Shown here: one piece after another, positions 1-64,000 of the stretch
Numbering within the stretch: the stretch's first letter is position 1
How the letters are laid out: every line of letters begins with the position of its first letter
Source of the DNA: Pseudomonadota bacterium
Lineage (GTDB): Bacteria > Pseudomonadota > Gammaproteobacteria > Burkholderiales > Thiobacillaceae
Assembly (NCBI GenBank): GCA_030653935.1
Contig: JAURYL010000018.1
Span: forward strand, 1 to 64,000
Direction: 5' to 3'
Length of the DNA: 64,000 nt
Notes under the pieces: model-generated
What the model was told of the DNA's origin: nothing
Database searches by the model: none
The model's input: the letters and a program-made list of their open reading frames with translations, nothing else
Program-made: the position numbers and the translations under genes

Positions 1-154
1 GCGCCTTGAGGTCACGCTTAAAGCCGCCGAATTCGCGGGTCTCGCGGGTGAGGTTTCCGGCTTCGTCCTCGATGAGGACGGTGACGACGTGCTTCATCCG
101 ATGCACGTCGATGCCAGCAACGCGTTTGTGCAGCGTTTCCAGTTGCGATTTCAT
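1..154 (-). CDS. IS110-family transposase, N-terminal part only
   Basis: Reading leftward from the ATG at 154, the frame stays open to the window edge (51 residues). It contains the motif GIDVHRMKHVVTVL about 13 residues in. This matches the start of the DEDD (RuvC-like) catalytic domain of IS110-family transposases, where the Asp after GI is the first catalytic acid. These enzymes recombine a circular element into its target through a Holliday-junction-like intermediate. The rest of the gene lies outside the window, so completeness cannot be judged. The long noncoding stretch immediately upstream (155 to about 600) is typical of IS110 elements. Confidence 0.75.
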   Translation of the reverse strand, partial: MKSQLETLHKRVAGIDVHRMKHVVTVLIEDEAGNLTRETREFGGFKRDLKA

Positions 155-480
155 GTGCCTTCTCCCATGTTGACAGGGGGGGTGTGGAGTTGGTGGACAA
201 CCCGATCAGATGTGCCTTGCATCGGAAATCGGCGCATGCCTGTTTACCGTGCGTCCTACGCACGCAGTGCGCGGAACAATCGGGGGTGCGGACTGTTCGG
301 GCCGGGTCCGGTTAGGCGACGGGGTACAACCACCAAACGTTTTTCGACCTCACGTCCGCCAACTCCCTCTTTTTATTTATGGATCATCCCAGCACCGCTT
401 TCATGTTCGGGGGCGAGCCGGGGGATCATGGCTGGTTGGGATGAGGGAGCTGGCAGAGGTGGTGCGCTGTCCACGCCCCC
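155..480 (-). ncRNA. Candidate IS110 bridge-RNA region (noncoding leader)
   Basis: This segment lies directly upstream of the transposase start and has no convincing gene on either strand. IS110 elements of the IS621 type encode a structured bridge RNA between the left end and the transposase. Here I can see a perfect hairpin (GTGCGT at 249-254 with ACGCAC at 258-263) and other GC-rich self-complementary stretches. The assignment rests on position and family knowledge; I could not fold the RNA or locate the element end, so the limits are approximate. Confidence 0.27.
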
Positions 481-490
481 TCATCCCCGG

Positions 491-516
491 CCCTTCTCCC
501 GCCTGCGGGAGAAGGG
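491..516. repeat. Perfect 12-bp hairpin repeat
   Basis: CCCTTCTCCCGC (491-502) is followed by a 2-base loop and its exact complement (505-516). The sequence is typical of short dispersed palindromes in proteobacterial genomes. It may mark the outer boundary of the IS110 element or be an unrelated repeat next to it. Confidence 0.7.
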
Positions 517-619
517 AGTAAAGACTGCGCTGGCCTTAACTTAGCGCAATGGAGGGCTGATCCACATGGCACAAGGTCAGGCCCCGATAGCTGTTCGTTG
601 ATTATCGAAGGGGCTTACT

Positions 620-663
620 TCACTTTTACGATATTTAGCTGAAGAGCTGAATGATAAAAGTGA
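620..663. repeat. AT-rich inverted repeat
   Basis: TCACTTTTA (620-628) and TAAAAGTGA (655-663) are perfect 9-bp complements, and the intervening bases partly extend the stem through AGCT sequences. It lies in a gene-free stretch (about 540-850) between the IS110 remnant and the RES/Xre module. It could be an insertion-element end or a transcription hairpin; nothing decides between these. Confidence 0.5.
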
Positions 664-743
664 ATGCACCTAAATAAATGGGACCAAGCTCAAATATCCA
701 TCGACAACTGCGTGTTCTTTGGCGCTGCTTCCGCCCCCAGATA

Positions 744-772
744 GCCGAAGCCGGCGAGACGCCGGCGCTACA
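744..772. repeat. Half copy of the GTAGCGCCGGC palindromic repeat
   Basis: This stretch contains GCCGGCGAGACGCCGGC and ends GCGCTAC, matching one arm of the two-armed element at 10489-10546. Only one arm is present. It lies just upstream of the antitoxin promoter region. Confidence 0.55.
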
Positions 773-800
773 GGGGTGCTGAGCGCACCGTCACGTCGCC

Positions 801-833
801 GCCAATATTGGCTAGAATGCATGCCATATGGCA
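801..833. promoter_or_regulatory. Twin 12-bp palindromes, candidate antitoxin operator
   Basis: GCCAATATTGGC (801-812) and TGCCATATGGCA (822-833) are both perfect palindromes built from GCCA/TGGC half-sites. Their centres are 21 bp apart, which is two helical turns. They end 17 bp before the antitoxin ATG, where an autoregulatory operator for an Xre/DUF2384 antitoxin would be expected. Binding is inferred. Confidence 0.5.
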
Positions 834-850
834 CTAATTGGAGCATCACC

Positions 851-1285
851 ATGACCACGGCGCTTTCCATTGAGGCGATGTTGGGTGGCCGACAGGGCTT
901 ATTGGCCAGGCCGCGCACCCCCTTGCAGTGGGTCTCACTCATCCGCCAGGGCATCCCGTCGGCGGCGGTGGACTCGCTGACCGAGGTCATGAGCATTACC
1001 CAGGCCGAACTGGCCGCCGCGTTGGCGATACCTGACCGCACTCTGGCCCGCCGCAAGAAGGAAGGCCGGCTCAACAGCGAGGAAACGGCCAAGCTGGTGC
1101 GGCTGGCGCGAGTCATCGAACGGGCCGAAGAGACTTTCGAGGACATCGACGCCGCGCGGGATTGGTTGAAATCCTCGAATACCGCCTTGTCGGGGGCGAC
1201 CCCCTTGTCCTTGCTGGATACCGATATCGGCGCGGAAAGCGTGATGGATACCCTGGGCCGCATCGAGCACGGCGTATTCGCTTGA
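851..1285 (+). CDS. Xre/MbcA/ParS-type antitoxin (DUF2384)
   Basis: 144-residue protein from the ATG at 851, preceded by GGAG at a good distance; an in-frame upstream extension to 719 runs through repeat sequence and is unlikely. The central part (QAELAAALAIPDRTLARRKK) is the helix-turn-helix of the Xre-like antitoxin of RES systems, and the C-terminal half fits the DUF2384 domain (TKLVRLARVIERAEETF.. pattern, then an acidic GxEsVmDtLGRIEhG end). The protein should neutralise the RES toxin encoded 13 bases downstream and repress its own promoter, probably through the palindromes at 801-833. Confidence 0.88.
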   Translation: MTTALSIEAMLGGRQGLLARPRTPLQWVSLIRQGIPSAAVDSLTEVMSITQAELAAALAIPDRTLARRKKEGRLNSEETAKLVRLARVIERAEETFEDIDAARDWLKSSNTALSGATPLSLLDTDIGAESVMDTLGRIEHGVFA

Positions 1286-1298
1286 TGCGCCTCGACTG

Positions 1299-1763
1299 AT
1301 GTTCACCATCTGGCGCCTGGTCACCCACCGATTCGCGGAAACCGCCTTCTCCGGCGAGGGCGCCCGGCTCTATGGCGGGCGCTGGAACCGCAAAGGCATC
1401 CCGCTTGTGTATACCGCCGGCAGCCAGTCCCTGGCGATGCTGGAAATGCTGGTGCAGGACGAGCCGTTGCGGGCGAACTACATGATGATTCCGGCCACCT
1501 TGCCCGACAGCCTGGTCATCGAGCGCATCGACCCTGCCCAACTCCCCGCCGACTGGCGCGATCAGGCCGCGCGGGAACAGTTGCAGGTCCTGGGTACGGA
1601 CTGGGCCAGGCGCCGGTCGAGTGCGGTGCTTGCCGTGCCCAGCACCGTGATCCCGATGGAAACCAATTACCTGCTCAACCCCCTGCACCCCGCGTACCCG
1701 GAAATCGAAATCGGCGTACCGCAGCCCTTCATTACCGACCTGCGTCTGGTGAAACGGCCATGA
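1299..1763 (+). CDS. RES-domain toxin (NAD-degrading family)
   Basis: 154-residue RES-domain protein. Visible family signatures are YGGRWNRKG near residue 26-34 (the conserved Arg), then VYTAGSQSLAMLEMLVQ carrying the conserved Tyr and Glu, and a conserved Ser later in the fold. RES toxins such as MbcT deplete NAD+ and halt growth until the cognate antitoxin binds. The gene directly follows its antitoxin, the usual order for RES/Xre modules. Length is normal and no lesion is seen, so the module is probably functional. Confidence 0.88.
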   Translation: MFTIWRLVTHRFAETAFSGEGARLYGGRWNRKGIPLVYTAGSQSLAMLEMLVQDEPLRANYMMIPATLPDSLVIERIDPAQLPADWRDQAAREQLQVLGTDWARRRSSAVLAVPSTVIPMETNYLLNPLHPAYPEIEIGVPQPFITDLRLVKRP

Positions 1764-1851
1764 ACCAGCAACGCCCGCCCGGAAGTCGAATTCACGGGGT
1801 TAGGCTCGAATGGCACTGAGAGGCTGTGAAAAATTTCCTGCGCCCACCCTA

Positions 1852-1951
1852 CCGTCATTCCCGCGCAGGCGAGAATCCAGTTCGTAGGGCTGACTACCTT
1901 TAAAATCAATTAGATATACAACCTGGATTCCCGCCTGCGCGGGAATGACGG
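1852..1951. repeat. Inverted pair of CCGTCATTCCCGCGCAGGCG repeats
   Basis: A 29-bp unit at 1852-1880 is repeated in inverted orientation at 1923-1951 with one difference, around about 42 bp of AT-rich spacer. It belongs to the same broad class as the element at 2088-2178. It lies in a gene-free stretch (1764-2288) that otherwise holds only dispersed repeats. Confidence 0.75.
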
Positions 1952-2087
1952 TGGATATTCCCGCCGGTTTCAATTAATTCACAACCTCTGAGTTAAGCCC
2001 CGCCCGGGGCGGGAAGGTGGGACCACGGACAGGCTGGTGGGCGCGGCTTGTCTGGGTGGGAATGATCCTGGGAGCGTGGTTGGGGCG

Positions 2088-2178
2088 CATCGAAAAACCC
2101 GTCATTCCCGCGAATGCGGGAATCTAGTGTGTTGATTTCACTGGGTTCCCGCATTCGCGGGAACGACGAATTAGGGGG
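2088..2178. repeat. ~100-bp palindromic MITE-like element, copy A (right end lost)
   Basis: Two inverted arms (GTCATTCCCGCGAATGCGGG and CCCGCATTCGCGGGAACGAC) flank a TGTTGATTTCACTGGG core. It is nearly identical to the reverse complement of copy D at 63840-63940 up to the GAATTAGGGGG segment, after which this copy diverges. There is no coding capacity. Confidence 0.8.
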
Positions 2179-2239
2179 GCGCGATGTGCTCGTTGGCCGC
2201 TTCTTTCCTGCATTTGCCTGAATCCGTGTGGCGGCGGCT

Positions 2240-2262
2240 ATCGCGGGCAAGCCCGCTCCTAC
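2240..2262. repeat. Single arm of the GTAGGAGCGGGCTTGCCCGCGAT repeat
   Basis: A 23-bp REP-like unit identical to one arm of the palindrome at 20131-20188. It carries an internal GCGGGC/GCCCGC hairpin. Confidence 0.65.
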
Positions 2263-2288
2263 GGTTTGGTCAACCGTCGGACGCTGGA

Positions 2289-2666
2289 TTACGGCGTGTC
2301 GCGGGTTCGCCGGCGGAGTTCGTGATGGACCGCCAGCAACAACATGACGGGCAGCAGGAATCCCACCAGGAAGGGGGTCAGCGCGACCAGGCGTTCGAAC
2401 CAGCCCGTTTCTACCGTGACCGCGTTCCAGATCGTCCAGGTCAGCGGCAGGAGGGTGAATAACAGCGTCGGCAGCAGAAACCAGAGGCTGCTTTTGCCGC
2501 CGGCTTTCGCCAGTCGCATGGAGAAAAAGGAAATCGTGGCGACCACCAGCGCGGATACGGCGCCCCAGGCCATGCCGAAGAAGCCGGCGATCATGCCGGC
2601 GATCTGAAACAAGAGCAGGAGGGCAATCGTCAGGGCGACGAGTTGTTTGAGTGTTTTATCGGTCAT
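2289..2666 (-). CDS. Small four-helix membrane protein, unknown function
   Basis: 125-residue, strongly hydrophobic protein with four likely membrane spans at about residues 7-28, 32-50, 62-82 and 93-112, and a basic C-terminal tail (HHELRRRTRDTP). No catalytic motif is recognised and I cannot name a family. It stands alone on the minus strand, flanked by repeat-rich noncoding DNA on both sides. The reading frame is intact and the composition typical of a genuine inner-membrane protein. Confidence 0.65.
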   Translation of the reverse strand: MTDKTLKQLVALTIALLLLFQIAGMIAGFFGMAWGAVSALVVATISFFSMRLAKAGGKSSLWFLLPTLLFTLLPLTWTIWNAVTVETGWFERLVALTPFLVGFLLPVMLLLAVHHELRRRTRDTP

Positions 2667-2757
2667 CTGAAACTCCGGATTTCAGGGAAGGGGATGGTCG
2701 CGGCGAAAAGGCCACCAGCTTGCCAGGGCGGCGCCGATTACCAGGCGTGTTATTTAA

Positions 2758-2786
2758 GTAGGGGCGGGTTTGAAGCCCGCCCCTAC
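2758..2786. repeat. Perfect 11-bp hairpin (GTAGGGGCGGG)
   Basis: GTAGGGGCGGG (2758-2768) pairs with CCCGCCCCTAC (2776-2786) around a 7-base loop. It starts with the GTAG signature shared by several other palindromes in the window. It lies in the gap between two minus-strand genes (2667-2881). Confidence 0.7.
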
Positions 2787-2881
2787 GGCTACGCGTTACC
2801 TACTACGATTCACATAGAGCCATTAATATCAACGGGTTGCGGGTTTTTGTCCTACGAATTGTTTTCGGATACGGTATTCCC

Positions 2882-3412
2882 TCAACGTACTTCCAGCCGG
2901 AAATCCGCACCCAGTGCCGCGCGCATCTCCTCAAGCGTGAGATGCCGCATGAAGGGATAGACGCCGGGCATGTTCTGGTTGCTCATACAGGTGAGCAGAC
3001 GGGCTCCGGGCTGTGTTTCGGAATGCAGCCAGAACAGGGTCTTGTAATAGATGTGGCTGGGTCGATCATCGTCGAACAGGCCGACCCGCATCGGCGCGAA
3101 AACGGGGGGTGCCGCTACCGTATCGGCGATGCCGCCGATGCTGTGGCCGATCCGGGTTATCCGGAACACATCCGGCCGCACGGTCTGCGGCGAGTCGCTG
3201 ACGGTGTCGATCTCGAAAACACAGAACGGGTCGTATTCCCTCACACCGTTGCGGGCGACGGGATGGCCGTATTGCAGGCGAACGCTGGCGGATTCCGCTG
3301 GAATGGCCAGCGCCGCGAGTAGAACCAGACGGCCACGCTCGGGTGGAGCGGAAGCGCCTGGCTGGCCAGCACAGGCGGCGAGGAAGAGCAGGGCGAGGAG
3401 GGCGAGTCGCAT
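2882..3412 (-). CDS. Putative lipoprotein, unknown function
   Basis: 176 residues from the ATG at 3412, which has GGGAG six bases upstream; longer in-frame extensions run through hslR on the other strand and are rejected. The N-terminus is a lipoprotein signal (MRLALLALLFLAACAG, with lipobox Cys at residue 14). The mature part contains the pattern DPFCVFEIDTVSD and resembles small outer-membrane-associated proteins of unknown role. It is divergent from hslR, with 51 bp between the starts. Confidence 0.7.
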   Translation of the reverse strand: MRLALLALLFLAACAGQPGASAPPERGRLVLLAALAIPAESASVRLQYGHPVARNGVREYDPFCVFEIDTVSDSPQTVRPDVFRITRIGHSIGGIADTVAAPPVFAPMRVGLFDDDRPSHIYYKTLFWLHSETQPGARLLTCMSNQNMPGVYPFMRHLTLEEMRAALGADFRLEVR

Positions 3413-3463
3413 GTGTATCTCCCATGCGGTGGTGGGACGGGATTTACTGGGTATCATCGTCCC

Positions 3464-3877
3464 ATGTCGAGAAAAACCCCAACCGAAGTTTCGGACCTCC
3501 CGCGCGTGCGCCTGGACAAGTGGCTCTGGGCGGCGCGTTTCTACAAGACGCGCGCCCTCGCCCATGAGGCGATAGAGAACGGTCGCGCGCGCCTGGAGGG
3601 CGAGCGGGTGAAGCCGGGCCGGGAAGTCCGGGTGGGCGATGTGCTTACCCTGCGGCTCAATGATCTGGAATGGGTGGTGACGGTACGGCAGTTGTCGGAA
3701 CGGCGTGGCCCGGCCAGCGAGGCGCGGCTGCTCTATGCCGAGAGCGAGGACAGTCAGGCTGCCCGCCTGGCCGCCATCGAACAGCGGCGCTTGATGGTGG
3801 AGCCCGGTGGCGACATTCGTGGTCGTCCGAGCAAGAAGAACATGCGACTGATCCACCGGTTTACCGATTCAAACTGA
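3464..3877 (+). CDS. hslR: Ribosome-associated heat-shock protein Hsp15
   Basis: 137 residues with an N-terminal S4 RNA-binding domain (VRLDKWLWAARFYKTRALAH, about residues 15-34) and a basic C-terminal tail (GRPSKKNMRLIHRF). This matches Hsp15, which binds free 50S subunits carrying a stalled nascent chain and helps recycle them during heat shock. The ATG at 3464 gives the normal family length (E. coli 133). The FAD oxidoreductase gene begins 19 bases downstream, so the two may be co-transcribed. Confidence 0.88.
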   Translation: MSRKTPTEVSDLPRVRLDKWLWAARFYKTRALAHEAIENGRARLEGERVKPGREVRVGDVLTLRLNDLEWVVTVRQLSERRGPASEARLLYAESEDSQAARLAAIEQRRLMVEPGGDIRGRPSKKNMRLIHRFTDSN

Positions 3878-3896
3878 ATTCATTCAGGAAGCGTAG

Positions 3897-5099
3897 ATGG
3901 AACATTTTGATTGCATCGTGATCGGCGGCGGCGTCAGCGGCCTGGTGAGCGCATCGCGCCTGGCCGCCGGCGGTTGCTCCGTGCGGGTTCTGGAAGCGGA
4001 GGATCGTCTCGGGGGCTGTATTCGCTCCTGGCGGCCACGGGAAGATTTCTGGCTGGAACTGGGCGCGCATACCGCCTACAACTCCTACGCGCCTTTGCTG
4101 GAGGCGCTGGATGAGCGCGGCCGGCTGGAGGATCTGCTGCCGCGCGAGAAGGTCGGTTACCGCTTCGTCGAGGCCGATGGCAGCCTGAAGTCGCCACTGG
4201 CCAGACTGAATTTCCTGGAAGCGGCCATGCACCTGCCATTTGGGCTGCTCAGGGCGAAATCCGATCAGAGCGTCATGAACTGGTTCTCCGGCCTGCTCGG
4301 GCGTGGCAACTACCGCCGTCTTCTGGCGCCCGCCTTCGCCGCCGTGCTGTCGCAGCCGGCCGATGATTTTCCGGCGACCTGGCTGTTCCGCAAGAAGCCC
4401 CGAATGCAGCGAGCACCGCGCAAGTACACCTTCACGGGGGGCTTGCAGGGCCTGCTGGAGGCGCTGGCGGCCGACGCGCCTTATTCGCTGCGAACCGGCG
4501 CTCTGGTTGGGGCGATCAGCGCCTCGGGCAACGGTTTTCGCGTCGAGACCGGTGACACCGCGCTGACCTGCTCGCAACTGGTTCTGGCCGTGCCGGTGGA
4601 TGTGGCGGCCCGTCTGCTGGCCGAGCTTTATCCCGAGGTGGCGCGGCGCCTGGCGAGCTTCCCCATGTCCGAGAGCGAAGCCATGGGCGTGGTATTGCCC
4701 GCCGACAAGACCGCGCTGCCGCCCCTGGCCGGGCTGATTGGCGCCGACGATAGTTTCTGGTCGGTGGTGACGCGCGACCCGGTGCCGCACCAGAGCCTGC
4801 GCGGCTATACCTTCCATTTCCGGCCCGGCGTGCTGGATCGCGTTGGCAAACTGGCCCGCATCGCGCAGGTCCTGGGCACCTCGCCGGACGCTTTCCTGCA
4901 TGTCGAGGAGGCCCTCAATCGCTTGCCGGCGCCCACCGTCGAGCATGTCGCCCTGGCCGGCGAAGTCCTGGCCCTGCTGGCGCCGGAGCCATTGGCGCTG
5001 GTGGGTAATTATCTTAATGGCCTGGCCATCGGGGATTGCGCGGAACGCGCGGTGATCGAGTCGGCGCGGCTGCTGAAAATGAAAGGGATGACCCCATGA
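3897..5099 (+). CDS. FAD-dependent oxidoreductase, protoporphyrinogen-oxidase-like
   Basis: 400 residues. The Rossmann FAD-binding motif IVIGGGVSGLVSASRLAAGG is at residues 7-26, followed by VRVLEAEDRLGGCIRS, as in HemY/HemG-like and amine-oxidase flavoproteins. The C-terminal LVGNYLNGLAIGDC motif is the second FAD-contact segment typical of proto/coproporphyrinogen oxidases. It may oxidise a tetrapyrrole or another substrate; neighbours give no heme context, so the substrate is uncertain. The start has AGGAAG upstream. It overlaps the next gene by four bases (ATGA). Confidence 0.75.
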   Translation: MEHFDCIVIGGGVSGLVSASRLAAGGCSVRVLEAEDRLGGCIRSWRPREDFWLELGAHTAYNSYAPLLEALDERGRLEDLLPREKVGYRFVEADGSLKSPLARLNFLEAAMHLPFGLLRAKSDQSVMNWFSGLLGRGNYRRLLAPAFAAVLSQPADDFPATWLFRKKPRMQRAPRKYTFTGGLQGLLEALAADAPYSLRTGALVGAISASGNGFRVETGDTALTCSQLVLAVPVDVAARLLAELYPEVARRLASFPMSESEAMGVVLPADKTALPPLAGLIGADDSFWSVVTRDPVPHQSLRGYTFHFRPGVLDRVGKLARIAQVLGTSPDAFLHVEEALNRLPAPTVEHVALAGEVLALLAPEPLALVGNYLNGLAIGDCAERAVIESARLLKMKGMTP

Positions 5100-5647
5100 A
5101 AACCGTACTGATTCCTTTGGCGCCCGGTTTCGAGGACCTCGAAGCCGTCACCCTGATCGACCTGCTCCGCCGCGCCGGCATCGAAGTCGTGACCGCCGGA
5201 CTCCATGCCGGGTTGATCCAGGGCGCGCGCGGGGTTCGGGTGCAGCCGGACGCTTTGCTGGACGAGGTCATGGCGCGCGATTTCGACATGATCGCGCTGC
5301 CCGGCGGCATGCCCGGCGCCGAGCACTTGAAGAACGACGCGCGGGTGCAGGCTGTGCTGCGCCGTCTCGGTGGCGCCGGCAAATACACCGCCGCCATCTG
5401 CGCCGCGCCCATTGCCCTGGCGGCGGCCGGGCTTCTGGAAGGGCGCCGCGCCACCAGTTACCCGGGCTTCATCGAGAAACTGGGCCTGGCGAATACCACC
5501 TGTGTGGAGGATGCGGTGGTGGTGGACGGCAAGGTCGCCACATCGCGCGGCCCGGGCACGGCGATGGATTTCGCGCTGACCTTGATCGAGCTATTGCTCG
5601 GCCGCGACCAGCGCGATCAGGTGGAGGCGGGGCTGGTTAGGGCCTGA
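5096..5647 (+). CDS. DJ-1/PfpI family protein (YajL-like)
   Basis: 183 residues, the size of YajL/DJ-1. The nucleophile-elbow Cys lies in AAICAAP (about Cys102) and the conserved Glu in PGFEDLEAV near residue 15; LPGGMPGAEHL is also typical. DJ-1 proteins are linked to oxidative-stress protection and to glyoxalase or deglycase activity on methylglyoxal adducts; which applies here is unknown. Translation is probably coupled to the upstream flavoprotein (ATGA overlap). A repeat element starts 15 bp after the stop. Confidence 0.85.
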   Translation: MKTVLIPLAPGFEDLEAVTLIDLLRRAGIEVVTAGLHAGLIQGARGVRVQPDALLDEVMARDFDMIALPGGMPGAEHLKNDARVQAVLRRLGGAGKYTAAICAAPIALAAAGLLEGRRATSYPGFIEKLGLANTTCVEDAVVVDGKVATSRGPGTAMDFALTLIELLLGRDQRDQVEAGLVRA

Positions 5648-5661
5648 GCAAGCTCAGGTGG

Positions 5662-5761
5662 CCTCGAAAAACCCGTCATTCCCGCGAATGCGGGAATCCA
5701 GCGTGTTGATTCCACTGGGTTCCCGCATTCTCGGGAACGATGCATCAGGCGTTATTCGAGG
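5662..5761. repeat. ~100-bp palindromic MITE-like element, copy B
   Basis: The element begins CCTCGAAAAACCCGTCATTC and ends TTATTCGAGG, so CCTCGA/TCGAGG form its terminal inverted repeats. Internal arms pair as in copies A, C and D. It fills the space between two convergent genes and ends 6 bp before the dctM stop, so it could act as a bidirectional terminator-like structure. Confidence 0.85.
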
Positions 5762-5767
5762 GGCCCC

Positions 5768-7099
5768 TCAATCGAACGCCTGCACCGGTGAAACCATTAC
5801 CGCCGGATTGGGCGGGTAGAGGATGTCGACCAGGAACATGCTGATGCCGGGCACGTAGGTGATCAGGCCAAGATAAAGCAGCATGATGCCGACGAAGGGG
5901 AGGGCGGCCTTGGAGACCGCCGTGAGCCCGAGCTTCGAGAGGTGGCTGGCGACATAGAGATTGAGACCCACCGGTGGCGTGATCATGCCGATTTCCATGT
6001 TGATGGTCATGATGATGCCGAGGTGGATCGGGTCGATGCCGAGCGCGATGGCGATGGGCAGGAACAACGGCGCCAGGATCAGGATGATGGAACTGGGTTC
6101 CATGAACTGCCCGGCGAGCAGCAGCACCAGATTGACCACCAGCAGGAATTGCCAGGATTGCAGGTTCTGCTCCACCACCCACTGTGACAGTTGCTGCGGG
6201 ATCTGCTCGGAGGTGAGCAGGAAGTTGAACAGGATGGCGTTGGTGATGATGTAGAGCAGCATCGACGAGGTGTTGGCGGCGTGCAGCAGCACCATGGGCA
6301 CTTCGCGGAACTTCAGGGTGCGGTAGATGAAGGTGGCGCAGATGAAGGCGTAGACCGCCGATACCGCGGCCGCCTCGGTGGGGGTGAAGATGCCGCCGTA
6401 GATGCCGCCCATGACGATGACCACCAGCATCAGGCCCCAGAAGGCGTCGAGGAAGGATTTCCACATTTCGCCGAAGGACGCGCGCGGGATGGTGGGGAAG
6501 TTGTGTTTCTTCGAGTAGAGGAAGGTGACGCCCATCAGCAACAGGGCGAGCAGGATGCCCGGGACGATGCCGGCGACGAACAGCTTGCCGGCGGATTCCG
6601 AGGTCGCCACGGCATAGATGATCAGCACGATGGAGGGCGGAATGAGGATGCCCAGGCTGCCGGAGCAGGCGATGACGCCGGTTGCGAAGGGTTTCGGATA
6701 GCCTTGCTGCACCATCGCCGGCAGCATCAGCGAGCCGATCGCCATCACCGTCGCCGGGCTGGAGCCGGAGAGGGTGGCAAAGAAGGCGCAGGCGACGATG
6801 GAGGCCATGGCGAGGCCGCCGGGCATCCAGCCGACCAGGTTGATGGCGAACTTGATGATGCGCTTGGCAACGCCGCCATCGGTCAGGAAGGTGCCGGCCA
6901 GGACGAAGAACGGCACCGCCATGATGGCGAAGCTCTCCAGGCCGGTGAACAGGCGCTGCGAGATGATGTTCACCGTCATCATGTCGAACGAGGAGAAGAA
7001 CAGCATGAACACCAGCACGGTCATGCCCAGGGCGATGGAGATGGGCGTGCCGGTGATGAGCATGAGGGCGAGGATGCCCATGATGAGCGCGGCGGTCAT
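5768..7099 (-). CDS. dctM: TRAP transporter large permease, DctM type
   Basis: 443 residues, almost entirely hydrophobic with about 11-12 membrane spans. It contains the DctM signature stretches GSSPATVMAIGSLMLPAM and CSGSLGILIPPSIVLIIYA. It forms the ion-coupled transport channel of a tripartite ATP-independent periplasmic transporter that imports organic acids captured by the periplasmic protein. The start overlaps the stop of the small permease gene (ATGA), matching the P-Q-M order of a classical dct operon. Its 3' end abuts repeat copy B. Confidence 0.92.
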   Translation of the reverse strand: MTAALIMGILALMLITGTPISIALGMTVLVFMLFFSSFDMMTVNIISQRLFTGLESFAIMAVPFFVLAGTFLTDGGVAKRIIKFAINLVGWMPGGLAMASIVACAFFATLSGSSPATVMAIGSLMLPAMVQQGYPKPFATGVIACSGSLGILIPPSIVLIIYAVATSESAGKLFVAGIVPGILLALLLMGVTFLYSKKHNFPTIPRASFGEMWKSFLDAFWGLMLVVIVMGGIYGGIFTPTEAAAVSAVYAFICATFIYRTLKFREVPMVLLHAANTSSMLLYIITNAILFNFLLTSEQIPQQLSQWVVEQNLQSWQFLLVVNLVLLLAGQFMEPSSIILILAPLFLPIAIALGIDPIHLGIIMTINMEIGMITPPVGLNLYVASHLSKLGLTAVSKAALPFVGIMLLYLGLITYVPGISMFLVDILYPPNPAVMVSPVQAFD

Positions 7100-7638
7100 T
7101 TCGCGTCCTCCTTCACGGCGCTTTCATGCAGGGCGCCTTCTCGCAGGTCGGCAACCGGGCCGGCCGAAACGGTCTGGCCACCGCGCAGGAATGTCGTCAG
7201 GGACTGGATGAAGCGGTAACACATCAACCCGGAACCGAGGGGAATCGCCAGGTAGATGATCCACATCGGCCATTCCAGATCGGGCGAGACCTGGCCGGTA
7301 CCGTGGATGAAAATCACCCAGCGGGCACCGAAGAAGGCGATGACGCCGGTGAAGGTGATGCCCAGAATCAGGCCGGTGGTAACCAGGAAGCGGCGTTTCG
7401 CGCCCTCCAGCTTGTTCACCACATAGTCGACGCCAACATGGATGCCGGTACGCACGCCATAGGCGGCGCCGAACTTGGCCATCCAGATGAACAGGTAAAT
7501 GGTGAGTTCCGTGGCCCAGGTAAAGCCGGTGCCCATCAGGTAGCGCATGGCTACCGAAATGAAGGTGACCAGGGTCGCGGCGGCCATGAAGGAGAGGATG
7601 ATCCACTCCTCAAGGCGGTCCAGGATGCGGTGAAACAT
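7096..7638 (-). CDS. dctQ: TRAP transporter small permease, DctQ type
   Basis: 180 residues with four predicted membrane helices. The first-helix region (LDRLEEWIILSFMAAATLVTF) and the YLMGTGFTWATELTIYLFIW stretch match DctQ family proteins. It pairs with the large permease encoded immediately downstream and stabilises the membrane complex. It sits 75 bp after the substrate-binding protein gene on the same strand. Confidence 0.9.
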   Translation of the reverse strand: MFHRILDRLEEWIILSFMAAATLVTFISVAMRYLMGTGFTWATELTIYLFIWMAKFGAAYGVRTGIHVGVDYVVNKLEGAKRRFLVTTGLILGITFTGVIAFFGARWVIFIHGTGQVSPDLEWPMWIIYLAIPLGSGLMCYRFIQSLTTFLRGGQTVSAGPVADLREGALHESAVKEDAK

Positions 7639-7713
7639 GCTCTTTCCCCCGCGTGGTGGGAACTGTGCCCCCGGTGTTCAACCGGGGATGGATGATGGAA
7701 GGCTGACGTTAGC

Positions 7714-8772
7714 TCAGGGTTTCACCGGGCCGGGTTTGGTCTTTCTTGCCGGCGCATTGGGCTGACTCGCCTTTTCCCTTTCCACCTCGGCGGCGGTCAG
7801 ATAGACGGCCTGGATCATGTCGCGGCCGATTTTCTCCTCGAATTCCTTGTGCACCGACAACATCGTCTGTTGCCAGACCACGCGATCCTTGAACGGCAGC
7901 ACGTAGATATGGGTCGTGCCGGCGGCCCTGACCTTGGCGAGGGCATCGTCATTGTCCTTCTGCGCGATGTTGCGCTCGAAAACGGTGGTTTCTTCCATGG
8001 CCTTGTTCAGGATGGCGCGCACGTCGTTGGGCAGATCGTCCCAGAACTTCTTGTTGACGATGACCGCGTAGCCGAGATACCCGTGGTCGGAGATGGTCAG
8101 GTGTCTCTGCACCTCATGCATCTTCTGGGTGTAGAGGTTGGACATGGGGTTTTCCGTGCCATCCACCACGCCCTGTTGCAGCGCCGAATACACCTCGGAG
8201 AAGGCCATCACCTGTGGATTGGCGCCCAGCGCCTTCATTTGTGCTTCCAGCACCTTGGACGACTGGATGCGCAGCTTCAGGCCCTTGAAGTCTTCCACCG
8301 AATGCAGTGGCCGGTTCGCGCTCATCTGCTTGAAACCGTTGTCCCAGAAAGCCAGGCCGGTGATGCCCTTTGGGTCGAGCAGGGAGAACAGCTTCCTGCC
8401 GATGTCGCCATCCATTACCCGGTAGAGCGTTTCCTTGTTGGGGAAGATGTAGGGCAGGTCGAACAACTCGAAGGAGCGCACACCCAGCGGCCCGAACTTG
8501 GCCAGAGAGGGCGCCAGCATCTGCACGGCGCCGATCTGCAAGGCTTCCATCTCCTCGCGGTCCTTGTACAACTGGCTGTTCGGATAGACCTCGACCTTGA
8601 CGCGGCCGCGCGTGCGTTCCTCGGCAAGTTTCTTGAAATGGTCGGCGGCGCGCCCCTTCGGCGTATCCGGCGCGACGACGTGGGAGAACTTGATGACGAT
8701 GGGATCGGCGGCTTGGCAAGTGAAGGTGGTGAAAGCCAGAACCAGCGCGGACAAGGTGGCGGAGAGTTTCAT
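7714..8772 (-). CDS. dctP: TRAP transporter substrate-binding protein, DctP type
   Basis: 352 residues from the ATG at 8772, chosen because AAAGGGG sits six bases upstream and a clean signal peptide follows (cleavage near CQA|ADP). A longer frame to 8892 has no signal logic. The mature protein begins with IVIKFSHVVAPDTPKG, then contains LKLRIQSSKVLEAQMKALGA, the segment that places the Arg contacting the substrate carboxylate in DctP proteins. It delivers a C4-dicarboxylate-like acid to the DctQ/DctM membrane complex; the exact ligand cannot be read from sequence. Confidence 0.92.
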   Translation of the reverse strand: MKLSATLSALVLAFTTFTCQAADPIVIKFSHVVAPDTPKGRAADHFKKLAEERTRGRVKVEVYPNSQLYKDREEMEALQIGAVQMLAPSLAKFGPLGVRSFELFDLPYIFPNKETLYRVMDGDIGRKLFSLLDPKGITGLAFWDNGFKQMSANRPLHSVEDFKGLKLRIQSSKVLEAQMKALGANPQVMAFSEVYSALQQGVVDGTENPMSNLYTQKMHEVQRHLTISDHGYLGYAVIVNKKFWDDLPNDVRAILNKAMEETTVFERNIAQKDNDDALAKVRAAGTTHIYVLPFKDRVVWQQTMLSVHKEFEEKIGRDMIQAVYLTAAEVEREKASQPNAPARKTKPGPVKP

Positions 8773-8884
8773 GACAACCCCTTTCTGTGCAGTGGGAATC
8801 AGGGCCATGGTAGGCCTGGGGCCTGACGCGGACAAGCTGGAAACGAAGTAATTCCGCGTGTCCAGTGCATTATTTTTGGGGGGG

Positions 8885-8980
8885 TCCATCAACGTGAAAC
8901 AAGCGCCGGTAGGAGAGCCCGCTTGCGGCCCGAAATCGCACCATAGGCGGGTTATTCGGGCCGCAAGCGGGCCCTCCTAC
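8885..8980. repeat. Palindromic element with 24-bp arms and a conserved loop
   Basis: A conserved left flank (CCATCAACGTGAAACAAGCG, 8886-8905) precedes an imperfect palindrome with arms at 8909-8932 (GTAGGAGAGCCCGC...) and 8957-8980 (...GCGGGCCCTCCTAC) around a 24-bp core at 8935-8958. A second copy at 41866-41962 has the same left flank but the core in the opposite orientation. It directly abuts MITE-like copy C. Confidence 0.8.
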
Positions 8981-8987
8981 GGGGGGG

Positions 8988-9087
8988 CCTCGAAAAACCC
9001 GTCATTCCCGCGAATGCGGGAACCCAGAGTGTTGATTCCACTGGGTTCCCGCATTCGCGGGAACGACGAGTCAGGAGTTATTCGAGG
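8988..9087. repeat. ~100-bp palindromic MITE-like element, copy C
   Basis: It has the same architecture and length as copy B (5662-5761): CCTCGAAAAACCC at the left and TTATTCGAGG at the right, with inverted GCGAATGCGGG/CCCGCATTCGC arms. It lies between the dctP promoter side and the xseA 3' end. The 387-bp gap 8773-9159 holds only this element and the adjacent palindrome. Confidence 0.85.
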
Positions 9088-9159
9088 TGCCCAGGGGGCG
9101 TGCCATGCCCCTTTAGCCAAGGCCACGGCGGCGGCCTACCTGCCGCAATGGATCACCGA

Positions 9160-10473
9160 TCAGGCTTTACCCGCGACTCGCACGCTTGCTCCGCCACGGG
9201 CAAAGCTCAGTTCGAGCATGTCCCCTTCCCGCAAGGGCGCGCCATCCCGGATGACTTTGCCCTGCGCATCGCGCGTGATGCTGTAGCCGCGCTCCAGCAC
9301 CGCCTGTGGGTTGAGGTGGCCGAGATGGGCGGCGAGGGCGGCCAGGCGGTTGCGGTCGGGGTGGTTGGCCCAGGCGCGGGAGAGGGCGGTTTGTAATCGC
9401 GCGGTTTGCTCGCGTAGCGCCATCGGTTTTGGTTTTGCCGCCTGGAAGCGTTCACTCTGGCGAACCAGGCGTTGCCGCGCCCGCTCCACCCGAGCCAGCC
9501 GCGCCAGGCGTAGGCGATCAGCCAGGTGGCCGAGATGTCGGCGTTGCTCGGCCAACTGCCGCGCGGGATGACGCAATCGCCGCGCGAGACTGTCCAGACG
9601 TTGCCCCAGCGCGTCCAGGTGACGACGCCGCGCGTGAATCTGACGTCGATTCAGATGGTCGAGATGCTGCGCGAGATCTTCACGATCCGGGGTGGCGAGC
9701 TGGGCGGCGCCGGTGGGGGTGGGCGCGCGCAGGTCGGCGACGAAATCGGCGATGGTGAAGTCGGTTTCGTGGCCGACGCCGCTGACCACTGGAATCGGGC
9801 TGCTGGCGATGGCGCGCGCGAGGCCTTCGTCGTTGAATGCCCACAGGTCTTCCAGGCTGCCGCCACCGCGCACCAGGAGCAGGACATCGCATTCCATGCG
9901 CTGGGCGGCGTGGGCCAGGGCGGCGCGCAGGCCGGCGGGCGCCTCGACGCCCTGTACCGGGGTCGGGTAGAGCACCACGGCGGCGGCAGGCCAGCGGCGC
10001 TTCAGGGTGGTGAGAACATCACGCAGCGCGGCGGCCTGCGGCGAGGTGATGATGCCGATGACGCGCGGGTAGGGGGGGAGGGCGCGTTTGCATTCCGGCG
10101 CGAACAGGCCTTCCTGTTCCAACTTCGCCTTCAGTTTGAGGAAAGCCTCGAACAGGGCACCGGCACCAGCGCGGCGCACGGCCTCGACGATGAGCTGGTA
10201 GTCGCCACGCGCTTCGTACAAGGTCGGCTGCGCGCGCACTTCCACACGGTCGCCCTCGCGCGGTTGCCAGTCGACGAACTGGTTGCGGTTGCGGAACATG
10301 GCGCAGCGCACCCCGGCCTGGGCGTCCTTGAGGGTGAAATACCAATGCCCGGAAGATGCACGGGTGAGATTGGATATTTCCCCCGCCACCCAGCATGAAG
10401 GCAGCGCCTTTTCCAGCGCCAGACGCGCGAGCCGGTTGAGTTCGGAGACGGAGAGGATAGGGGGGGAGGACAT
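9160..10473 (-). CDS. xseA: Exodeoxyribonuclease VII large subunit
   Basis: 437 residues. The N-terminal OB fold begins with LSVSELNRLARLALE and WVAGEISNLTRASSGHWYFT. The catalytic domain holds IGIITSPQAAALRDVL, LLLVRGGGSLEDLWAFNDE and SGVGHETDFTIADFVADLRAPTP, all diagnostic of XseA. With XseB it degrades single-stranded DNA in both directions during repair. The C-terminal part is the long coiled-coil arm that contacts XseB. No xseB is in the window. It follows gmhA on the same strand, separated by a repeat. Confidence 0.96.
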   Translation of the reverse strand: MSSPPILSVSELNRLARLALEKALPSCWVAGEISNLTRASSGHWYFTLKDAQAGVRCAMFRNRNQFVDWQPREGDRVEVRAQPTLYEARGDYQLIVEAVRRAGAGALFEAFLKLKAKLEQEGLFAPECKRALPPYPRVIGIITSPQAAALRDVLTTLKRRWPAAAVVLYPTPVQGVEAPAGLRAALAHAAQRMECDVLLLVRGGGSLEDLWAFNDEGLARAIASSPIPVVSGVGHETDFTIADFVADLRAPTPTGAAQLATPDREDLAQHLDHLNRRQIHARRRHLDALGQRLDSLARRLRHPARQLAEQRRHLGHLADRLRLARLARVERARQRLVRQSERFQAAKPKPMALREQTARLQTALSRAWANHPDRNRLAALAAHLGHLNPQAVLERGYSITRDAQGKVIRDGAPLREGDMLELSFARGGASVRVAGKA

Positions 10474-10488
10474 GGTGTGAGGGGTTTT

Positions 10489-10546
10489 GTAGCGCCGGCA
10501 TCCTTGCCGGCGTCTTTGAAAACAGCCGGCTGGAAGCCGGCGCTAC
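10489..10546. repeat. Two-armed GTAGCGCCGGC palindrome overlapping the gmhA stop
   Basis: The outer arms GTAGCGCCGGC and GCCGGCGCTAC pair, and each arm contains its own small GCCGGC hairpin. The terminal GTAG supplies the TAG stop codon of gmhA (10545-10543 on the minus strand). The element fills almost all of the gmhA-xseA intergenic space and may attenuate transcription between them. Confidence 0.8.
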
Positions 10547-11112
10547 AAAGGCTCCGCGAACGCTTCGTCGATCATGCCGCACCAGATGTGGCCGATGAGG
10601 ATGTGGCATTCCTGGACGCGCGCCGTTACGGTGGCCGGCACCACCAGGGCATGGGCGACCTGGTCGAGCATCTGGCCGCCGTCGCCGCCGAGCAGCCCGA
10701 TTGTGACCAGGCCCATTTCATCCGCCTGCTCCACGGCGGCGATGACATTGCCGCTGTTGCCGCTGGTGGAAATTCCGATCAGCAAATCGCCGGGACGCGC
10801 CAAGGCTTCGACCTGGCGCGCGAACACACGCTCATAACCGAAATCGTTGCCGATGGCGGTGAGCGCGGAGGTGTCGGTAGTCAGCGCGATGGCGGGGAGG
10901 GCGCGGCGATTGGTCTCGAAGCGGCAGACCATTTCAGCGGCGATGTGCTGGGCATCGGCCGCGCTGCCGCCGTTGCCGCAAAGAAAAATCCGGTTGCCGT
11001 AGCGCAGACAAGTGATCAGCTGTGCGCCGAGTTCCTGAATGGCGGCTTCTTGCGTCCGAAGCGCGTGAATTGCGTCCAGATGCGCGTCGAAGATGGCTGA
11101 AATCGAAGGCAT
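10543..11112 (-). CDS. gmhA: Phosphoheptose isomerase (SIS domain)
   Basis: 189 residues from the ATG at 11112; a TTG five codons upstream is possible but less likely. The SIS-domain phosphosugar site is seen in FLCGNGGSAADAQHIAAE and GISTSGNSGNVIAAVEQA. The C-terminal HILIGHIWCGMID holds the metal-binding His pair of GmhA. It converts sedoheptulose-7-phosphate to D-glycero-D-manno-heptose-7-phosphate, the first step of heptose supply for lipopolysaccharide core. It is divergent from hldE (54 bp apart), whose product works two steps later. The TAG stop is part of the adjacent palindrome. Confidence 0.9.
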   Translation of the reverse strand: MPSISAIFDAHLDAIHALRTQEAAIQELGAQLITCLRYGNRIFLCGNGGSAADAQHIAAEMVCRFETNRRALPAIALTTDTSALTAIGNDFGYERVFARQVEALARPGDLLIGISTSGNSGNVIAAVEQADEMGLVTIGLLGGDGGQMLDQVAHALVVPATVTARVQECHILIGHIWCGMIDEAFAEPL

Positions 11113-11166
11113 GGTGGGTTGGCCCAAGTAGAATACGCGCCGATTTAACCATTCAATTCAGCGCCC

Positions 11167-12591
11167 ATGCATTTGAAATTGCCCGATTTCTCTTCCGCCT
11201 CGGTACTGGTCGTGGGCGATGTGATGCTGGACCGCTACTGGCAAGGCTCGACGTCACGCATTTCGCCGGAAGCGCCGGTGCCGGTGGTCAAGGTGGAAGA
11301 CGACGAATTGCGCCCCGGCGGCGCCGCCAACGTGGCGCTCAACGCCGCCGCGCTCGGCGGCCAGGTGGCCCTGGTGGGCCTGGTCGGTGACGACGCCGAA
11401 GCCGGCCTGCTCGCGGAGCGATTGACCGCATGTGGGGTCAGCAGTGATTTCGTGGCTGTGCCCGGCAGCCGCACCATCACCAAACTACGCATTCTTTCCA
11501 AACACCAGCAACTCATCCGCCTGGATTTCGAGGATGGCTTCAAGGCCTGTGACGGCAGTGGCATTCTCGGCCGCTTCCTGCACGCCTTGCCGCGGGCGAA
11601 GGCGGTGGTGTTGTCCGATTACGCCAAGGGCGTGCTGCGCGATGCCCAGCCCCTGATCCGCGCCGCGCGTGAACGCGGTCTGCCGGTGGTGGTCGATCCC
11701 AAGGGCACGGATTTTCAGCGTTATCGCGGCGCGACCTTGCTGACGCCGAATCAGTCCGAGTTCGAGGCGGTGGTCGGTGTGGTACTCGACGATGCCGATC
11801 TCGCCGCCAAGGGTTGTGCCTTGCGCGATGCGCTCGATCTCGAAGCGCTTCTGGTGACCCGCAGCGAGAAAGGCATGTGCCTGCTGCAACGCGGTCACGC
11901 CCCGGTGCATCTGCCTACCCGCGCCCGTGAGGTCTACGACGTCACCGGCGCCGGTGATACCGTGGTGGCGCTCCTGGCGGCGGCCCTGGCGGCGGGCGAG
12001 TCGATGCTCGATGCGGTGGCGCTGTCCAACCTCGGTGCCGGCATCGTAGTGGGCAAGCTGGGCACGGCCACGGTCTCCCCCGCCGAACTGATGGCGGCGA
12101 TGGAGGAGCATCTGCCGATCCGTCGCGGCGCGGTTTCCGAGGACGATCTCGTCGCTCTGGTAGCGCGTGCGCGCGCCGTCGGCGAACGCATCGTCATGAC
12201 CAACGGCTGTTTCGACATCCTCCATGCCGGCCACGTCACCTATCTGCAACAGGCGCGCGCACTTGGTGACCGCCTGGTCCTGGCGGTGAACGACGACGAC
12301 TCGGTGCGTCGCCTGAAAGGGGAGACTCGCCCGGTCAACCCGCTGGAAGCCCGCTCGATCGTGCTCGCCGCGCTGGCGGCGGTGGACTGGGTAGTGCCGT
12401 TCTCGGAAGACACGCCGCAGCGCCTGATCTGCCGGGTGTGCCCGGATGTGCTGGTGAAAGGCGGCGATTACCGGCCCGAGGACATCGCCGGCGGCGAATG
12501 CGTACTGGCGGCGGGCGGCGAAGTGAAGGTGCTGCCCTTTTTGTCCGGCCATTCCACCTCCTCCATGATCGCAACCATCAAGAAGGGTTAA
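11167..12591 (+). CDS. hldE: Bifunctional heptose-7-phosphate kinase / heptose-1-phosphate adenylyltransferase
   Basis: 474 residues with two domains. Residues 1 to about 318 form a ribokinase-like kinase ([47 protein letters not shown] with the catalytic Asp). Residues about 340-474 form the nucleotidyltransferase, with [16 protein letters not shown] carrying the HxGH motif near residue 353. It phosphorylates heptose-7-phosphate at C1 and later charges heptose-1-phosphate with AMP. hldD starts three bases downstream, so the two are co-translated. Confidence 0.96.
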
Positions 12592-12594
12592 CCC

Positions 12595-13545
12595 ATGTAC
12601 ATCATCACCGGCGGTGCCGGCCTCATCGGCAGCAACATGGTCAAGGCGCTGAACCAGCGCGGCATTTCCGACATCCTGGTGGTCGACGACCTCAAGGAAG
12701 GCATCAAATTCAAGAACCTGGCCGATTGCGACATCGTCGATTACGTCGACCGGCTCGACTTCATCAAGCGCCTTCAGGCCGGGTGGGATTTCGGCAAGGT
12801 CGAGGGCGTGGTGCATGAAGGTGCTTGTTCCGCCACCACCGAGTGGGATGGCGAATTCATCATGAAGAACAACTTCGAGTACACCAAGACGCTGCTGCAC
12901 TGGTGCCAGGCCATCGAAGCACCGTTCATCTACGCTTCCAGCGCCTCGGTCTACGGCATGGGCCCGGTGTTTTCGGAAGAACGCCAGTACGAGAAGCCGC
13001 TCAACATGTACGCCTTCTCAAAATTCCAGTTCGACCAGTACCTGCGCTGCTATCAAAGCGCCCTCACCAGCCAGGTCTGCGGCCTGCGTTATTTCAACGT
13101 CTACGGCCCGCGCGAACAGCACAAGGGCAGCATGGCGAGTGTGGCCTTCCACTTCCATAACCAGATACTCAAGGAAGGCAGACTGAAGCTGTTCGAAGGC
13201 ACCGACGGTTACGGCAACGGCGAGCAGCTGCGCGATTTCATCCACGTCGACGACGCCGTCGCAGTGAAACTGTGGCTGCTCGACAACCCCGGCGTCTCCG
13301 GCATCTTCAACGTCGGCACTGGCCGCGCCCAGAGCTTCAACGACGTCGCGCGCGCGGTGGTCAAGTATCACGGGCACGGCGAGATCGAATACGTGCCCTT
13401 CCCCGAGCACCTCAAAGGCCGCTACCAGAGCTACACCCAGGCCGACATCTCCCGCCTGCGCCAGGCCGGCTACAGCGCCGAATTCATGACCGTGGAAGAG
13501 GGCGTGCCCAAGTACCTAGCCTGGCTGGAACAGAACCCGGCTTGA
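12595..13545 (+). CDS. hldD: ADP-L-glycero-D-manno-heptose-6-epimerase
   Basis: 316 residues, short-chain dehydrogenase fold. The nucleotide-binding turn is [18 protein letters not shown] at the N-terminus and the catalytic YAFSK motif follows SSASVYG. The segments [20 protein letters not shown] and [20 protein letters not shown] are specific to HldD. It epimerises the C6'' position to give the L,D-heptose donor used by WaaF. The gene is tightly coupled to hldE. Confidence 0.96.
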
Positions 13546-13561
13546 TGGACGCGGCGCGGGT

Positions 13562-13813
13562 ATGCCAACTATTCTTGTTCTCCTGGGATGGCGATTGTTC
13601 TTCTTTGCCAACGAGGGTAGCGAACCGATCCATGTTCACTGCCGCAATGGCGAGAGGGAGTGCAAGTACTGGCTCAATCCCGATACCTTCGATATCCAGG
13701 AGGCCGTGTCTTTCAACATGTCACCGAAGGACTCGCGGCAAATTCGCAAGATCATCTTCGAGCACTTCGATTACATCGTCGAGCAGTGGCAGGAATTCCA
13801 ACGGAGACGCTGA
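13562..13813 (+). CDS. DUF4160-domain protein
   Basis: 83 residues matching the DUF4160 pattern: MPTIL start, FFFANEGSEPIHVHCRNGE, an acidic middle (CKYWLNP) and the LRKIIxEHFDYIVEQWQEF-like C-terminal helix. The function of the family is unknown. These genes are repeatedly paired with DUF2442 genes, as here, where the partner begins two bases after the stop, and such pairs are often suspected to be toxin-antitoxin modules. The pair splits the hldD-waaF neighbours. Confidence 0.8.
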   Translation: MPTILVLLGWRLFFFANEGSEPIHVHCRNGERECKYWLNPDTFDIQEAVSFNMSPKDSRQIRKIIFEHFDYIVEQWQEFQRRR

Positions 13814-13815
13814 GC

Positions 13816-14073
13816 ATGCGGGTCTATCACCAAGTCACCAACGTCAGAATTGAAAACGGCATACTCCGCATGGATGTCGATGGGCAGGCAGCGTACAAAC
13901 CGTTGCGTGACATTTCCATCCGCCTGGCGCATGCATCCATGACTGAGCTTGAATATTTCGAGATTTCTCCCTCCGGCTATGGCATCCACTGGCCGCTGAT
14001 CGACGAAGATATTTCGATCGATGGCTTGCTCGGCATCGAGCACAGACCAGAGCAGTGGAAAAAGACCGCATAG
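13816..14073 (+). CDS. DUF2442-domain protein
   Basis: 85 residues from the ATG at 13816; longer in-frame extension would lie entirely over the DUF4160 gene. The sequence ends in ELEYFEISPSGYGIHWPLID followed by EDISIDGLLG, the hallmark of DUF2442 (EhxIyWpxlDEDIsidGLL). It is probably the DNA-binding or antidote partner of the DUF4160 protein, by analogy with other pairs; no direct evidence. The waaF start lies 10 bases downstream. Confidence 0.82.
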   Translation: MRVYHQVTNVRIENGILRMDVDGQAAYKPLRDISIRLAHASMTELEYFEISPSGYGIHWPLIDEDISIDGLLGIEHRPEQWKKTA

Positions 14074-14083
14074 AACAGCCACT

Positions 14084-15199
14084 GTGTCTTCGCCCAAGTA
14101 TTCCATCCTGATCGTCGGCCCCTCCTGGGTGGGCGACATGTTGATGGCGCAAAGCCTGTTCAAGGCACTGGCCGCGCGCGAAGTTGGCATTGAAGCAGGG
14201 CTCGAACTGGACGTGCTCGCCCCGGCCTGGTCGCACGGCATTCTCGCGCGCATGCCGGAAGTACGGCGCGCGCTGGTGGCGCCGTTTACACACGGCAGCT
14301 TCGGCCTGAAAGAACGTTGGCGCCTCGGTCGCGACCTGGCGCGTGAAGGCTACGACCAGGCCATCGTCCTGCCCAATTCCTGGAAATCCGCCCTGGTGCC
14401 CTTCTTCGCCGGTATCCCGCTGCGCACCGGCTACCTAGGTGAGTTCCGCCACGGCCTGCTCAATGACAAACGCAGGTTGGATAAACAGGGCATGCCGAGG
14501 CTGGTGGAACGTTACGCTGACCTGGCTTTCCCGGCGTGGCGTTCTGCGGACACGGTGGGTATATCGCCCACCCCCCTTTTACAAAGGGGGGCAGGGGGGA
14601 TTTCTCCAACCATCCGGCCAGCGCTTGGCCCGGGCGTTCCCCCGCAACCCCGCCTGGCCGTCCACCCGGAAGCCCAACAAGCCACGCTCACCCGTCTTGG
14701 CCTCAACCGGGAGCGTCGCATCCTCGCGCTCTGCCCCGGCGCCGAATTCGGCCCCGCCAAACGCTGGCCGGAAGCCCACTACGCGGCAGTGGCGCGCGCC
14801 AAACTGGAACAGGGCTGGCAAGTCTGGCTGTTCGGCTCGGCCAAGGATAAAGCGGTAACAGACACGATCAACCACTTGACCGGCGACCTCTGCGCCAACC
14901 TCGCCGGCCAGACCACCCTGGAAGAAACCGTCGACCTCCTCGCTTGCGCCGCCGCCGTGGTCAGCAACGACTCCGGCCTCATGCACATCGCCGCCGCCGT
15001 CGATGTCCCACTCGTCGCCGTCTACGGCTCCACCGACCCCGGCTACACGCCGCCTTACTCCGACAAGGCACAAGTGGTTCGCCTCGGCCTGGAATGCAGC
15101 CCCTGTTTCAAGCGGGAATGTCCACTGGGGCATCTGGATTGCCTGAACAAACTGGGGGCGGAAAGGGTGTTGGAGGTGATGCCGGGGTGTGTCGAATGA
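14084..15199 (+). CDS. waaF: ADP-heptose:LPS heptosyltransferase II, with an in-frame repeat insertion
   Basis: 371 residues from the GTG at 14084, which places the family start ILIVGPSWVGDMLMAQSLF near residue 8. GT9 features include the AIVLPNSWKSALVPFFAGIP segment, LCPGAEFGPAKRWPEAHYA and SNDSGLMHIAAAVDVPLVAVYG. It adds the second inner-core heptose at the cytoplasmic face of the inner membrane. Around residues 158-182 the protein carries a Pro/Gly-rich stretch (GISPTPLLQRGAGGISP) encoded by a dispersed C-run/G-run hairpin repeat. It enlarges the linker between the two Rossmann domains without breaking the frame. Confidence 0.93.
   Translation: MSSPKYSILIVGPSWVGDMLMAQSLFKALAAREVGIEAGLELDVLAPAWSHGILARMPEVRRALVAPFTHGSFGLKERWRLGRDLAREGYDQAIVLPNSWKSALVPFFAGIPLRTGYLGEFRHGLLNDKRRLDKQGMPRLVERYADLAFPAWRSADTVGISPTPLLQRGAGGISPTIRPALGPGVPPQPRLAVHPEAQQATLTRLGLNRERRILALCPGAEFGPAKRWPEAHYAAVARAKLEQGWQVWLFGSAKDKAVTDTINHLTGDLCANLAGQTTLEETVDLLACAAAVVSNDSGLMHIAAAVDVPLVAVYGSTDPGYTPPYSDKAQVVRLGLECSPCFKRECPLGHLDCLNKLGAERVLEVMPGCVE
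14571..14591. repeat. C6T3/A3G6 hairpin repeat inside waaF
   Basis: CCCCCCTTT (14571-14579) pairs perfectly with AAAGGGGGG (14583-14591) around a 3-base loop. The downstream GCAGGGGGGATTTCTCC resembles the sequences flanking the other copies at 52709-52729 and 54800-54921. The insertion keeps the waaF reading frame. Confidence 0.8.
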
Positions 15200-15252
15200 G
15201 TACGCCTACCCGCAGTTCTCGATTCCGCGGCAGGTCTTGCTAAACTCGCCGC

Positions 15253-15564
15253 ATGCGCCTCACGCCCGACCAATGCCACCTCATCCTCGCCACCGTACGC
15301 CGTCATATTTCCGGCTCGCATCGCGTATTGCTTTATGGCTCGAGACTTGACGATCAGGCGCGAGGTGGTGATGTCGATCTCCTGATAGAAAGCGATGCCG
15401 CCGTGCCGATCTTGCAGCGGGCACGCATCAAGAACGAACTGGAAGATCGACTGCATCTGCCCATCGACCTGATCGCCATTCAGCCCGGCCACGCCGCCTC
15501 GCCATTCCAGACCATCGCACTGGCCCAAGCGGTTCCGCTCGACTCACTCCGGCATGGCCACTAA
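15253..15564 (+). CDS. Minimal nucleotidyltransferase (MNT) domain protein
   Basis: 103 residues. The nucleotidyltransferase signature LLYGSR followed by GGDVDLLIE (GSx(n)DxD) is intact at about residues 26-46. Small MNT proteins usually work with a HEPN-type partner and can adenylylate it, as in MntA-HepT toxin-antitoxin systems. The partner here may be the short gene that overlaps its stop by 11 bases (15554-15727). The gene lies between waaF and a second MNT module in the lipopolysaccharide locus. Confidence 0.8.
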   Translation: MRLTPDQCHLILATVRRHISGSHRVLLYGSRLDDQARGGDVDLLIESDAAVPILQRARIKNELEDRLHLPIDLIAIQPGHAASPFQTIALAQAVPLDSLRHGH

Positions 15565-15727
15565 TCCGACCTTGCTCCAGGCGGAACGCCAACACCTCGC
15601 CAACCTGCTGGAACAGCGAAAAACCGACCCGGCATTGTTCGAGCCTCTGGCCGCCGTCAACAAGCGATTCGAGACGCTTGCACGCGACGTTTGGCGCCCT
15701 GATGCAAACACCAGCCGACTCCCATAA
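15554..15727 (+). CDS. 57-residue helical protein overlapping the MNT gene
   Basis: An intact frame from the ATG at 15554 to TAA at 15725-15727 overlaps the upstream MNT gene by 11 bases, as translationally coupled partners do. The product is mostly predicted helix (LLQAERQHLANLLEQRKTD.. then VNKRFETLARDVWRP). It is shorter than HEPN/substrate-binding partners, so it may be a truncated partner or a small antidote. I recognise no family. The gene is real only if the overlap arrangement is conserved. Confidence 0.5.
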   Translation: MATNPTLLQAERQHLANLLEQRKTDPALFEPLAAVNKRFETLARDVWRPDANTSRLP

Positions 15728-15742
15728 GCAGCGAGTGGATTC

Positions 15743-16033
15743 ATGAAACCTTCCGAGGCACTTGCAGCAAAACGCGACACCGTGCGTGAAATGGCGGGGC
15801 GTTTTCGTGCGAGCAACGTCCGGGTATTCGGATCGGTGCTGCATGGCAATGATGCCGACGACAGTGACCTTGACCTGCTGGTCGCCCCCCTTCCGGGCGC
15901 CACGCTCTTCGATTTGGGGGGGCTTCAAATCGAGCTCGAAGAGATGTTGGGTGTTCCCGTTGATCTTCTGACCCCGGCCGATTTGCCGGAAAAGTTTCGC
16001 GCGCATGTGCTCGCAGAAGCCATACCGGTATGA
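15743..16033 (+). CDS. mntA: MntA-type adenylyltransferase antitoxin
   Basis: 96 residues with the intact MNT motif RVFGSVLHG followed by DSDLDLLVAPLPG at about residues 28-52 and a C-terminal VDLLTPADLPEKFRAHVLAEAIPV typical of MntA-like proteins. In characterised systems MntA adds AMP to a Tyr of HepT and switches the toxin off. It overlaps hepT by four bases (ATGA), the standard gene order. The partner gene looks internally deleted, so the activity of the module is doubtful. Confidence 0.87.
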   Translation: MKPSEALAAKRDTVREMAGRFRASNVRVFGSVLHGNDADDSDLDLLVAPLPGATLFDLGGLQIELEEMLGVPVDLLTPADLPEKFRAHVLAEAIPV

Positions 16034-16305
16034 ACGAAAACCGCCTGCCTGACTATCTCGACCACATGATCGCAGCAGCGCGACAGGTCTACCGTTACCT
16101 CGAAAGCATGGGCAAGGAGGATTTTCTCGATCAGCATTCAGATGTGCCATGGCGCAGCATGAAAGGCATGCGCAACCGGATTGCACACGGTTACTTCGAC
16201 ATCGACCTTGAGGTGGTCCGGGAGACGACACAGACGGCATTGCTTCGGTTGCTGCCGAGCTTGCCGGTCATCCGCACTGCGGCCGAGAGCGTGCCGGGAA
16301 CATGA
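16030..16305 (+). CDS. hepT: HepT-like HEPN RNase toxin with an apparent internal deletion
   Basis: 91 residues. The N-terminal helix (PDYLDHMIAAARQVYRYL) and the C-terminal block PWRSMKGMRNRIAHGYFDID, which carries the RNRIAH (Rx4H) RNase motif, are both typical of DUF86/HepT. Family members have roughly 110 residues. The stretch normally between the two blocks (the TQDAVVRNLEIIGEAAK-type helix) is absent, an in-frame loss of about 25 residues. The catalytic motif survives but the fold is probably damaged. It overlaps mntA and the next glycosyltransferase by four bases each. Confidence 0.8.
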   Translation: MNENRLPDYLDHMIAAARQVYRYLESMGKEDFLDQHSDVPWRSMKGMRNRIAHGYFDIDLEVVRETTQTALLRLLPSLPVIRTAAESVPGT

Positions 16306-17072
16306 AGCGCCAGCCTTTCTCCCTAGTCATCATCACCCGCAACGCCGCGCCGCTGCTGCCCGACTGCATCGCCAGCGTAGCCGGCGCCGATGAAGTCCTG
16401 ATAGTCGATTCCGGCAGCCGCGACGACACGGTGGTTGTGGCACAGCGCCTGGGCGCAAGGGTCATCCACCAAGACTGGCTGGGTTATGGCCCGCAGAAGC
16501 GTTTCGCCGCCTTGCAGGCGAAACACGACTGGATACTCTCCCTGGACGCCGACGAGCGGCTGACCCCGGAACTGCGCGCCAGCATCGAGGATGCTTTGAT
16601 CGAGCCGAACGCGGCAGCCTACCTGCTCCCCCGCCGCAACCGCTTCATGGGCCGCTGGCTGCGCCACGGTGAAGGCTACCCCGACTGGTGCGCCCGCCTG
16701 TTCGACCGCCGTGCCGGCAACTGGAGCGAGGATGCCGTGCATGAAAAGCTGGAAACGAGCGGGCCGCTGGTGCGACTTTCCGGCGACTTGCTACACGAGT
16801 CGGAACAGGGGTTGGCGGACTATCTGGCCAAGCAGAACCGCTACACCGACCTCCAGGCCGAGCGGATGTTTGCCACCGGCAAGCGCTTTTCCGCCGTCAA
16901 GATGCTGACCAGCCCCTTGGCTCGTTTCGTGAAGTTCTACTTCCTGCGCCTGGGTTTCCTCGACGGCGTGCCGGGCCTGGTGCACATCGCCATCGGCTGC
17001 CTGACCAGCTTCCTGAAATATGCCAAACTGCGTGACATACAAACCCGCGGCGATGGGGATGTGTCGCTATGA
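16302..17072 (+). CDS. Family 2 glycosyltransferase, WaaE/KdtX-like
   Basis: 256 residues, GT2 fold. SLVIITRNAAPLLPDCIASV and DEVLIVDSGSRDDTV form the nucleotide-sugar site, and LSLDADERLTPEL holds the DxD-type metal motif. The RRNRFMGRWLRHGEGYPDW segment and the C-terminal RFVKFYFLRLGFLDGVPGLV are characteristic of the WaaE/KdtX group that adds glucose to the first heptose of the core. Its place after the heptose genes supports a core-extension role. It overlaps both neighbours by four bases. Confidence 0.87.
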   Translation: MKRQPFSLVIITRNAAPLLPDCIASVAGADEVLIVDSGSRDDTVVVAQRLGARVIHQDWLGYGPQKRFAALQAKHDWILSLDADERLTPELRASIEDALIEPNAAAYLLPRRNRFMGRWLRHGEGYPDWCARLFDRRAGNWSEDAVHEKLETSGPLVRLSGDLLHESEQGLADYLAKQNRYTDLQAERMFATGKRFSAVKMLTSPLARFVKFYFLRLGFLDGVPGLVHIAIGCLTSFLKYAKLRDIQTRGDGDVSL

Positions 17073-18052
17073 AAATCCTGTTGGCGCAAACCGGAAAACT
17101 GAATACCGTCCCCATGGGTCGTTTCACGCTAGACGCCTTGAGATCACTTGGTCATGAGGTGGTGGATTTCAATCTTTCCTCCGGCTGGCATGACAAAACC
17201 CTGGATCGTCTGCGTGGAAGCGCAAACCATGACAACCTGAACAGGCGGTTTTGTCGTGCGGTTGATCGAATTCGCCCCGACCTGATGCTTGCGGTCTTCG
17301 GCTTCGATCTGTCCGAAAGCACGCTGGATTTCCTTAAGCAACGAAACATTCCGCGCGTTTGCTGGTGGCTCAACGATCCTTTCCAGTTCGCGCGTTCGCT
17401 CTCCAAGGCTGGTAATTACGATCTACTGTTCAGCAACTCACTGGGCAGCGTCGATGATTACCGGCACGCGGGTATATCGCACGCCCATTGGCTACCCACG
17501 GCCTGCGCTCCGGAAGTGCACCGGCGTCAGCCACCCAGGCCTGAATATGATTGCGAAGTCTGTTTTGCCGGCGACTGGAGCCCCTTGCGAGAGGCCTGGT
17601 GTGAAAAGTTGGCGGAGCATTTCGATTTGCGCGTATTCGGCCCCTGGAAAAAGAAATTGCGGCGGAGTTCACCCCTGTTACCGAGAGTCCATGATGGTTT
17701 CTTTTCCCCCGAGGAAATGGCGAGCATGTTCGCCAGCGCGGCTGTGGTTTTCAACCTGCACAGTTGGTACGGCAAGTGGGACCACGGCACCAATCCAAGG
17801 CTTTTTGAAGCCGCGGGTTGCGGCGCCTGCCAGGTGGTTGACTGGAAACGGGACATCCCCGAATTGTTCGATTGTGAACATGAGGTCATGACATACCAGG
17901 GCATGGATGACATGGTCGGTAAAATCCAGGCGCTGCTGCAGGATAACGCCCTGCGCGAGCAGTTGGCGCGAAATGCCCAGGCCAGAGCCTATGCGGAACA
18001 TACCTACGAATCACGCATGAATACCATGCTCGCCGCGGTCAACGCCGCCTGA
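17069..18052 (+). CDS. CgeB-family glycosyltransferase
   Basis: 327 residues. The N-terminal half has an unusual Rossmann-like domain (ILLAQTGKLNTVPMGRF, then IRPDLMLAVFGFDLS), and the C-terminal half holds YGKWDHGTNPRLFEAAGCGA, with the conserved Glu of the GT-B donor site, as in CgeB/DUF3880-like glycosyltransferases. The acceptor and sugar are unknown. It is coupled to the WaaE-like gene by an ATGA overlap and followed after 10 bases by a methyltransferase gene. Confidence 0.8.
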   Translation: MKILLAQTGKLNTVPMGRFTLDALRSLGHEVVDFNLSSGWHDKTLDRLRGSANHDNLNRRFCRAVDRIRPDLMLAVFGFDLSESTLDFLKQRNIPRVCWWLNDPFQFARSLSKAGNYDLLFSNSLGSVDDYRHAGISHAHWLPTACAPEVHRRQPPRPEYDCEVCFAGDWSPLREAWCEKLAEHFDLRVFGPWKKKLRRSSPLLPRVHDGFFSPEEMASMFASAAVVFNLHSWYGKWDHGTNPRLFEAAGCGACQVVDWKRDIPELFDCEHEVMTYQGMDDMVGKIQALLQDNALREQLARNAQARAYAEHTYESRMNTMLAAVNAA

Positions 18053-18062
18053 AGGAATATCA

Positions 18063-18968
18063 ATGACGGAGACCGTAGCCTGTGACCTGTGCGGCTGCAC
18101 GGAATCGGATCGCGTCCTTATCGGACGCGATCTCTGGCTGAAAAAGCCGGGTGAATTTCAGTTGGTGAAATGTGCCGGTTGTGGCCTGTGCTATCTCAAC
18201 CCCAGACCGACGCGAGATGAACTGGCCGCTTTTTATCCCGCCACCTATTACTCGTTTCGCGCTGACAAGGCGAAAAGCGAGTTGAACTGGCGCCGCCGAC
18301 TGAGTCAGCGGATCAAGGATCGGCGCGATCTGGCCGGGTTGCCACGAGGGGAGCCCGGCATGAAGGCGCTGGATGTGGGCTGCGGATCGGGCGGATTTCT
18401 TGCCACTTTGCAGGCCTATGGCTGGGAGGCTTACGGCGTGGAGCCCTTCGAGGGCGGTCGTGTGGCCAAGGAGCGGGGTCTCAAGGTACATCACGGCACG
18501 GTGGAGGACGCCGGGTATCCGGAAGGCAATTTCCAATTCATTCGCCTGCGCCATGTGCTGGAACATGCGCCCAATCCAAAGCAACTGATGCGATCACTTG
18601 CTCCCATCCTCGCGCGCGATGGCCTGCTTCAAGTCATCCTGCCCAACCATGGCGGCTTGAATGCAAGATTGTTCGGAAAGTACTGGGAAAGCCTGGACCT
18701 GCCGAGGCATTTGTATCAATTTCGTGTCCGGGATGTGCTCCGGCTGGCCGAGTTATCCGGGCTGGAAGTGACCAAGGTGAGTTACCGGCGGAACCATTTC
18801 AACTCCAGCCTGAGGTATGCGATCAATGACCGGGCGCCAGGCTGGAGCCGCGCCATGTTTTCGCCACCGCTGTCCTGGTTTGTCGCGCTGACCAAGACGC
18901 TGATATCTTTGTCTTCGCGCACGCCAGTGGGGGATGAAATGACCATCTTGCTGAGGCACAGGCTATGA
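18063..18968 (+). CDS. SAM-dependent methyltransferase with N-terminal zinc-ribbon
   Basis: 301 residues. The start CDLCGCTES and KCAGCGLCYLNPRP give a four-Cys zinc-ribbon typical of Methyltransf_13/23-type enzymes in polysaccharide loci. The SAM site is ALDVGCGSGGFLATL near residue 101, and RLRHVLEHAPNPKQLM is motif IV. It is likely to methylate a sugar nucleotide or glycan residue. It overlaps the following glycosyltransferase by four bases. Confidence 0.85.
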   Translation: MTETVACDLCGCTESDRVLIGRDLWLKKPGEFQLVKCAGCGLCYLNPRPTRDELAAFYPATYYSFRADKAKSELNWRRRLSQRIKDRRDLAGLPRGEPGMKALDVGCGSGGFLATLQAYGWEAYGVEPFEGGRVAKERGLKVHHGTVEDAGYPEGNFQFIRLRHVLEHAPNPKQLMRSLAPILARDGLLQVILPNHGGLNARLFGKYWESLDLPRHLYQFRVRDVLRLAELSGLEVTKVSYRRNHFNSSLRYAINDRAPGWSRAMFSPPLSWFVALTKTLISLSSRTPVGDEMTILLRHRL

Positions 18969-20104
18969 CCTCGGCGGAACCGGGGCGATTGAAGGTTCTG
19001 CGGGTGGTCATCGGCCTGAATCAGGGCGGGGTGCAGCAGGGGGTGCTCAACCTCTGTCGTGGTCTTGACCCGGTACGTTTCGAGCCCATCGCCTGCGCCA
19101 TCGAGAACAGCGGTGCCATCGGGGCGGAAATCGAGAAAGCCGGGTTCGAGGTGATCCTGCTCGGTTACAAACGGCAGGCCTGGAAGACCATCCGCGCCCT
19201 GGCCCGGATCATCCGCGAGCGGCAGATCGACATCGTCCACGCCTCCAGCTACCACCCCGCGCTGTATGCCCGCATCGCCGGCCTCCTGGCGGGCAGGCCG
19301 GTGATGCTGGATTACGAGCACACCATCCGCGAGCGCAAGCGCCTCTTTCGCCTGCTCCTGAGCCGCTGGCTCGACTGCCATACCGATGCCCACGTCGCGG
19401 TGGCGCGGCAGGTGGCCGAACACGTGCGCGACTGGTACGGCTACGCGGCTGACAAGGTCCACGTCATCCACAACGGAGTCGATACCGACCGCTTCCGTCC
19501 GGCGGCGGACAGGGCCGCAGCGAAGGCGGCGGTCGGTCTGGACCCCACGCGGCCGGTGGTCGGCATGGTGGCGCGGCTCGATCCGCTCAAGGGTTGTGGC
19601 GACTTCTTCCAGGCGGTCGCCGCCTTGCGCGACCGGTTCGATGCGCAATGGCTGGTCGTCGGCGCGGCACGCAATCGCGCGGAAGAGGAAGCGGTGATGG
19701 CTGATGCTCGCCGCAGCGGTGTGTTGAATTGCGTGCAATTTCTCGGCCTGCGCCGGGATATTCCGGAATTGCTGGCCGCCTTCGACCTTTACGTGTTTCC
19801 CACCCTCAAGGAAGGCTTCCCGAATTCCCTGCTGGAAGCGATGGCGGCGGGCTGTGCGGTGGTGGCCAGCGATTTTCCCGGCAACCTGGAGGTGGCGCGG
19901 CATGAGCGCAATGCCCTGATCGTGCCGATGCATGACGCCGAAGCCCTCACCGGCGCGATGCAGCGTCTGCTGCAGGACGGCGCTCTGGCCACACGTCTGG
20001 GAATCCAGGCACGCAGCGACGTCGAAACCGATTTCTCGCTCCAGGCTTACGCACGTAAGATGGCGGCCCTTTACGAAGCGCTCTGGGCGGATAGACGCAA
20101 ATGA
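18965..20104 (+). CDS. Family 4 glycosyltransferase
   Basis: 379 residues, GT-B fold. It begins LRVVIGLNQGGVQQGVLNL (acceptor domain). The linker-domain start VHVIHNGVDTDRFRP, the PVVGMVARLDPLKGCGDFF segment and the donor-site motif PTLKEGFPNSLLEAMAAGCA (ExxxxxxxE type) are standard for GT4. It probably adds one sugar to the growing O-chain or core on the cytoplasmic side. The next gene is separated by a 109-bp gap that is filled by a REP-like palindrome. Confidence 0.9.
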   Translation: MTSAEPGRLKVLRVVIGLNQGGVQQGVLNLCRGLDPVRFEPIACAIENSGAIGAEIEKAGFEVILLGYKRQAWKTIRALARIIRERQIDIVHASSYHPALYARIAGLLAGRPVMLDYEHTIRERKRLFRLLLSRWLDCHTDAHVAVARQVAEHVRDWYGYAADKVHVIHNGVDTDRFRPAADRAAAKAAVGLDPTRPVVGMVARLDPLKGCGDFFQAVAALRDRFDAQWLVVGAARNRAEEEAVMADARRSGVLNCVQFLGLRRDIPELLAAFDLYVFPTLKEGFPNSLLEAMAAGCAVVASDFPGNLEVARHERNALIVPMHDAEALTGAMQRLLQDGALATRLGIQARSDVETDFSLQAYARKMAALYEALWADRRK

Positions 20105-20130
20105 ACCCGAAAACCGCAGTCGACCGCGCC

Positions 20131-20188
20131 GTAGGAGCGGGCTTGCCCGCGATAGCTGCCGCTGTATCGCGGGCAAGCCCGCTCCTAC
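20131..20188. repeat. REP-like palindrome with 23-bp arms
   Basis: GTAGGAGCGGGCTTGCCCGC... (20131-20153) is repeated exactly in inverted orientation at 20166-20188 around a 12-base loop. It is one of the few breaks in the otherwise overlapping operon and could modulate transcription or mRNA stability there. A lone arm lies at 2240-2262. Confidence 0.85.
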
Positions 20189-20213
20189 GGCGGCGATGCC
20201 AAGGGAATCCAGG

Positions 20214-21152
20214 ATGAACAGACGGGTCATGTTATTGGGGGGTAGCGGTTTCATCGGTACCCACCTGACGCGCCGGTTGCTGGAAGAAGGCATCGATCCG
20301 GTCGTGGTTGATTGGGTGCGCCCCTCGGTCGCGGGGGTGGAATACCACGCAGCCGAGTTGCGCACGGTCGTCGACCTGACGCCGGCATTGCTCGAATCGG
20401 TAGAAGCCGTCTACCTCCTGGCCTGGACCACCAAACCCCAGGCAGCCAATCAGTCCCCCGCCTACGATCTGGAAAGCAATGTCTTCGCGGGCCTGCATTT
20501 TCTCGATGGTTTGCGTGGCCTGCGCCGCCGGCCTCGGGTTATTTTCGTTTCCACCGGTGGGGCCATCTACGGCGCCCCGGAATTGCTACCGACGCCGGAA
20601 ACCGCCTGCGCCCGCCCGATCGGGGCCTATGGCATCGGCAAGCTGGCGTTCGAGCATTACCTCGATCTTTATCAGCGTATTCACGGCATCGACTACCTGG
20701 TGGTGCGGCCTGGGAATCCCTATGGCGAGGGCCAGGATCCCGCCGCCAGCCAGGGCGCGGTCGGTGTTTTTCTTGGTCGCCTCGCGCGCGGTGAAGCCAT
20801 CCACATCTGGGGTGACGGGCAGATCGTGCGGGATTACCTCTATATCCGCGATCTGGCCGAAGGTCTGCGCCTCGCTCTCGACTACCACCCGGCGGACGCG
20901 CACGCGCCCAGAATCTTCAACCTGGGCAGCGGCGCAGGCGTCTCTCTTAATGAATTGATCGCACGGATCGAAGTGGTTACCGAGACAAAGCTCGAAGTGA
21001 GCCATGAACCCGCGCGCTCGGTTGATGTGCCGGCCATCGTGCTGGACTGCGCCCGGGCCAACGACCTGCTTGGCTGGAAAGCGCGGACAACACTGGATGA
21101 GGGCTTGGCTCGAACCTGGGACTGGGTGCGCGACTCCTGGGCGCGGGCATGA
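20214..21152 (+). CDS. NAD-dependent epimerase/dehydratase
   Basis: 312 residues from the ATG at 20214; a longer open frame runs back into the previous gene and the palindrome. The cofactor turn is VMLLGGSGFIGTHLTRRLLE, then FVSTGGAIYGAPE and the catalytic YGIGKLAFEHYL (YxxxK). RPGNPYGEGQDP and WGDGQIVRDYLYIRDLAEG are typical of UDP-glucose/GlcNAc 4-epimerase-like extended SDRs. It probably makes a sugar-nucleotide donor for the surrounding glycosyltransferases. It overlaps the next gene by four bases. Confidence 0.85.
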   Translation: MNRRVMLLGGSGFIGTHLTRRLLEEGIDPVVVDWVRPSVAGVEYHAAELRTVVDLTPALLESVEAVYLLAWTTKPQAANQSPAYDLESNVFAGLHFLDGLRGLRRRPRVIFVSTGGAIYGAPELLPTPETACARPIGAYGIGKLAFEHYLDLYQRIHGIDYLVVRPGNPYGEGQDPAASQGAVGVFLGRLARGEAIHIWGDGQIVRDYLYIRDLAEGLRLALDYHPADAHAPRIFNLGSGAGVSLNELIARIEVVTETKLEVSHEPARSVDVPAIVLDCARANDLLGWKARTTLDEGLARTWDWVRDSWARA

Positions 21153-22357
21153 AGGTCATCTACTCAACCGCGAGCCATCTGGGTGGAACCGGCCTGTCCA
21201 ATGTGGCATTTCACGCGGGGCGCGCGCTGTATCGGGACAATAGCCTGGAACGCCTGATTACCTATCGCAACAAGCAGAAGGAAATCCCGGCCCGCCTGAT
21301 CAAGCGGGTCATCTTCCAGCCCGCCAAACTGTTTTCCAGCCTGCCCTCCCGCTACTACTACAGTATGAAGCGGATGTGGCTGGACACCCGCGCGGCCCAT
21401 TACCTGAGCTGCCACGACTGCGACATCTTTCACGGCTGGACCCACGAATGCCTGCGCAGCCTGCGTGCTGCCCGGCAGCACGGCGCGCTTACGATTATCG
21501 ACCGGGGATATTCCCATCCACGCTTTTCCAAACGCATTCTGGACGAAGAATTCGAGCGCTACGGTGTGGCCCGCCATCTGGATAAGGCACCGGCCTGGCT
21601 GCGGCCCTTCGACCACTGGCGGCGGGAACTGGAAGAAGCTTGCGAGGAATTCGACACCGCAGATTACGTGTTCGTGAATTCGCCTTTCTGTTACGAGACC
21701 TTCGTCGAAGAGGGCTACCCCCGGGAAAAACTGGTCATGCTCCCGCGTGGATTCGATCCCGCGAAATACAAACCCGAGGCGCAGCCGGACACCGTGTTCC
21801 GGGCCATCTTCGTCGGCCAGCTCCTGGTGCGCAAAGGCCTCAAATATCTGCTGGAAGCCTGGGAGCGGCTCAACCTCCCCAATGCTGAACTCCTGCTCGT
21901 CGGCAACCTCATGGACGAGGTTCGGTCCACCGTGGAACCTTATCTTGCTCGCCACGATGTGCGTCACCTCGGCTTTGTGCCAGACCCGGTGGTGGCCTAC
22001 AACAGCGCGACCGTATTCGTCTTTCCCAGTGTCGATGAAGGCTCCGCCAAGGTTACATACGAAGCAATGGCCTGCGGTCTGCCGGTGATCGTCACGCCCA
22101 ATGCGGGCTCGCTGGCCGTGGATGGCGAGGATGGCTTTATCATCCCGATCCGTAGCGTCGAGTCGCTGATGGAAAAGCTGCTGTACTTTTATGAGCACCG
22201 GGACGTGGCACAGGAAATGGGACAAACCGCCCGTCGCCACATCGAGTCGTACACCTGGGATGACTACGAGACGAATCTGATTTCCACCTATCGCCGATTG
22301 CTGCTCAATCGACCACCTGCGCCAAGTATCTCAAGCCATGAATCCAAGCACGCCTGA
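21149..22357 (+). CDS. Family 4 glycosyltransferase
   Basis: 402 residues. The GT-B C-terminal domain is clear: LPRGFDPAKYKP, AIFVGQLLVRKGLKYLLEAW and FPSVDEGSAKVTYEAMACGL (donor-site Glu pair). The N-terminal half is rich in aromatic and basic residues and less typical, suggesting a particular acceptor. Position in the run of overlapping genes points to O-chain assembly. It overlaps the following methyltransferase gene by 20 bases. Confidence 0.88.
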   Translation: MKVIYSTASHLGGTGLSNVAFHAGRALYRDNSLERLITYRNKQKEIPARLIKRVIFQPAKLFSSLPSRYYYSMKRMWLDTRAAHYLSCHDCDIFHGWTHECLRSLRAARQHGALTIIDRGYSHPRFSKRILDEEFERYGVARHLDKAPAWLRPFDHWRRELEEACEEFDTADYVFVNSPFCYETFVEEGYPREKLVMLPRGFDPAKYKPEAQPDTVFRAIFVGQLLVRKGLKYLLEAWERLNLPNAELLLVGNLMDEVRSTVEPYLARHDVRHLGFVPDPVVAYNSATVFVFPSVDEGSAKVTYEAMACGLPVIVTPNAGSLAVDGEDGFIIPIRSVESLMEKLLYFYEHRDVAQEMGQTARRHIESYTWDDYETNLISTYRRLLLNRPPAPSISSHESKHA

Positions 22358-22925
22358 TACGCCCGTCATCATCAACATCGGCTGCGGCCGTCGCCGCATG
22401 GCGGGAGCCATCGGCATCGACCACATCGCCCTGCCTACCGTGGACATCGTCGCCGACATCGAGCGTGGACTTCCCTTTCTGGCCGACGCATCGGTGGACG
22501 TGGTAATCGCCGATTCGATCCTGGAGCACGTGGCGCATTTCAGCGAACTCATGTGCGACATCCACCGGGTGCTCAAGCCGGACGGCGAATTGCGGGTGAA
22601 AGTGCCGCATTTCTCCAACCCCTATTACTTCTCCGATTACACCCACGTGCGTTTCTTCGGCCTCTACACCTTCGATTACTTCGTGGACCGGGATCGGCAG
22701 CGGATGAAACGCATCGTCCCCGATTACTACAGCGATTTCCGTTTCGAAGTCGTGGAGCGGATGATTTCCTTCTACTCACCCTTCCGCTGGCGCAACCGCC
22801 TGTTGAAGAAGCCGCTGAATGCCGTGGTGAACCTGAACCGCTGGACCCAGGAGTTCTACGAGGAAAACCTCTGCTGGCTGTTTCCCTGCTACATGCTCAA
22901 GTTCACCCTGAAGCCGGTCAAATAA
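22338..22925 (+). CDS. Class I SAM-dependent methyltransferase
   Basis: 195 residues. INIGCGRRRMAGAIGIDH is the SAM-binding loop, VDIVADIERGLPFLADASVD follows, and VVIADSILEHVAHFSELMCD is motif IV, so the fold is a small Methyltransf_11 type. The C-terminus is basic and aromatic, perhaps for membrane or glycan contact. It could methylate a terminal sugar. It begins inside the preceding glycosyltransferase gene. Confidence 0.82.
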   Translation: MNPSTPDTPVIINIGCGRRRMAGAIGIDHIALPTVDIVADIERGLPFLADASVDVVIADSILEHVAHFSELMCDIHRVLKPDGELRVKVPHFSNPYYFSDYTHVRFFGLYTFDYFVDRDRQRMKRIVPDYYSDFRFEVVERMISFYSPFRWRNRLLKKPLNAVVNLNRWTQEFYEENLCWLFPCYMLKFTLKPVK

Positions 22926-22932
22926 AGCTGAC

Positions 22933-23940
22933 ATGCTGAAACTACTGGTACTGCTCACCCAGCGGCAGCCGCCCTCCAGCCGCCTGCGCATGACCGCCTG
23001 CTTCGACGAATTCCGCAAACACGACATCGAGGCCACCGGCCTGCCGATCCCGTCGGGCCCGCTCGGCCGCCTTCGGATGTTGCGCGAGGCGGCGCGCCAC
23101 GACGTCGTCCTCATCCAGAAGAAGACCTCGTTCCGCACCCTGGAGCTGAAGTTGCTGCGGCGCGCGAATCCGCGCCTGGTGTTCGATATGGACGATGCCG
23201 TGATGTTTCATGAACTGGAACATCACCAGCCGCTCACCGGCAAGAACATGATCAAGTTCCTCCGCACCATCGACCACTGCGCCGCCGTGGTGGCGGGAAA
23301 TCGATTCCTCGCGGCTTTCGCCGAGGCCAATTGTCCACACGTCACGGTTCTGCCCACACCGGTTGATACCCGTCTCTATCGCCTGAAGGATTACCAAGCG
23401 CCATCGGATACGGTTACGGTCGGCTGGCTGGGGGTTTCCGGAAATCTGCACTATCTACGCCGCCTGGCACCGGTGTTCCAGGAACTGGCGCGGGAATTCC
23501 CGCAGTTCCGGCTGAAGATCGTCTCCAATGACTTCATCGACATTCCCGGCGTGCCCATCATCAAGGAACGCTGGAGTCTGGAAGGAGAAGTGGAAAGCCT
23601 GCGCTCCTTCGACATCGGCATCATGCCGCTGGATGACTCGCTCTGGGCGCGTGGGAAATGCGGGTACAAGATTCTTCAGTATTTTGGCGTGGGGGTGCCG
23701 GCGGTGGCTTCGCCGGTGGGGATCAATGCGGAGTTCATCGAAAATGGGGTGACCGGTATACTGGCGGCAAACAACGGCCAGTGGGCTGAATCACTGCGCT
23801 CTCTAATTGTCAATGCTGATGCGAGGAGGCGGCTTGGACTTGCAGGCAATGCTGAGTTATGCGGCAAGTATTCATTGAATAAATATGCGGCAGGTTATGC
23901 AATCATGTTGCATGAGTGTATGGCTATGAATTTAGAGTGA
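22933..23940 (+). CDS. GT-B glycosyltransferase
   Basis: 335 residues. The C-terminal half shows VGWLGVSGNLHYLRRLAPVF, IGIMPLDDSLWARGKCGYKI and LQYFGVGVPAVASPVGIN, a GT4-like donor domain with Cys-Gly-Tyr-Lys in place of the usual Glu motif; the N-terminal half includes VLIQKKTSFRTLELKLLRR. Such proteins occur in O-antigen loci, but the sugar is unknown. Base composition changes within its last fifth (from about 23760), where the DNA becomes clearly AT-richer. Confidence 0.8.
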   Translation: MLKLLVLLTQRQPPSSRLRMTACFDEFRKHDIEATGLPIPSGPLGRLRMLREAARHDVVLIQKKTSFRTLELKLLRRANPRLVFDMDDAVMFHELEHHQPLTGKNMIKFLRTIDHCAAVVAGNRFLAAFAEANCPHVTVLPTPVDTRLYRLKDYQAPSDTVTVGWLGVSGNLHYLRRLAPVFQELAREFPQFRLKIVSNDFIDIPGVPIIKERWSLEGEVESLRSFDIGIMPLDDSLWARGKCGYKILQYFGVGVPAVASPVGINAEFIENGVTGILAANNGQWAESLRSLIVNADARRRLGLAGNAELCGKYSLNKYAAGYAIMLHECMAMNLE

Positions 23941-23947
23941 TTGATTG

Positions 23948-24640
23948 ATGTCTAAGAAAATTGCAATCGTCCAATCAAACTACATCCCTTGGAAGGGTTA
24001 TTTCGACATGATTGCGGCCGTGGATGAATTCATTCTTTATGACGATGTTCAGTTCACCAAGAATGATTGGCGCAACCGAAACAAGATCAAGACCCCGAAG
24101 GGCGTAGAGTGGATATCGATCCCCGTTGGACAGGGCATCAATAGGCGAATTCGGGATGTCGAGTTACTGGATCACAGATGGCAGGAAAAACACTGGAAAT
24201 CACTGGCGCAGAATTACCGCCGCTCTCCTCACTTTGCTGAAATCGCAGCATGGCTCGAAACCCTGTATCTGGGCCAGTTGTACACACACCTCTCGCAGGT
24301 CAACCGCGCCTTTATCGAGGCAATCTGCAACTACCTCGGTGTACGGACAAGGATTACAAATTCATGGGATTACACACTGCTGGATGGCAAGACAGAGCGC
24401 CTAGCGGATCTGTGCGCCAAAACCGGGGGAAGCGAATATATTTCCGGACCGGCTGCGATGGACTACATCGATAAGTCCGTATTCGAGGGGATGGGTATAA
24501 AACTCACTTGGTTCGACTACACAGATTATCCAGAGTATCCACAGTCGTGGGGGCCTTTTGAACATGGCGTTTCGATCATGGATTTGCTTTTCAATTGCGG
24601 CAAAGATTCTTATCAATTCATGAGGTACGTGCGCGCATGA
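23948..24640 (+). CDS. WbqC-family protein
   Basis: 230 residues from the ATG at 23948. The start IAIVQSNYIPWKGYFDMIA and the YDDVQFTKNDWRNRNKIKTP segment are diagnostic of the WbqC family, found in O-antigen and capsule clusters. The biochemical role is not settled; members are often beside genes for amino-sugar or acylated-sugar synthesis. It is the first gene of the AT-richer block and overlaps the next by four bases (ATGA). Confidence 0.88.
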   Translation: MSKKIAIVQSNYIPWKGYFDMIAAVDEFILYDDVQFTKNDWRNRNKIKTPKGVEWISIPVGQGINRRIRDVELLDHRWQEKHWKSLAQNYRRSPHFAEIAAWLETLYLGQLYTHLSQVNRAFIEAICNYLGVRTRITNSWDYTLLDGKTERLADLCAKTGGSEYISGPAAMDYIDKSVFEGMGIKLTWFDYTDYPEYPQSWGPFEHGVSIMDLLFNCGKDSYQFMRYVRA

Positions 24641-25563
24641 AGCTTTCCATCGTTGCAACTCTCTACCAGTCTGCACCGTATGTTGGTGAGTTTTACCTGC
24701 GTGCCAGTGAAGCTGCGCGCCAACTCGTCGGGGAGGACTACGAAATCGTACTGGTGAATGACGGATCACCGGACAACAGCCTCGATCTGGCCGTGCAGTT
24801 CAGCAAGTCCGACCCGCATGTAGTCGTCGTCGATCTTTCGCGTAACTTCGGCCACCACAAGGCCATGATGACCGGGCTTTCACATGCCGTTGGGGAACAG
24901 GTATTCCTTATTGACAGTGACCTGGAAGAGGAGCCGGAATGGCTTATCGAATTTTCCAAAAGGTTTGTCACTGAACAGTGCGACGTCGTTTTCGGGGTGC
25001 AGGAACAACGCAAGGGTAAGGGATTCGAGCGCTTGACCGGACAATGGTTCTGGCGGCTATTTAACTTGCTGACTGGGTTGCATCTTCCAGCAAATATTGC
25101 CACAGCTCGGTTGATGTCGCGTCGCTACGTTGATGCGTTGTTGATGCATAGAGAGCGCGAGGTGTTTATGGCGGGTCTCTGGCACATCACCGGTTTCAAG
25201 CAGGTTCCTCAAACGATAAAAAAACACAACATTGGGGCAACAACATACACGTTGCGGAGAAAAATGGATTTGCTTGTCAACTCCATAACATCTTTCAGCA
25301 ATGCTCCGTTGGTCAGTATTTTCTATGTCGGGTTGGTCATCTCACTCACTGCGAGTATTTATATCGTTTACCTTTTCTTCAACTGGTGGTTCGTTTCCAA
25401 GCCATTAAGCGGCTGGACATCGGTAATAGCTTCAATATGGCTGCTTGGTGGATTGATAATGTCCTCAATTGGCGTGCTCGGGATATACTTGTCAAAAATA
25501 TTCTCTGAGACAAAGCGGCGTCCTTATACGGTCGTGCGTCAGGTATTTGGGTCTCGCCAATAA
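24637..25563 (+). CDS. ArnC/GtrB-like GT2 polyprenyl-phosphate glycosyltransferase
   Basis: 308 residues. The catalytic domain has SIVATLYQSAPYVGEFY, VLVNDGSPDNSLDLAV, NFGHHKAMMTGL and VFLIDSDLEEEPEW (metal-binding acidic motif). Two membrane helices follow at about residues 225-250 and 262-285, and a short basic tail ends the protein. This DPM1/ArnC/GtrB architecture transfers a sugar from a nucleotide donor onto undecaprenyl phosphate at the inner membrane. The downstream formyltransferase and small transporter suggest an ArnC-like use. It shares one base with the next start. Confidence 0.87.
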   Translation: MKLSIVATLYQSAPYVGEFYLRASEAARQLVGEDYEIVLVNDGSPDNSLDLAVQFSKSDPHVVVVDLSRNFGHHKAMMTGLSHAVGEQVFLIDSDLEEEPEWLIEFSKRFVTEQCDVVFGVQEQRKGKGFERLTGQWFWRLFNLLTGLHLPANIATARLMSRRYVDALLMHREREVFMAGLWHITGFKQVPQTIKKHNIGATTYTLRRKMDLLVNSITSFSNAPLVSIFYVGLVISLTASIYIVYLFFNWWFVSKPLSGWTSVIASIWLLGGLIMSSIGVLGIYLSKIFSETKRRPYTVVRQVFGSRQ

Positions 25564-26243
25564 TGCTTCGAATTGTATTTCTCTGCTCTGGCGGCGGCGG
25601 CAATCTCCGATTTGTCTCAGAAGCCATACGACTGAGGGCTCTGGAGAATGCCGAGATATGCGGTGTTATTACAGATCGCGCATGCCCTGCTGGATTGTTC
25701 GCGAAGCAGAATGATATTCCTCTATTTCTGTGTGATTTCTCCGAGAAAGATCAGTTGGGCGTCAGCAATAAGTTGGCCGATCTATGTCCGGGGATTATTG
25801 TTTCAAATGTCCACAAAATCCTATCGCCGCGCGTGGTTGATATGTTCCGTGGCAAATTAATCAATCTGCACTACTCGCTCTTGCCTGCATTTGCTGGCGT
25901 TATCGGAGCAAAGGCGCTCAATCAGGCTTTGGAGTACGGCGTCCAGATTGTTGGAACGACGGTGCATTTTGTTGACAACCTTGTGGATTCGGGTTCTCCT
26001 CTTGTGCAGGCGGCAATTCCTGTTAATCACGGCGACGAGATTCAGGACTTGATGAATGTCGTTTTTCGTGTGGGCTGCATATCCTTGTTAACAGGAATGC
26101 AGTTGATCAGAGAAGATAGGCGCACCGCATTGGGAGAACGGTGTTCGCCAATAGAAATACTGGGACATTCCGTGTTGCTCAATCCCGCGGCGGCATCTTT
26201 CCCGCAAATTCAAGATGAGTCTTTTTGGGAGCGCTTGCGGTGA
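25563..26243 (+). CDS. Formyltransferase of the PurN/ArnA type
   Basis: 226 residues. The fold start RIVFLCSGGGGNLRF and the catalytic triad are visible: Asn101 and His103 in INLHYSLLPAFAG, Asp142 in VDNLVDSGSPL. These match the N-x-H...D set of 10-formyl-tetrahydrofolate-dependent formyltransferases. In this setting the likely substrate is an amino sugar nucleotide, as for ArnA, FdtF or WbkC-type enzymes, rather than a purine intermediate. A WecE aminotransferase 3 kb downstream could make that substrate. It overlaps both neighbours. Confidence 0.85.
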   Translation: MLRIVFLCSGGGGNLRFVSEAIRLRALENAEICGVITDRACPAGLFAKQNDIPLFLCDFSEKDQLGVSNKLADLCPGIIVSNVHKILSPRVVDMFRGKLINLHYSLLPAFAGVIGAKALNQALEYGVQIVGTTVHFVDNLVDSGSPLVQAAIPVNHGDEIQDLMNVVFRVGCISLLTGMQLIREDRRTALGERCSPIEILGHSVLLNPAAASFPQIQDESFWERLR

Positions 26244-26608
26244 GAAATTATTTGATGATTTTACCGATTGCGCTTCTGGTCACCTACAGCCAGATCATGG
26301 TGAAATGGAGATCCAGCACCGTAGAACAGTTGGCAAGTACAGGCTTTTCTCAGCAGATAATTAAATTACTATCAGATCCAGTAATTATGTCGGCATATGT
26401 TTCCGCTTTGGCAGCCTCCTTTGCGTGGCTGTATGTGATAACCAAACTACCTTTGGTGGTGGCGTTTCCTATTTATATAGGAGTTACATTTGCCATGGTT
26501 ATGCTCGGCGGGTGGCTTTTTCTGTCAGAAACATTAACCGTCACAAAACTTGCTGCTGTCTTGCTTATCTTTGGTGGAATTGTACTTGGGGTGACTGCAG
26601 ATGCATGA
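26240..26608 (+). CDS. Small four-helix SMR/EamA-like transporter (ArnE-like)
   Basis: 122 residues from the GTG at 26240, which overlaps the upstream stop (GTGA). Four membrane spans are evident (about residues 3-20, 46-68, 72-92 and 97-118). The pattern LPLVVAFPIYIGVTFAMVML and LSETLTVTKLAAVLLIFGGI matches the small drug-resistance/ArnE-ArnF type. ArnE/ArnF flip undecaprenyl-linked aminoarabinose across the inner membrane. Here the protein is likely to move the lipid-linked sugar made by the preceding enzymes, probably as a homodimer since no second half-gene is seen. Confidence 0.8.
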   Translation: MRNYLMILPIALLVTYSQIMVKWRSSTVEQLASTGFSQQIIKLLSDPVIMSAYVSALAASFAWLYVITKLPLVVAFPIYIGVTFAMVMLGGWLFLSETLTVTKLAAVLLIFGGIVLGVTADA

Positions 26609-27491
26609 AGGCCAGAATTCTGGCATCGAGTGTTGGTTGGCGGAGGTTCGTTCACAGTTTGTCAACGCTGCCCCTGAGTTGCTGACTTTGTTTGACACCT
26701 ATGCGGCGGAAGCACTATTTGGCCGACTCTACATTGCTTCTGACCTTGAACGCTTGCACCACGGCTCTCCAATTCTTGAGGTTGGTGCTGGCTCGCTGCT
26801 TCTTAGTTGCCAGTTGATGAGAGAGGGATTTGACGTTACGGCACTCGAGCCAACCGGTGATGGTTTTTGTCACTTTGGACAGATGCGGCAGGTTATTCTG
26901 AACACAGCTTATTCACTGGGATGTTGCCCCGCGATTCTTGACCTTCCTGCTGAACGTCTTTCTGCGGTCAACCGTTTTGACTATGCGTTTTCGGTCAACG
27001 TGATGGAGCATGTGAATGACGTAGCAAGCGTCTTGATAAAGGTTGGAACGAGCCTGACTATCGGTGCAACTTATCGTTTTACCTGCCCGAACTACCTCTT
27101 TCCGTATGAGCCTCACTTCAATATTCCGACTTTGTTTTCCAAAAAACTTACAGAGAAACTGCTGGCGCGGAAGATATTTTGCAGCCGGACGGTTCCTGAC
27201 CCTTCAGGAACCTGGAAATCGCTCAACTGGATCAGTGTTTACCAAGTCGGACATTATGTTCGCCAATTGCTTTGGCTCAGGCTGACTTTTAATCGTTCTA
27301 TGTTAGTTTCCACCCTTGAACGCATCGTCTCCGATCCAGACTTCGCGGCACGACGTTCCCCAAGCATGCGTTTTCTTCTTGGAAGTCTGGTGCATTTTCG
27401 TGTGCATCGTCTCTTTGGGCTTGTGCCGGCATTGCTCCAGCCCATTATGGATTGCAGTATCCAAAAAATATCCGATGTGGAGGCGAGTTGA
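26601..27491 (+). CDS. SAM-dependent methyltransferase
   Basis: 296 residues. ILEVGAGSLLLSCQLMREGF (about residues 53-72) is the SAM-binding loop and FDYAFSVNVMEHVNDVASVL is motif IV; YRFTCPNYLFPYEPHFNIPT is a feature of Methyltransf_23-like proteins of polysaccharide loci. Substrate unknown. It begins inside the transporter gene (8-base overlap) and shares one base with the next methyltransferase, so the two are translated together. Confidence 0.82.
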   Translation: MHEGQNSGIECWLAEVRSQFVNAAPELLTLFDTYAAEALFGRLYIASDLERLHHGSPILEVGAGSLLLSCQLMREGFDVTALEPTGDGFCHFGQMRQVILNTAYSLGCCPAILDLPAERLSAVNRFDYAFSVNVMEHVNDVASVLIKVGTSLTIGATYRFTCPNYLFPYEPHFNIPTLFSKKLTEKLLARKIFCSRTVPDPSGTWKSLNWISVYQVGHYVRQLLWLRLTFNRSMLVSTLERIVSDPDFAARRSPSMRFLLGSLVHFRVHRLFGLVPALLQPIMDCSIQKISDVEAS

Positions 27492-28108
27492 TGGCTCAGA
27501 TTACCAATGGCGTCAGAGCTGTACTCTCGCATCCACTGCTCTATTCCTCGTTTCAGTCGCTGATGGGGGCGCATAAATTCAGGACGAACTTTGTTGCGCA
27601 GTTTGTGCGTCCGTTTTCCGGGATGGCAATTCTTGATATCGGCTGCGGCCCGGCCGATATTCTTGCCTATCTTCCTGATGTCGATTATTGGGGGTTCGAT
27701 ATCAGCGAGCAGTACATCAAAAAAGCGGAAGACGTCTTCGGAAATAGGGGCCATTTCCATTGCGAGCAACTTCAGGCCAATGACCTCGAGAGGTTGCCAA
27801 AGTTCGATGTTGTTCTGGCTATTGGCTTGCTGCATCACCTTGACGATGCAGCAGCCTTGAATGTTCTGCAACTGGCGCAGCAGGCATTGAAGCCGTTTGG
27901 GCGTTTGCTAACGGTTGATCCTTGCCTCGACCGATCGCAGGGTGCTATCGCCCGCTTTCTGGTTCAGCACGACCGCGGACAGAATGTGCGGGACAAGAGC
28001 GGATATGAGGCACTCGCGCTCAGTGTGTTTAACGCACCAAAAGCAGAAATGCGCCATCAGGCGTGGATTCCTTACACGCACTGCATCATGGAGTGCGAAA
28101 AAACATGA
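27491..28108 (+). CDS. SAM-dependent methyltransferase
   Basis: 205 residues from the ATG at 27491. MAILDIGCGPADILAYLPDV is the SAM-binding loop and FDVVLAIGLLHHLDDAAALN motif IV. The C-terminal RHQAWIPYTHCIMECEK part resembles small O-antigen-locus methyltransferases. It directly follows another methyltransferase of different sequence, so the glycan may be methylated at two positions. A truncated aminotransferase start overlaps its stop (28105). Confidence 0.82.
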   Translation: MAQITNGVRAVLSHPLLYSSFQSLMGAHKFRTNFVAQFVRPFSGMAILDIGCGPADILAYLPDVDYWGFDISEQYIKKAEDVFGNRGHFHCEQLQANDLERLPKFDVVLAIGLLHHLDDAAALNVLQLAQQALKPFGRLLTVDPCLDRSQGAIARFLVQHDRGQNVRDKSGYEALALSVFNAPKAEMRHQAWIPYTHCIMECEKT

Positions 28109-28215
28109 CCGATAAGATAATTTCATTCAACATACCGCACATGCCTGGCAAGACGTTGTACTGCCTTGCCAAGGCAAAATACGGCAACATCACGCTTCAT
28201 GGGGATATGCCGTGA
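28105..28215 (+). pseudogene. Truncated N-terminal fragment of a WecE-type aminotransferase
   Basis: A 36-residue frame starts at the ATG overlapping the upstream stop. Its core FNIPHMPGKTLYCLAKAKYG aligns with FNRPYMTGKELYYIAEAHFG, the N-terminus of the intact WecE-type gene at 29248; 12 of 21 aligned residues match, ending in GN in both. The homology stops where the DUF1016 gene begins (its GTG overlaps this fragment's stop). This looks like the remnant of a second aminotransferase copy, or of a diverged duplicate, cut by arrival of the nuclease gene. Confidence 0.65.
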
Positions 28216-29255
28216 AACTGGAGAGTGTTGCAGGGCATGGCTATGCCGAATTTTTGGCTGATATTAAAACCAGCATTCGGCAGCGCCAATATCAAGCATT
28301 GCGTTCAGTCAACCGCGAACTCGTCGCGCTCTATTGCGATATTGGTCAGGCGATTCATCAGAAGCAGCAAGCGTTGGGTTGGGGCAAGGCGATAGTCGAA
28401 ACCCTTGCGTATGATCTGCAGGCTGAATTCCCGGGACGGAATGGTTTTTCTTCCCGCAACCTGTGGAATATGCGAGATCTTTATCTTGCCTATGCTGATT
28501 TACCAAAACTGCAACCACTGGTTGCAGAAATCAGTTGGGCAAAAAATCTTGTCATTCTCGGTCGTTGCAAGGATCCGCTCGAACGCGAATTCTACCTGCG
28601 CGCCACCGCCCACTTCGGCTGGACCAAAGCCGTGTTGCAACACCAGATTGATAACAAGACCTACGAAAAATACCTGCTCAACCAAACCAGCTTTGACCAC
28701 GCGCTTCCTGATGATCTCAAGGCACAGGCAGCCCTGGCCGTCAAAGATCATTACACCTTCGATTTTCTTGAACTTGCTGAAGAGCACAGCGAACGCCAGC
28801 TCGAACAAGCACTGCTTGTCAAGCTGCGCCATTTTCTCATTGAGCTTGGAGGGGCATTCGCCTTCATCGGCAACCAGCACCGCCTTGAAGTTGGTGGTCA
28901 GGAATACTTTATTGATTTGCTGCTCTTTCACCGCCGCTTGCGTTGCCTGGTCGCCATTGAACTTAAAATTGGTGACTTCAAGCCGGAGCACAAGGGCAAG
29001 ATGGAGTTCTATTTGGAGGCACTTGAAACCAGTGAGCGCCTTCCAGAAGAAAATCCGCCTATCGGCATCATTATCTGTCGTGGCAAGAACAAGACTGTCG
29101 TCGAGTATGCCTTGCGTAACGCGACGCGACCACTTGGTATTGCCACCTATTCCGTGGTGCCCAATCTGCCCGAGAATATCCAGACCGAACTACCAAGCCC
29201 GGAACAAATCGCCAAACGGCTTGACACCTTGTTTGCGCCTGAACCCAATGAATAA
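28212..29255 (+). CDS. DUF1016/YhcG-family PDDEXK nuclease
   Basis: 347 residues. The N-terminal DUF1016_N part includes QRQYQALRSVNRELVALYCD and ISWAKNLVILGRCKDPLERE. The C-terminal nuclease domain holds EVGGQEYFIDLLLFHRRL followed by CLVAIELKIGDFKPEHKGKM, giving the D...ExK catalytic set. YhcG-type proteins are frequent in mobile and defence-rich regions; their target is unclear. The gene separates a truncated aminotransferase start from the intact wecE-like gene, so it probably arrived by transfer. GTG start at 28212. Confidence 0.85.
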   Translation: MKLESVAGHGYAEFLADIKTSIRQRQYQALRSVNRELVALYCDIGQAIHQKQQALGWGKAIVETLAYDLQAEFPGRNGFSSRNLWNMRDLYLAYADLPKLQPLVAEISWAKNLVILGRCKDPLEREFYLRATAHFGWTKAVLQHQIDNKTYEKYLLNQTSFDHALPDDLKAQAALAVKDHYTFDFLELAEEHSERQLEQALLVKLRHFLIELGGAFAFIGNQHRLEVGGQEYFIDLLLFHRRLRCLVAIELKIGDFKPEHKGKMEFYLEALETSERLPEENPPIGIIICRGKNKTVVEYALRNATRPLGIATYSVVPNLPENIQTELPSPEQIAKRLDTLFAPEPNE

Positions 29256-30411
29256 GGCAATGCAAAATAATATCAAGTTCAATCGCCCGTATATGACCGG
29301 CAAGGAGTTGTACTACATTGCCGAGGCCCATTTCGGCAACATGCTGGCAGGCGACGGGCCGTTTACGAAACGATGCCATCGCTGGCTTGAGCAGGAGACC
29401 GGTTGCAGCAAGGCGCTGTTGACTCATTCCTGTACAGCGGCGCTGGAGATGGCGGCACTGCTGCTGGATATCCAATCCGGCGATGAGGTCATCATGCCGT
29501 CCTACACTTTCGTTTCGACGGCAAACGCGTTTGTATTGCGCGGTGGAGTGCCGGTGTTTGTCGATATCCGGGAGGACACGCTCAATCTCGATGAGCGCCT
29601 GATCGAAGCCGCGATTACGCCGCGAACCAGAGCAATCGTTCCCGTTCACTATGCGGGTGTCGCTTGCGAGATGGAGTCCATTCTGGACATCGCCCGTCGC
29701 CACAACCTCAAGGTGGTGGAAGATGCCGCGCAGGGGGTGATGGCGAGGTACAAGGGGCGCGCGCTGGGCAGCGTCGGCGATCTTGGCGCGTACAGCTTTC
29801 ACGAAACGAAGAATGTGATTTCCGGTGAAGGGGGAGCCTTGTTGGTGAACGATCCGGCACTTGCCCTGCGTGCAGAAATCATCCGCGAGAAGGGAACCGA
29901 CCGCAGCCGCTTCTTTCGTGGCGAAGTCGATAAATACACTTGGCAGGAGGTCGGCTCTTCGTTCTTGCCGGGAGAATTGACCGCAGCCTTTCTTTGGGCG
30001 CAACTGGAGGAAGCCGAAGCGATTACCACCGAACGTCTGGCGATCTGGGCGCGTTATCACGAGGCTCTGGCGCCGCTGGAAGAGCGAGGCTTTCTGCGCC
30101 GCCCCATCATCCCGGTCGAATGCCAACACAATGCTCACATGTACTACATTCTCTTGCCTGATGGTCCAACTCGGGATCGGGTCGCTCGCCGACTCAAGGA
30201 AGAAGGTGTTCACGCCATTTTTCACTACATTCCCCTGCATAGTGCGCCGGCCGGAAAGCAGTATGGGCGAGTTCATGGCGCATTGGCCGTGACAGATTCC
30301 ATTGCCGGCAGGGTGCTGCGTATGCCTATGTGGATCGGGCTGTCGGAGGAACAGATCGCCTATGTGGTGGAAACTTTGGAAAGTGTGTTAGCCGAGTTTG
30401 CGATTCAATGA
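29248..30411 (+). CDS. wecE: dTDP-4-amino-4,6-dideoxygalactose transaminase (WecE/RffA type)
   Basis: 387 residues from 29248 (overlapping the nuclease stop) or 383 from the ATG at 29260; E. coli RffA has 376. FNRPYMTGKELYYIAEAHFG, LAGDGPFTKRC and SFHETKNVISGEGGAL with the PLP Lys at about residue 188 are specific for this group. It transfers an amino group from glutamate to dTDP-4-keto-6-deoxyglucose to give dTDP-Fuc4N or a close relative. It could supply the amino sugar formylated by the enzyme at 25563. rmlA/rmlB, needed for its substrate, are not in the window. Confidence 0.9.
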   Translation: MNKAMQNNIKFNRPYMTGKELYYIAEAHFGNMLAGDGPFTKRCHRWLEQETGCSKALLTHSCTAALEMAALLLDIQSGDEVIMPSYTFVSTANAFVLRGGVPVFVDIREDTLNLDERLIEAAITPRTRAIVPVHYAGVACEMESILDIARRHNLKVVEDAAQGVMARYKGRALGSVGDLGAYSFHETKNVISGEGGALLVNDPALALRAEIIREKGTDRSRFFRGEVDKYTWQEVGSSFLPGELTAAFLWAQLEEAEAITTERLAIWARYHEALAPLEERGFLRRPIIPVECQHNAHMYYILLPDGPTRDRVARRLKEEGVHAIFHYIPLHSAPAGKQYGRVHGALAVTDSIAGRVLRMPMWIGLSEEQIAYVVETLESVLAEFAIQ

Positions 30412-32372
30412 GACTGTTATCTGGCAAAGCTCTCCTTTTTTTGGGTTTGCTGGTCTTTCTACTGGCCAGGCTTTATTTGATTGTCCCCACGACCGCCGCA
30501 CTGGCTGTCCCGCGCTTGGGTGATGATTCTCTGGTCTATCTCTGGAAAGGGCAGTTGGCATTGGCCGGGAATGCCGATTCACTCCCCGCATTGCGTGATG
30601 TTGCCATGCAGCGGCATCTACACGATGGTGCGGACCAGGAGCTTCGTTGGATGCGTTCCAATGTGGCTCAACGCACGCTGGGGACTGTGACCCCCAGCTA
30701 CAACCTGATTGCAGCTTCCGCCCTGGCCTTGGCCCCTGACTTGCGTTGGGCGTTTGCCTTGACGGAACTGGTGGGTCTTGCCCTGATGGCAGTGGGTATG
30801 GCTTGGTTTCTGCTCGAACTGGCTGGGCCAGCAGTGGCTGGGGTGGCCCTGCTGCCAATGGCTTTTGCAATCCTTCCGAACCAGGGAATCTACAGCTTTA
30901 TTCCCGGCACGTTGGCGCTGTCCTGCAGCTTGATCCTTTGGGCTTATCTTTGGCGTAGCGGTGAGCGTGCTCGCGGCTGGATCGTGGTCGTGGCTGCCTT
31001 GTGGATACTTGGACTACATCCCATTGCCAAAATTTATGTGATATTGACGCCCGCGCTTTACTGGCTGCGCCTGAAACAATGGTCTGCCTGGAAATCGCCC
31101 CCCATGCTGCGAATAACCCTGGCATGTGGATTGACTCTGGGCATGGTTATGTTGCTGCCTCAAATAGTTCCGGCCTTGCGCCCCCCTCCTTCGGAAATCA
31201 TGGGAGGGCTCGATCTGATCGGTGGGGCCACTAACAATCTTCGCGCAGTAATGGGTTTGGCATGGGATCCCATTATTCGGCAAAACCTCCTATGGGCTTT
31301 GTTGGTACTCGGTGCTTTGTTGATTGCACCCCGCTCTACGCTGGCTTGGCCCCTCGGCTGGCTCATTCTCGGGGCGGCGGGACTGCTGGGTGCATCCCTG
31401 GCCTTTTGGCTGCCTGGTTACCCGGCCGAATTATTCAGCCGTATTTGGGTGTTATTCGCCTTGTTTACCTCCGCCGCTGGCGCACGCTTTGTTCTCGCCT
31501 GGGTACCTCGCCAGGATGTATCCGGCCGGCTGCTTCGCGGTGCATTCGGGTTTCTGCTCGGGGTATCCGCGCTTTTCTGGGGCATCAAGTATGTCCCGAG
31601 CGTTATGAATTGGCGCAATGAAGTCATTGTCGAGGACGTGATTCGTCAACAACTGGCCGCTATCCCAAGCGGGTCCACCCTGCTTTACGCGGAAACCACA
31701 GTAGCTTTGCAAGCGTCATTGCTGCTTGGGGGCGAACGGCTCGGTGCGCTCGCTTACCCGATGCTTGCGGGTACCGCGAGCCTGGCACGACTACTCGAAG
31801 AGCGGCATCCTCCGCTTGTCGTGCTGCCCTCGGATACCCGATTGAACAGCCTCGCGGAGGGGCGATCAAAGCGCTTCACCCATCGTCGACAAGGCCTCTA
31901 CGCCGGTACTGTTTCGAGTTTTTCCGTCGCGCGGAATGGTGGGCAGTCCTTGCAGGCGCTGAGCCTGTTAGCCGAAGGGCAGGGCGAGCCGATCCGCTGG
32001 GAAGCGTTCGATTCCGCCGGCAATGCCATCGCTCAAGGACAGTTGCCCTGGCCTACCAGCACACGCTGGCAGTCCATCGACGTGCCGCCGATGGCGGAGC
32101 GTGTGCGCTTTGTGCTTCCGAATGAGGCGGGCTGGATGCTCGGGTTGGGGGCGGGAACACCGCAGACTGGGGTATTGTGGCCGTGGACTACTGGGTGGGT
32201 GTTGAGCTATGGCTTCCGGAACAAGGGTGCAGACAAAAACGTACACATCGAGTTCAGTGTGCGTTCCTTGCTGCAACGGTTCCAGGCCGAGCCTCTCCTG
32301 CGCTACACAAACACCGCTGATCCGGTGCACTCCGATGCCGGCGGGTTGGTGTTTTTGAAGACCATTTATTGA
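30408..32372 (+). CDS. Polytopic membrane protein, GT-C-like
   Basis: 654 residues from the ATG overlapping the wecE stop. One N-terminal helix (residues 8-26) is followed by a loop with GDDSLVY (Asp39-Asp40), then many further helices up to about residue 410 and a roughly 200-residue C-terminal domain predicted to be periplasmic. Acidic residues in the first outer loop are the catalytic hallmark of GT-C enzymes such as ArnT, which use lipid-linked sugars outside the membrane. I cannot assign a named family, so the GT-C call is structural inference. Confidence 0.7.
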   Translation: MRLLSGKALLFLGLLVFLLARLYLIVPTTAALAVPRLGDDSLVYLWKGQLALAGNADSLPALRDVAMQRHLHDGADQELRWMRSNVAQRTLGTVTPSYNLIAASALALAPDLRWAFALTELVGLALMAVGMAWFLLELAGPAVAGVALLPMAFAILPNQGIYSFIPGTLALSCSLILWAYLWRSGERARGWIVVVAALWILGLHPIAKIYVILTPALYWLRLKQWSAWKSPPMLRITLACGLTLGMVMLLPQIVPALRPPPSEIMGGLDLIGGATNNLRAVMGLAWDPIIRQNLLWALLVLGALLIAPRSTLAWPLGWLILGAAGLLGASLAFWLPGYPAELFSRIWVLFALFTSAAGARFVLAWVPRQDVSGRLLRGAFGFLLGVSALFWGIKYVPSVMNWRNEVIVEDVIRQQLAAIPSGSTLLYAETTVALQASLLLGGERLGALAYPMLAGTASLARLLEERHPPLVVLPSDTRLNSLAEGRSKRFTHRRQGLYAGTVSSFSVARNGGQSLQALSLLAEGQGEPIRWEAFDSAGNAIAQGQLPWPTSTRWQSIDVPPMAERVRFVLPNEAGWMLGLGAGTPQTGVLWPWTTGWVLSYGFRNKGADKNVHIEFSVRSLLQRFQAEPLLRYTNTADPVHSDAGGLVFLKTIY

Positions 32373-32421
32373 TTCAATCTCTCGGCCTGCCATTCCTCGC
32401 CCTTTTTCTCGCTCACCAGAC

Positions 32422-33465
32422 ATGACATCCATCGTCACCAAAGTCAGGCACTTGTTGTACAGATTGCCCGTACCCCCGCAACAGCCCGGCCGTCTCAACG
32501 TCCTGCTCATCACCAACAGCAAGAAGAACCAGGGCTGGTATCGCGACAATGAACTGATCCGCCTGACCAATGGGGTGCGCATTGCCGAGGACTTCCCCTG
32601 GGATCGTTACGGCTGGGACGTGCGCCGGGCCATCGAGGCGATCTATGGCTCCGGCGGGCCGGATGTGGTTTATCTGCATTACAACCGGGCCTTTTCTCAT
32701 CGCATCCTCGGCATGGACAAACTGGAGATGCCGAAGGTCGGCTTCGTCGGTGATCCCCAGGATTTCATCACGGCAGGCGAGAAATACGAGACCAAGTTGA
32801 ACTGGATGCGGGAGGCCGGTTTCGATGCCTACATGACCATCGCCCCGCAAGCCAACTGGATGGTGCGCCAAGGCCTGCAGGATGCGGCGATGCCGATCAT
32901 CAATTCGCATCTGGCTGTGGATATCGACGTCTTCCACGACATGAAGCGGCGGCGTGACCACGACATCGGTTCCTTCGGCGCCCACACCGATGCCAAGTAC
33001 CCCTTCCGCATTCAGGTGCGCGACTTCCTTCTGGCCCAGGACGACTACTCGTTCAACCGCAAGCAGCGGGTCGGCCGCGGTGGCAACGACGCGAGCCGGT
33101 TCGCGCGGGAGCTGAACCGTTATGTGTCGTGCTTTACCTGCGCCTCCGCCTTCGGCTACACCGTGGCCAAGTATTACGAGGTACCCGCCTGCGGTACCTT
33201 GCTGTTCGGCGAGCACACCTGTTTCCTGGATGAATTCGGCTACCGGGACGGGGTCAATTTCGTCGAGGTGGCGCCAGGCGATTTCAAGGACAAGTTCCAC
33301 TACTATCTGCGTGAAATCAGCCCCGAGGAGCGCCGGCGCATCGCCGAGGCCGGGCGGGAACTGGTGTTGAGCAGGCATACCTGGAAGCATCGGGCGGCGG
33401 GTATCGTCGCCGGCTTCGAGGAAGTCGTGGCCGGAAACACAAATCGTGTGGAGATCAATCCATGA
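32422..33465 (+). CDS. Glycosyltransferase, GT-B type with CgeB-like C-terminus
   Basis: 347 residues. The C-terminal part AKYYEVPACGTLLFGEHTCF and HYYLREISPEERRRIAEAGR matches Glyco_trans_1_2 (CgeB-like) donor domains. The N-terminal part is atypical (LNVLLITNSKKNQGWYRD). Donor and acceptor are unknown. GC content is back to the window norm here, so the gene probably belongs to the older part of the locus. It overlaps the next gene by four bases. Confidence 0.78.
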   Translation: MTSIVTKVRHLLYRLPVPPQQPGRLNVLLITNSKKNQGWYRDNELIRLTNGVRIAEDFPWDRYGWDVRRAIEAIYGSGGPDVVYLHYNRAFSHRILGMDKLEMPKVGFVGDPQDFITAGEKYETKLNWMREAGFDAYMTIAPQANWMVRQGLQDAAMPIINSHLAVDIDVFHDMKRRRDHDIGSFGAHTDAKYPFRIQVRDFLLAQDDYSFNRKQRVGRGGNDASRFARELNRYVSCFTCASAFGYTVAKYYEVPACGTLLFGEHTCFLDEFGYRDGVNFVEVAPGDFKDKFHYYLREISPEERRRIAEAGRELVLSRHTWKHRAAGIVAGFEEVVAGNTNRVEINP

Positions 33466-34424
33466 AGTTGCAAGACAGTCGTGTCCTTCTTACCGGCGGT
33501 GCCGGTTTCATCGGCAGCCATGTGGCCGACGCACTGGTCGCCGCAGGGGTGAGCCGCCTGGTGGTGGTTGACGATCTGTCCCTGGGACAGTTGGCCAATC
33601 TCGAAGCGGCACGGCGGGCCTTTCCCGCGCTGGAATTCCACCCGTTGGACTTGGCCGACGAGGCCGCCGTCGAACGCCTGCTCGGCGCGGAACAGTTCGA
33701 TTTCTGCTTCAACCTGGCGGTGATTCCCCTGCCGGCCAGTCTGATCGAACCCAAGCGGACGACCGACCGCAATGTCCTGATGACCACCAACGTCTGTGAA
33801 CTGGCGCGGGCCGGGAAGATTCGCCGCCTGATCCAGTATTCCTCCTCCGAGGTCTACGGCACCGCGCGTAGCGTGCCGATGGGCGAGGCGCATCCTCTGG
33901 AGGCCGAGACCCCCTACGCCGCGAGCAAGGTGGCCACGGACAGCATCGCCCTTTCCTACCATCGCACCTTCGGCATCGACGCCGTGGTGCTGCGCCCGTT
34001 CAATAACTACGGTCCGCGCCAGAACGACAAGGCCTATGCCGGCATCATCCCGATCGTGGCCAATCGGGTGAAGGCGGGGGCGCCCATCAGCATCCACGGC
34101 GATGGCGAACAGACCCGCGATTTCATCTATGTCGGCGATACCGCACGGGCGACGCTGATGCTGGCCGAGCGCGACGACGTCGTGGGCGAGGTGTTCAACG
34201 TCGGCAGCGGCAAGGAAACCTCGGTCAACGCCCTGGTCGGCCTGATGGTCGAATTGATGGGGCAGCCCGAGTACCCGCTGGAATACGGCCCGGCGCGGCC
34301 CGGCGACGTGCGCAGGCATCTGGCTGGGGTCGCCAAGGCGGAACAGGCACTGGGGTTCGCGCCGGAAGTTTCCCTGCGCGAGGGGATGGCCGAGACGCTG
34401 GCTTGGTATCGGAGCCGGGCATGA
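33462..34424 (+). CDS. NAD-dependent epimerase/dehydratase (extended SDR)
   Basis: 320 residues. LLTGGAGFIGSHVADALVAA is the cofactor turn, YSSSEVYGTA carries the catalytic Ser, and YAASKVATDSIAL the YxxxK motif; RPFNNYGPRQNDKAYAG and HGDGEQTRDFIYVGDTARA are typical of nucleotide-sugar 4-epimerases and 4,6-dehydratases. It heads a sub-cassette with an aminotransferase and an acyltransferase, so it may make the keto sugar they use. It overlaps the DegT gene by four bases. Confidence 0.85.
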   Translation: MKLQDSRVLLTGGAGFIGSHVADALVAAGVSRLVVVDDLSLGQLANLEAARRAFPALEFHPLDLADEAAVERLLGAEQFDFCFNLAVIPLPASLIEPKRTTDRNVLMTTNVCELARAGKIRRLIQYSSSEVYGTARSVPMGEAHPLEAETPYAASKVATDSIALSYHRTFGIDAVVLRPFNNYGPRQNDKAYAGIIPIVANRVKAGAPISIHGDGEQTRDFIYVGDTARATLMLAERDDVVGEVFNVGSGKETSVNALVGLMVELMGQPEYPLEYGPARPGDVRRHLAGVAKAEQALGFAPEVSLREGMAETLAWYRSRA

Positions 34425-35530
34425 GTGAGACGATACGTCTGGCCCGGCCCTGGCTGGATGCGGAGGAGTTGCAGGAAATCGCCGCCGTCCTCGCCACCGG
34501 CTACCTGACCCAGGGGCCCAAGACGGTGGAGTTCGAGCAGGCGGTCAGCGGCTACCTCGGCGTCGAGCATGCTGTGGCCACCACCTCGGCGACCACAGCC
34601 CTGCACCTGGCCATGGTGGCACTTGAGGTTGGTCCGGGTGATGAAGTCATCGTGCCTAGCTTCACTTTTCCGGCCACGGTCAACGTCGTCATCCAGCAGG
34701 GTGCGGTTCCGGTGCTCGCGGACATCGACCTCGCCAGTTTCAATCTGTCAACGCGGAGTCTGGCCGAGTGCATCACGCCCAGGACGAAAGCCGTCATGGC
34801 CGTGCACCTGTTCGGCCTGCCTGCGTCGATGCCGGAAATCCTCGCCGTCACACGGGAACACGGCATTCCCGTGGTGGAGGATGCGGCCTGCGCGCTGGGC
34901 GCCTGGATCAATGATCGGCCCTGCGGAACATTTGCAGACATGGCCTGCTTCAGCTTCCACCCGCGCAAGATCGTGACCACCGGCGAAGGCGGCATGTTGA
35001 CCACCGACCATGCCGAATTCGGGCCGCGTGTGCGGCGACTGCGCCAGCACGGCGGCGAGCGCGTCGACAACCGCTTCACCTTCGTGGAGCCCGGATTCAA
35101 CTACCGAATGAGCGACATCAACGCGGCGATGGGGGTTGCCCAGATGCGCAAGCTCGACCGCATTGTCGCCGAGCGGCGCCGCCTGGCGGGTGTGCTGGGT
35201 GAGGCCATCCGTGGCCACGGCCTGGAGGGTGTCCGCCTGCCCTCGGAGCCGCCGGGTTACCGCCACACCTTCCAGTCCTATGTCGTCCTCCTCGCCGAGG
35301 GCATTGATCGCGATGGCGTCATCCGCCGCATGGCCGAGCGCAAGGTCGAAACCACGGTGGGCACCTATGCCCTGCATCTCGAAGAATATTTCCGCAAGCT
35401 TTTCGGTGATGTAGACCTGCCCAACGCCGCGCTGGCCTGGCGCCAGGCGCTGACCTTGCCCCTGTATCCGGGTCTGACGGATGCCGACATGCGGCGGGTC
35501 GCCGAGGCGCTGGCGGAGTCCTTGCGATGA
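34421..35530 (+). CDS. DegT/DnrJ/EryC1-family sugar aminotransferase
   Basis: 369 residues from the ATG overlapping the upstream stop. The signature SFHPRKIVTTGEGGMLTT places the PLP Lys at about residue 183, and GFNYRMSDINAAMGVAQMRK is the usual dimer and substrate segment. It probably aminates a 4-keto sugar nucleotide produced by the SDR upstream; the neighbouring hexapeptide acyltransferase could then acetylate the amine. Paralogous to, but distinct from, the wecE and wbpE genes. Confidence 0.88.
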   Translation: MSETIRLARPWLDAEELQEIAAVLATGYLTQGPKTVEFEQAVSGYLGVEHAVATTSATTALHLAMVALEVGPGDEVIVPSFTFPATVNVVIQQGAVPVLADIDLASFNLSTRSLAECITPRTKAVMAVHLFGLPASMPEILAVTREHGIPVVEDAACALGAWINDRPCGTFADMACFSFHPRKIVTTGEGGMLTTDHAEFGPRVRRLRQHGGERVDNRFTFVEPGFNYRMSDINAAMGVAQMRKLDRIVAERRRLAGVLGEAIRGHGLEGVRLPSEPPGYRHTFQSYVVLLAEGIDRDGVIRRMAERKVETTVGTYALHLEEYFRKLFGDVDLPNAALAWRQALTLPLYPGLTDADMRRVAEALAESLR

Positions 35531-36042
35531 ACGCGCCGCGTAGCCACGGCGACGGCCACGTCGATGCGTCCCTGTTGCGGCACCTCGGCGCCGATGTGGT
35601 GATTGAGGACGGCGTGCGCATCTTCCACCCCGAGACCGTTTCCCTGGGCGACCGCGTCTACATCGGCCATGAGGCCATGTTGAAGGGCTATTACAAGGGC
35701 TATCTGGAGATCGGCAGCGGCAGTTGGATCGGCCAGCGCTGTTTCTTCCATAGTGCAGGCGGCATCCGGATTGGCGAGAATGTCGGGGTCGCGCCGGAAG
35801 TGAAGATACTCAGCTCGGTGCATGACTTCGATTCCACCCGCAAACCGGTCATGCACTACCCATTGAGGTTTTCCCCGGTCGAGATTCAGGCGGGTGTCGA
35901 TGTCGGCGTGGGTGCGATCATTCTGCCCGGCGTCAGCATTGGCGAGGGCGCGGTGATCGGCGCCGGCAGCGTGGTCACCCATGACGTGCCGGCCTACGAG
36001 GTTTGGGCCGGGGTGCCGGCACGCAAGTTACGCGACCGCTGA
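35527..36042 (+). CDS. Left-handed beta-helix acyltransferase
   Basis: 171 residues made of hexapeptide repeats ([LIV]-G-x4), e.g. LEIGSGSWIGQRCFFHSAGG and VDVGVGAIILPGVSIGEGAV, with a loop residue pattern KILSSVHDFDS that contains the likely catalytic His. It ends in AGVPARKLRDR, the usual close of the fold. It acetylates or otherwise acylates a sugar nucleotide or glycan. Overlaps the DegT gene by four bases. Confidence 0.83.
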   Translation: MNAPRSHGDGHVDASLLRHLGADVVIEDGVRIFHPETVSLGDRVYIGHEAMLKGYYKGYLEIGSGSWIGQRCFFHSAGGIRIGENVGVAPEVKILSSVHDFDSTRKPVMHYPLRFSPVEIQAGVDVGVGAIILPGVSIGEGAVIGAGSVVTHDVPAYEVWAGVPARKLRDR

Positions 36043-36059
36043 TTACTTAGGAGAAATGC

Positions 36060-36665
36060 ATGACGGATCCTTACATCCACCCCACCGCCATCGTCGAAGC
36101 CGGCGTGGAACTGGGGGCGGGCGCCAAGATTTGGCACCACTGCCACATTCGCCACGGCGCGCGCATCGGCGCCGGCTGCAACATCGGCAAGAACGTCTAC
36201 GTGGATTTCGATGTTACGGTCGGCGACGGCAGCAAGATTCAGAACAACGTGTCCGTGTATCACGGTGTGAGCATCGGCAAAAACGTGTTTGTCGGCCCCT
36301 CGGCGGTGTTCACCAACGACCTGATGCCGCGCGCCGCACTCTGGAGTGATGACCGTCTGGTAAAAACGGTGGTCGAGGACGGCGCCTCGATCGGCGCCAA
36401 CGCCACCCTGATCTGCGGCATCACGGTCGGCCGCCACGCCATGATCGGCGCCGGCAGCGTGGTCACCCACGACGTTCCCCCCTATGCCCTGGTCTACGGC
36501 AATCCGGCCAGGGTTCATGGTGTGGTGTGCGAATGCGGCCAGCGGTTGCCGCTCCCTCACGAGTTTCCCGACATCCCGAGCGGGGACTATTCCTGCGCTT
36601 GTGGTGTCCGTTATCGCGTCGGGTCCGGTGTGCAAGTTTTCCCCTTAACGAAAGAGAAATCATGA
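36060..36665 (+). CDS. wbpD: UDP-2-acetamido-3-amino-glucuronate N-acetyltransferase, with a zinc-ribbon tail
   Basis: 201 residues. The left-handed beta-helix includes IWHHCHIRHGARIGAGCNIG, VYVDFDVTVGDGSKIQNNVS and TLICGITVGRHAMIGAGSVV, as in WbpD/WlbB, which acetylate the 3-amino group of UDP-GlcNAc(3NH2)A. The last 45 residues carry a Cys-x-Cys-Gly and a second Cys-x-Cys-Gly (VCECGQ ... SCACGV), a probable zinc-ribbon. wbpE and wbpB homologues follow immediately, supporting the pathway assignment. Overlaps wbpE by four bases. Confidence 0.88.
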   Translation: MTDPYIHPTAIVEAGVELGAGAKIWHHCHIRHGARIGAGCNIGKNVYVDFDVTVGDGSKIQNNVSVYHGVSIGKNVFVGPSAVFTNDLMPRAALWSDDRLVKTVVEDGASIGANATLICGITVGRHAMIGAGSVVTHDVPPYALVYGNPARVHGVVCECGQRLPLPHEFPDIPSGDYSCACGVRYRVGSGVQVFPLTKEKS

Positions 36666-37762
36666 TTCCCTTGATAAAGCCCCTCGTCGGCCAGGACGAG
36701 ATCGACGCCGTGGTTCGCGTACTGCAATCCGGCATGTTGGCCCAGGGCCCGGAAGTGGCCGCGTTTGAAAAGGCGTTCGCTGACTATTGCGGCGTCAAGC
36801 ACGCTGTGGCGATGAATTCCGGCACGGCGGCCATCCATGCCATGTTGGCCGCCCTGGGTATAGGCCCGGACGACGAGGTCATAACCACGCCGTTCACCTT
36901 CGTGGCGACTGCCAGCCCGGTGCTGATGTGCGGTGCCAGACCGATATTCGTCGATATTGACCCCGCCACCTTCAACCTCGATCCGGAAAGTGTGCGTGCG
37001 GCGATTACCCCGCGAACCAAGGCCATTCTGGCGGTGCATCTGTTCGGCTTGCCGGCCGATTGGGCGCGCCTCCAGGAGATCGCTGATCAGCACGGCCTAC
37101 CCCTTTTGGAAGATGCCTGCCAGGCGGTCGGTGCCAAGTGGCAGGACAGGCGTGCCGGTGCGCTCGGGCGTATGGGCGCCTTTTCCACTTATGCGACCAA
37201 GAACCTGTCCACCGGTGAGGGCGGCCTGCTGACCACGGACGACGACGAACTGGCCGATTTTGCGCGGCGCTTCCGCCATCACGGGCAGCCCGCCGGTACC
37301 CGCTACGTCTATGCCCATCTCGGATACAACTACCGCATGACCGACATGTCCGCCGCCATCGGACGTTGTCAATTGGAGAAGATCGAGGCCTGGAACACCC
37401 GCCGGCGCGAGATCGGCGCCCGCTACAACGCGGCGTTCGCGGGCGTTCCATGCCTTGCGGTGCCGGAAGCGGCGGCCGGTTACGAGCACGTCTACCACCT
37501 GTATTCCCTGCGTATCCAGGGTGACCGCCAGAAGTTCCAGGATGCCCTGACCGCGAAGGGCGTCGGCAACGGCGTCTATTACCCGATTCCGCTTTACCGC
37601 ACCGCCTTGTTCGAGGGCATGGGTTGGCGCCCGGAGGACTTCCCGGTGTGCGAGCAGGTGGCGGCGGAGATCGTCTCCATCCCCTGCCATCCCGCCCTGA
37701 GTGACGAGGATGTGCAACAGGTCATCACCGCCGTGGTGGCCGCAACCGGAGAAATGGCATGA
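36662..37762 (+). CDS. wbpE: UDP-2-acetamido-3-keto-glucuronate aminotransferase
   Basis: 366 residues from the ATG overlapping the wbpD stop. MIPLIKPLVGQDEIDAVVRV, HAVAMNSGTAAIHAMLAAL and FSTYATKNLSTGEGGLLTTD (PLP Lys at about residue 180) match WbpE/WlbC. It converts the 3-keto intermediate made by WbpB to the 3-amino sugar that WbpD then acetylates. The trio D-E-B is contiguous; the 6-dehydrogenase WbpA that starts the pathway is not in the window. Confidence 0.9.
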   Translation: MIPLIKPLVGQDEIDAVVRVLQSGMLAQGPEVAAFEKAFADYCGVKHAVAMNSGTAAIHAMLAALGIGPDDEVITTPFTFVATASPVLMCGARPIFVDIDPATFNLDPESVRAAITPRTKAILAVHLFGLPADWARLQEIADQHGLPLLEDACQAVGAKWQDRRAGALGRMGAFSTYATKNLSTGEGGLLTTDDDELADFARRFRHHGQPAGTRYVYAHLGYNYRMTDMSAAIGRCQLEKIEAWNTRRREIGARYNAAFAGVPCLAVPEAAAGYEHVYHLYSLRIQGDRQKFQDALTAKGVGNGVYYPIPLYRTALFEGMGWRPEDFPVCEQVAAEIVSIPCHPALSDEDVQQVITAVVAATGEMA

Positions 37763-38760
37763 GTGAGCGGCTGAAAGTAGGCGTCATCGGCATCGGCAGC
37801 ATGGGCGCGAACCATGCGCGGGTATTCGCCAATCGCGACGACGTGGACCTGGTCGGTATCTGTGATTCCCGGCCGGAAGCCATCGCGCGTATTTCGCACC
37901 GGCATCGCGTGGCTGGCTTCGACAACATCGCGGAATTTCTGGAGCAGGCACAGCCGGACGCGGTGACCGTGGCGGTTCCCACCAGCCTGCACCGGGCCGT
38001 CGCCGAAACGGTGCTGCGGGCGGGTGTGCATCTTCTATTGGAGAAGCCGATCGCGGCGACCGTGGAAGAGGGCAGGGAAATCGTCGCCCTGGCCAGGGAA
38101 AACCGGGTCAAGCTCATGATTGGTCACATCGAGCGCTACAACCCGGCGGTGCAGGAACTGCGCCGGCGTTTGCAGGCCGGCGAACTGGGCGAGGTGTACC
38201 GGGTGGAAGTCGACCGGGTCGGGCCGTTCCCCGCGCGCATTTTCGACGTCGGCGTCACGCTGGATCTCGCGGTGCATGACCTCGATATCATCAGCAGTCT
38301 GCTCGGAACGCAGCCGACGCGGCTGTATTGCCAGAGTCAGCAACTGCTGCACCAGAACCACGAGGACGCCATGATCGGCCTGCTCGACTACCCGGGCGGC
38401 ATCCTGGCCGTGCTCAACATCAACTGGACCACCCCGGTCAAACGCCGGCAATTGCGGGTGTATGGCCGCAAGGGCATGTTCAGCGTCGACTACCTCACCC
38501 AGGATCTGATCCTCTACGAGAACCCGGCGCAGCGGGACAGTGAACTGGGCTGGGGGCCGCTGGGCATCGCGGAAGGCAACAGCATCAAGTTCCACCTGCC
38601 CAAGCAGGAACCCCTGGCGCGCGAGGTCGATTTCTTCCTCGACGCCATCCGTACGGATGCCGACCTCAGCGAAACGGTCGAGAGCAGCCTTGCCGCCCTG
38701 AAGCTCTCGCAGATGCTGGTGCAGTCTGCCAAGTCCCGCGCCAGCCTCGATGTCGGCTGA
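37759..38760 (+). CDS. wbpB: UDP-GlcNAcA 3-dehydrogenase, Gfo/Idh/MocA family (WbpB-like)
   Basis: 333 residues. The cofactor turn is VGVIGIGSMGANHARVFANR, followed by VHLLLEKPIAATVEEG (EKP motif) and DVGVTLDLAVHDLDIISSLL with the catalytic His-Asp. These are typical of WbpB/WlbA, which oxidise C3 of UDP-GlcNAc-uronic acid using tightly bound NAD. It is the third of three consecutive genes for UDP-diacetamido-glucuronic acid synthesis. Its 3' end overlaps the next glycosyltransferase by 11 bases. Confidence 0.9.
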   Translation: MSERLKVGVIGIGSMGANHARVFANRDDVDLVGICDSRPEAIARISHRHRVAGFDNIAEFLEQAQPDAVTVAVPTSLHRAVAETVLRAGVHLLLEKPIAATVEEGREIVALARENRVKLMIGHIERYNPAVQELRRRLQAGELGEVYRVEVDRVGPFPARIFDVGVTLDLAVHDLDIISSLLGTQPTRLYCQSQQLLHQNHEDAMIGLLDYPGGILAVLNINWTTPVKRRQLRVYGRKGMFSVDYLTQDLILYENPAQRDSELGWGPLGIAEGNSIKFHLPKQEPLAREVDFFLDAIRTDADLSETVESSLAALKLSQMLVQSAKSRASLDVG

Positions 38761-39907
38761 ACGGGGGGAGGGCGGAACGGCGCTGAACCGCCTGCGCGCC
38801 CTCCACCTGTTCGTCAGCCTGCCGGTCGGCGGCGCGGAGAACCTGCTGCTGAGCAACCTCAAGCTGCTCGACCCCGCTCGTTATGAGTCACTGGTCTGCA
38901 CCCTGGGGGAGAAGGGCGAACTGGCCGCGCAGGTGGAGGCGCTGGGCGTGCCCCTGGTGGAATTGGGCCTGATGCGGCGCGGCGGCGGCAAGGGCGAAGT
39001 GGTCCGGGTACTGGTTGAGTTGCTGCGCCGGGAGCGCATCGACCTGGTGCATGCCCACCTCTACCACGCCAACCACCTGGGGCGACTGGCGGCGCGGCGC
39101 GCGGGCATTCCCTGCGTCATCTCCATCCACAACACCTACACGAATCCAAAATGGCATCGGCGTCTGCTCAACTGGTGGCTGGCGCGCCGGCATACCGGCG
39201 CGATCATCGCCGGTTCGGAGGAGATACGCCGCGACATCCTGCGTTATGACCGGGTGCCCGCCGGCCTGGTCGAGGTCATTCCCAATTCAGTCGATCTCTC
39301 CCGTTCCGAATCCGGCTTGAGCCGGGAGGAGGCGCGCGCGCGCCTGGGGCTGGCCGCTTCCAACTATGTGCTGGGCTCGATCGGCCGCCTGGAGGAGCAG
39401 AAGGGGCACCGTTTCCTGCTCGATGCGATGCACAAAATTCGCGCGGATGGCCTCGACGTGGTGCTGCTGCTGGTCGGCAGCGGCCGTGAGGAGGCTGCTC
39501 TGAAAGACCAGGCGGCGCGTCTTGGGTTGGGAGAGAACGTGCGTTTTCTTGGCACGCGCGGCGATCTGGGTGATCTGTTCCGCGCGATGGACCTGTTCGT
39601 CATGCCCTCGCTCTGGGAGGGCTTGTCGCTAGCCATGCTCTCGGCGATGGCCGCCGGCCTGACCGTAGTGGCGACCGATGTGGGCGGTGTGCCACAGGTT
39701 CTGGGGCGCGACGAACGTGGTTTCGTGCTGGCGCCGGGTGATGCCGACCGCCTCGCCGAGCGCATTGCCTGGTGCCATGAACACACCGAAGACACTGCGC
39801 GTGCCGGTGCGGCGGGTGCCGCTCACGTGCGGACACATTATTCCGACACGGCGATGGTTAAGCGGCTTGAAGCGGTGTACGAGCGTGTCCTTCAGGCACG
39901 CGACTGA
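38750..39907 (+). CDS. Family 4 glycosyltransferase
   Basis: 385 residues. LHLFVSLPVGGAENLLLSNL starts the acceptor domain, VEVIPNSVDLSRS and LGSIGRLEEQKGHRFLLDAM the donor domain, and MPSLWEGLSLAMLSAMAAGL is the GT4 donor-site motif. It is the last gene of the long plus-strand run. Its 3' end overlaps the convergent glycosyltransferase by 16 bases, leaving no room for an intergenic terminator. Confidence 0.9.
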   Translation: MSAERGEGGTALNRLRALHLFVSLPVGGAENLLLSNLKLLDPARYESLVCTLGEKGELAAQVEALGVPLVELGLMRRGGGKGEVVRVLVELLRRERIDLVHAHLYHANHLGRLAARRAGIPCVISIHNTYTNPKWHRRLLNWWLARRHTGAIIAGSEEIRRDILRYDRVPAGLVEVIPNSVDLSRSESGLSREEARARLGLAASNYVLGSIGRLEEQKGHRFLLDAMHKIRADGLDVVLLLVGSGREEAALKDQAARLGLGENVRFLGTRGDLGDLFRAMDLFVMPSLWEGLSLAMLSAMAAGLTVVATDVGGVPQVLGRDERGFVLAPGDADRLAERIAWCHEHTEDTARAGAAGAAHVRTHYSDTAMVKRLEAVYERVLQARD

Positions 39908-40983
39908 AATCTTTGGAAGATGTTTTCCATCGCGTCCAGCAGGGCTTCGCGGGAGAAGCGTTGTTCGGCAACGGCGCGGGCGGTTCCGCCGAGACGTGCC
40001 GCCAGGTCGCCGTCCTCGATCAGTCGGGTCATGGCTGCAGTCAGGCCCGGGACGTCTCGTGGCGGCACGATCAGGCCTGTTTCACCGTCTGCGATGGCTT
40101 CGGTGATGGCGCCCACCGGCGTGGTGACGATGGGCAGCCCGGTCAACATGGCCTGGAGCAGGGCTTGCGGCACGCCTTCGTTGGCGTAGGACGGCAGACA
40201 GAAAATATCCATCGCCCGCAGCCAGTCTTCCGGGTTCCGCTGCTGGCCGGTGAGGGTCACTTGCGCGGTGAGTCCTAGCGCGGCAATTTTCGCCTCGATC
40301 TGCTCGCGCATCGGACCATCGCCCACGATCAACAGGTTCCAGCCAGATTGCTCAAGGTTGTTGAAAGCCTCCAGCAAATAGATGTGGCCTTTCCAACTGC
40401 GCTGGGTGGCGACAATGCCAATGATGTGGGCGTTCGCATCCAGCCCCAGGGCGTGACGCGCTGCCTGTTTGTCTCCAGGTTGGAAGCGTTGTGTGTCGAT
40501 GCCTGTTGGCACCGAGGTGATCATTTCCGCAGGGAATCCGTTGTCGTGGATCAATGCCTCGCGCAGCCTTTCACCAGTGGTCACGATGTGCGCCGTGGCA
40601 CCGGTATAGAGCCAGCGGGAGGCGGCGTTCTTCGGTACCGCTGCGGAGATGTGGCGGGTGCGCACGATGGGCGGCGCCTGGCTCAGGGTGGTACAGGCCA
40701 GGGCGGTGAGCCAACTGTCGGTGGAGCTGTGGGTGTTCACCACGTCCGGGCGGATTGCCTTCAGGTGCCGGCGCAGGGCGGATACTCCTTTCAGGTTCTT
40801 CCTGCCGATTTCCAACGCAACCACCGGTACACCGTAACGAGGGGCTTCCGCATAAATGCGAGCCTGCGGCGGGCAGGCCAGGCTGACTTCATGTCCGCGC
40901 CTGATGAGGCCGCCGGCTTCTTCCAGGATGCGGATTTCCTGGCCGCCCCAGCCGCAGGAGGCTTCGGTGTGGAGAATTTTCAT
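39892..40983 (-). CDS. Family 4 glycosyltransferase
   Basis: 363 residues from the ATG at 40983; longer extensions lack homology. ILHTEASCGWGGQEIRILEE begins the protein, VPTGIDTQRFQPGDK and IGIVATQRSWKGHIYLLEAF open the donor domain, and LPSYANEGVPQALLQAMLTG is the donor motif. It resembles core or O-chain GT4 enzymes that often sit near msbA. It converges on the preceding glycosyltransferase with a 16-base overlap of coding sequence. Confidence 0.9.
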   Translation of the reverse strand: MKILHTEASCGWGGQEIRILEEAGGLIRRGHEVSLACPPQARIYAEAPRYGVPVVALEIGRKNLKGVSALRRHLKAIRPDVVNTHSSTDSWLTALACTTLSQAPPIVRTRHISAAVPKNAASRWLYTGATAHIVTTGERLREALIHDNGFPAEMITSVPTGIDTQRFQPGDKQAARHALGLDANAHIIGIVATQRSWKGHIYLLEAFNNLEQSGWNLLIVGDGPMREQIEAKIAALGLTAQVTLTGQQRNPEDWLRAMDIFCLPSYANEGVPQALLQAMLTGLPIVTTPVGAITEAIADGETGLIVPPRDVPGLTAAMTRLIEDGDLAARLGGTARAVAEQRFSREALLDAMENIFQRFQSRA

Positions 40984-41104
40984 GTTGAATGTTTTCCTGC
41001 CTGGTACGTGGCCAGTTCGGTGGGTAATTCGAGAATATGTAGAAAACCGGGCAATGATGGCGTCGCAATGCGAAGCCTGTGTTCTGATCTGCCATGACGC
41101 CACT

Positions 41105-41587
41105 TCATTGCTTGATTTCACCCAGGTGCTGTGCAAGTCGCGTAATCAAGCCCGCGTTGTAATGAATGCCTTGTTGGCGCATGGATTGGGCAGCTTCATG
41201 GAATGACGGGATCAGTCCGCGGGACTTGGCCTTGGCGAGCACGCCCAGTGTGCCGGTCACGTTCAACTCCAGATACTCGGCAACTCGGCGGCCAAGCCGT
41301 TCATCAATGATTACCCTGGCTGCACCATGCTTCCTGGCAAGGACTATGGTTTGTTTTTCGCCACGGTCCAATTCGAACAATACGGGTAAGCCGGATACTG
41401 CTTCGTCCTCCACTGGAATAATCCAATTCAATGATCTCAAATCCGGGACGAGGATTCGGCCGCCTTCAGCGCATTCCTCTATGACGGATTCCGCGACGTG
41501 TACCTTGTCGAACAGATCAGGCAGAAGCGTCAGTCGGTCGATACTGGCGAGGGCGATGAATGGGGTGGTATTGGAAAATACGATCAC
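41105..41587 (-). CDS. PIN-domain toxin-like protein (DUF3368)
   Basis: 160 residues from a GTG overlapping the upstream stop (GTGA). The PIN-fold acidic residues are seen in VFSNTTPFIALASIDRL, the Glu of FELDRGEKQTIVLA and VIIDERLGRRVAEYL. The first position has Asn-Thr where many PIN RNases have Asp, as is common in DUF3368. Proteins of this family pair with UPF0175 as VapBC-like modules that cleave RNA. It lies between glycosyltransferase and msbA genes. Confidence 0.85.
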   Translation of the reverse strand: MIVFSNTTPFIALASIDRLTLLPDLFDKVHVAESVIEECAEGGRILVPDLRSLNWIIPVEDEAVSGLPVLFELDRGEKQTIVLARKHGAARVIIDERLGRRVAEYLELNVTGTLGVLAKAKSRGLIPSFHEAAQSMRQQGIHYNAGLITRLAQHLGEIKQ

Positions 41588-41841
41588 AACAGGGAAATCT
41601 CTCGGTGAAAGTCATCCTCGTTGTTTTCCAGTAGGTTGGCGCCACCCGTCTGCATGGCTTTCAGAAGAAAGTGGGCGCGGGGAACACCCAGCCAGGTGGC
41701 CGCCATGCCCGATGACAGCCGCCCCTCGCGAAACAAGGCCATTGCGGCTTCTTCCTTGACCAGATACGCGAATTGGCTGGCATCCAGGTGCAAACCCAGA
41801 AGAATTTCCGTTGGACACTCGATTTCAATGGTGTTCTGCAT
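41584..41841 (-). CDS. UPF0175-family antitoxin-like protein
   Basis: 85 residues from the ATG at 41841. YLVKEEAAMALFREGRLSSG and GMAATWLGVPRAHFLLKAM are the UPF0175 helix-turn-helix-like core. These small proteins precede DUF3368 PIN proteins and are thought to bind both the toxin and the promoter. The start lies 25 bp from a dispersed palindrome (41866-41962) that occupies the promoter side. Confidence 0.83.
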   Translation of the reverse strand: MQNTIEIECPTEILLGLHLDASQFAYLVKEEAAMALFREGRLSSGMAATWLGVPRAHFLLKAMQTGGANLLENNEDDFHREISLL

Positions 41842-41865
41842 GGCTATGCACCTCTGAATAATCCT

Positions 41866-41962
41866 TCCATCAACGTGAGACAAGCGCCCGTAGGAGTGCC
41901 CCGTTTGCGGCGCGAATAAGCCGCCTATGGTGCGATTACGGGCCGCAAACGGGGTATTTCCT
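41866..41962. repeat. Palindromic element, second copy, with inverted core
   Basis: The left flank matches that at 8885 (CCATCAACGTGAGACAAGCG, one base different) and the arms GTAGGAGTGCCCCGTTTGCGG / CGGGCCGCAAACGGGG are related. The 24-bp core (41913-41936) is the reverse complement of the core at 8935-8958 with one mismatch. The gap 41842-42119 holds this element and no gene. Confidence 0.75.
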
Positions 41963-42119
41963 TTTGCCGAGGGCTGAGCATGCGCCATGCCCGTTAGCGC
42001 GTAAATTCACCACCCTGGCGACGCCGGATGGATGTTATACGCGTCAGACGCGGGTCTGGCAGCCAGGCCACCCGCCTTATCCGGTTTTCGACCTGGTCGG
42101 GGAACGCTGAGGAGAATTG

Positions 42120-43861
<1,742 letters not shown>

Positions 43862-43865
<4 letters not shown>

Positions 43866-44983
43866 GATGGACTCAGCAGTCGCGCATAGAGGTCGCGCAA
43901 TTCGATTTGCATGGATTCCGGGGTCAGATGGTGCACGGCTTGGGTGGCATGAGATGCCGCAGCCCGGCAGCGTGCCAGATCGCGCCAGGTTTTTAGCAGC
44001 GCCAGCCAGGCGGCGCGGTCGAGGGCATCGGCGACATCGCCGTTCACGCCGGGGCGGATCAGTTCCGCCGCGCCGCATTTCCGGCTGGTCAGCACCGGCA
44101 GGCCGCAGGCCAGGGCTTCCAGAGCGGCGTTGGGGAGCGGGTCGTACAGGGTAGGCAGGACGAAGGCATCGGCGGCGCCATACCAGGGGCACACGTCTTC
44201 CTGCGGGCCGATGAAGCGTACCCGTCCTCGCAGGCCTCGCGCGCGACGGCGATAGCCCGTCAGGTCGCGGTCGCGGCCGACCACCAGCAGAGTCGCATCG
44301 ACTTCGGGCCAGAGGTCGAGCAGTAGATCGACGCCCTTGCGCTCGAAGCCGGAGCCGACGAAGAGAAACAGGGGGTGGTCGTCACTCAGATTCAGTTGCT
44401 GGCGAACATCGGCGCGATAGCGGTCGCGCAGGCCGGGGTGGAAAACCCCGCCGTCCACGGCGTTGCGGATGACCGTCAGGCGGGCTTCGGCGACGCCGTA
44501 GTGGCGCACGATCTCATCCCGCACCATGTGGGAATTGCAGATCACAGCCTTCAGGCGGGGACTGGCGAACAAGGTGCGTTCGGCGGCGAGGATGCGGCGG
44601 TGGAAGGGGCTAGCCTGGTCCAGCAGCGTGGCGGCGCCACTGCGGCGGCGCGCCCGCTGGATCAGCCATTCTCGGTGGACGCCGTCGCCGGCGCGAAAGA
44701 TGTCGCAGCAGGGCAGGCGCTCGTGCGATTGCACCAGATCGAAGCCGCCGCTCGCCACGACGTGGCAGGCGGCGCGAGCGAAGGCGGCATCACGCCAGGT
44801 GCGGCCGAGGGAGAACGGCCGCACCAGGATGCGCCGATACGCGGTTTCCGCAGCGCCGGGCCAGTCGCTGGCGATGACGGTGACCTCCAGATCGTCCCGT
44901 CCCAGCGCCGCCAGGGCGCGTTCGAGAAAGCGCTCGGCGCCGCCGAAGGGGGTATAACGCTGACGGACCAGGGCCAGTTTCAA
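43862..44983 (-). CDS. Family 4 glycosyltransferase (core type)
   Basis: 373 residues from a TTG at 44983 that overlaps the upstream stop (TTGA). The start LALVRQRYTPFGGAERFLER is typical of WaaG-related LPS core glycosyltransferases. ICNSHMVRDEIVRHYGV, LFLFVGSGFERKGVDLLLDL and LPTLYDPLPNAALEALACGL (donor motif) follow. It probably adds a hexose to the inner core before MsbA export. The arrangement waaQ-like, glycosyltransferase, msbA suggests one operon. Confidence 0.88.
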
Positions 44984-46098
44984 AGCAGTTCCTGTATGGC
45001 TCGCAGCACCCGTGCTACCGTGATGGCCTCCAGGCACTCGCTGCGTTTGCTGCCGCCGCAGCCGTCCAGGCCGCAAGGCCGGCAGGTGTGTTCCGAGGTG
45101 ATGACCCGGCTGGTCACGCGCCAGGGGCCCCAGTCGAGTTCGCCGCTGGGGCCGAACAGCGCTACCACGGGGGTGGCGACGGCCGCTGCGATGTGCATGG
45201 GAGCGGAATCCACACCGACAAAGGCGCGCGCGCGGGCGATCAGGGCTGCCAGTTCCTTCAGGGATAGTTGCCCGGCCAGGCTGGGGGCGGGTCTGGCCAG
45301 GCGCGCCTGGATGCGGGCGATCATGTTTATTTCCTGGGCGTCCGGGCCGCTGGTGAACAGTACGGCATGACCGAGTTGCGCCAGTTGTTCGGCCAGGTCG
45401 GCCACCTTCTCTTCGCTCCAGCACTTGAATAGCCAGCGTGAGGTTGGGTGGATCAGGATGAAATTCCCCGTCGCCAGGCCCAGGCGTTGCAGATGGTCGA
45501 CGGCAATCTGTTCGGCGGCCGTACCGGGTACCAGGGTGAGGCGTTTGTCCTCCTCGTCGATGTGGATACCGAGGCAGCGCAGGGCATCCAGGTTGTTCTC
45601 GACCGTATGGCGGCGGTTGCGGTTCACGTTCTTGTATAGATGGGTGAAGCTGTTGCGATAGAACCTGCCGCCATAGTAGAGCCCTATGGATAGTGGTGGC
45701 CGCAGCAACCTGGCCAGTGCCGCGCCACGTGGGTTGGTTGTCAGGTGTACCAGCAGGTCGTAGTGGCGCGTCCGCAAGTCCTTGAGCAGCCGCCAGTCCT
45801 CCGCCAGGGAGGCGCGCCGCCGGGTGGTGTGCAAGCGGCTCAGCGCCGGATGCCCTTCCAGCATGTCCCGCGTATCGTGATACACCAGTGCATCGATCTC
45901 CGCTTCCGGCAGATGCCGTTTCAGCGCACCGAGCACCGGGCTGGCCAGCAGTACGTCGCCGTGGTGGCGCAGCTTGGTGACCAGCACGCGGCGGACTCGG
46001 CTGAGGTCCAGGGGGGCGTCGGGGCTCAATGGGAGGTCTGATGCATGAAAGGCCGCAAGTTTAGCAGTCCGCTCCTTGTTCGCACTGCCGTGATCCAC
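44980..46098 (-). CDS. waaQ: Heptosyltransferase III-like (WaaQ type)
   Basis: 372 residues, GT9 family, from a GTG at 46098; an internal start nearer the RVRRVLVTKLRHHGDVLLAS block (about residue 35) is possible. That block, FILIHPTSRWLFKCWSEEKV, VGVDSAPMHIAAAVATPVVA and the Cys-rich HTCRPCGLDGCGG end match putative lipopolysaccharide heptosyltransferase III. It should add a branch heptose to the inner core. It heads a minus-strand operon with a core glycosyltransferase and msbA. Confidence 0.88.
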   Translation of the reverse strand: MDHGSANKERTAKLAAFHASDLPLSPDAPLDLSRVRRVLVTKLRHHGDVLLASPVLGALKRHLPEAEIDALVYHDTRDMLEGHPALSRLHTTRRRASLAEDWRLLKDLRTRHYDLLVHLTTNPRGAALARLLRPPLSIGLYYGGRFYRNSFTHLYKNVNRNRRHTVENNLDALRCLGIHIDEEDKRLTLVPGTAAEQIAVDHLQRLGLATGNFILIHPTSRWLFKCWSEEKVADLAEQLAQLGHAVLFTSGPDAQEINMIARIQARLARPAPSLAGQLSLKELAALIARARAFVGVDSAPMHIAAAVATPVVALFGPSGELDWGPWRVTSRVITSEHTCRPCGLDGCGGSKRSECLEAITVARVLRAIQELL

Positions 46099-46198
46099 TG
46101 TGTGCCTGCAAATTAGAGGGCCGATGTGGCCTCAATATTTATCGATCCTTGCCGATAAGCTTCCTGTACCGTTTCTCCTATTCGCAGAGGCTATCCAG

Positions 46199-46978
46199 AT
46201 GCGCTATTTCGTCCGTCTTGTTCTGTTTCTCTCCGTTTTTTCCATGGGTTCGGCCCGGGCCGAGGCGCCGCGCGTCGACATGCTGATCTATTGCGGCATC
46301 ACCATGATCCGGCCGATGACAGAGATTGCGCGCGCGTTCGAGCAGCGCGAGGCGGTGAAAATCACCCTGGCGCAGGGCGGGTCGGAGGATTTGTATCAGA
46401 GCCTCAAGCGCAGCCGTGTGGGCGATCTTTACCTACCAGGGGAGCCGACCTATCGCAGCAAGTACCTGGGCGAGGGACTGCTGGGTGAGGTGGCGACCGT
46501 CGGATACAACCAGTTGGCATTGGTGGTGAAGAAGGGCAACCCCAGGCAAGTGAAGAGCGATCCGAAGGAATTGTTGCGTAGCGATCTGACCGTCATCATC
46601 GGCAACGCGGAATCAGGCAGCGTCGGCAAGGAAACCCGGGACGTGCTGGAAGCCGTCGGCCTCTATCAGAAGGTGCTGGATGCCGCCCTGTACCTGGCGC
46701 CCGATTCGCGGGTGCTCAGCAACGCCATGAGGAAGGGCGAGGCGGACGTCATTCTGAACTGGCGCGCCACCGCCTTCTTTCCGGACAACGTGGCGGTGGT
46801 CGATGTGGTTGATCTGAATTCCCGATTGGCGAAGCCGCAGGCGTTGTTGCTCAACATGCTGACCTTCTCCCGGAACAAGGACATGGCGCATCGCTTCATG
46901 GCGTTTACCGCCGGCGCGGAGGGGCAGGCCATTTTCCGCAAGTGGGGCTTCCTGGATAACCAGGCGCTGTCGCGCTGA
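46199..46978 (+). CDS. ModA-like periplasmic solute-binding protein
   Basis: 259 residues from the ATG at 46199 with GAGG upstream. It has a signal peptide (MRYFVRLVLFLSVFSMGSARAEA). The mature part begins VDMLIYCGITMIRPMTEIAR and continues AQGGSEDLYQSLKRSRVGDL and LRSDLTVIIGNAESGSVGKE, a class II binding-protein pattern of the molybdate/sulfate type. There are no ABC permease genes next to it. A hybrid histidine kinase follows 29 bases later, so it may serve as a ligand sensor rather than a transporter component. Confidence 0.82.
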   Translation: MRYFVRLVLFLSVFSMGSARAEAPRVDMLIYCGITMIRPMTEIARAFEQREAVKITLAQGGSEDLYQSLKRSRVGDLYLPGEPTYRSKYLGEGLLGEVATVGYNQLALVVKKGNPRQVKSDPKELLRSDLTVIIGNAESGSVGKETRDVLEAVGLYQKVLDAALYLAPDSRVLSNAMRKGEADVILNWRATAFFPDNVAVVDVVDLNSRLAKPQALLLNMLTFSRNKDMAHRFMAFTAGAEGQAIFRKWGFLDNQALSR

Positions 46979-47007
46979 CCAGGGCGTCGCGGGGGAATCC
47001 ACGCCAG

Positions 47008-49383
47008 ATGAAGTCCATTTCGCACCCCAACGTCGCTACGCCGGGCCAACCGGAAGAGATCGCCGCGTCCCGCTTTCTCTGGCTGATCGGCGTCTTTTTG
47101 GCAAGCCTGCTGCTGGTGGTCGGGCTCAAGGCGTTCTTCTCGAATCTCCATGACGAATTAGGCGCGCGCAGCGCCAATGAGCGCGCGCGCCTGTTCATTG
47201 GCGACGAAATCGTCCGCGCGATCCAGGAGGTGGAAAAGGACGTCTACCATATGACCACCCTGGCCGGTGACGCCGCCCAGGCGCGCAAGGAACAGGAAAT
47301 CCGAGACCACGTCAGCAAGCTTGAGCATGACCTGCATGTGCTTCAGGATGGCGGCTTGGTGAAGCGGGTGATCGACCTCAACATCGAGGGGCATGACCAG
47401 ATGTTGCGCGAGGTGCGCTACCAGCCGCCTGCTGACAAGCGCGGTTATGTCATGGAGTTGATCGAAATTGCTCCCCTGCTCGGACAGATCAATGAGCGCA
47501 GCCATGAACTCAGGTTGCTGCTCGGGCAACGTCAGGCGTTGCGGGACAGGCAGGACATGACCGGGTTTTTTACGTTGGAGCAGCGTATCACCCTGTTTCT
47601 CAAGCACTTGCCGCCGTATTTCCTGCGTCTGAACGAAAATGCGAACCGACTGTTCTTCGAGAGCAGCGAGCATTTGAACAAGTTGGAGAGCCAGCTTGAG
47701 CGCGAGCGTGAGCGTTATCAGCTCATGGAAAACCTGCTGGTGGTGCTGGTGATCGTGCTCGCCACCGTCGCCGGCGTGCTGTTCGCCAATCAGATCCGCG
47801 AATCCAACCGTCGTCTGCGACTGGCCTGGGAGGAAATGCGCGCAGCCAAGGAGGAGGCGGAACGGGCCAGCCGGGCAAAGTCGGAATTCGTTTCCCGCAT
47901 GAGCCATGAACTGCGCACGCCGATGAATGCCATCCTCGGCTTTGCGCAGTTGCTCGAAGGCGAAGACTTGAAAGCGGAACAGCGTGATTTCGTGAACGAA
48001 ATCAACCGCGCCGGCGTCCACCTGCTCGAACTGATCAACCAGGTGTTGGACTTGGCCAAAATCGAGGCGGGCGGGATGACCCTGGAGAACATCCCGTTCG
48101 ACCTGATGAAGACCCTCGACGAGGTCGCCACCATCGTCGCCGATCGCGCCCGGGCGCAAGGTCTGAGTCTGCGTTTCTTCGCTTCGCCGACCTTGCCGAC
48201 ACGCGTGATCGGCGATCCCACCCGGCTGCGTCAGGTGCTCATCAACCTGATTGGTAATGCCGTGAAATTCACTCATGAAGGTGGCATCGATCTCCGTGTC
48301 ACGATGACGGAAGATGGCGAGCGGATCGAATTCAGCGTCCAGGACAGTGGCATCGGTATGGACGCGGGCACCCTCGCGCGGTTGTTCAAGCCTTTCGCCC
48401 AGGCGGACGAATCGATCACTCGCAAGTATGGTGGTAGCGGCCTTGGTCTCATGATTTCACGCGATCTGGTACGCGCCATGTGTGGCAGCAGCGGTGGCGA
48501 TATCGAGGTGGACAGCACGCCGGGCGTGGGTAGCCGTTTCTGGTTCAGTCTGCCTGCGCGGCCGGATGCGGATGCACCCGCTCGGCCGTTGCCGCTGGCG
48601 GGTTATCGCGCCTTGATGACCTGCACCGAGGCGCATCAGGTCGAGGTGCTCGGCGCCCATCTGAGCGCACTTGGCGCCGAGGTTGTGGCGGCCTGCGGCC
48701 AGGAACTGATGCGGCAGGTGTTGGCGGAGGAACCTGAACGCCCCTGGGTGTTCATCGGCCAGCGCGATTGCCTGGCTACGTTGGAAACCATGCGGCGCCC
48801 GGGGGACAGCCGCGACATCCGCTTGCTGCTGGCGGGCGGCGGCGAGGCGGCGATGCCGACGCCGACCCTGTGCGATGCCGTGCTCGCGGAGCCCTTCACT
48901 TACAGCCGCTTGCTGGACATCGTCGACACCGTGCTACGGCGTCAACCCGCTGAAGCCTTGGCACCCGAGGCCGCGGTTTTGAGTGGCCATCTGCTGCTGG
49001 TGGAGGACAACCGCATCAATCAGATGGTTGCCGGTCGCATGCTCGCCAAACTCGGGCTCAGCCACGACTGCGCCGAGAATGGCCTGGTCGCGCTGGAACT
49101 GTTGCAGAAGGGGCGCTACGACCTGGTGTTGATGGACATGCAGATGCCGGAAATGGATGGCATCGAAGCGACCCGCGTGTTGCGCGCGCGTGAAGCCGAG
49201 ATGGGGAGCGCGCGCATCCCAATCATCGCCATGACCGCCAATGCGCTCAGTGAAGATCGTGACGCGTGCCTGGCGGCCGGCATGGACGACCATCTCGCCA
49301 AACCGGTGGAAATGGACAAACTGGCGGCGGTCATGACCCATTGGCTGGCTGAAGGTCGCCACCCGCGCGCGGCCCTAACTTGA
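47008..49383 (+). CDS. Membrane hybrid histidine kinase with degenerate and active receiver domains
   Basis: 791 residues. Helix 1 (about residues 25-48) and helix 2 (about 235-255) enclose a helical periplasmic sensor. The HisKA box SRMSHELRTPMNAILGFAQL gives His300. HATPase motifs are INLIGNAVKFTHEGG, SVQDSGIGMD and GGSGLGLMIS. A receiver-like segment (about 530-640) lacks the acidic phosphoacceptor set; the final receiver (about 655-775) has LLVEDNRINQM and LVLMDMQMPEMDG with the acceptor Asp near 710. No output regulator is encoded nearby. The preceding binding protein probably supplies the signal. Confidence 0.92.
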   Translation: MKSISHPNVATPGQPEEIAASRFLWLIGVFLASLLLVVGLKAFFSNLHDELGARSANERARLFIGDEIVRAIQEVEKDVYHMTTLAGDAAQARKEQEIRDHVSKLEHDLHVLQDGGLVKRVIDLNIEGHDQMLREVRYQPPADKRGYVMELIEIAPLLGQINERSHELRLLLGQRQALRDRQDMTGFFTLEQRITLFLKHLPPYFLRLNENANRLFFESSEHLNKLESQLERERERYQLMENLLVVLVIVLATVAGVLFANQIRESNRRLRLAWEEMRAAKEEAERASRAKSEFVSRMSHELRTPMNAILGFAQLLEGEDLKAEQRDFVNEINRAGVHLLELINQVLDLAKIEAGGMTLENIPFDLMKTLDEVATIVADRARAQGLSLRFFASPTLPTRVIGDPTRLRQVLINLIGNAVKFTHEGGIDLRVTMTEDGERIEFSVQDSGIGMDAGTLARLFKPFAQADESITRKYGGSGLGLMISRDLVRAMCGSSGGDIEVDSTPGVGSRFWFSLPARPDADAPARPLPLAGYRALMTCTEAHQVEVLGAHLSALGAEVVAACGQELMRQVLAEEPERPWVFIGQRDCLATLETMRRPGDSRDIRLLLAGGGEAAMPTPTLCDAVLAEPFTYSRLLDIVDTVLRRQPAEALAPEAAVLSGHLLLVEDNRINQMVAGRMLAKLGLSHDCAENGLVALELLQKGRYDLVLMDMQMPEMDGIEATRVLRAREAEMGSARIPIIAMTANALSEDRDACLAAGMDDHLAKPVEMDKLAAVMTHWLAEGRHPRAALT

Positions 49384-49395
49384 TCAACGCTCACA

Positions 49396-50349
49396 ATGCA
49401 CCCCACCCGACACCACGAACACGGCATTCACACCATCGACGCCGGCTATCTGCGGCCCGGTCTGGCATCCATCCACCTTGTCGCGCAGGCGGGGCATGCC
49501 GCGCTGATCGACACCGGCACGCAGCATTCCGTCCCGCACATCCTCGCCACCCTGGCGGAACTGGGGCTCGGTCCGGAGGCGGTCGATTATGTAATCGCCA
49601 CCCATGTCCACCTCGACCATGCCGGTGCCGCCGGTGCTTTGCTCGCGGTGTGTCCGAATGCACGGCTGGTGGTGCATCCCAAGGGGGCCCGCCACCTGAT
49701 TGACCCGGCCAAGCTGATCGCCGGTTCTACTGCTGTCTATGGTGAGTCGCTGTTTCGCGAGTTGTACGGCGAGATCGTCCCGGCACCCGCCGAGCGCGTC
49801 ATCGAAGCGGCTGACGGCCACACCATCGATTTCCATGGTCGCCTGCTGACCTTCATCGATACCCCCGGCCACGCCCGCCATCATTTCTGCATCCATGATG
49901 CCCTCAGCAACAGCCTCTTCACCGGCGATACCTTCGGCATTTCCTACCGGGAGTTTGACGTCGGCGATCCCGAAAGCACGCGGCCTTTCATCTTCCCCAC
50001 CACCACGCCGGTGCAGTTCGAGCCCGAGGCACTGCACGCCTCCATCGACCGGCTGCTGGCGCTGAATCCGACCGCCGCCTATCTGACCCACTATGGCCGC
50101 GTGACTAACCTGACGGCGCTGGCTGACGATCTGCACAAGTTGATCGACGAATTCACACGGCTGACCCGGGCGGTGGAAGAGGAAGGCGTCGCCCGCCATG
50201 GGGCGCTGAAATCCGCCATCGAACGCTGCTTGTTCGATGCCGCGCGCGCCCATGGCTGCACGATGGCCGAGGAACGAATGCGGGAGTTGCTGGCGGGTGA
50301 TGTGGAACTGAACACCCAAGGCCTGCTGGTCTGGCGGGATCGCTCGTAG
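49396..50349 (+). CDS. MBL-fold metallohydrolase
   Basis: 317 residues. The metal-binding motif THVHLDHAGAAG (HxHxDH) is at about residues 73-84, the second ligand in IDTPGHARHHFCIHD and the bridging Asp in SLFTGDTFGIS, so the di-metal centre is complete. The C-terminal half is helical. The substrate cannot be deduced; a glyoxalase II-like or lactonase-like ester hydrolase is possible. The TAG stop lies within the GTAGGAGG palindrome that follows. Confidence 0.85.
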   Translation: MHPTRHHEHGIHTIDAGYLRPGLASIHLVAQAGHAALIDTGTQHSVPHILATLAELGLGPEAVDYVIATHVHLDHAGAAGALLAVCPNARLVVHPKGARHLIDPAKLIAGSTAVYGESLFRELYGEIVPAPAERVIEAADGHTIDFHGRLLTFIDTPGHARHHFCIHDALSNSLFTGDTFGISYREFDVGDPESTRPFIFPTTTPVQFEPEALHASIDRLLALNPTAAYLTHYGRVTNLTALADDLHKLIDEFTRLTRAVEEEGVARHGALKSAIERCLFDAARAHGCTMAEERMRELLAGDVELNTQGLLVWRDRS

Positions 50350-50464
50350 GAGGCCCGCTTGCGGGCCGAACAGCGAGCCTGTAGCCCGAATGCAGCGCAG
50401 CGGAATCCGGGAGCTTACGTAACCACCAACTTCCCCGGATTCCGCTGCGCTGCATCCGGGCTAC
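50346..50464. repeat. Two palindromes: GTAGGAGGCCCGC hairpin and a 31-bp-arm inverted repeat
   Basis: The first hairpin (50346-50370) contains GGCCCGC/GCGGGCC and supplies the stop codon of the upstream gene. The second is an inverted repeat with 31-bp arms at 50381-50411 and 50434-50464 (GTAGCCCGAATGCAGCGCAG...), differing at one base between the arms. The latter family also occurs inside copA at 55529-55617. Confidence 0.85.
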
Positions 50465-50494
50465 GGGCTACGGGCGCTACGTGTCTCCTCCATG

Positions 50495-50524
50495 AAAAAG
50501 GCCGCGCATTGCGCGGCCTTTTTT
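50495..50524. terminator. Bidirectional rho-independent terminator
   Basis: AAAAAGGCCGCGCATTGCGCGGCCTTTTTT forms a perfect GGCCGCGC stem with a 2-base loop, with an A-run on one side and a T-run on the other. It works for both the plus-strand metallohydrolase and the minus-strand sodB, whose stop lies 17 bp away. Confidence 0.9.
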
Positions 50525-50540
50525 CGTTACCGGAGATCGT

Positions 50541-51125
50541 TCAGGCGAAATTCGCGCTGGCGAAGTCCCAGTTGACCAGGCTGGCCAGGAAGGTTTCCAC
50601 GAACTTGGGACGCATGTTGCGGTAGTCGATGTAGTAGGCGTGTTCCCACACGTCCACGCACAGCAGCGGCTTGTCGGCGGTGGTCAGGGGGGTGCCAGCG
50701 GCGCCCATGTTGACGATGTCGACGGAGCCGTCGGCCTTCTTCACCAGCCAGGTCCAGCCGGAACCGAAATTGCCCACGGCGCTGGTCTGGAAAGCCTTCT
50801 TGAACTCGTCCAGCGAACCCCACTTGGCATTGATCGCGTCAGCCAGGGCGCCAGCGGGAGCGCCGCCACCGTTCGGCTTCATGCAGCTCCAGAAGAAGGT
50901 GTGGTTGGAAACCTGGGCGGCGTTGTTGTAGATGCCGCCGGCGGGGGCGGTCTTGACGATGTCTTCGAGGGATTTGCTCTCGAAGTCGGTGCCCTTGATC
51001 AGGTTGTTCAGGTTGGTGACATAGGCCTGATGGTGCTTGGCGTAGTGGTAATCGAAGGTTTCGGCGCTCATGTGGGGCGCGAGGGCGTCTTTGGCGTAGG
51101 GCAGGGCGGGCAGTTGATGTTCCAT
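50541..51125 (-). CDS. sodB: Iron superoxide dismutase
   Basis: 194 residues. Metal ligands are the His in FDYHYAKHHQAYVTNLN, the His in QVSNHTFFWSCMKPNGG, and Asp/His in VDVWEHAYYIDYRNMRP. The NNAAQVSNHTFFW and GSGWTWLVKKADG blocks fit the Fe-type rather than Mn-type. It removes cytoplasmic superoxide. The gene is monocistronic, with its own terminator at 50495-50524; the upstream gap to 51412 holds only a repeat. Confidence 0.95.
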   Translation of the reverse strand: MEHQLPALPYAKDALAPHMSAETFDYHYAKHHQAYVTNLNNLIKGTDFESKSLEDIVKTAPAGGIYNNAAQVSNHTFFWSCMKPNGGGAPAGALADAINAKWGSLDEFKKAFQTSAVGNFGSGWTWLVKKADGSVDIVNMGAAGTPLTTADKPLLCVDVWEHAYYIDYRNMRPKFVETFLASLVNWDFASANFA

Positions 51126-51296
51126 GTGCTGTTTCTCCGTGATTAGTCAGTGTGTCTGCTTTCAAGACCGAGCAATTTTACGGGTGTGGCGGGGTTGCGG
51201 CAATAGTTGACTGAAACTATGGGTTATTTTGTTATAGGAGTCGAGTTTAGAGAGAGGCTAGATTTCAGCCCATCCTACCCACTGGTTTTAGCCGAC

Positions 51297-51376
51297 GTAG
51301 GGTGTGGTGAGTGTAGCGAACCGCACCTGCAACGCGACCGTGCTTGATGCGGTTCGCTGCGCTCACCACATCCTAC
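51297..51376. repeat. Inverted repeat with ~29-bp arms (GTAGGGTGTGGTGAG)
   Basis: GTAGGGTGTGGTGAGTGTAG... and its imperfect complement ...CGCTCACCACATCCTAC enclose a short loop. It lies between sodB and pbpC (gap 51126-51412) and carries the GTAG end shared with other palindromes of the window. No gene is seen in the gap. Confidence 0.75.
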
Positions 51377-51412
51377 GAACTACCGATAGGGGCGGTCATT
51401 GGTACTCTGAAC

Positions 51413-53626
51413 TCAACGCACCTCGAAGCGCACCTGATCCAGCACCCGACCTTCACTGTCCTTGAGGGAAAGCGTATGGCGACCGCGTTCTAACAACCAA
51501 TCCGCTGTCTCCAGCCGGGTTTCATCGAGTTGCCACCAGGCGCCGGCCGGGGCGTGGCTGGCCTGGAACAGCAGGCGCTGCCGTGACTGTGGCAGATCCG
51601 GGTCGAGCGCCAGGATGCCGTCGTCACCGGGATTGATGATTTCCGGGGGAGGGGTCGCCGCGTTCCAGGTGGCGCCGGCCGGCTCGCTGCCGGGCAGGAA
51701 CCATTCGCGCCGAGGTGCTTCGCCGGGTGGCTGGATGAGTTTGCGCGTCAGGCCCTTGGGTGGATCGGGCGGTAGAGAGGGGGGGTCGGCGTGCAAGCGC
51801 TGCATGATCGCCGCCCAGGCCGGGGCGGCGCCGCTGATGCCGGAAACATCGTGCATGGGCGCGCCGGAGAAATTGCCGATCCAGACGCCCACCGTGTAGC
51901 GCGACGAGAAACCGAGGCACCAGTTGTCGCGCATGTCCTTGCTGGTGCCGGTCTTCACCGCCGTCCAGAAGCGCGTGGCGAGCGGGTTTTCCAGGCCGAA
52001 GGTGACGGCGCGGGCCTGCCGGTCGGAGAGGATGTCGGCGATCAGAAATGCGGATTCGCGGCTTTGCACGCGCCGGGCGGCGGTCTGTTTCGTATCCGGC
52101 GTGAAGCGCGGCGGCGAGTAAACACCGCCGTTGGCCAGCGCGCGGTAGGCATTGGTCCCCTGTTCCAGGGTTACATCCAGGCTGCCCAGGGCGAGGGAGT
52201 AGCCGTAGAAATCGGCGTCTTCCGTCAGCCCGTCAAAGCCGAAACGCGCGAGCCGCGCGGCGAACGGTTCCAGGCCGACCAGCTTCAGGGTCTGCACGGC
52301 GGGAATGTTGAGCGAGCCGGCTAGGGAGGTACGCACACTGACCAGGCCGCGATGCACATGGTCATAGTTTTGCGGCGCGTACTGGCCGCCCGCCGTGGTG
52401 ATCGAAAGCGGTGCATCTTGCAGCGACGAAGCCGCGGTAAGCAGACCCTTTTCCAACACCAGACCGTAAAGAAAGGGTTTCAGCGTCGAACCGGCCTGAC
52501 GCGCCGCCCGCACCCCGTCGCTTTCGGGTGACACAGAAGTGCGCGCGCTGACGCTGGCATAGGCCAGCACTTCGCCGCTGGCGTTATCGAGCACCAGCGC
52601 GGCGGCATCACTCACCTCGCGCCCGGCCAGATGGGCAAGCTGCTGGTTGAGCGTGGCGATCACATGGCGTTGCAGGCCGGCGTCGAGACTGCTGCGGAGG
52701 TCTCTGCTCCCCCCTTTTTCAAAGGGGGGTTGGGTAAGCAGGGACTTGGCCGCCGTTTTTTGGCGGCTTAGTCCTTCGCTTAGGGGCTTCATCAGGGGAT
52801 TTGTACTTCCCAGAACGCGCCGCGCCAGATGCGGCGCCCAATTTGCCGCCGCGACGATGGGGTAGCGTCCGCTCAGGGTATTGAGCGTGAGCGCCTTGAG
52901 CGCGGCGCAATCCGCCATCCCCGGCCGGCCGGCCGCCAGCGCACACACCCGCTTTGCCACTTCGCCAGGCTTGGCGTTTGGGGCGCGGATCAGGGTTGCC
53001 AGAATCAGCGATTCGGCATCGCTCAAACCAGCGGGGCGCTTGTCGAACAGGCCACGCGCGGCGGCGTCGATGCCGGTCAGCTCGCCCCGTAACGGCGCCA
53101 GGTTGAGGTAAGCCTCCAGGATGTCGGCCTTGCTCCAGCTTTGTTCCAGCTCGCGCGCCGCCTGCATCTGTTGCCATTTCTCCGCCACGTCGCGGCGTCC
53201 GGCGCTGGCGCGATATTGCGCATCCAGCAGCGCGGCGAGCTGCATGGTCAGGGTGGAAGCGCCGCGTGGCTTCGCACTCAGCCAGTTGCTCAACGCCGCC
53301 TTGCCCGCCGCCAGCCAATCGACCCCAGCATGCTCGAAGAAGCGCCGATCTTCCGCGCGCAGGACGGCGGCGATCAGCGCGGGGGAAACCTCCGCCAGCG
53401 GGGTCCAGGCGGTGCGGCGGATACTCGGGTCGATACGAAGTTCCTGCAACAACTCGCCGTGGCGGTCGAGCAGGCGCACTTCCGAGGATTGCCAGGCCGC
53501 CTTGACCTGGGCAAAGGCGGGGAACGAGTCAGTCGGCGCCGCAAGAAGCGGAACCGAGAGCAGGACCAGGAGCAGGCCAACGAGCCGCCGGGCGGTGCGT
53601 TGGTATCGCGTTACCAGAGGAATAAT
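51413..53626 (-). CDS. pbpC: Penicillin-binding protein 1C, no conventional start codon at its natural N-terminus
   Basis: The coding frame holds the glycosyltransferase domain (RAEDRRFFEHAGVDWLAAGK, GASTLTMQLAALLD), the transpeptidase domain (AARQAGSTLKPFLYGL with SxxK, KTGTSKDMRDNW with KTG) and a C-terminal BiPBP_C-like domain (from about WFLPGSEPAG). A membrane anchor (TARRLVGLLLVLLSVPLLAA) lies upstream of the first GTG (53479), but no ATG, GTG or TTG precedes it in frame. Two ATT codons at 53626-53621 follow GGGGGTGAG, so an ATT start is possible. A dispersed repeat is inserted between the two catalytic domains. Confidence 0.85.
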   Translation of the reverse strand: MIPLVTRYQRTARRLVGLLLVLLSVPLLAAPTDSFPAFAQVKAAWQSSEVRLLDRHGELLQELRIDPSIRRTAWTPLAEVSPALIAAVLRAEDRRFFEHAGVDWLAAGKAALSNWLSAKPRGASTLTMQLAALLDAQYRASAGRRDVAEKWQQMQAARELEQSWSKADILEAYLNLAPLRGELTGIDAAARGLFDKRPAGLSDAESLILATLIRAPNAKPGEVAKRVCALAAGRPGMADCAALKALTLNTLSGRYPIVAAANWAPHLARRVLGSTNPLMKPLSEGLSRQKTAAKSLLTQPPFEKGGSRDLRSSLDAGLQRHVIATLNQQLAHLAGREVSDAAALVLDNASGEVLAYASVSARTSVSPESDGVRAARQAGSTLKPFLYGLVLEKGLLTAASSLQDAPLSITTAGGQYAPQNYDHVHRGLVSVRTSLAGSLNIPAVQTLKLVGLEPFAARLARFGFDGLTEDADFYGYSLALGSLDVTLEQGTNAYRALANGGVYSPPRFTPDTKQTAARRVQSRESAFLIADILSDRQARAVTFGLENPLATRFWTAVKTGTSKDMRDNWCLGFSSRYTVGVWIGNFSGAPMHDVSGISGAAPAWAAIMQRLHADPPSLPPDPPKGLTRKLIQPPGEAPRREWFLPGSEPAGATWNAATPPPEIINPGDDGILALDPDLPQSRQRLLFQASHAPAGAWWQLDETRLETADWLLERGRHTLSLKDSEGRVLDQVRFEVR
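52709..52806. repeat. C6T3/A3G6 repeat element inside pbpC
   Basis: A perfect hairpin CCCCCCTTT/AAAGGGGGG (52709-52717 and 52721-52729) is followed by sequence ending TAGGGGCTTCATCAGGGGAT, which also occurs after the same hairpin at 54800. The element keeps the reading frame open and adds a stretch containing LLTQPPFEKGGSRDL just before the transpeptidase domain. Confidence 0.8.
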
Positions 53627-53630
53627 CCGC

Positions 53631-54746
53631 TCACCCCCGTTGCATCAAACCCTGCCAGTCCGTCGTCGCCAGACCCAGATCCTCGGCAAGACCCGCGTGA
53701 GTGAGATGGCCAGCGACGAGGTTGAGGCCGGCGGCAAAGCCGGGGTCGGCTTCCAGCGCGCCGCGCGGGTTGGCGAGGAGGCGATGGAGGTAGGGCAGGG
53801 TGGCTTCGGCCAGGGCCAGGGTGGCGGTGCGCGCCACCGCGCCGGGCATGTTGGCGACGCAGTAGTGGACGATGCCTTCTTCCACATAGAAAGGGTCGGA
53901 ATGGGTCGTGGGGCGGGAGGTTTCCGCCATGCCGCCCTGGTCGATGGCGACATCCACCAGCGCGGCGCCGCGCGGCATGGCGCGCAGGAGCTCGCGGTTG
54001 ATCAGGCGTGGCGCGCGGCGACCGTGGATGTAGGCGGCGCCCACCACCACATCGGCGTCGCACAGACATTCCGCGATGCTGTCTTCATGCGAAAAACGGG
54101 TTTTCAGGCGGCCGCCGTATTGCTCGTCGAAGGCATGCAGGCGTTCCATGCCACGGTCGAGCAGGGTCACATCCGCGCCCAGGCCCACTGCGAGTCGGGC
54201 GGCGTTGGCGCCGACCATGCCGCCGCCCAGGATCACGATCCGTGCGGGCGGCACGCCGGGCACGCCGGAGAGCAGCACGCCGCGCCCGCCGTGCTTCATT
54301 TCCAGCGCCTGCATGCCGGCCTGGATGGCGAGGCGGCCGGCGATCTGCGACATGGGCGCCAGCAAGGGGGTATGGCCGGCTTTGTCGAGCACGGTCTCGA
54401 AGGCCAGCGCCGTCACGCCCTTGTCGAGCAGCGCGCGCGTCAGTTCCGGCGCGGCGGCGAGATGCAGGTAGCAGAACAGCCATTGGCCGGGGCGCAGCCA
54501 GGCCACTTCATCGGGTTGCGGCTCCTTGACCTTGAATATCAGGTCGGCGGCGTAAACCTCGGCGGCCGAATCAACGACGCGGGCGCCCGCCGCGCGGTAG
54601 GCCGCATCGTCGAAGCCCACCGCAGTGCCGGCATCGGCCTGGATGCTGACGGTATGGCCGCCGCGCACCATTTCCGCCACGCCGGTCGGGGTGGCCGCGA
54701 CCCGGAATTCGTGGTCCTTGATTTCCTTGGGGATGCCGATGTGCAT
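53631..54746 (-). CDS. ald: Alanine dehydrogenase
   Basis: 371 residues. MHIGIPKEIKDHEFRVAATP, FKVKEPQPDEVAWLRPGQ and the NAD-binding turn IVILGGGMVGANAARLAVGL match Ald. The conserved VDVAIDQGGMAETSRPTTHS and HYCVANMPGAVARTAT segments include the active-site region. It interconverts alanine and pyruvate with NAD(H). A C-run repeat separates it from copA. Its stop lies 5 bases before the putative pbpC start, so these two are likely co-transcribed. Confidence 0.94.
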   Translation of the reverse strand: MHIGIPKEIKDHEFRVAATPTGVAEMVRGGHTVSIQADAGTAVGFDDAAYRAAGARVVDSAAEVYAADLIFKVKEPQPDEVAWLRPGQWLFCYLHLAAAPELTRALLDKGVTALAFETVLDKAGHTPLLAPMSQIAGRLAIQAGMQALEMKHGGRGVLLSGVPGVPPARIVILGGGMVGANAARLAVGLGADVTLLDRGMERLHAFDEQYGGRLKTRFSHEDSIAECLCDADVVVGAAYIHGRRAPRLINRELLRAMPRGAALVDVAIDQGGMAETSRPTTHSDPFYVEEGIVHYCVANMPGAVARTATLALAEATLPYLHRLLANPRGALEADPGFAAGLNLVAGHLTHAGLAEDLGLATTDWQGLMQRG

Positions 54747-54799
54747 GGTGGTCAGGTGCGAAAGATGAGGTGAGGCGCAGGTTATACCGTGAATCGGCG

Positions 54800-54921
54800 C
54801 CCCCCTTTTTCAAAGGGGGGCTGGGGTACCGAAGGGTAGGGGCTTCATCAGGGATTTCTCCAAGGGTTGCGAGAGCTCGAACGTCGCTAAATCCCCCCTG
54901 CCCCCCTTTAAGAAAGGGGGG
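54800..54921. repeat. Pair of C6T3/A3G6 hairpins between copA and ald
   Basis: The first hairpin spans 54800-54820 and the second 54901-54921 (CCCCCCTTT AAG AAAGGGGGG). The sequence between contains GGGGCTTCATCAGGG, shared with the pbpC insertion. The second hairpin encodes the last five residues and the TAA stop (54910-54908) of copA. Confidence 0.85.
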
Positions 54922-57358
54922 GACGTTGTGACGGTTTCCAGCGTTTCAACAACAGCGAGTTGCTGACCACCGAGACGGAAGACAGCGCCATCGCGGCGCC
55001 GGCGATGACCGGGTTGAGCATGCCCGCCGCCGCCAGGGGCAGGGCCAGCACGTTGTAGAAGAAGGCGAAGAACAGGTTCTGGCGAATCTTGCGCATGACC
55101 GCGCGGGATAACGCCACGGCATCGGCCACGCCGTTGAGGTCGGAGCGCATCAGGGTGATGTCGGCGGCTTCCAGGGCGATGTCGGAACCGGTGGCCATGC
55201 CGAAGCTGACGTCGGCGCTGGCCAGCGCCGGGGCATCGTTGACGCCGTCGCCGGCCATTCCCACCACCTGGCCCTCGGCTTTCAGTGCGGTGACGGCGGC
55301 GGCCTTGTCTTGCGGTTTCACGCGAGAGCGCCAATCCGAAATGCCGGCTTCATGGGCGATGGCGGCCGCCGCTGCTTCCTGGTCGCCGGTCAGCATGATG
55401 GCGCGGATACCGAGCCCTGCGAGGCGCGCCACGGCGGGGATTGAACTGGGACGCAGACGGTCGGCGAGGCTGAAGCGGGCGAGGAGGGTGGTTTCGTCGG
55501 CGAGCCAGATGCTGGTGGTTGGGGAGGTGTAGCCCGGATGCAGCGCAGCGGAATCCGGGAGTTCGGCGCTCCCCTCGACCAAAGACCCCGGATTCCGCTG
55601 CGCTGCATCCGGGCTACGTTGCAGGGAAAGGGGGGTGACCCATTCCTGCGTGCCCAGACGCAGACGGCGGCCTTCCACTTCGCCGCTGACGCCATCGCCG
55701 GGTGCATTGGCGAATGCGGTGACCGGCGCCGGGGCCAGGCCGCGCGCTTTGGCGGCTTCCAGCAGGGCCAGGGCCAGCGGGTGGGTGCTGCCTTGTTCCA
55801 GAGAGGCGGCGAGGCGCAATGCGGCAGCGTCGTCCAACTCGCCTTGTGCTTCGATACTCAGCAGTGCCAGGCGCCCTTCGGTCAACGTGCCGGTCTTGTC
55901 CAGTGCCAGCACCGAGAGTTTTTCCGCCCGTTCCAGCGCTTCCGCGGAGCGCACCAGGATGCCCAGTTGCGCGCCGCGCCCGAGTCCGACCATCACCGCC
56001 GTCGGGGTGGCGAGGCCGAGCGCGCAGGGGCAGGCGATGACCAAGACGGCGACGGCGGGAATCAGGCTTTGTGTGAAGTCGCCGCTGGCGAGCCACCAGC
56101 CGGCGAAAGTGGCCAGGGCGATGACGATGACGATGGGCACGAAGACGCCGGAGATCTGGTCGGCGAGTTTCTGGATCGGCGCCTTGGAGCCTTGTGCGGC
56201 TTCGGTGAGTCGCACAATTTCCATCAACTGGGTGTGGGCGCCGACGCCTTCCGCACGTAGGCGCAGCAGGCCGTCGAGGTTCTGGGTGCCGGCATGGATA
56301 CGGTCCCCCGCGCGTTTGGCGAGCGGCAGGCTTTCCCCGGTGAGCAGGCTTTCATCGACACTGGAAACTCCCTCCAGCACCGTGCCATCGACCGGAATGC
56401 GCTCGCCTGCGCGCACCAGCACGATGTCGCCGGTTTTCAGCAGGGCGGCTTCGATTTCAACGGCCTCGCCATTGCGTTCCACCCGCGCCGTGCGTGGTTG
56501 CAGGCCGATCAGTTGCTCGATGGCACCCGAGGTACGCGACTTGGCGCGCGTTTCCAGCAGTTTGCCCAGGCGCACCAGGGTGACCACGGCGGCGCTGGCC
56601 TCGAAATAGAGCGGGCCGGCGAGGAAGACCATGTAAATGCTGAAGAAATACGCGGCGCTGGTGCCAAGGGCGACCAGCACATCCATATTGGCGCCGCCAC
56701 CGCGCAGGCTGTTCCAGGCGCCGGTATAGAAGCGCTTGCCCGCCCAGAACTGTACCGGGGTGGCGAGCAGCCATTGCAGCCACGGCGGCATCCACTCAAC
56801 CTGGTGGACGCCGGCCAGCATCGGGATCATCTGCGCCAGCAGGGGCAGGGTGAGCAGCGCGGAGATGACGAAAACCGTGAGTTCATGGTGGTATTCGGCG
56901 GCTTTGCGCGCTTTCTCCTCGGCGCGGCTGGTTTCCGAGATCGGACTGGCGCTGAAACCGGCGCGCGCCACCGCCGCCAACAAGCCGGCCTCGTCGATCA
57001 GGCCCGGCTGGTAGGAGACACGCGCCTTCTCGGTGGCCAGATTGACCCGCGCCTCGACACCGGGCTGCTTGTTGAGCACCTTTTCCAGGCGGGTGGAACA
57101 GGCGGCGCAAGTCATGCCGCCGATGGCCAGATCAAGGGTTTGCGCGGGGATGGAAAAGCCGGTCTTCGCCACCTGGTCGAGGATGGCCTGGGGGGCGATG
57201 ACGGCCGGGTCGAATTCCACATGCGCCCTTTCCACCGCCAGATTGACGTTGGCCGTGACGCCTTCGAGCTTGTTGAGGTTTTTCTCCAGGCGCGCGGAAC
57301 AAGACGCGCAGGTCATGCCGGCGATGGGGAGTTCGAGGGTTTGGCGATTAGGGGGCAT
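54908..57358 (-). CDS. copA: Copper-exporting P1B-type ATPase with an in-frame repeat insertion
   Basis: 816 residues from the ATG at 57358; the frame upstream is palindrome sequence. Two heavy-metal domains carry GMTCASC and GMTCAAC. Then come eight membrane helices with the [10 protein letters not shown] transport motif, [13 protein letters not shown] (phosphorylated Asp), [10 protein letters not shown] (HP motif) and [10 protein letters not shown]. It pumps Cu(I) out of the cytosol. About residues 581-610 of the nucleotide-binding domain are encoded by a palindromic repeat ([20 protein letters not shown]). The last five residues and the stop also come from a repeat. Confidence 0.93.
55529..55617. 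repeat. 31-bp-arm palindrome inserted in the copA coding region
   Basis: GTAGCCCGGATGCAGCGCAG... (55529-55559) and its exact complement (55587-55617) flank a 27-bp loop. The same family lies in noncoding DNA at 50381-50464. Inside copA the insertion keeps the frame and adds about 30 residues to the N-domain. Confidence 0.9.
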
Positions 57359-57364
57359 GTTGCG

Positions 57365-57423
57365 GTAGGAGCGGACCGTGTCCGCGATCAACCGTGGTTA
57401 TCGCGGACACGGTCCGCTCCTAC
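57365..57423. repeat. REP-like palindrome with 24-bp arms at the mnmH-copA junction
   Basis: GTAGGAGCGGACCGTGTCCG... (57365-57388) pairs with its complement at 57400-57423 around an 11-base loop. The mnmH frame runs into it: its last residues ([11 protein letters not shown]) and TGA stop (57390-57388) are encoded by the palindrome. Confidence 0.88.
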
Positions 57424-58446
57424 GGCCACGCCTTTGGCCAGCTCTGACATGCTCGCTGCGTCAGCCGATGCCAGGGTCAGCGTTTCCGCATTGATTGCCT
57501 GGGTGAAGTTGCGCCCCAGCGAACGGGTGTAGGCGGGGTCGTAGTGTTTGATCAGCAATTCGGCGACCAGTTCATCCCACTGCCCGGCATGGGCCAGGGT
57601 TTTCCAGGATTCGATCTGGGCACGGCCCTGGATTTCCAGCAGGCAATCCAGCTTGTGGCCGAGGGCATCGGGGTCGGCGAGGAAGTGGGCGTATTCCCCG
57701 CGCAGGATTTCCACGCGCACCGGGATGTCGGCACTCAGGTTGAGGCAGGCGCTATCCCGCATTCGCGCGAGCAGTGCTTCCGGCGTTTGCAGGTTGCCGA
57801 TCTTCTTGCTTTCCGATTCCACGAACACGGGTCGGGCCGGGTCGAAGCGGCGCAGTTCGTCCCAAACGCTGGTCTCGAAGCCTTTCTGGGTCGGCTGCGG
57901 GCGATCCGGGTAGGCGCCCAGCACCGAGCCCATATGCGCGGCCAGGTCTTCCAGGTCGAGCACCTGGGCGCCGGCTTCGCTCAACGCGCGCAGGAAGCGG
58001 CTTTTGCCGACCCCGGTGGGACCGCACACCACACGGAAATCGAACAGTCTGGGCAGACGCTCCAGTTCGTCGATGACATGGCGGCGATAGGCTTTGTAGC
58101 CGCCTTCCAGTTGCGCGGCCTGCCAGCCGATGGCGCGCAGCACGGTGGTCATGGCGCCGCTGCGGTTGCCGCCGCGCCAGCAATAGATCAATGGGCGATA
58201 GCTTTTTGGTTTGTCGGCGAAATGCGTTTCCAGATGGTGAGCGATATTGCGCGAGACCAGGGCGGCGCCGGCCTTCTTGGCGTCGAAGGCGGAGGACTGT
58301 TTGTGCAGGGTGCCGATGCGGGCGCGCTCCACGTTGTCCAGTACCGGCAGGTTGAGGGCGCCGGGCGCGTGATCTTCCGCGTATTCGGCGGGCGAGCGGG
58401 TGTCGATGATTTCGTCGAAGGCGAACAGGTCTTCGATGCCGACCAC
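57388..58446 (-). CDS. mnmH: tRNA 2-selenouridine synthase
   Basis: 352 residues from the GTG at 58446 (AAGGA upstream). An ATG at 58509 overlapping the smpB stop would add 21 residues, largely encoded by a palindrome. The N-terminal rhodanese domain ([20 protein letters not shown]) holds the catalytic Cys in [12 protein letters not shown], and a P-loop [13 protein letters not shown] follows at about residue 150. MnmH converts 2-thiouridine to 2-selenouridine in tRNA anticodons. selD, which makes the selenophosphate donor, is not in the window. The C-terminus runs into a repeat. Confidence 0.9.
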
Positions 58447-58467
58447 GGCTTCCTTGCGTTGCGGAGG

Positions 58468-58497
58468 GGTTATTCGGCCCGCAAGCGGGCCTCCTAC
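58468..58497. repeat. Half copy of the GTAGGAG palindrome between smpB and mnmH
   Basis: GGTTATTCGGCCCGCAAGCG... matches the right half of the element at 8885-8980, including the GTTATTCG core edge and the CTCCTAC end. It forms a GCCCGC/GCGGGC hairpin over the mnmH start region. Confidence 0.75.
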
Positions 58498-58505
58498 CGG
58501 GCAGG

Positions 58506-58949
58506 TCATTTGTCGCGCAGGATGCGGGCTTTATCGCGCTGCCATTCGCGGTCTTTCTCGGAGGCACGCTTGTCGTGTTGCTTCTTGCCCTTGGCCAGGC
58601 CGATTTCCAGCTTGATGCGGCCCTTGGCGTAGTGCAGGTTGATCGGCGCCAGGGTGTAGCCGGCCTGCTTCACCTTGCCGATCAGCTTCCTGATTTCATG
58701 CTCATGCAGCAGCAGTTTGCGTGAGCGAACCGGGTCCGGATTGATGTGGGTGGACGCCGTGGGCAGCGGGCTGATGTGGCAGCCGATCAGCCAGACTTCC
58801 TCCTGCTTCACCACGACATAGGCCTCCTTCAACTGCGCGCGGCCGGCGCGGATCGCTTTCACTTCCCAGCCCTGCAGCACGATTCCCGCCTCGTAGCGTT
58901 CTTCGATGAAGTATTCGTGGAAGACTTGTCTGTTGTCGATAATGCTCAT
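58506..58949 (-). CDS. smpB: SsrA-binding protein SmpB
   Basis: 147 residues. [39 protein letters not shown] and the [20 protein letters not shown] segment are diagnostic, as is the basic tail [16 protein letters not shown]. SmpB carries tmRNA to stalled ribosomes and mimics the codon-anticodon pair with its tail. It is divergent from ratA-rnfH, the arrangement conserved in many proteobacteria. I see no tmRNA gene nearby. Confidence 0.96.
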
Positions 58950-59029
58950 GGAATCGTGGTCGGTTGGGCGGGCGTGGTAACGCGCTAATCGTGCTATTTT
59001 ACAGGGCCGTTAAATCCTTCGCGCCGCCA

Positions 59030-59467
59030 ATGGCCAAAGTCGTCAAATCAGTTCTGGTTCCCTATTCCGCGGCGGAGATGTTCGCGCTGGTCGATGGCGT
59101 CGAAGAATATCCGGAGTTCCTGCCCTGGTGCGGCGGCACCGAACTGCACCGGCGTGATGAAAACGTCACCGAAGCGACCATCCATCTGCATTACATGCAG
59201 GTGAAGCAGCACTTCACCACCGTGAACGCCAAGCGCATTCCCGAGGAAATGGGGATCAAACTGAAAAGCGGCCCCTTCCGCAAGCTGGAAGGAACCTGGC
59301 ACTTCAAGCGACTGGCGGAGACCGCCTGCAAAATCGAGTTCGAACTGCACTACGAGTTCTCCAGCAGCTTGCTGGAGAAGGTTCTGGGGCCGGTGTTCGG
59401 CATAATCACCAACAGCATGGTGGACGCCTTCGTGCACCGGGCGGAAAACATCTACGGCGCGCGATGA
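59030..59467 (+). CDS. ratA: RatA/PasT-type START-domain protein
   Basis: 145 residues from the ATG at 59030. VVKSVLVPYSAAEMFALVDG, EYPEFLPWCGGTELHRRD and the C-terminal LGPVFGIITNSMVDAFVHRA match the RatA (YfjG, ubiquinone-binding COQ10-like) family. In E. coli it has been described both as a 50S-binding toxin and as a ubiquinone-related chaperone. The gene overlaps rnfH by four bases and is divergent from smpB, a conserved context. Confidence 0.9.
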   Translation: MAKVVKSVLVPYSAAEMFALVDGVEEYPEFLPWCGGTELHRRDENVTEATIHLHYMQVKQHFTTVNAKRIPEEMGIKLKSGPFRKLEGTWHFKRLAETACKIEFELHYEFSSSLLEKVLGPVFGIITNSMVDAFVHRAENIYGAR

Positions 59468-59784
59468 CTGCTCTGATACATGTGGAAGTGGTGTTTGGAC
59501 GCCAGGATCGGCAGAAGGTTGCCATGGTTACGCTCAACGAGGGCGCCACGGTACGTGATGCGGTGGAACGCTCCGGCTTGCTCGCTGAATTTCCGGAAAT
59601 CGATCTGGCCAAGAACAAACTGGGTATCTGGAACAAACTCGCCAAGCCGGACGCGGTGGTGCGCAACAAGGATCGCGTGGAAATCTACCGGCCATTGATC
59701 GCCGACCCCAAGGAAGTGCGCAAGCAGCGCGCGGCGGAAGGCAAGGTGATGAAGAAAGGCGGTGGGGAGATTGCCGGGGAGTAA
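59464..59784 (+). CDS. rnfH: RnfH-family ubiquitin-like protein (RatB)
   Basis: 106 residues. The beta-grasp domain starts IHVEVVFGRQDRQKVAMVTL and continues EGATVRDAVERSGLLAEFPE; DRVEIYRPLIADPKEVRKQR is the conserved C-terminal motif of RnfH. The function is unclear. It is consistently encoded next to ratA, as here. A 16-bp perfect palindrome begins two bases after its stop. Confidence 0.9.
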   Translation: MTALIHVEVVFGRQDRQKVAMVTLNEGATVRDAVERSGLLAEFPEIDLAKNKLGIWNKLAKPDAVVRNKDRVEIYRPLIADPKEVRKQRAAEGKVMKKGGGEIAGE

Positions 59785-59786
59785 AT

Positions 59787-59802
59787 GTAGCGCCGGCGCT
59801 AC
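59787..59802. repeat. 16-bp perfect palindrome GTAGCGCCGGCGCTAC
   Basis: This is the minimal form of the GTAGCGCCGGC family seen at 10489-10546 and 744-772, with the two arms fused head to head and no loop. It lies in the 22-bp space between two convergent genes. Confidence 0.8.
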
Positions 59803-59806
59803 CCGT

Positions 59807-60265
59807 TCAATTCGCGCAATTCTCTGAAATCATCCTCTGCGCTCGGTCCACTTCCGTCTGGCGTGCCGCCGTATCCAATACGCGTGACTGGCCCCGCGCA
59901 TCGACCGTGGTGAGGCGCATGTGGGCGCGTTGCAGCAACTCCAGGTTGCCGCGCGCGCGCTGACAATTCTCCGCCCGTCGCTGGTTTTCTTCCGCGCGGG
60001 TGGCTTGATCTCGTGATTCGGTTTCTTTTGCCTTGGCGGCTTCCAGGCGCTTACGCGCGGCCTGGTCCGCGGCCTGGCGACGCGCCGCTGACGCTCGTGC
60101 CTCGGCGGCTTCGCTGGCTTGCAGGTTGGGCGGCATGGCGGTGGTGATGCTCGGTGGCCGATCACCGTAGTTGACTTTGCCCTGGGCGTCGGTCCACTTG
60201 TAGACGTCCGCGCCGGCTGCTGTAGCCAGTGTGGACAGGACGAGGATCATGCCGGGGCGGAACAT
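59807..60265 (-). CDS. DUF4124-domain exported protein
   Basis: 152 residues. A signal peptide (MFRPGMILVLSTLATAAGA) is followed by DVYKWTDAQGKVNYGDRPP, the DUF4124 signature, and then a long Ala/Arg/Glu-rich coiled-coil segment (about residues 50-105). Two Cys (ENCQRAR and SENCAN) may form a disulfide. Function unknown; it is presumably periplasmic. It follows the lipoprotein gene on the same strand by 7 bases. Confidence 0.82.
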   Translation of the reverse strand: MFRPGMILVLSTLATAAGADVYKWTDAQGKVNYGDRPPSITTAMPPNLQASEAAEARASAARRQAADQAARKRLEAAKAKETESRDQATRAEENQRRAENCQRARGNLELLQRAHMRLTTVDARGQSRVLDTAARQTEVDRAQRMISENCAN

Positions 60266-60272
60266 GGAACGC

Positions 60273-60623
60273 TTACTTCGGTTCGGTGCTGGGGTAGGAC
60301 AGTTGGGCGATGCCGCGCGCGACCTGATCTGAAACGAATTTGGCGTGCTTGATCACGGCGTCGCTCTCGCCGGCTTTCGCGGCTTCCTGGGCACTCTTGA
60401 GAGCGCTCTCGGCGGTGGTCCACAGCGCGAAGTGGGCGTTGGCGAGTTTCACGTCGGCGTCAGCCTTGGCCAGTGCCTGCTGGGCGGCTTCCGTCAACAT
60501 CGGCTTGTCGGCGACAGCGGGTGCCTTGGGGGCCTCCGCGGTCTTGGTGGGGGCGCCGCTACAAGCGGACAGGGCGACGGCGGTCAAGCCGGCGATTGCC
60601 AGGGACGCGAGTTTTTGCTTCAT
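60273..60623 (-). CDS. Small lipoprotein with helical repeat-like body
   Basis: 116 residues from the ATG at 60623. The signal and lipobox are MKQKLASLAIAGLTAVALSA followed by Cys21, so it is a lipoprotein. The mature part is Ala-rich and helical (EAAQQALAKADADVKLANAH, SALKSAQEAAKAGESDAVIK), resembling DUF4398-like envelope proteins. No enzymatic motif. It is co-directional with the DUF4124 gene, so the two may act together in the envelope. Confidence 0.75.
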   Translation of the reverse strand: MKQKLASLAIAGLTAVALSACSGAPTKTAEAPKAPAVADKPMLTEAAQQALAKADADVKLANAHFALWTTAESALKSAQEAAKAGESDAVIKHAKFVSDQVARGIAQLSYPSTEPK

Positions 60624-60830
60624 GGAAATAGACTCTCCAGACTGAGGTGCGGGGTCGCGCAAAACAATGCACTGAAATCAGTGAGTTGGGGGAACTTAAG
60701 TCGCGCGAACCCTGGCGTCAATGGCTCTTCCGTGAATTGGTGGCATTGCCCAGCGCGTTCGGAAGACATGTACCGGTAGGCGCGGCGGCCTTTCTGTACC
60801 ATGCGCTACCGTCTCTTCGCTCGCATTTAC

Positions 60831-61382
60831 ATGGCTATCAAAGCAACCATATTCAAAGCCGAAGTCCAGATTGCCGACATGGATCGCAATTATTACGCGG
60901 AACATGTGCTGACCCTGGCTCGGCATCCTTCCGAAACCGACGAACGCATGATGGTGCGCCTGTTCGCCTTTGTTCTGAACGCGCATGAATACCTCGGTTT
61001 CGCCAAAGGCATGTGTGTGGACGATGAGCCGGATCTCTGGCGCCGCGACCTCACCGGTACCATCGAACTCTGGATCGATGTCGGCCTGCCCGATGAAAAA
61101 TGGGTTCGCAAGGCCTGCGGGCGGGCGCGGCAAGTGTTGATCATCAGCTACGGTAGCCGTACCGCCGACAACTGGTGGGAACAGAACCGGGCCAAGCTCG
61201 CCAAGCTCTCCAACGCCAGTGTGCTCTATCTGGCGCCGGAGGCCAGCCAGGGGCTGGCGGCACTGGCGCAACGGAGCATGCGTTTGCAATGCACCCTACA
61301 GGACGGCCATATCTGGATTACCGATGGTCAGGAGACCGTCAGCATTCAACCAACTTATCTGCAAAACAATGCAAACCATTGA
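60831..61382 (+). CDS. yaeQ: YaeQ-family protein
   Basis: 183 residues from the ATG at 60831; an upstream in-frame ATG would add 10 residues with no family match. IKATIFKAEVQIADMDRNYY, ARHPSETDERMMVRLFAFVL and WIDVGLPDEKWVRKACGRAR are the conserved blocks of YaeQ, a PD-(D/E)XK-fold protein of uncertain role. It overlaps the S4-domain gene by 14 bases. Confidence 0.92.
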   Translation: MAIKATIFKAEVQIADMDRNYYAEHVLTLARHPSETDERMMVRLFAFVLNAHEYLGFAKGMCVDDEPDLWRRDLTGTIELWIDVGLPDEKWVRKACGRARQVLIISYGSRTADNWWEQNRAKLAKLSNASVLYLAPEASQGLAALAQRSMRLQCTLQDGHIWITDGQETVSIQPTYLQNNANH

Positions 61383-61590
61383 TTTTCAATTGCGTGACGA
61401 ATTTGTTGAGCTGTGCAATCTGCTCAAGCTCGTGGGCGTGGCCGACAGCGGTGGTCGCGGCAAGGCGCTGGTGGCCGCCGGCGAAGTCACTTTGGACGGC
61501 CAGTTGGAGAGCCGCAAGACGGCCAAGGTGCGCGCCGGTCAGGTTGTCGAATGCCTGGGGGTGCGGATCAAGGTCGTCACGGCCGATTGA
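61369..61590 (+). CDS. Small S4 RNA-binding protein (YbcJ-like)
   Basis: 73 residues. FVELCNLLKLVGVADSGGRG and KALVAAGEVTLDGQLESRKT form a stand-alone S4 domain as in YbcJ/YaaA-like RNA-binding proteins. Its RNA target is unknown. It begins inside the yaeQ gene, so both are translated from one message. Confidence 0.85.
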   Translation: MQTIDFQLRDEFVELCNLLKLVGVADSGGRGKALVAAGEVTLDGQLESRKTAKVRAGQVVECLGVRIKVVTAD

Positions 61591-61602
61591 GGACGCCCAG
61601 CA

Positions 61603-61890
61603 TCAGAAGCGCAGCATCGCCTGTTGCCGCTGTCGCGTGGATTCGCGTTGCCCCACCACCGCCTCCTTGCAAGTGCATGCCACTTCCCTTTCCCGCCGAA
61701 TCTCGGTGTATTCGGCCAGATAGCGATCAAGCGCTTCCCCCGGCGGCAGCGAGGCGAGGCGGAGGGTGTGATCGCGGCACTCCGCTTCGGTCATCAGTCG
61801 ATGGCAAGCGGACTCTGAATTGAACCCGGCGGCGGTGGCGGGAACGGACAGCAGGCCCGACAGCAACAGCAGTAACAGCTTGGTTCGCAT
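61603..61890 (-). CDS. Small exported Cys-containing protein, unknown
   Basis: 95 residues. The first 21 (MRTKLLLLLLSGLLSVPATA) form a clear signal peptide. The mature protein has four Cys (SACHRLM, AECRDH, VACTCKE), enough for two disulfides, and a helical C-terminus. I recognise no family. It is convergent with the S4 gene and faces an AT-rich intergenic region. Confidence 0.6.
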   Translation of the reverse strand: MRTKLLLLLLSGLLSVPATAAGFNSESACHRLMTEAECRDHTLRLASLPPGEALDRYLAEYTEIRREREVACTCKEAVVGQRESTRQRQQAMLRF

Positions 61891-62190
61891 GGCAACCTCT
61901 GGAACGGTGAGTAAATTAGCGGCTGATTATATTGCAAGAACCAGACTAATACGCTCGGGTAATCGTCATATTCTCTATTTATTACTATCTTGTTGAATCT
62001 AATAGATTATTTATGTATTTGTGAATTGATTGAGGCCCGCATTGTGAGCCCGAGTACGCCATATTCACCCTGTCCGCACTGTAAGGGTGCGTCGCAATGC
62101 GTTGTTTGTCTTGTGCCTTGGCTGTCGGCGCGCGTCACCCGGACGTAAGATTCCGGGATTGCTTTCCAAGTCGATAAACGGAGAACCCAG
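61891..62190. promoter_or_regulatory. AT-rich intergenic region upstream of pgm
   Basis: No gene is seen. The part from about 61920 to 62040 is far more AT-rich than the surroundings (TATTTATTACTATCTTGTTG and similar) and probably holds the promoters for pgm and the leftward small gene. I cannot pick a single -35/-10 pair with confidence. The pgm ribosome site is GGAG at 62180-62183. Confidence 0.45.
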
Positions 62191-63819
62191 ATGTCCCATC
62201 CCCTCGCCGGCCAACCCGCGCCCGCTGAATCCCTGATCGACGTAGCCGCGCTGCTCGCCGCTTATCACGATCAACCCGATGTCGCCATCGCCACCCAGCG
62301 CGTCGCCTTCGGCACCAGCGGCCATCGCGGCAGCGCCTTCAACCTGAGTTTTAACGAAGCCCATATCCTTGCCATCAGCCAGGCTGTGTGCGAATACCGC
62401 GCCGCTGCCGGTATCGACGGCCCGTTGTTTCTCGGCATGGATAGTCATGCCCTGTCCGCCCCGGCGCAGCAAAGCGCCATCGAAGTGCTGGCCGCCAATG
62501 GCGTCGATACCCGCATCCAGGCTGACGGTGGCTATACGCCCACCCCGGTGATCTCGCGCGCCATCCTGGTTCACAACGAGGTGGCCAACGCCGCGCGCGG
62601 CGACGGTCTCGTCATCACCCCTTCGCACAACCCGCCGCGCGACGGCGGCATCAAATACAACCCGCCCAACGGCGGCCCAGCCGACACCGATGTCACCGGC
62701 TGGATCGAACAGCGCGCCAACGCCCTGATGGCCGATGGCAACCGCGAGGTGAAGCGGCTGCCTTACGAGCAGGCGCTGTCATTGGTGAAACAGGAGGATT
62801 TCGCGGCGCCTTACATTGCCGACCTGGGCAACGTCATCGACTTCGCGGCAATTCGGGCCGCCAACCTGAAGATCGGCGTCGACCCCCTGGGAGGGGCGGC
62901 GGTGGCCTACTGGAAGCCGATTGCCGAGAAATATGGTCTGAACATCGAAGTGGTGAACCCGAACGTCGATCCCGCCTTCGCCTTCATGACCCTGGACCAC
63001 GACGGCAAGATCCGCATGGACTGCTCCAGCCCCTACGCCATGGCCAGCCTGGTGAAGCTGAAGGACCGTTTCGACATCGCCTGGGGCAATGACGCCGACG
63101 TTGATCGTCACGGCATCGTCACGCCTTCCATCGGCCTGATGAATCCCAACCATTACCTCGCCGTCGCCATCCATTACCTGCTTACCCATCGCCCGCAATG
63201 GCCGACTACGGCGGCGGTGGGCAAGACCCTGGTCTCCAGCGGCCTGATCGACCGTGTGGTGAACGGCCTCGGGCGCAAGTTCCTGGAAGTGCCGGTGGGC
63301 TTCAAGTGGTTCTCCGCCGGCCTGCTCGATGGTGGTTTCTGCTTTGGCGGCGAGGAATCCGCCGGTGCTTCCTTCCTGCGCCAAAACGGTAGCGCCTGGA
63401 CCACGGACAAGGACGGCATCATCCTCGGCCTGCTCGCCGCCGAGATTACCGCCGTCACCGGTGAAGACCCCGGCCGCTACTACCAGAAGCTCGCCGCCGA
63501 GCACGGCACGCCGTATTACGTGCGCATCGACGCCGCCGCCACCCCGGCGCAGAAAGCCGCGTTCAAGCAACTCACCCCGGAAAAGGTCAGCGCCGCCAGC
63601 CTCGCCGGCGAGCCGATCACCGGCAAGTTCACCCGCGCCCCCGGCAACGACGCCCCCATTGGCGGTTTGAAAGTCGCCACGGAAAACGGCTGGTTCGCCG
63701 CTCGTCCTTCCGGCACCGAGGACATCTACAAAATCTACGCGGAGAGTTTCAAGAGCGCCGAACACCTGCAAGCCATCGTCAAGGAGGCGCAAGAAATCGT
63801 CAGCGCGGCGCTGGGCTGA
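62191..63819 (+). CDS. pgm: Phosphoglucomutase
   Basis: 542 residues. [20 protein letters not shown] begins the fold, [20 protein letters not shown] carries the phosphorylated Ser, [16 protein letters not shown] the Mg-binding DxDxD-like loop, [14 protein letters not shown] the sugar-binding loop and [16 protein letters not shown] the phosphate-binding loop. This is the Pgm form of the alpha-phosphohexomutases. It interconverts glucose-6- and glucose-1-phosphate, feeding glycogen and UDP- or dTDP-sugar synthesis needed by the glycan locus upstream. Confidence 0.95.
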
Positions 63820-63839
63820 GTTCTATGCATTGATGGGCA

Positions 63840-63940
63840 CCTCGAAAAACCCCCTAATTCGTCGTTCCCGCGAATGCGGGAACCCAGTGAAATCAACACA
63901 CTAGATTCCCGCATTCGCGGGAATGACGGGTTTTTCGATG
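63840..63940. repeat. ~100-bp palindromic MITE-like element, copy D
   Basis: It reads CCTCGAAAAACCCCCTAATT at the left and GGGTTTTTCGATG at the right. Its reverse complement is nearly identical to copy A (2088-2178) and shows what the lost right end of that copy looked like. It follows pgm by 20 bp and may act as its terminator. The remaining bases to 64000 hold no gene that I can support. Confidence 0.85.
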
Positions 63941-64000
63941 CGCCCTGATGTGGCATATCACGGGCGCTCCCACGGCGGGCCATCATCATGACGGCCCGCG

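Follow-up and report, generated by a model that had tools for sequence, protein, structure and literature searches.

The window, a stretch of 64,000 nucleotides that begins at base 1 of contig C13, opens on the minus strand with the start of a transposase gene that is preceded by a stretch without genes and with hairpins. This arrangement raises the question of whether the leader encodes a bridge RNA and, if so, whether the DNA sites that it would specify can be read from its loops, as the initial annotation had proposed. Combining comparisons of copies and relatives with covariation analyses, we conclude with high confidence that an IS110-family element of ~1.6 kb has its left part at window 435-1(-) and that its leader encodes, on the transposase strand, a bridge RNA that would guide insertion at the left half-site.

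The element, its ends and its copies

The minus strand at 1-154 holds the first 51 codons of an IS110-family transposase of 411 aa, the frame being open at the contig start and the remainder lying beyond it; because the window begins at the first base of the contig, nothing to its left can be read. By itself, the 51-aa fragment matched no Pfam model and is too short for a domain test. A whole element, referred to here as copy A, is located at C24:45501-47099 (locus L016), measures 1599 bp with one core and is 96% identical to the window element over the 440 bases common to both. Its transposase is an unbroken frame of 411 aa (L016:2084-3319(-)) with the domains DEDD_Tnp_IS110 (PF01548, 5.4e-27) and Transposase_20 (PF02371, 2.3e-22), which bears out the identification of a transposase N-terminus at 154-1; it scores 271.6 bits against NCBIfam NF033542 (cut-off 140) and is weakly similar to IS621 (1.9e-9) and ISCro4 (1.2e-9). 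The noncoding parts of copy A comprise 281 nt upstream (corresponding to window 435-155) and 82 nt downstream of the transposase. Because the longer part lies upstream, the layout is that of IS110 and not that of the IS1111 group, in which the longer noncoding region lies downstream, and the initial annotation was correct in favoring the former type. No subterminal inverted repeats were noticed by eye at the two ends of copy A.

Aligning copies and relatives whose flanks differ places the left end (LE) of the window copy at 435, and in this way delimits a noncoding leader of 281 nt (155-435, minus strand), followed by the crossover core AA at 436-437 and by the left target half-site, CATCCC before AA, at 438-443. 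By the same kind of comparison, with unrelated flanks, the right end of the element reads ...CACGGTAA. The core, common to left target and right end, is supported by two insertions that are reciprocal to uninterrupted attC copies: the L021 element is inserted in GATCTAA|CCTTATTC, a stretch that L044 holds uninterrupted, and the L044 element is located at TAA|CGAATAAG, where L021 holds the stretch GCCTAACGAATAAG, on the other strand, uninterrupted. In this comparison the right end in L044 is taken to belong with L022, the two being contigs of one MAG. Given that TAA is common to left target and right end and that the sequence after the final AA of the right end is free, we infer from these junctions that exchange takes place within TAA.

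With the left end at 435, window 438-480, which had been counted as part of the leader, lies outside the element. It is part of a dispersed repeat (matches at 434-560) and the window copy is inserted at the edge of this repeat (438-560), which has copies 81-83% identical on C54, C49, C94 and C33 and shorter pieces on nine further contigs. Further into the window are a toxin-antitoxin pair at 851-1763 (+), consisting of an Xre/MbcA/ParS antitoxin (4.4e-17) and a RES-domain protein (4.5e-29), and inverted repeats of the 'gtcattcccgc' kind at 1845-1985 and 2100-2165; the below-threshold Rfam microRNA/sRNA matches of these repeats are apparently spurious.

Another copy, copy B, is cut off by the end of contig C24 (139 bases, 99%); in the simplest reading it would continue into contig C13. 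At L016 2002-4134, copies A and B point in the same direction and flank one integron cassette. Their outer flanks, a GGDEF gene in which the right end of copy A sits and, if copy B continues into C13, the dispersed repeat, give no single simple site, and the arrangement may reflect a composite move, recombination between the copies or misassembly. When the empty site of copy A was sought across the genus (23 genomes, the own one among them), the best other match reached 92 bits compared to 879 bits for the self-match, and no orthologue was among the matches listed.

These observations bear on whether the window copy might have no present function, as a dead remnant or the product of an assembly join. 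The copy is cut by the contig start, no one simple site is made up by the sequences outside copies A and B, and leaders with guides behind which no transposase was found occur elsewhere (L085, L087, L097, L108 and L116). Against this, copy A has an intact transposase frame, is 96% identical over the shared 440 bases and has target and donor guides identical to those of the window copy. We consider it rather unlikely, at perhaps one chance in four, that the window copy is such a remnant. Separately, L090 is an internal-deletion derivative in which both ends are kept.

Relatives for the comparisons below were collected from genome contigs (10 loci) and plasmids. They also came from a class-level search, in which two of 369 genomes had a match at 1e-100, and from an order-level search, in which five of 399 had a match at 1e-80, the own genome being included in both counts. 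Among viral contigs, three stretches fitted a pattern in the transposase search and none was confirmed; a DNA search of plasmids and phages with the leader gave no match.

The leader as a structured RNA

Window 155-480(-) folds with -126.9 kcal/mol (z -2.65), a value equalled or bettered by two of 100 shuffled sequences. No Rfam bridge-RNA family matched window 1-3000 or six of the loci. In one of the relatives, L049, a tmRNA gene lies near the element (3378-3740 (-), Rfam 217.8 bits). We aligned ten leaders (mean column identity 58%), picked a structure from the folds and the alignment, and built a covariance model, R1, from the window leader and its nine relatives. R1 covers a putative bridge-RNA core of 109 positions at 243-350 (minus strand), which it scores at 109.3 bits, a value that is high by construction as the window leader is one of the building sequences. 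At 1e-6, R1 detects the leader in 11 of the 398 phylum-level genomes searched and in 10 of the 399 searched at the order level, counting the own genome in both.

Covariation gives firmer evidence for the structure than the folding energy does. In the unfitted alignment of ten leaders, 96.6% of the pair cells are paired (reached by none of 500 shuffles) and three of 12 pairs are changed on both sides (reached by 6/500); the number of pair types is not above that of the shuffles (419/500). Run on 40 sources, R1 gave 39 matches, with L025 remaining without one. In the alignment of these matches, which is fitted to R1 and so biased towards the model, 93.9% of pair cells are paired and eight of 12 pairs are changed on both sides, neither value being reached in 500 shuffles, and slid versions of the structure are paired in at most 47.7%. 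In helix P1 (GGUC/GACC), 98.1% of cells are paired and three of the four pairs have changed on both sides. Two U-G pairs are common (31/39 and 25/37 cells) and would be C-A mismatches in the antisense RNA; therefore, the sense strand is favored.

An additional helix, P4, would close the donor loop by pairing the stretch after the target loop (5' strand, 290-304) with the stretch beyond the donor guide (3' strand, 195-210), at -8.3 to -23.9 kcal/mol in the first ten leaders. Across 23 leaders, own strands pair with a mean of -14.9 kcal/mol compared to -11.1 kcal/mol for swapped strands; in ten of the 23 at most one swapped strand is as good, and in three (L108, L093 and L091) swapped strands pair on average more strongly than the leader's own. 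The folds also suggest an outer stem, with its 5' strand at 353-369 and its 3' strand at 198-186 (minus strand). Among eight more distant plasmid elements, R1 finds full-length matches in only two (E up to 1) and a partial match in L141; there is no match for L135-L138 and L142.

Guides for the left target and the donor

The 3' strand of the target loop reads NNN-CUAA and contains the putative left target guide (LTG), GTCGCCTAA, at 312-320 (minus strand), which is the same in the window copy and copy A. The guide was assigned by its covariation with the left target. Comparing the equality of guide and left flank with that obtained when guides were shuffled among groups, we found 3.03 of five positions equal compared to 2.16 in shuffles (24 element groups, 50 sites; p 5e-5). 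Counting away from the core, equality is 0.94 compared to 0.80 in shuffles at position -1 (p 0.004), 0.90 compared to 0.57 at -2 (5e-5) and 0.51 compared to 0.29 at -3 (0.006); over the same groups and sites position -4 is not significant (0.27), -5 is borderline (0.36 compared to 0.24; 0.05) and -6 to -8 carry no signal. The 50 flanks also favor C at -6 (29/50) and T at -7 (25/50) before AA, neither of which is carried by the guide.

The relatives share ancestry, and the shuffles correct for this kinship only partly; after similar RNAs were collapsed to 22, 17, 13 and 10 groups, p was 5e-5 to 1.5e-4. In a scan of RNA columns without anchoring, the expected column came first only for -2 and -3, and other columns did so for -1, -4 and -5. 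Omitted from the 24-group test were L115 (degenerate), L088 and L091 (LE not found), L028 (leader cut before the guide) and L053 (leader lost); L025 was included in it and dropped from the collapsed-group test. In L020 (at 100-145) and L112, the element sits directly behind the right end (TTTCACGGTAA) of what is apparently a different element of this family, that right end being their left flank, and p is the same without both. Flank and guide strings for the guide tests were transcribed by hand.

Individual elements illustrate how guide and target change together. The RNAs of L049 and L108 are 91% alike outside the guide and appear to have been reprogrammed naturally: the guides read AATCT and AACCT, respectively, and the left targets CATCT and ATCCT, with CGCCT as the target of L111, which has the same guide as L108. 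Elements outside the training set follow suit by eye, the R1-aligned guide being equal to the left flank over 8 nt in Paenibacillus L139 (TCCGTTAG) and over 7 nt in Caballeronia L140 (TTGAGAG). With Alicyclobacillus L136 they make up three more distant elements, 35-42% identical in the transposase, that by eye contain stretches matching 7-8 bases of their left junctions.

A preference of the protein itself for CTAA, with the leader merely regulating the transposase and the match arising by chance or shared ancestry, would account for the T in 46 and the C in 37 of the 50 left targets at the two positions before AA, and we regard it as very improbable, as a constant preference would not survive the guide shuffles and the exceptions to CTAA agree with the guide (ACGTAA in L081, TATTAA in L082, CTTAA at four of the seven G007 sites, and the L139 and L140 flanks).

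For the window element, the left half-site as read from the guide is GCCTAA, which in close relatives forms the rim of integron attC sites. The expectation that the loops could be matched to the flanking DNA holds for the left target guide and the left donor guide; CATCCCAA, the left flank of the window copy itself, agrees imperfectly with that copy's guide, and matching to the guide CGCCT is partial in the window copy (flank CATCCC) as well as in copy A (flank GGCCCT).

The putative left donor guide (LDG), CACGGTAA, is located at 244-251 (minus strand), is the same in the window copy and copy A and equals the right end of copy A. It corresponds to the eight bases that precede the final base of R1, which match the right end and read CACGGTAA, CACGCTAA, CACGTTAA or CACATTAA depending on the element. 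In all 13 elements compared, its variable dinucleotide agrees with the one in the right end (reached in 6 of 200000 shuffles); mismatches elsewhere in the eight bases occur in L024, L023 and G007. A candidate right donor guide, GATTGTT at 275-281 (minus strand), was picked by eye, and a bulged pairing of it with AACCAGTC of LE would be possible; a scan of RNA columns gave no clear signal for a right donor guide.

The two bases that follow the LTG (310-311, minus strand) equal the first two bases of LE and may function as handshake bases. In 27 of 28 rows, the base that follows CUAAC in the RNA is identical to the second base of LE (10.5 expected; 0 of 100000 shuffles), an agreement that we treat as a lead only, because both bases lie in the element and are inherited together. 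These bases resemble the handshake guides of IS621 (PMC11208158), but on the other strand.

To the right of the core there is almost no conservation. Across 21 right flanks, information is at most 0.12 bit per position at +1 to +8 and no right target guide was seen there; in the six right flanks of G579, only +4 looks conserved (C in five of six). A register scan for a right guide, comprising 200 tests, gave a best p of 0.0025 at an implausible place and a p of 0.01 for complementarity with the target loop's 5' strand, and with 200 tests neither value is significant; in the same gapped windows, with 11 groups, the left-target control failed. The left guide anchored at AAC gave a p of 0.002 in a nearly equal set of 10 groups.

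Because the helices covary, the LTG covaries with the left flank and the LDG agrees with the right end, the leader is very likely a bridge RNA, as initially proposed. That it would instead have the usual IS621 layout, with the target guide on the 5' strand of a loop that we have misfolded and the right guide 3' of it, is in our estimate an unlikely alternative, though a less remote one than protein preference. In IS621 and ISEc21, the segment that matches the bottom strand is 5' (PMC11208160, PMC11187229), and a GGAC/GTCC pairing just 3' of the LTG is possible by eye in five A-like leaders (window, copy A, L020, L021 and L022). This alternative hairpin is absent by eye in L046, L047, L048 and L049, and the LTG is placed on the 3' strand by P1, the helix with 98.1% pairing and changes on both sides described above. 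Thus, we favor a fold in which the left guides would act from the 3' strands of the loops and the right guides would lie on the 5' strands.

Architecture, integron sites and implications

In total, the leader is very probably a genuine bridge RNA and belongs to a genuine element of the IS110 group; its left half-site can be read, its guides are unusually placed and almost no requirement on the right-hand target is visible. We infer that the leader is transcribed and that the resulting RNA associates with the recombinase and serves as a guide. In this model, (i) the DEDD recombinase and the leader RNA would excise the element as a circle joining right end, AA and left end, (ii) the element would insert at a left half-site ending in CTAA, in which the preceding bases are set by the guide, and (iii) insertion would proceed by exchange at the AA core.

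Contrary to the initial suggestion, the element does not belong to the IS621 group: with 411 aa, DEDD and Transposase_20 domains and a longer upstream noncoding region, the element resembles the IS110 subgroup with long transposases (395-455 aa), which includes IS110 itself (PMC11187229), and its guides are placed differently from those of IS621. Like the IS621 bridge RNA (PMC11208160, PMC11208158), the RNA is encoded upstream, its target loop is variable and its donor loop more constant, and its guides are identical with target and donor and include the core. The core is CT in IS621 and AA in the window element (PMC11208160, PMC11208158). In IS621, the left guides are on the 5' strands of the loops, the 5' side of each of which seems to pair with the bottom strand, whereas those of the window element are on the 3' strands (PMC11208160); LTG and LDG lie 3' of the loop hairpins, and the guide order is not of the IS621 type. 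Two further differences from IS621 are that the donor guide lies in a multiloop closed by P4 and that there is almost no right-target signal. The match to the bottom strand is 5' in ISEc21 and 3' in the tested IS1111 elements (PMC11187229). As it is 3' in both loops here, the RNA appears to be placed as in IS110 but ordered as in IS1111. With the IS1111 seekRNAs of ISKpn4, ISPst6 and ISPa25 it shares attC targeting and a 3' segment complementary to the bottom strand; those RNAs differ in being encoded downstream of the transposase, in the presence of sTIR and in transposases of 330-350 aa (PMC11187229).

The bridge-RNA experiments in the work consulted concern the short IS621, ISEc21 (358 aa) and IS1111 elements (PMC11208160, PMC11187229), and the sections consulted contained no experiment on a bridge RNA of the long-transposase subgroup. 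A predicted layout for this subgroup may be given in Extended Data Fig. 10 of PMC11208160, and elements in it may share the guide order described here.

Judged by eye, several insertions lie in integron sites. The right end of copy B sits within a gene cassette's attC, and the left end of copy A adjoins the start GTTAGGGC of that cassette; an attC likewise surrounds the L021 element, beyond which another attC-like site follows, and the L044 right end lies in an attC. The guide CGCCUAA of copy A, the window copy and L022 matches the usual attC rim. These sites were picked by eye from core motifs, and their folds are not uniformly better than those of shuffled sequences (z -1.39, -4.74 and -1.08). 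We dropped the idea that the whole family targets attC: attC was seen, by eye, only in the branch of copy A, L021 and L022, and none was noticed by eye beside the G579, G977 and G007 sites. Some ends also lie outside attC, namely the right end of copy A in the GGDEF gene and the left end of the window copy in the dispersed repeat. In L053, a G579 copy, a stretch with an attC-like GTTAGGGC stands in place of the lost leader. An integron integrase above the curated cut-off is present in five of the ten genomes tested; in the window's own genome, the best match reaches 89 bits compared to a cut-off of 265. Among IS1111 elements, ISKpn4, ISPst6 and ISPa25 target attC (PMC11187229). Among the papers listed in literature searches on IS110 or IS1111 elements with attC or gene cassettes, no IS110-group attC case was apparent.

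Based on these comparisons, we tentatively propose, while judging it somewhat more probable that the full scheme does not hold, that the long-transposase IS110 subgroup may represent a third bridge-RNA architecture. This architecture would combine an IS110-like upstream RNA with a guide order and a multiloop donor domain that are both IS1111-like, would choose its target mainly by the left half-site, and would have a left-guide strand that spells the finished junction of left target, core and first two LE bases and acts as a bottom-strand handshake; one branch, separately from the IS1111 elements that target attC, would have directed this guide at attC sites.

As guides for recombination that can be programmed, bridge RNAs form a new class. 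The present set adds a covariance model and left guides that can be read for elements whose transposases are longer, and similar cases extend as far as Bacillota. If target choice needs little beyond the left half-site, the family would show which bases matter and would be predicted to target loosely. Insertion into attC, in turn, would provide a second route for guide-RNA elements into integron cassette arrays.
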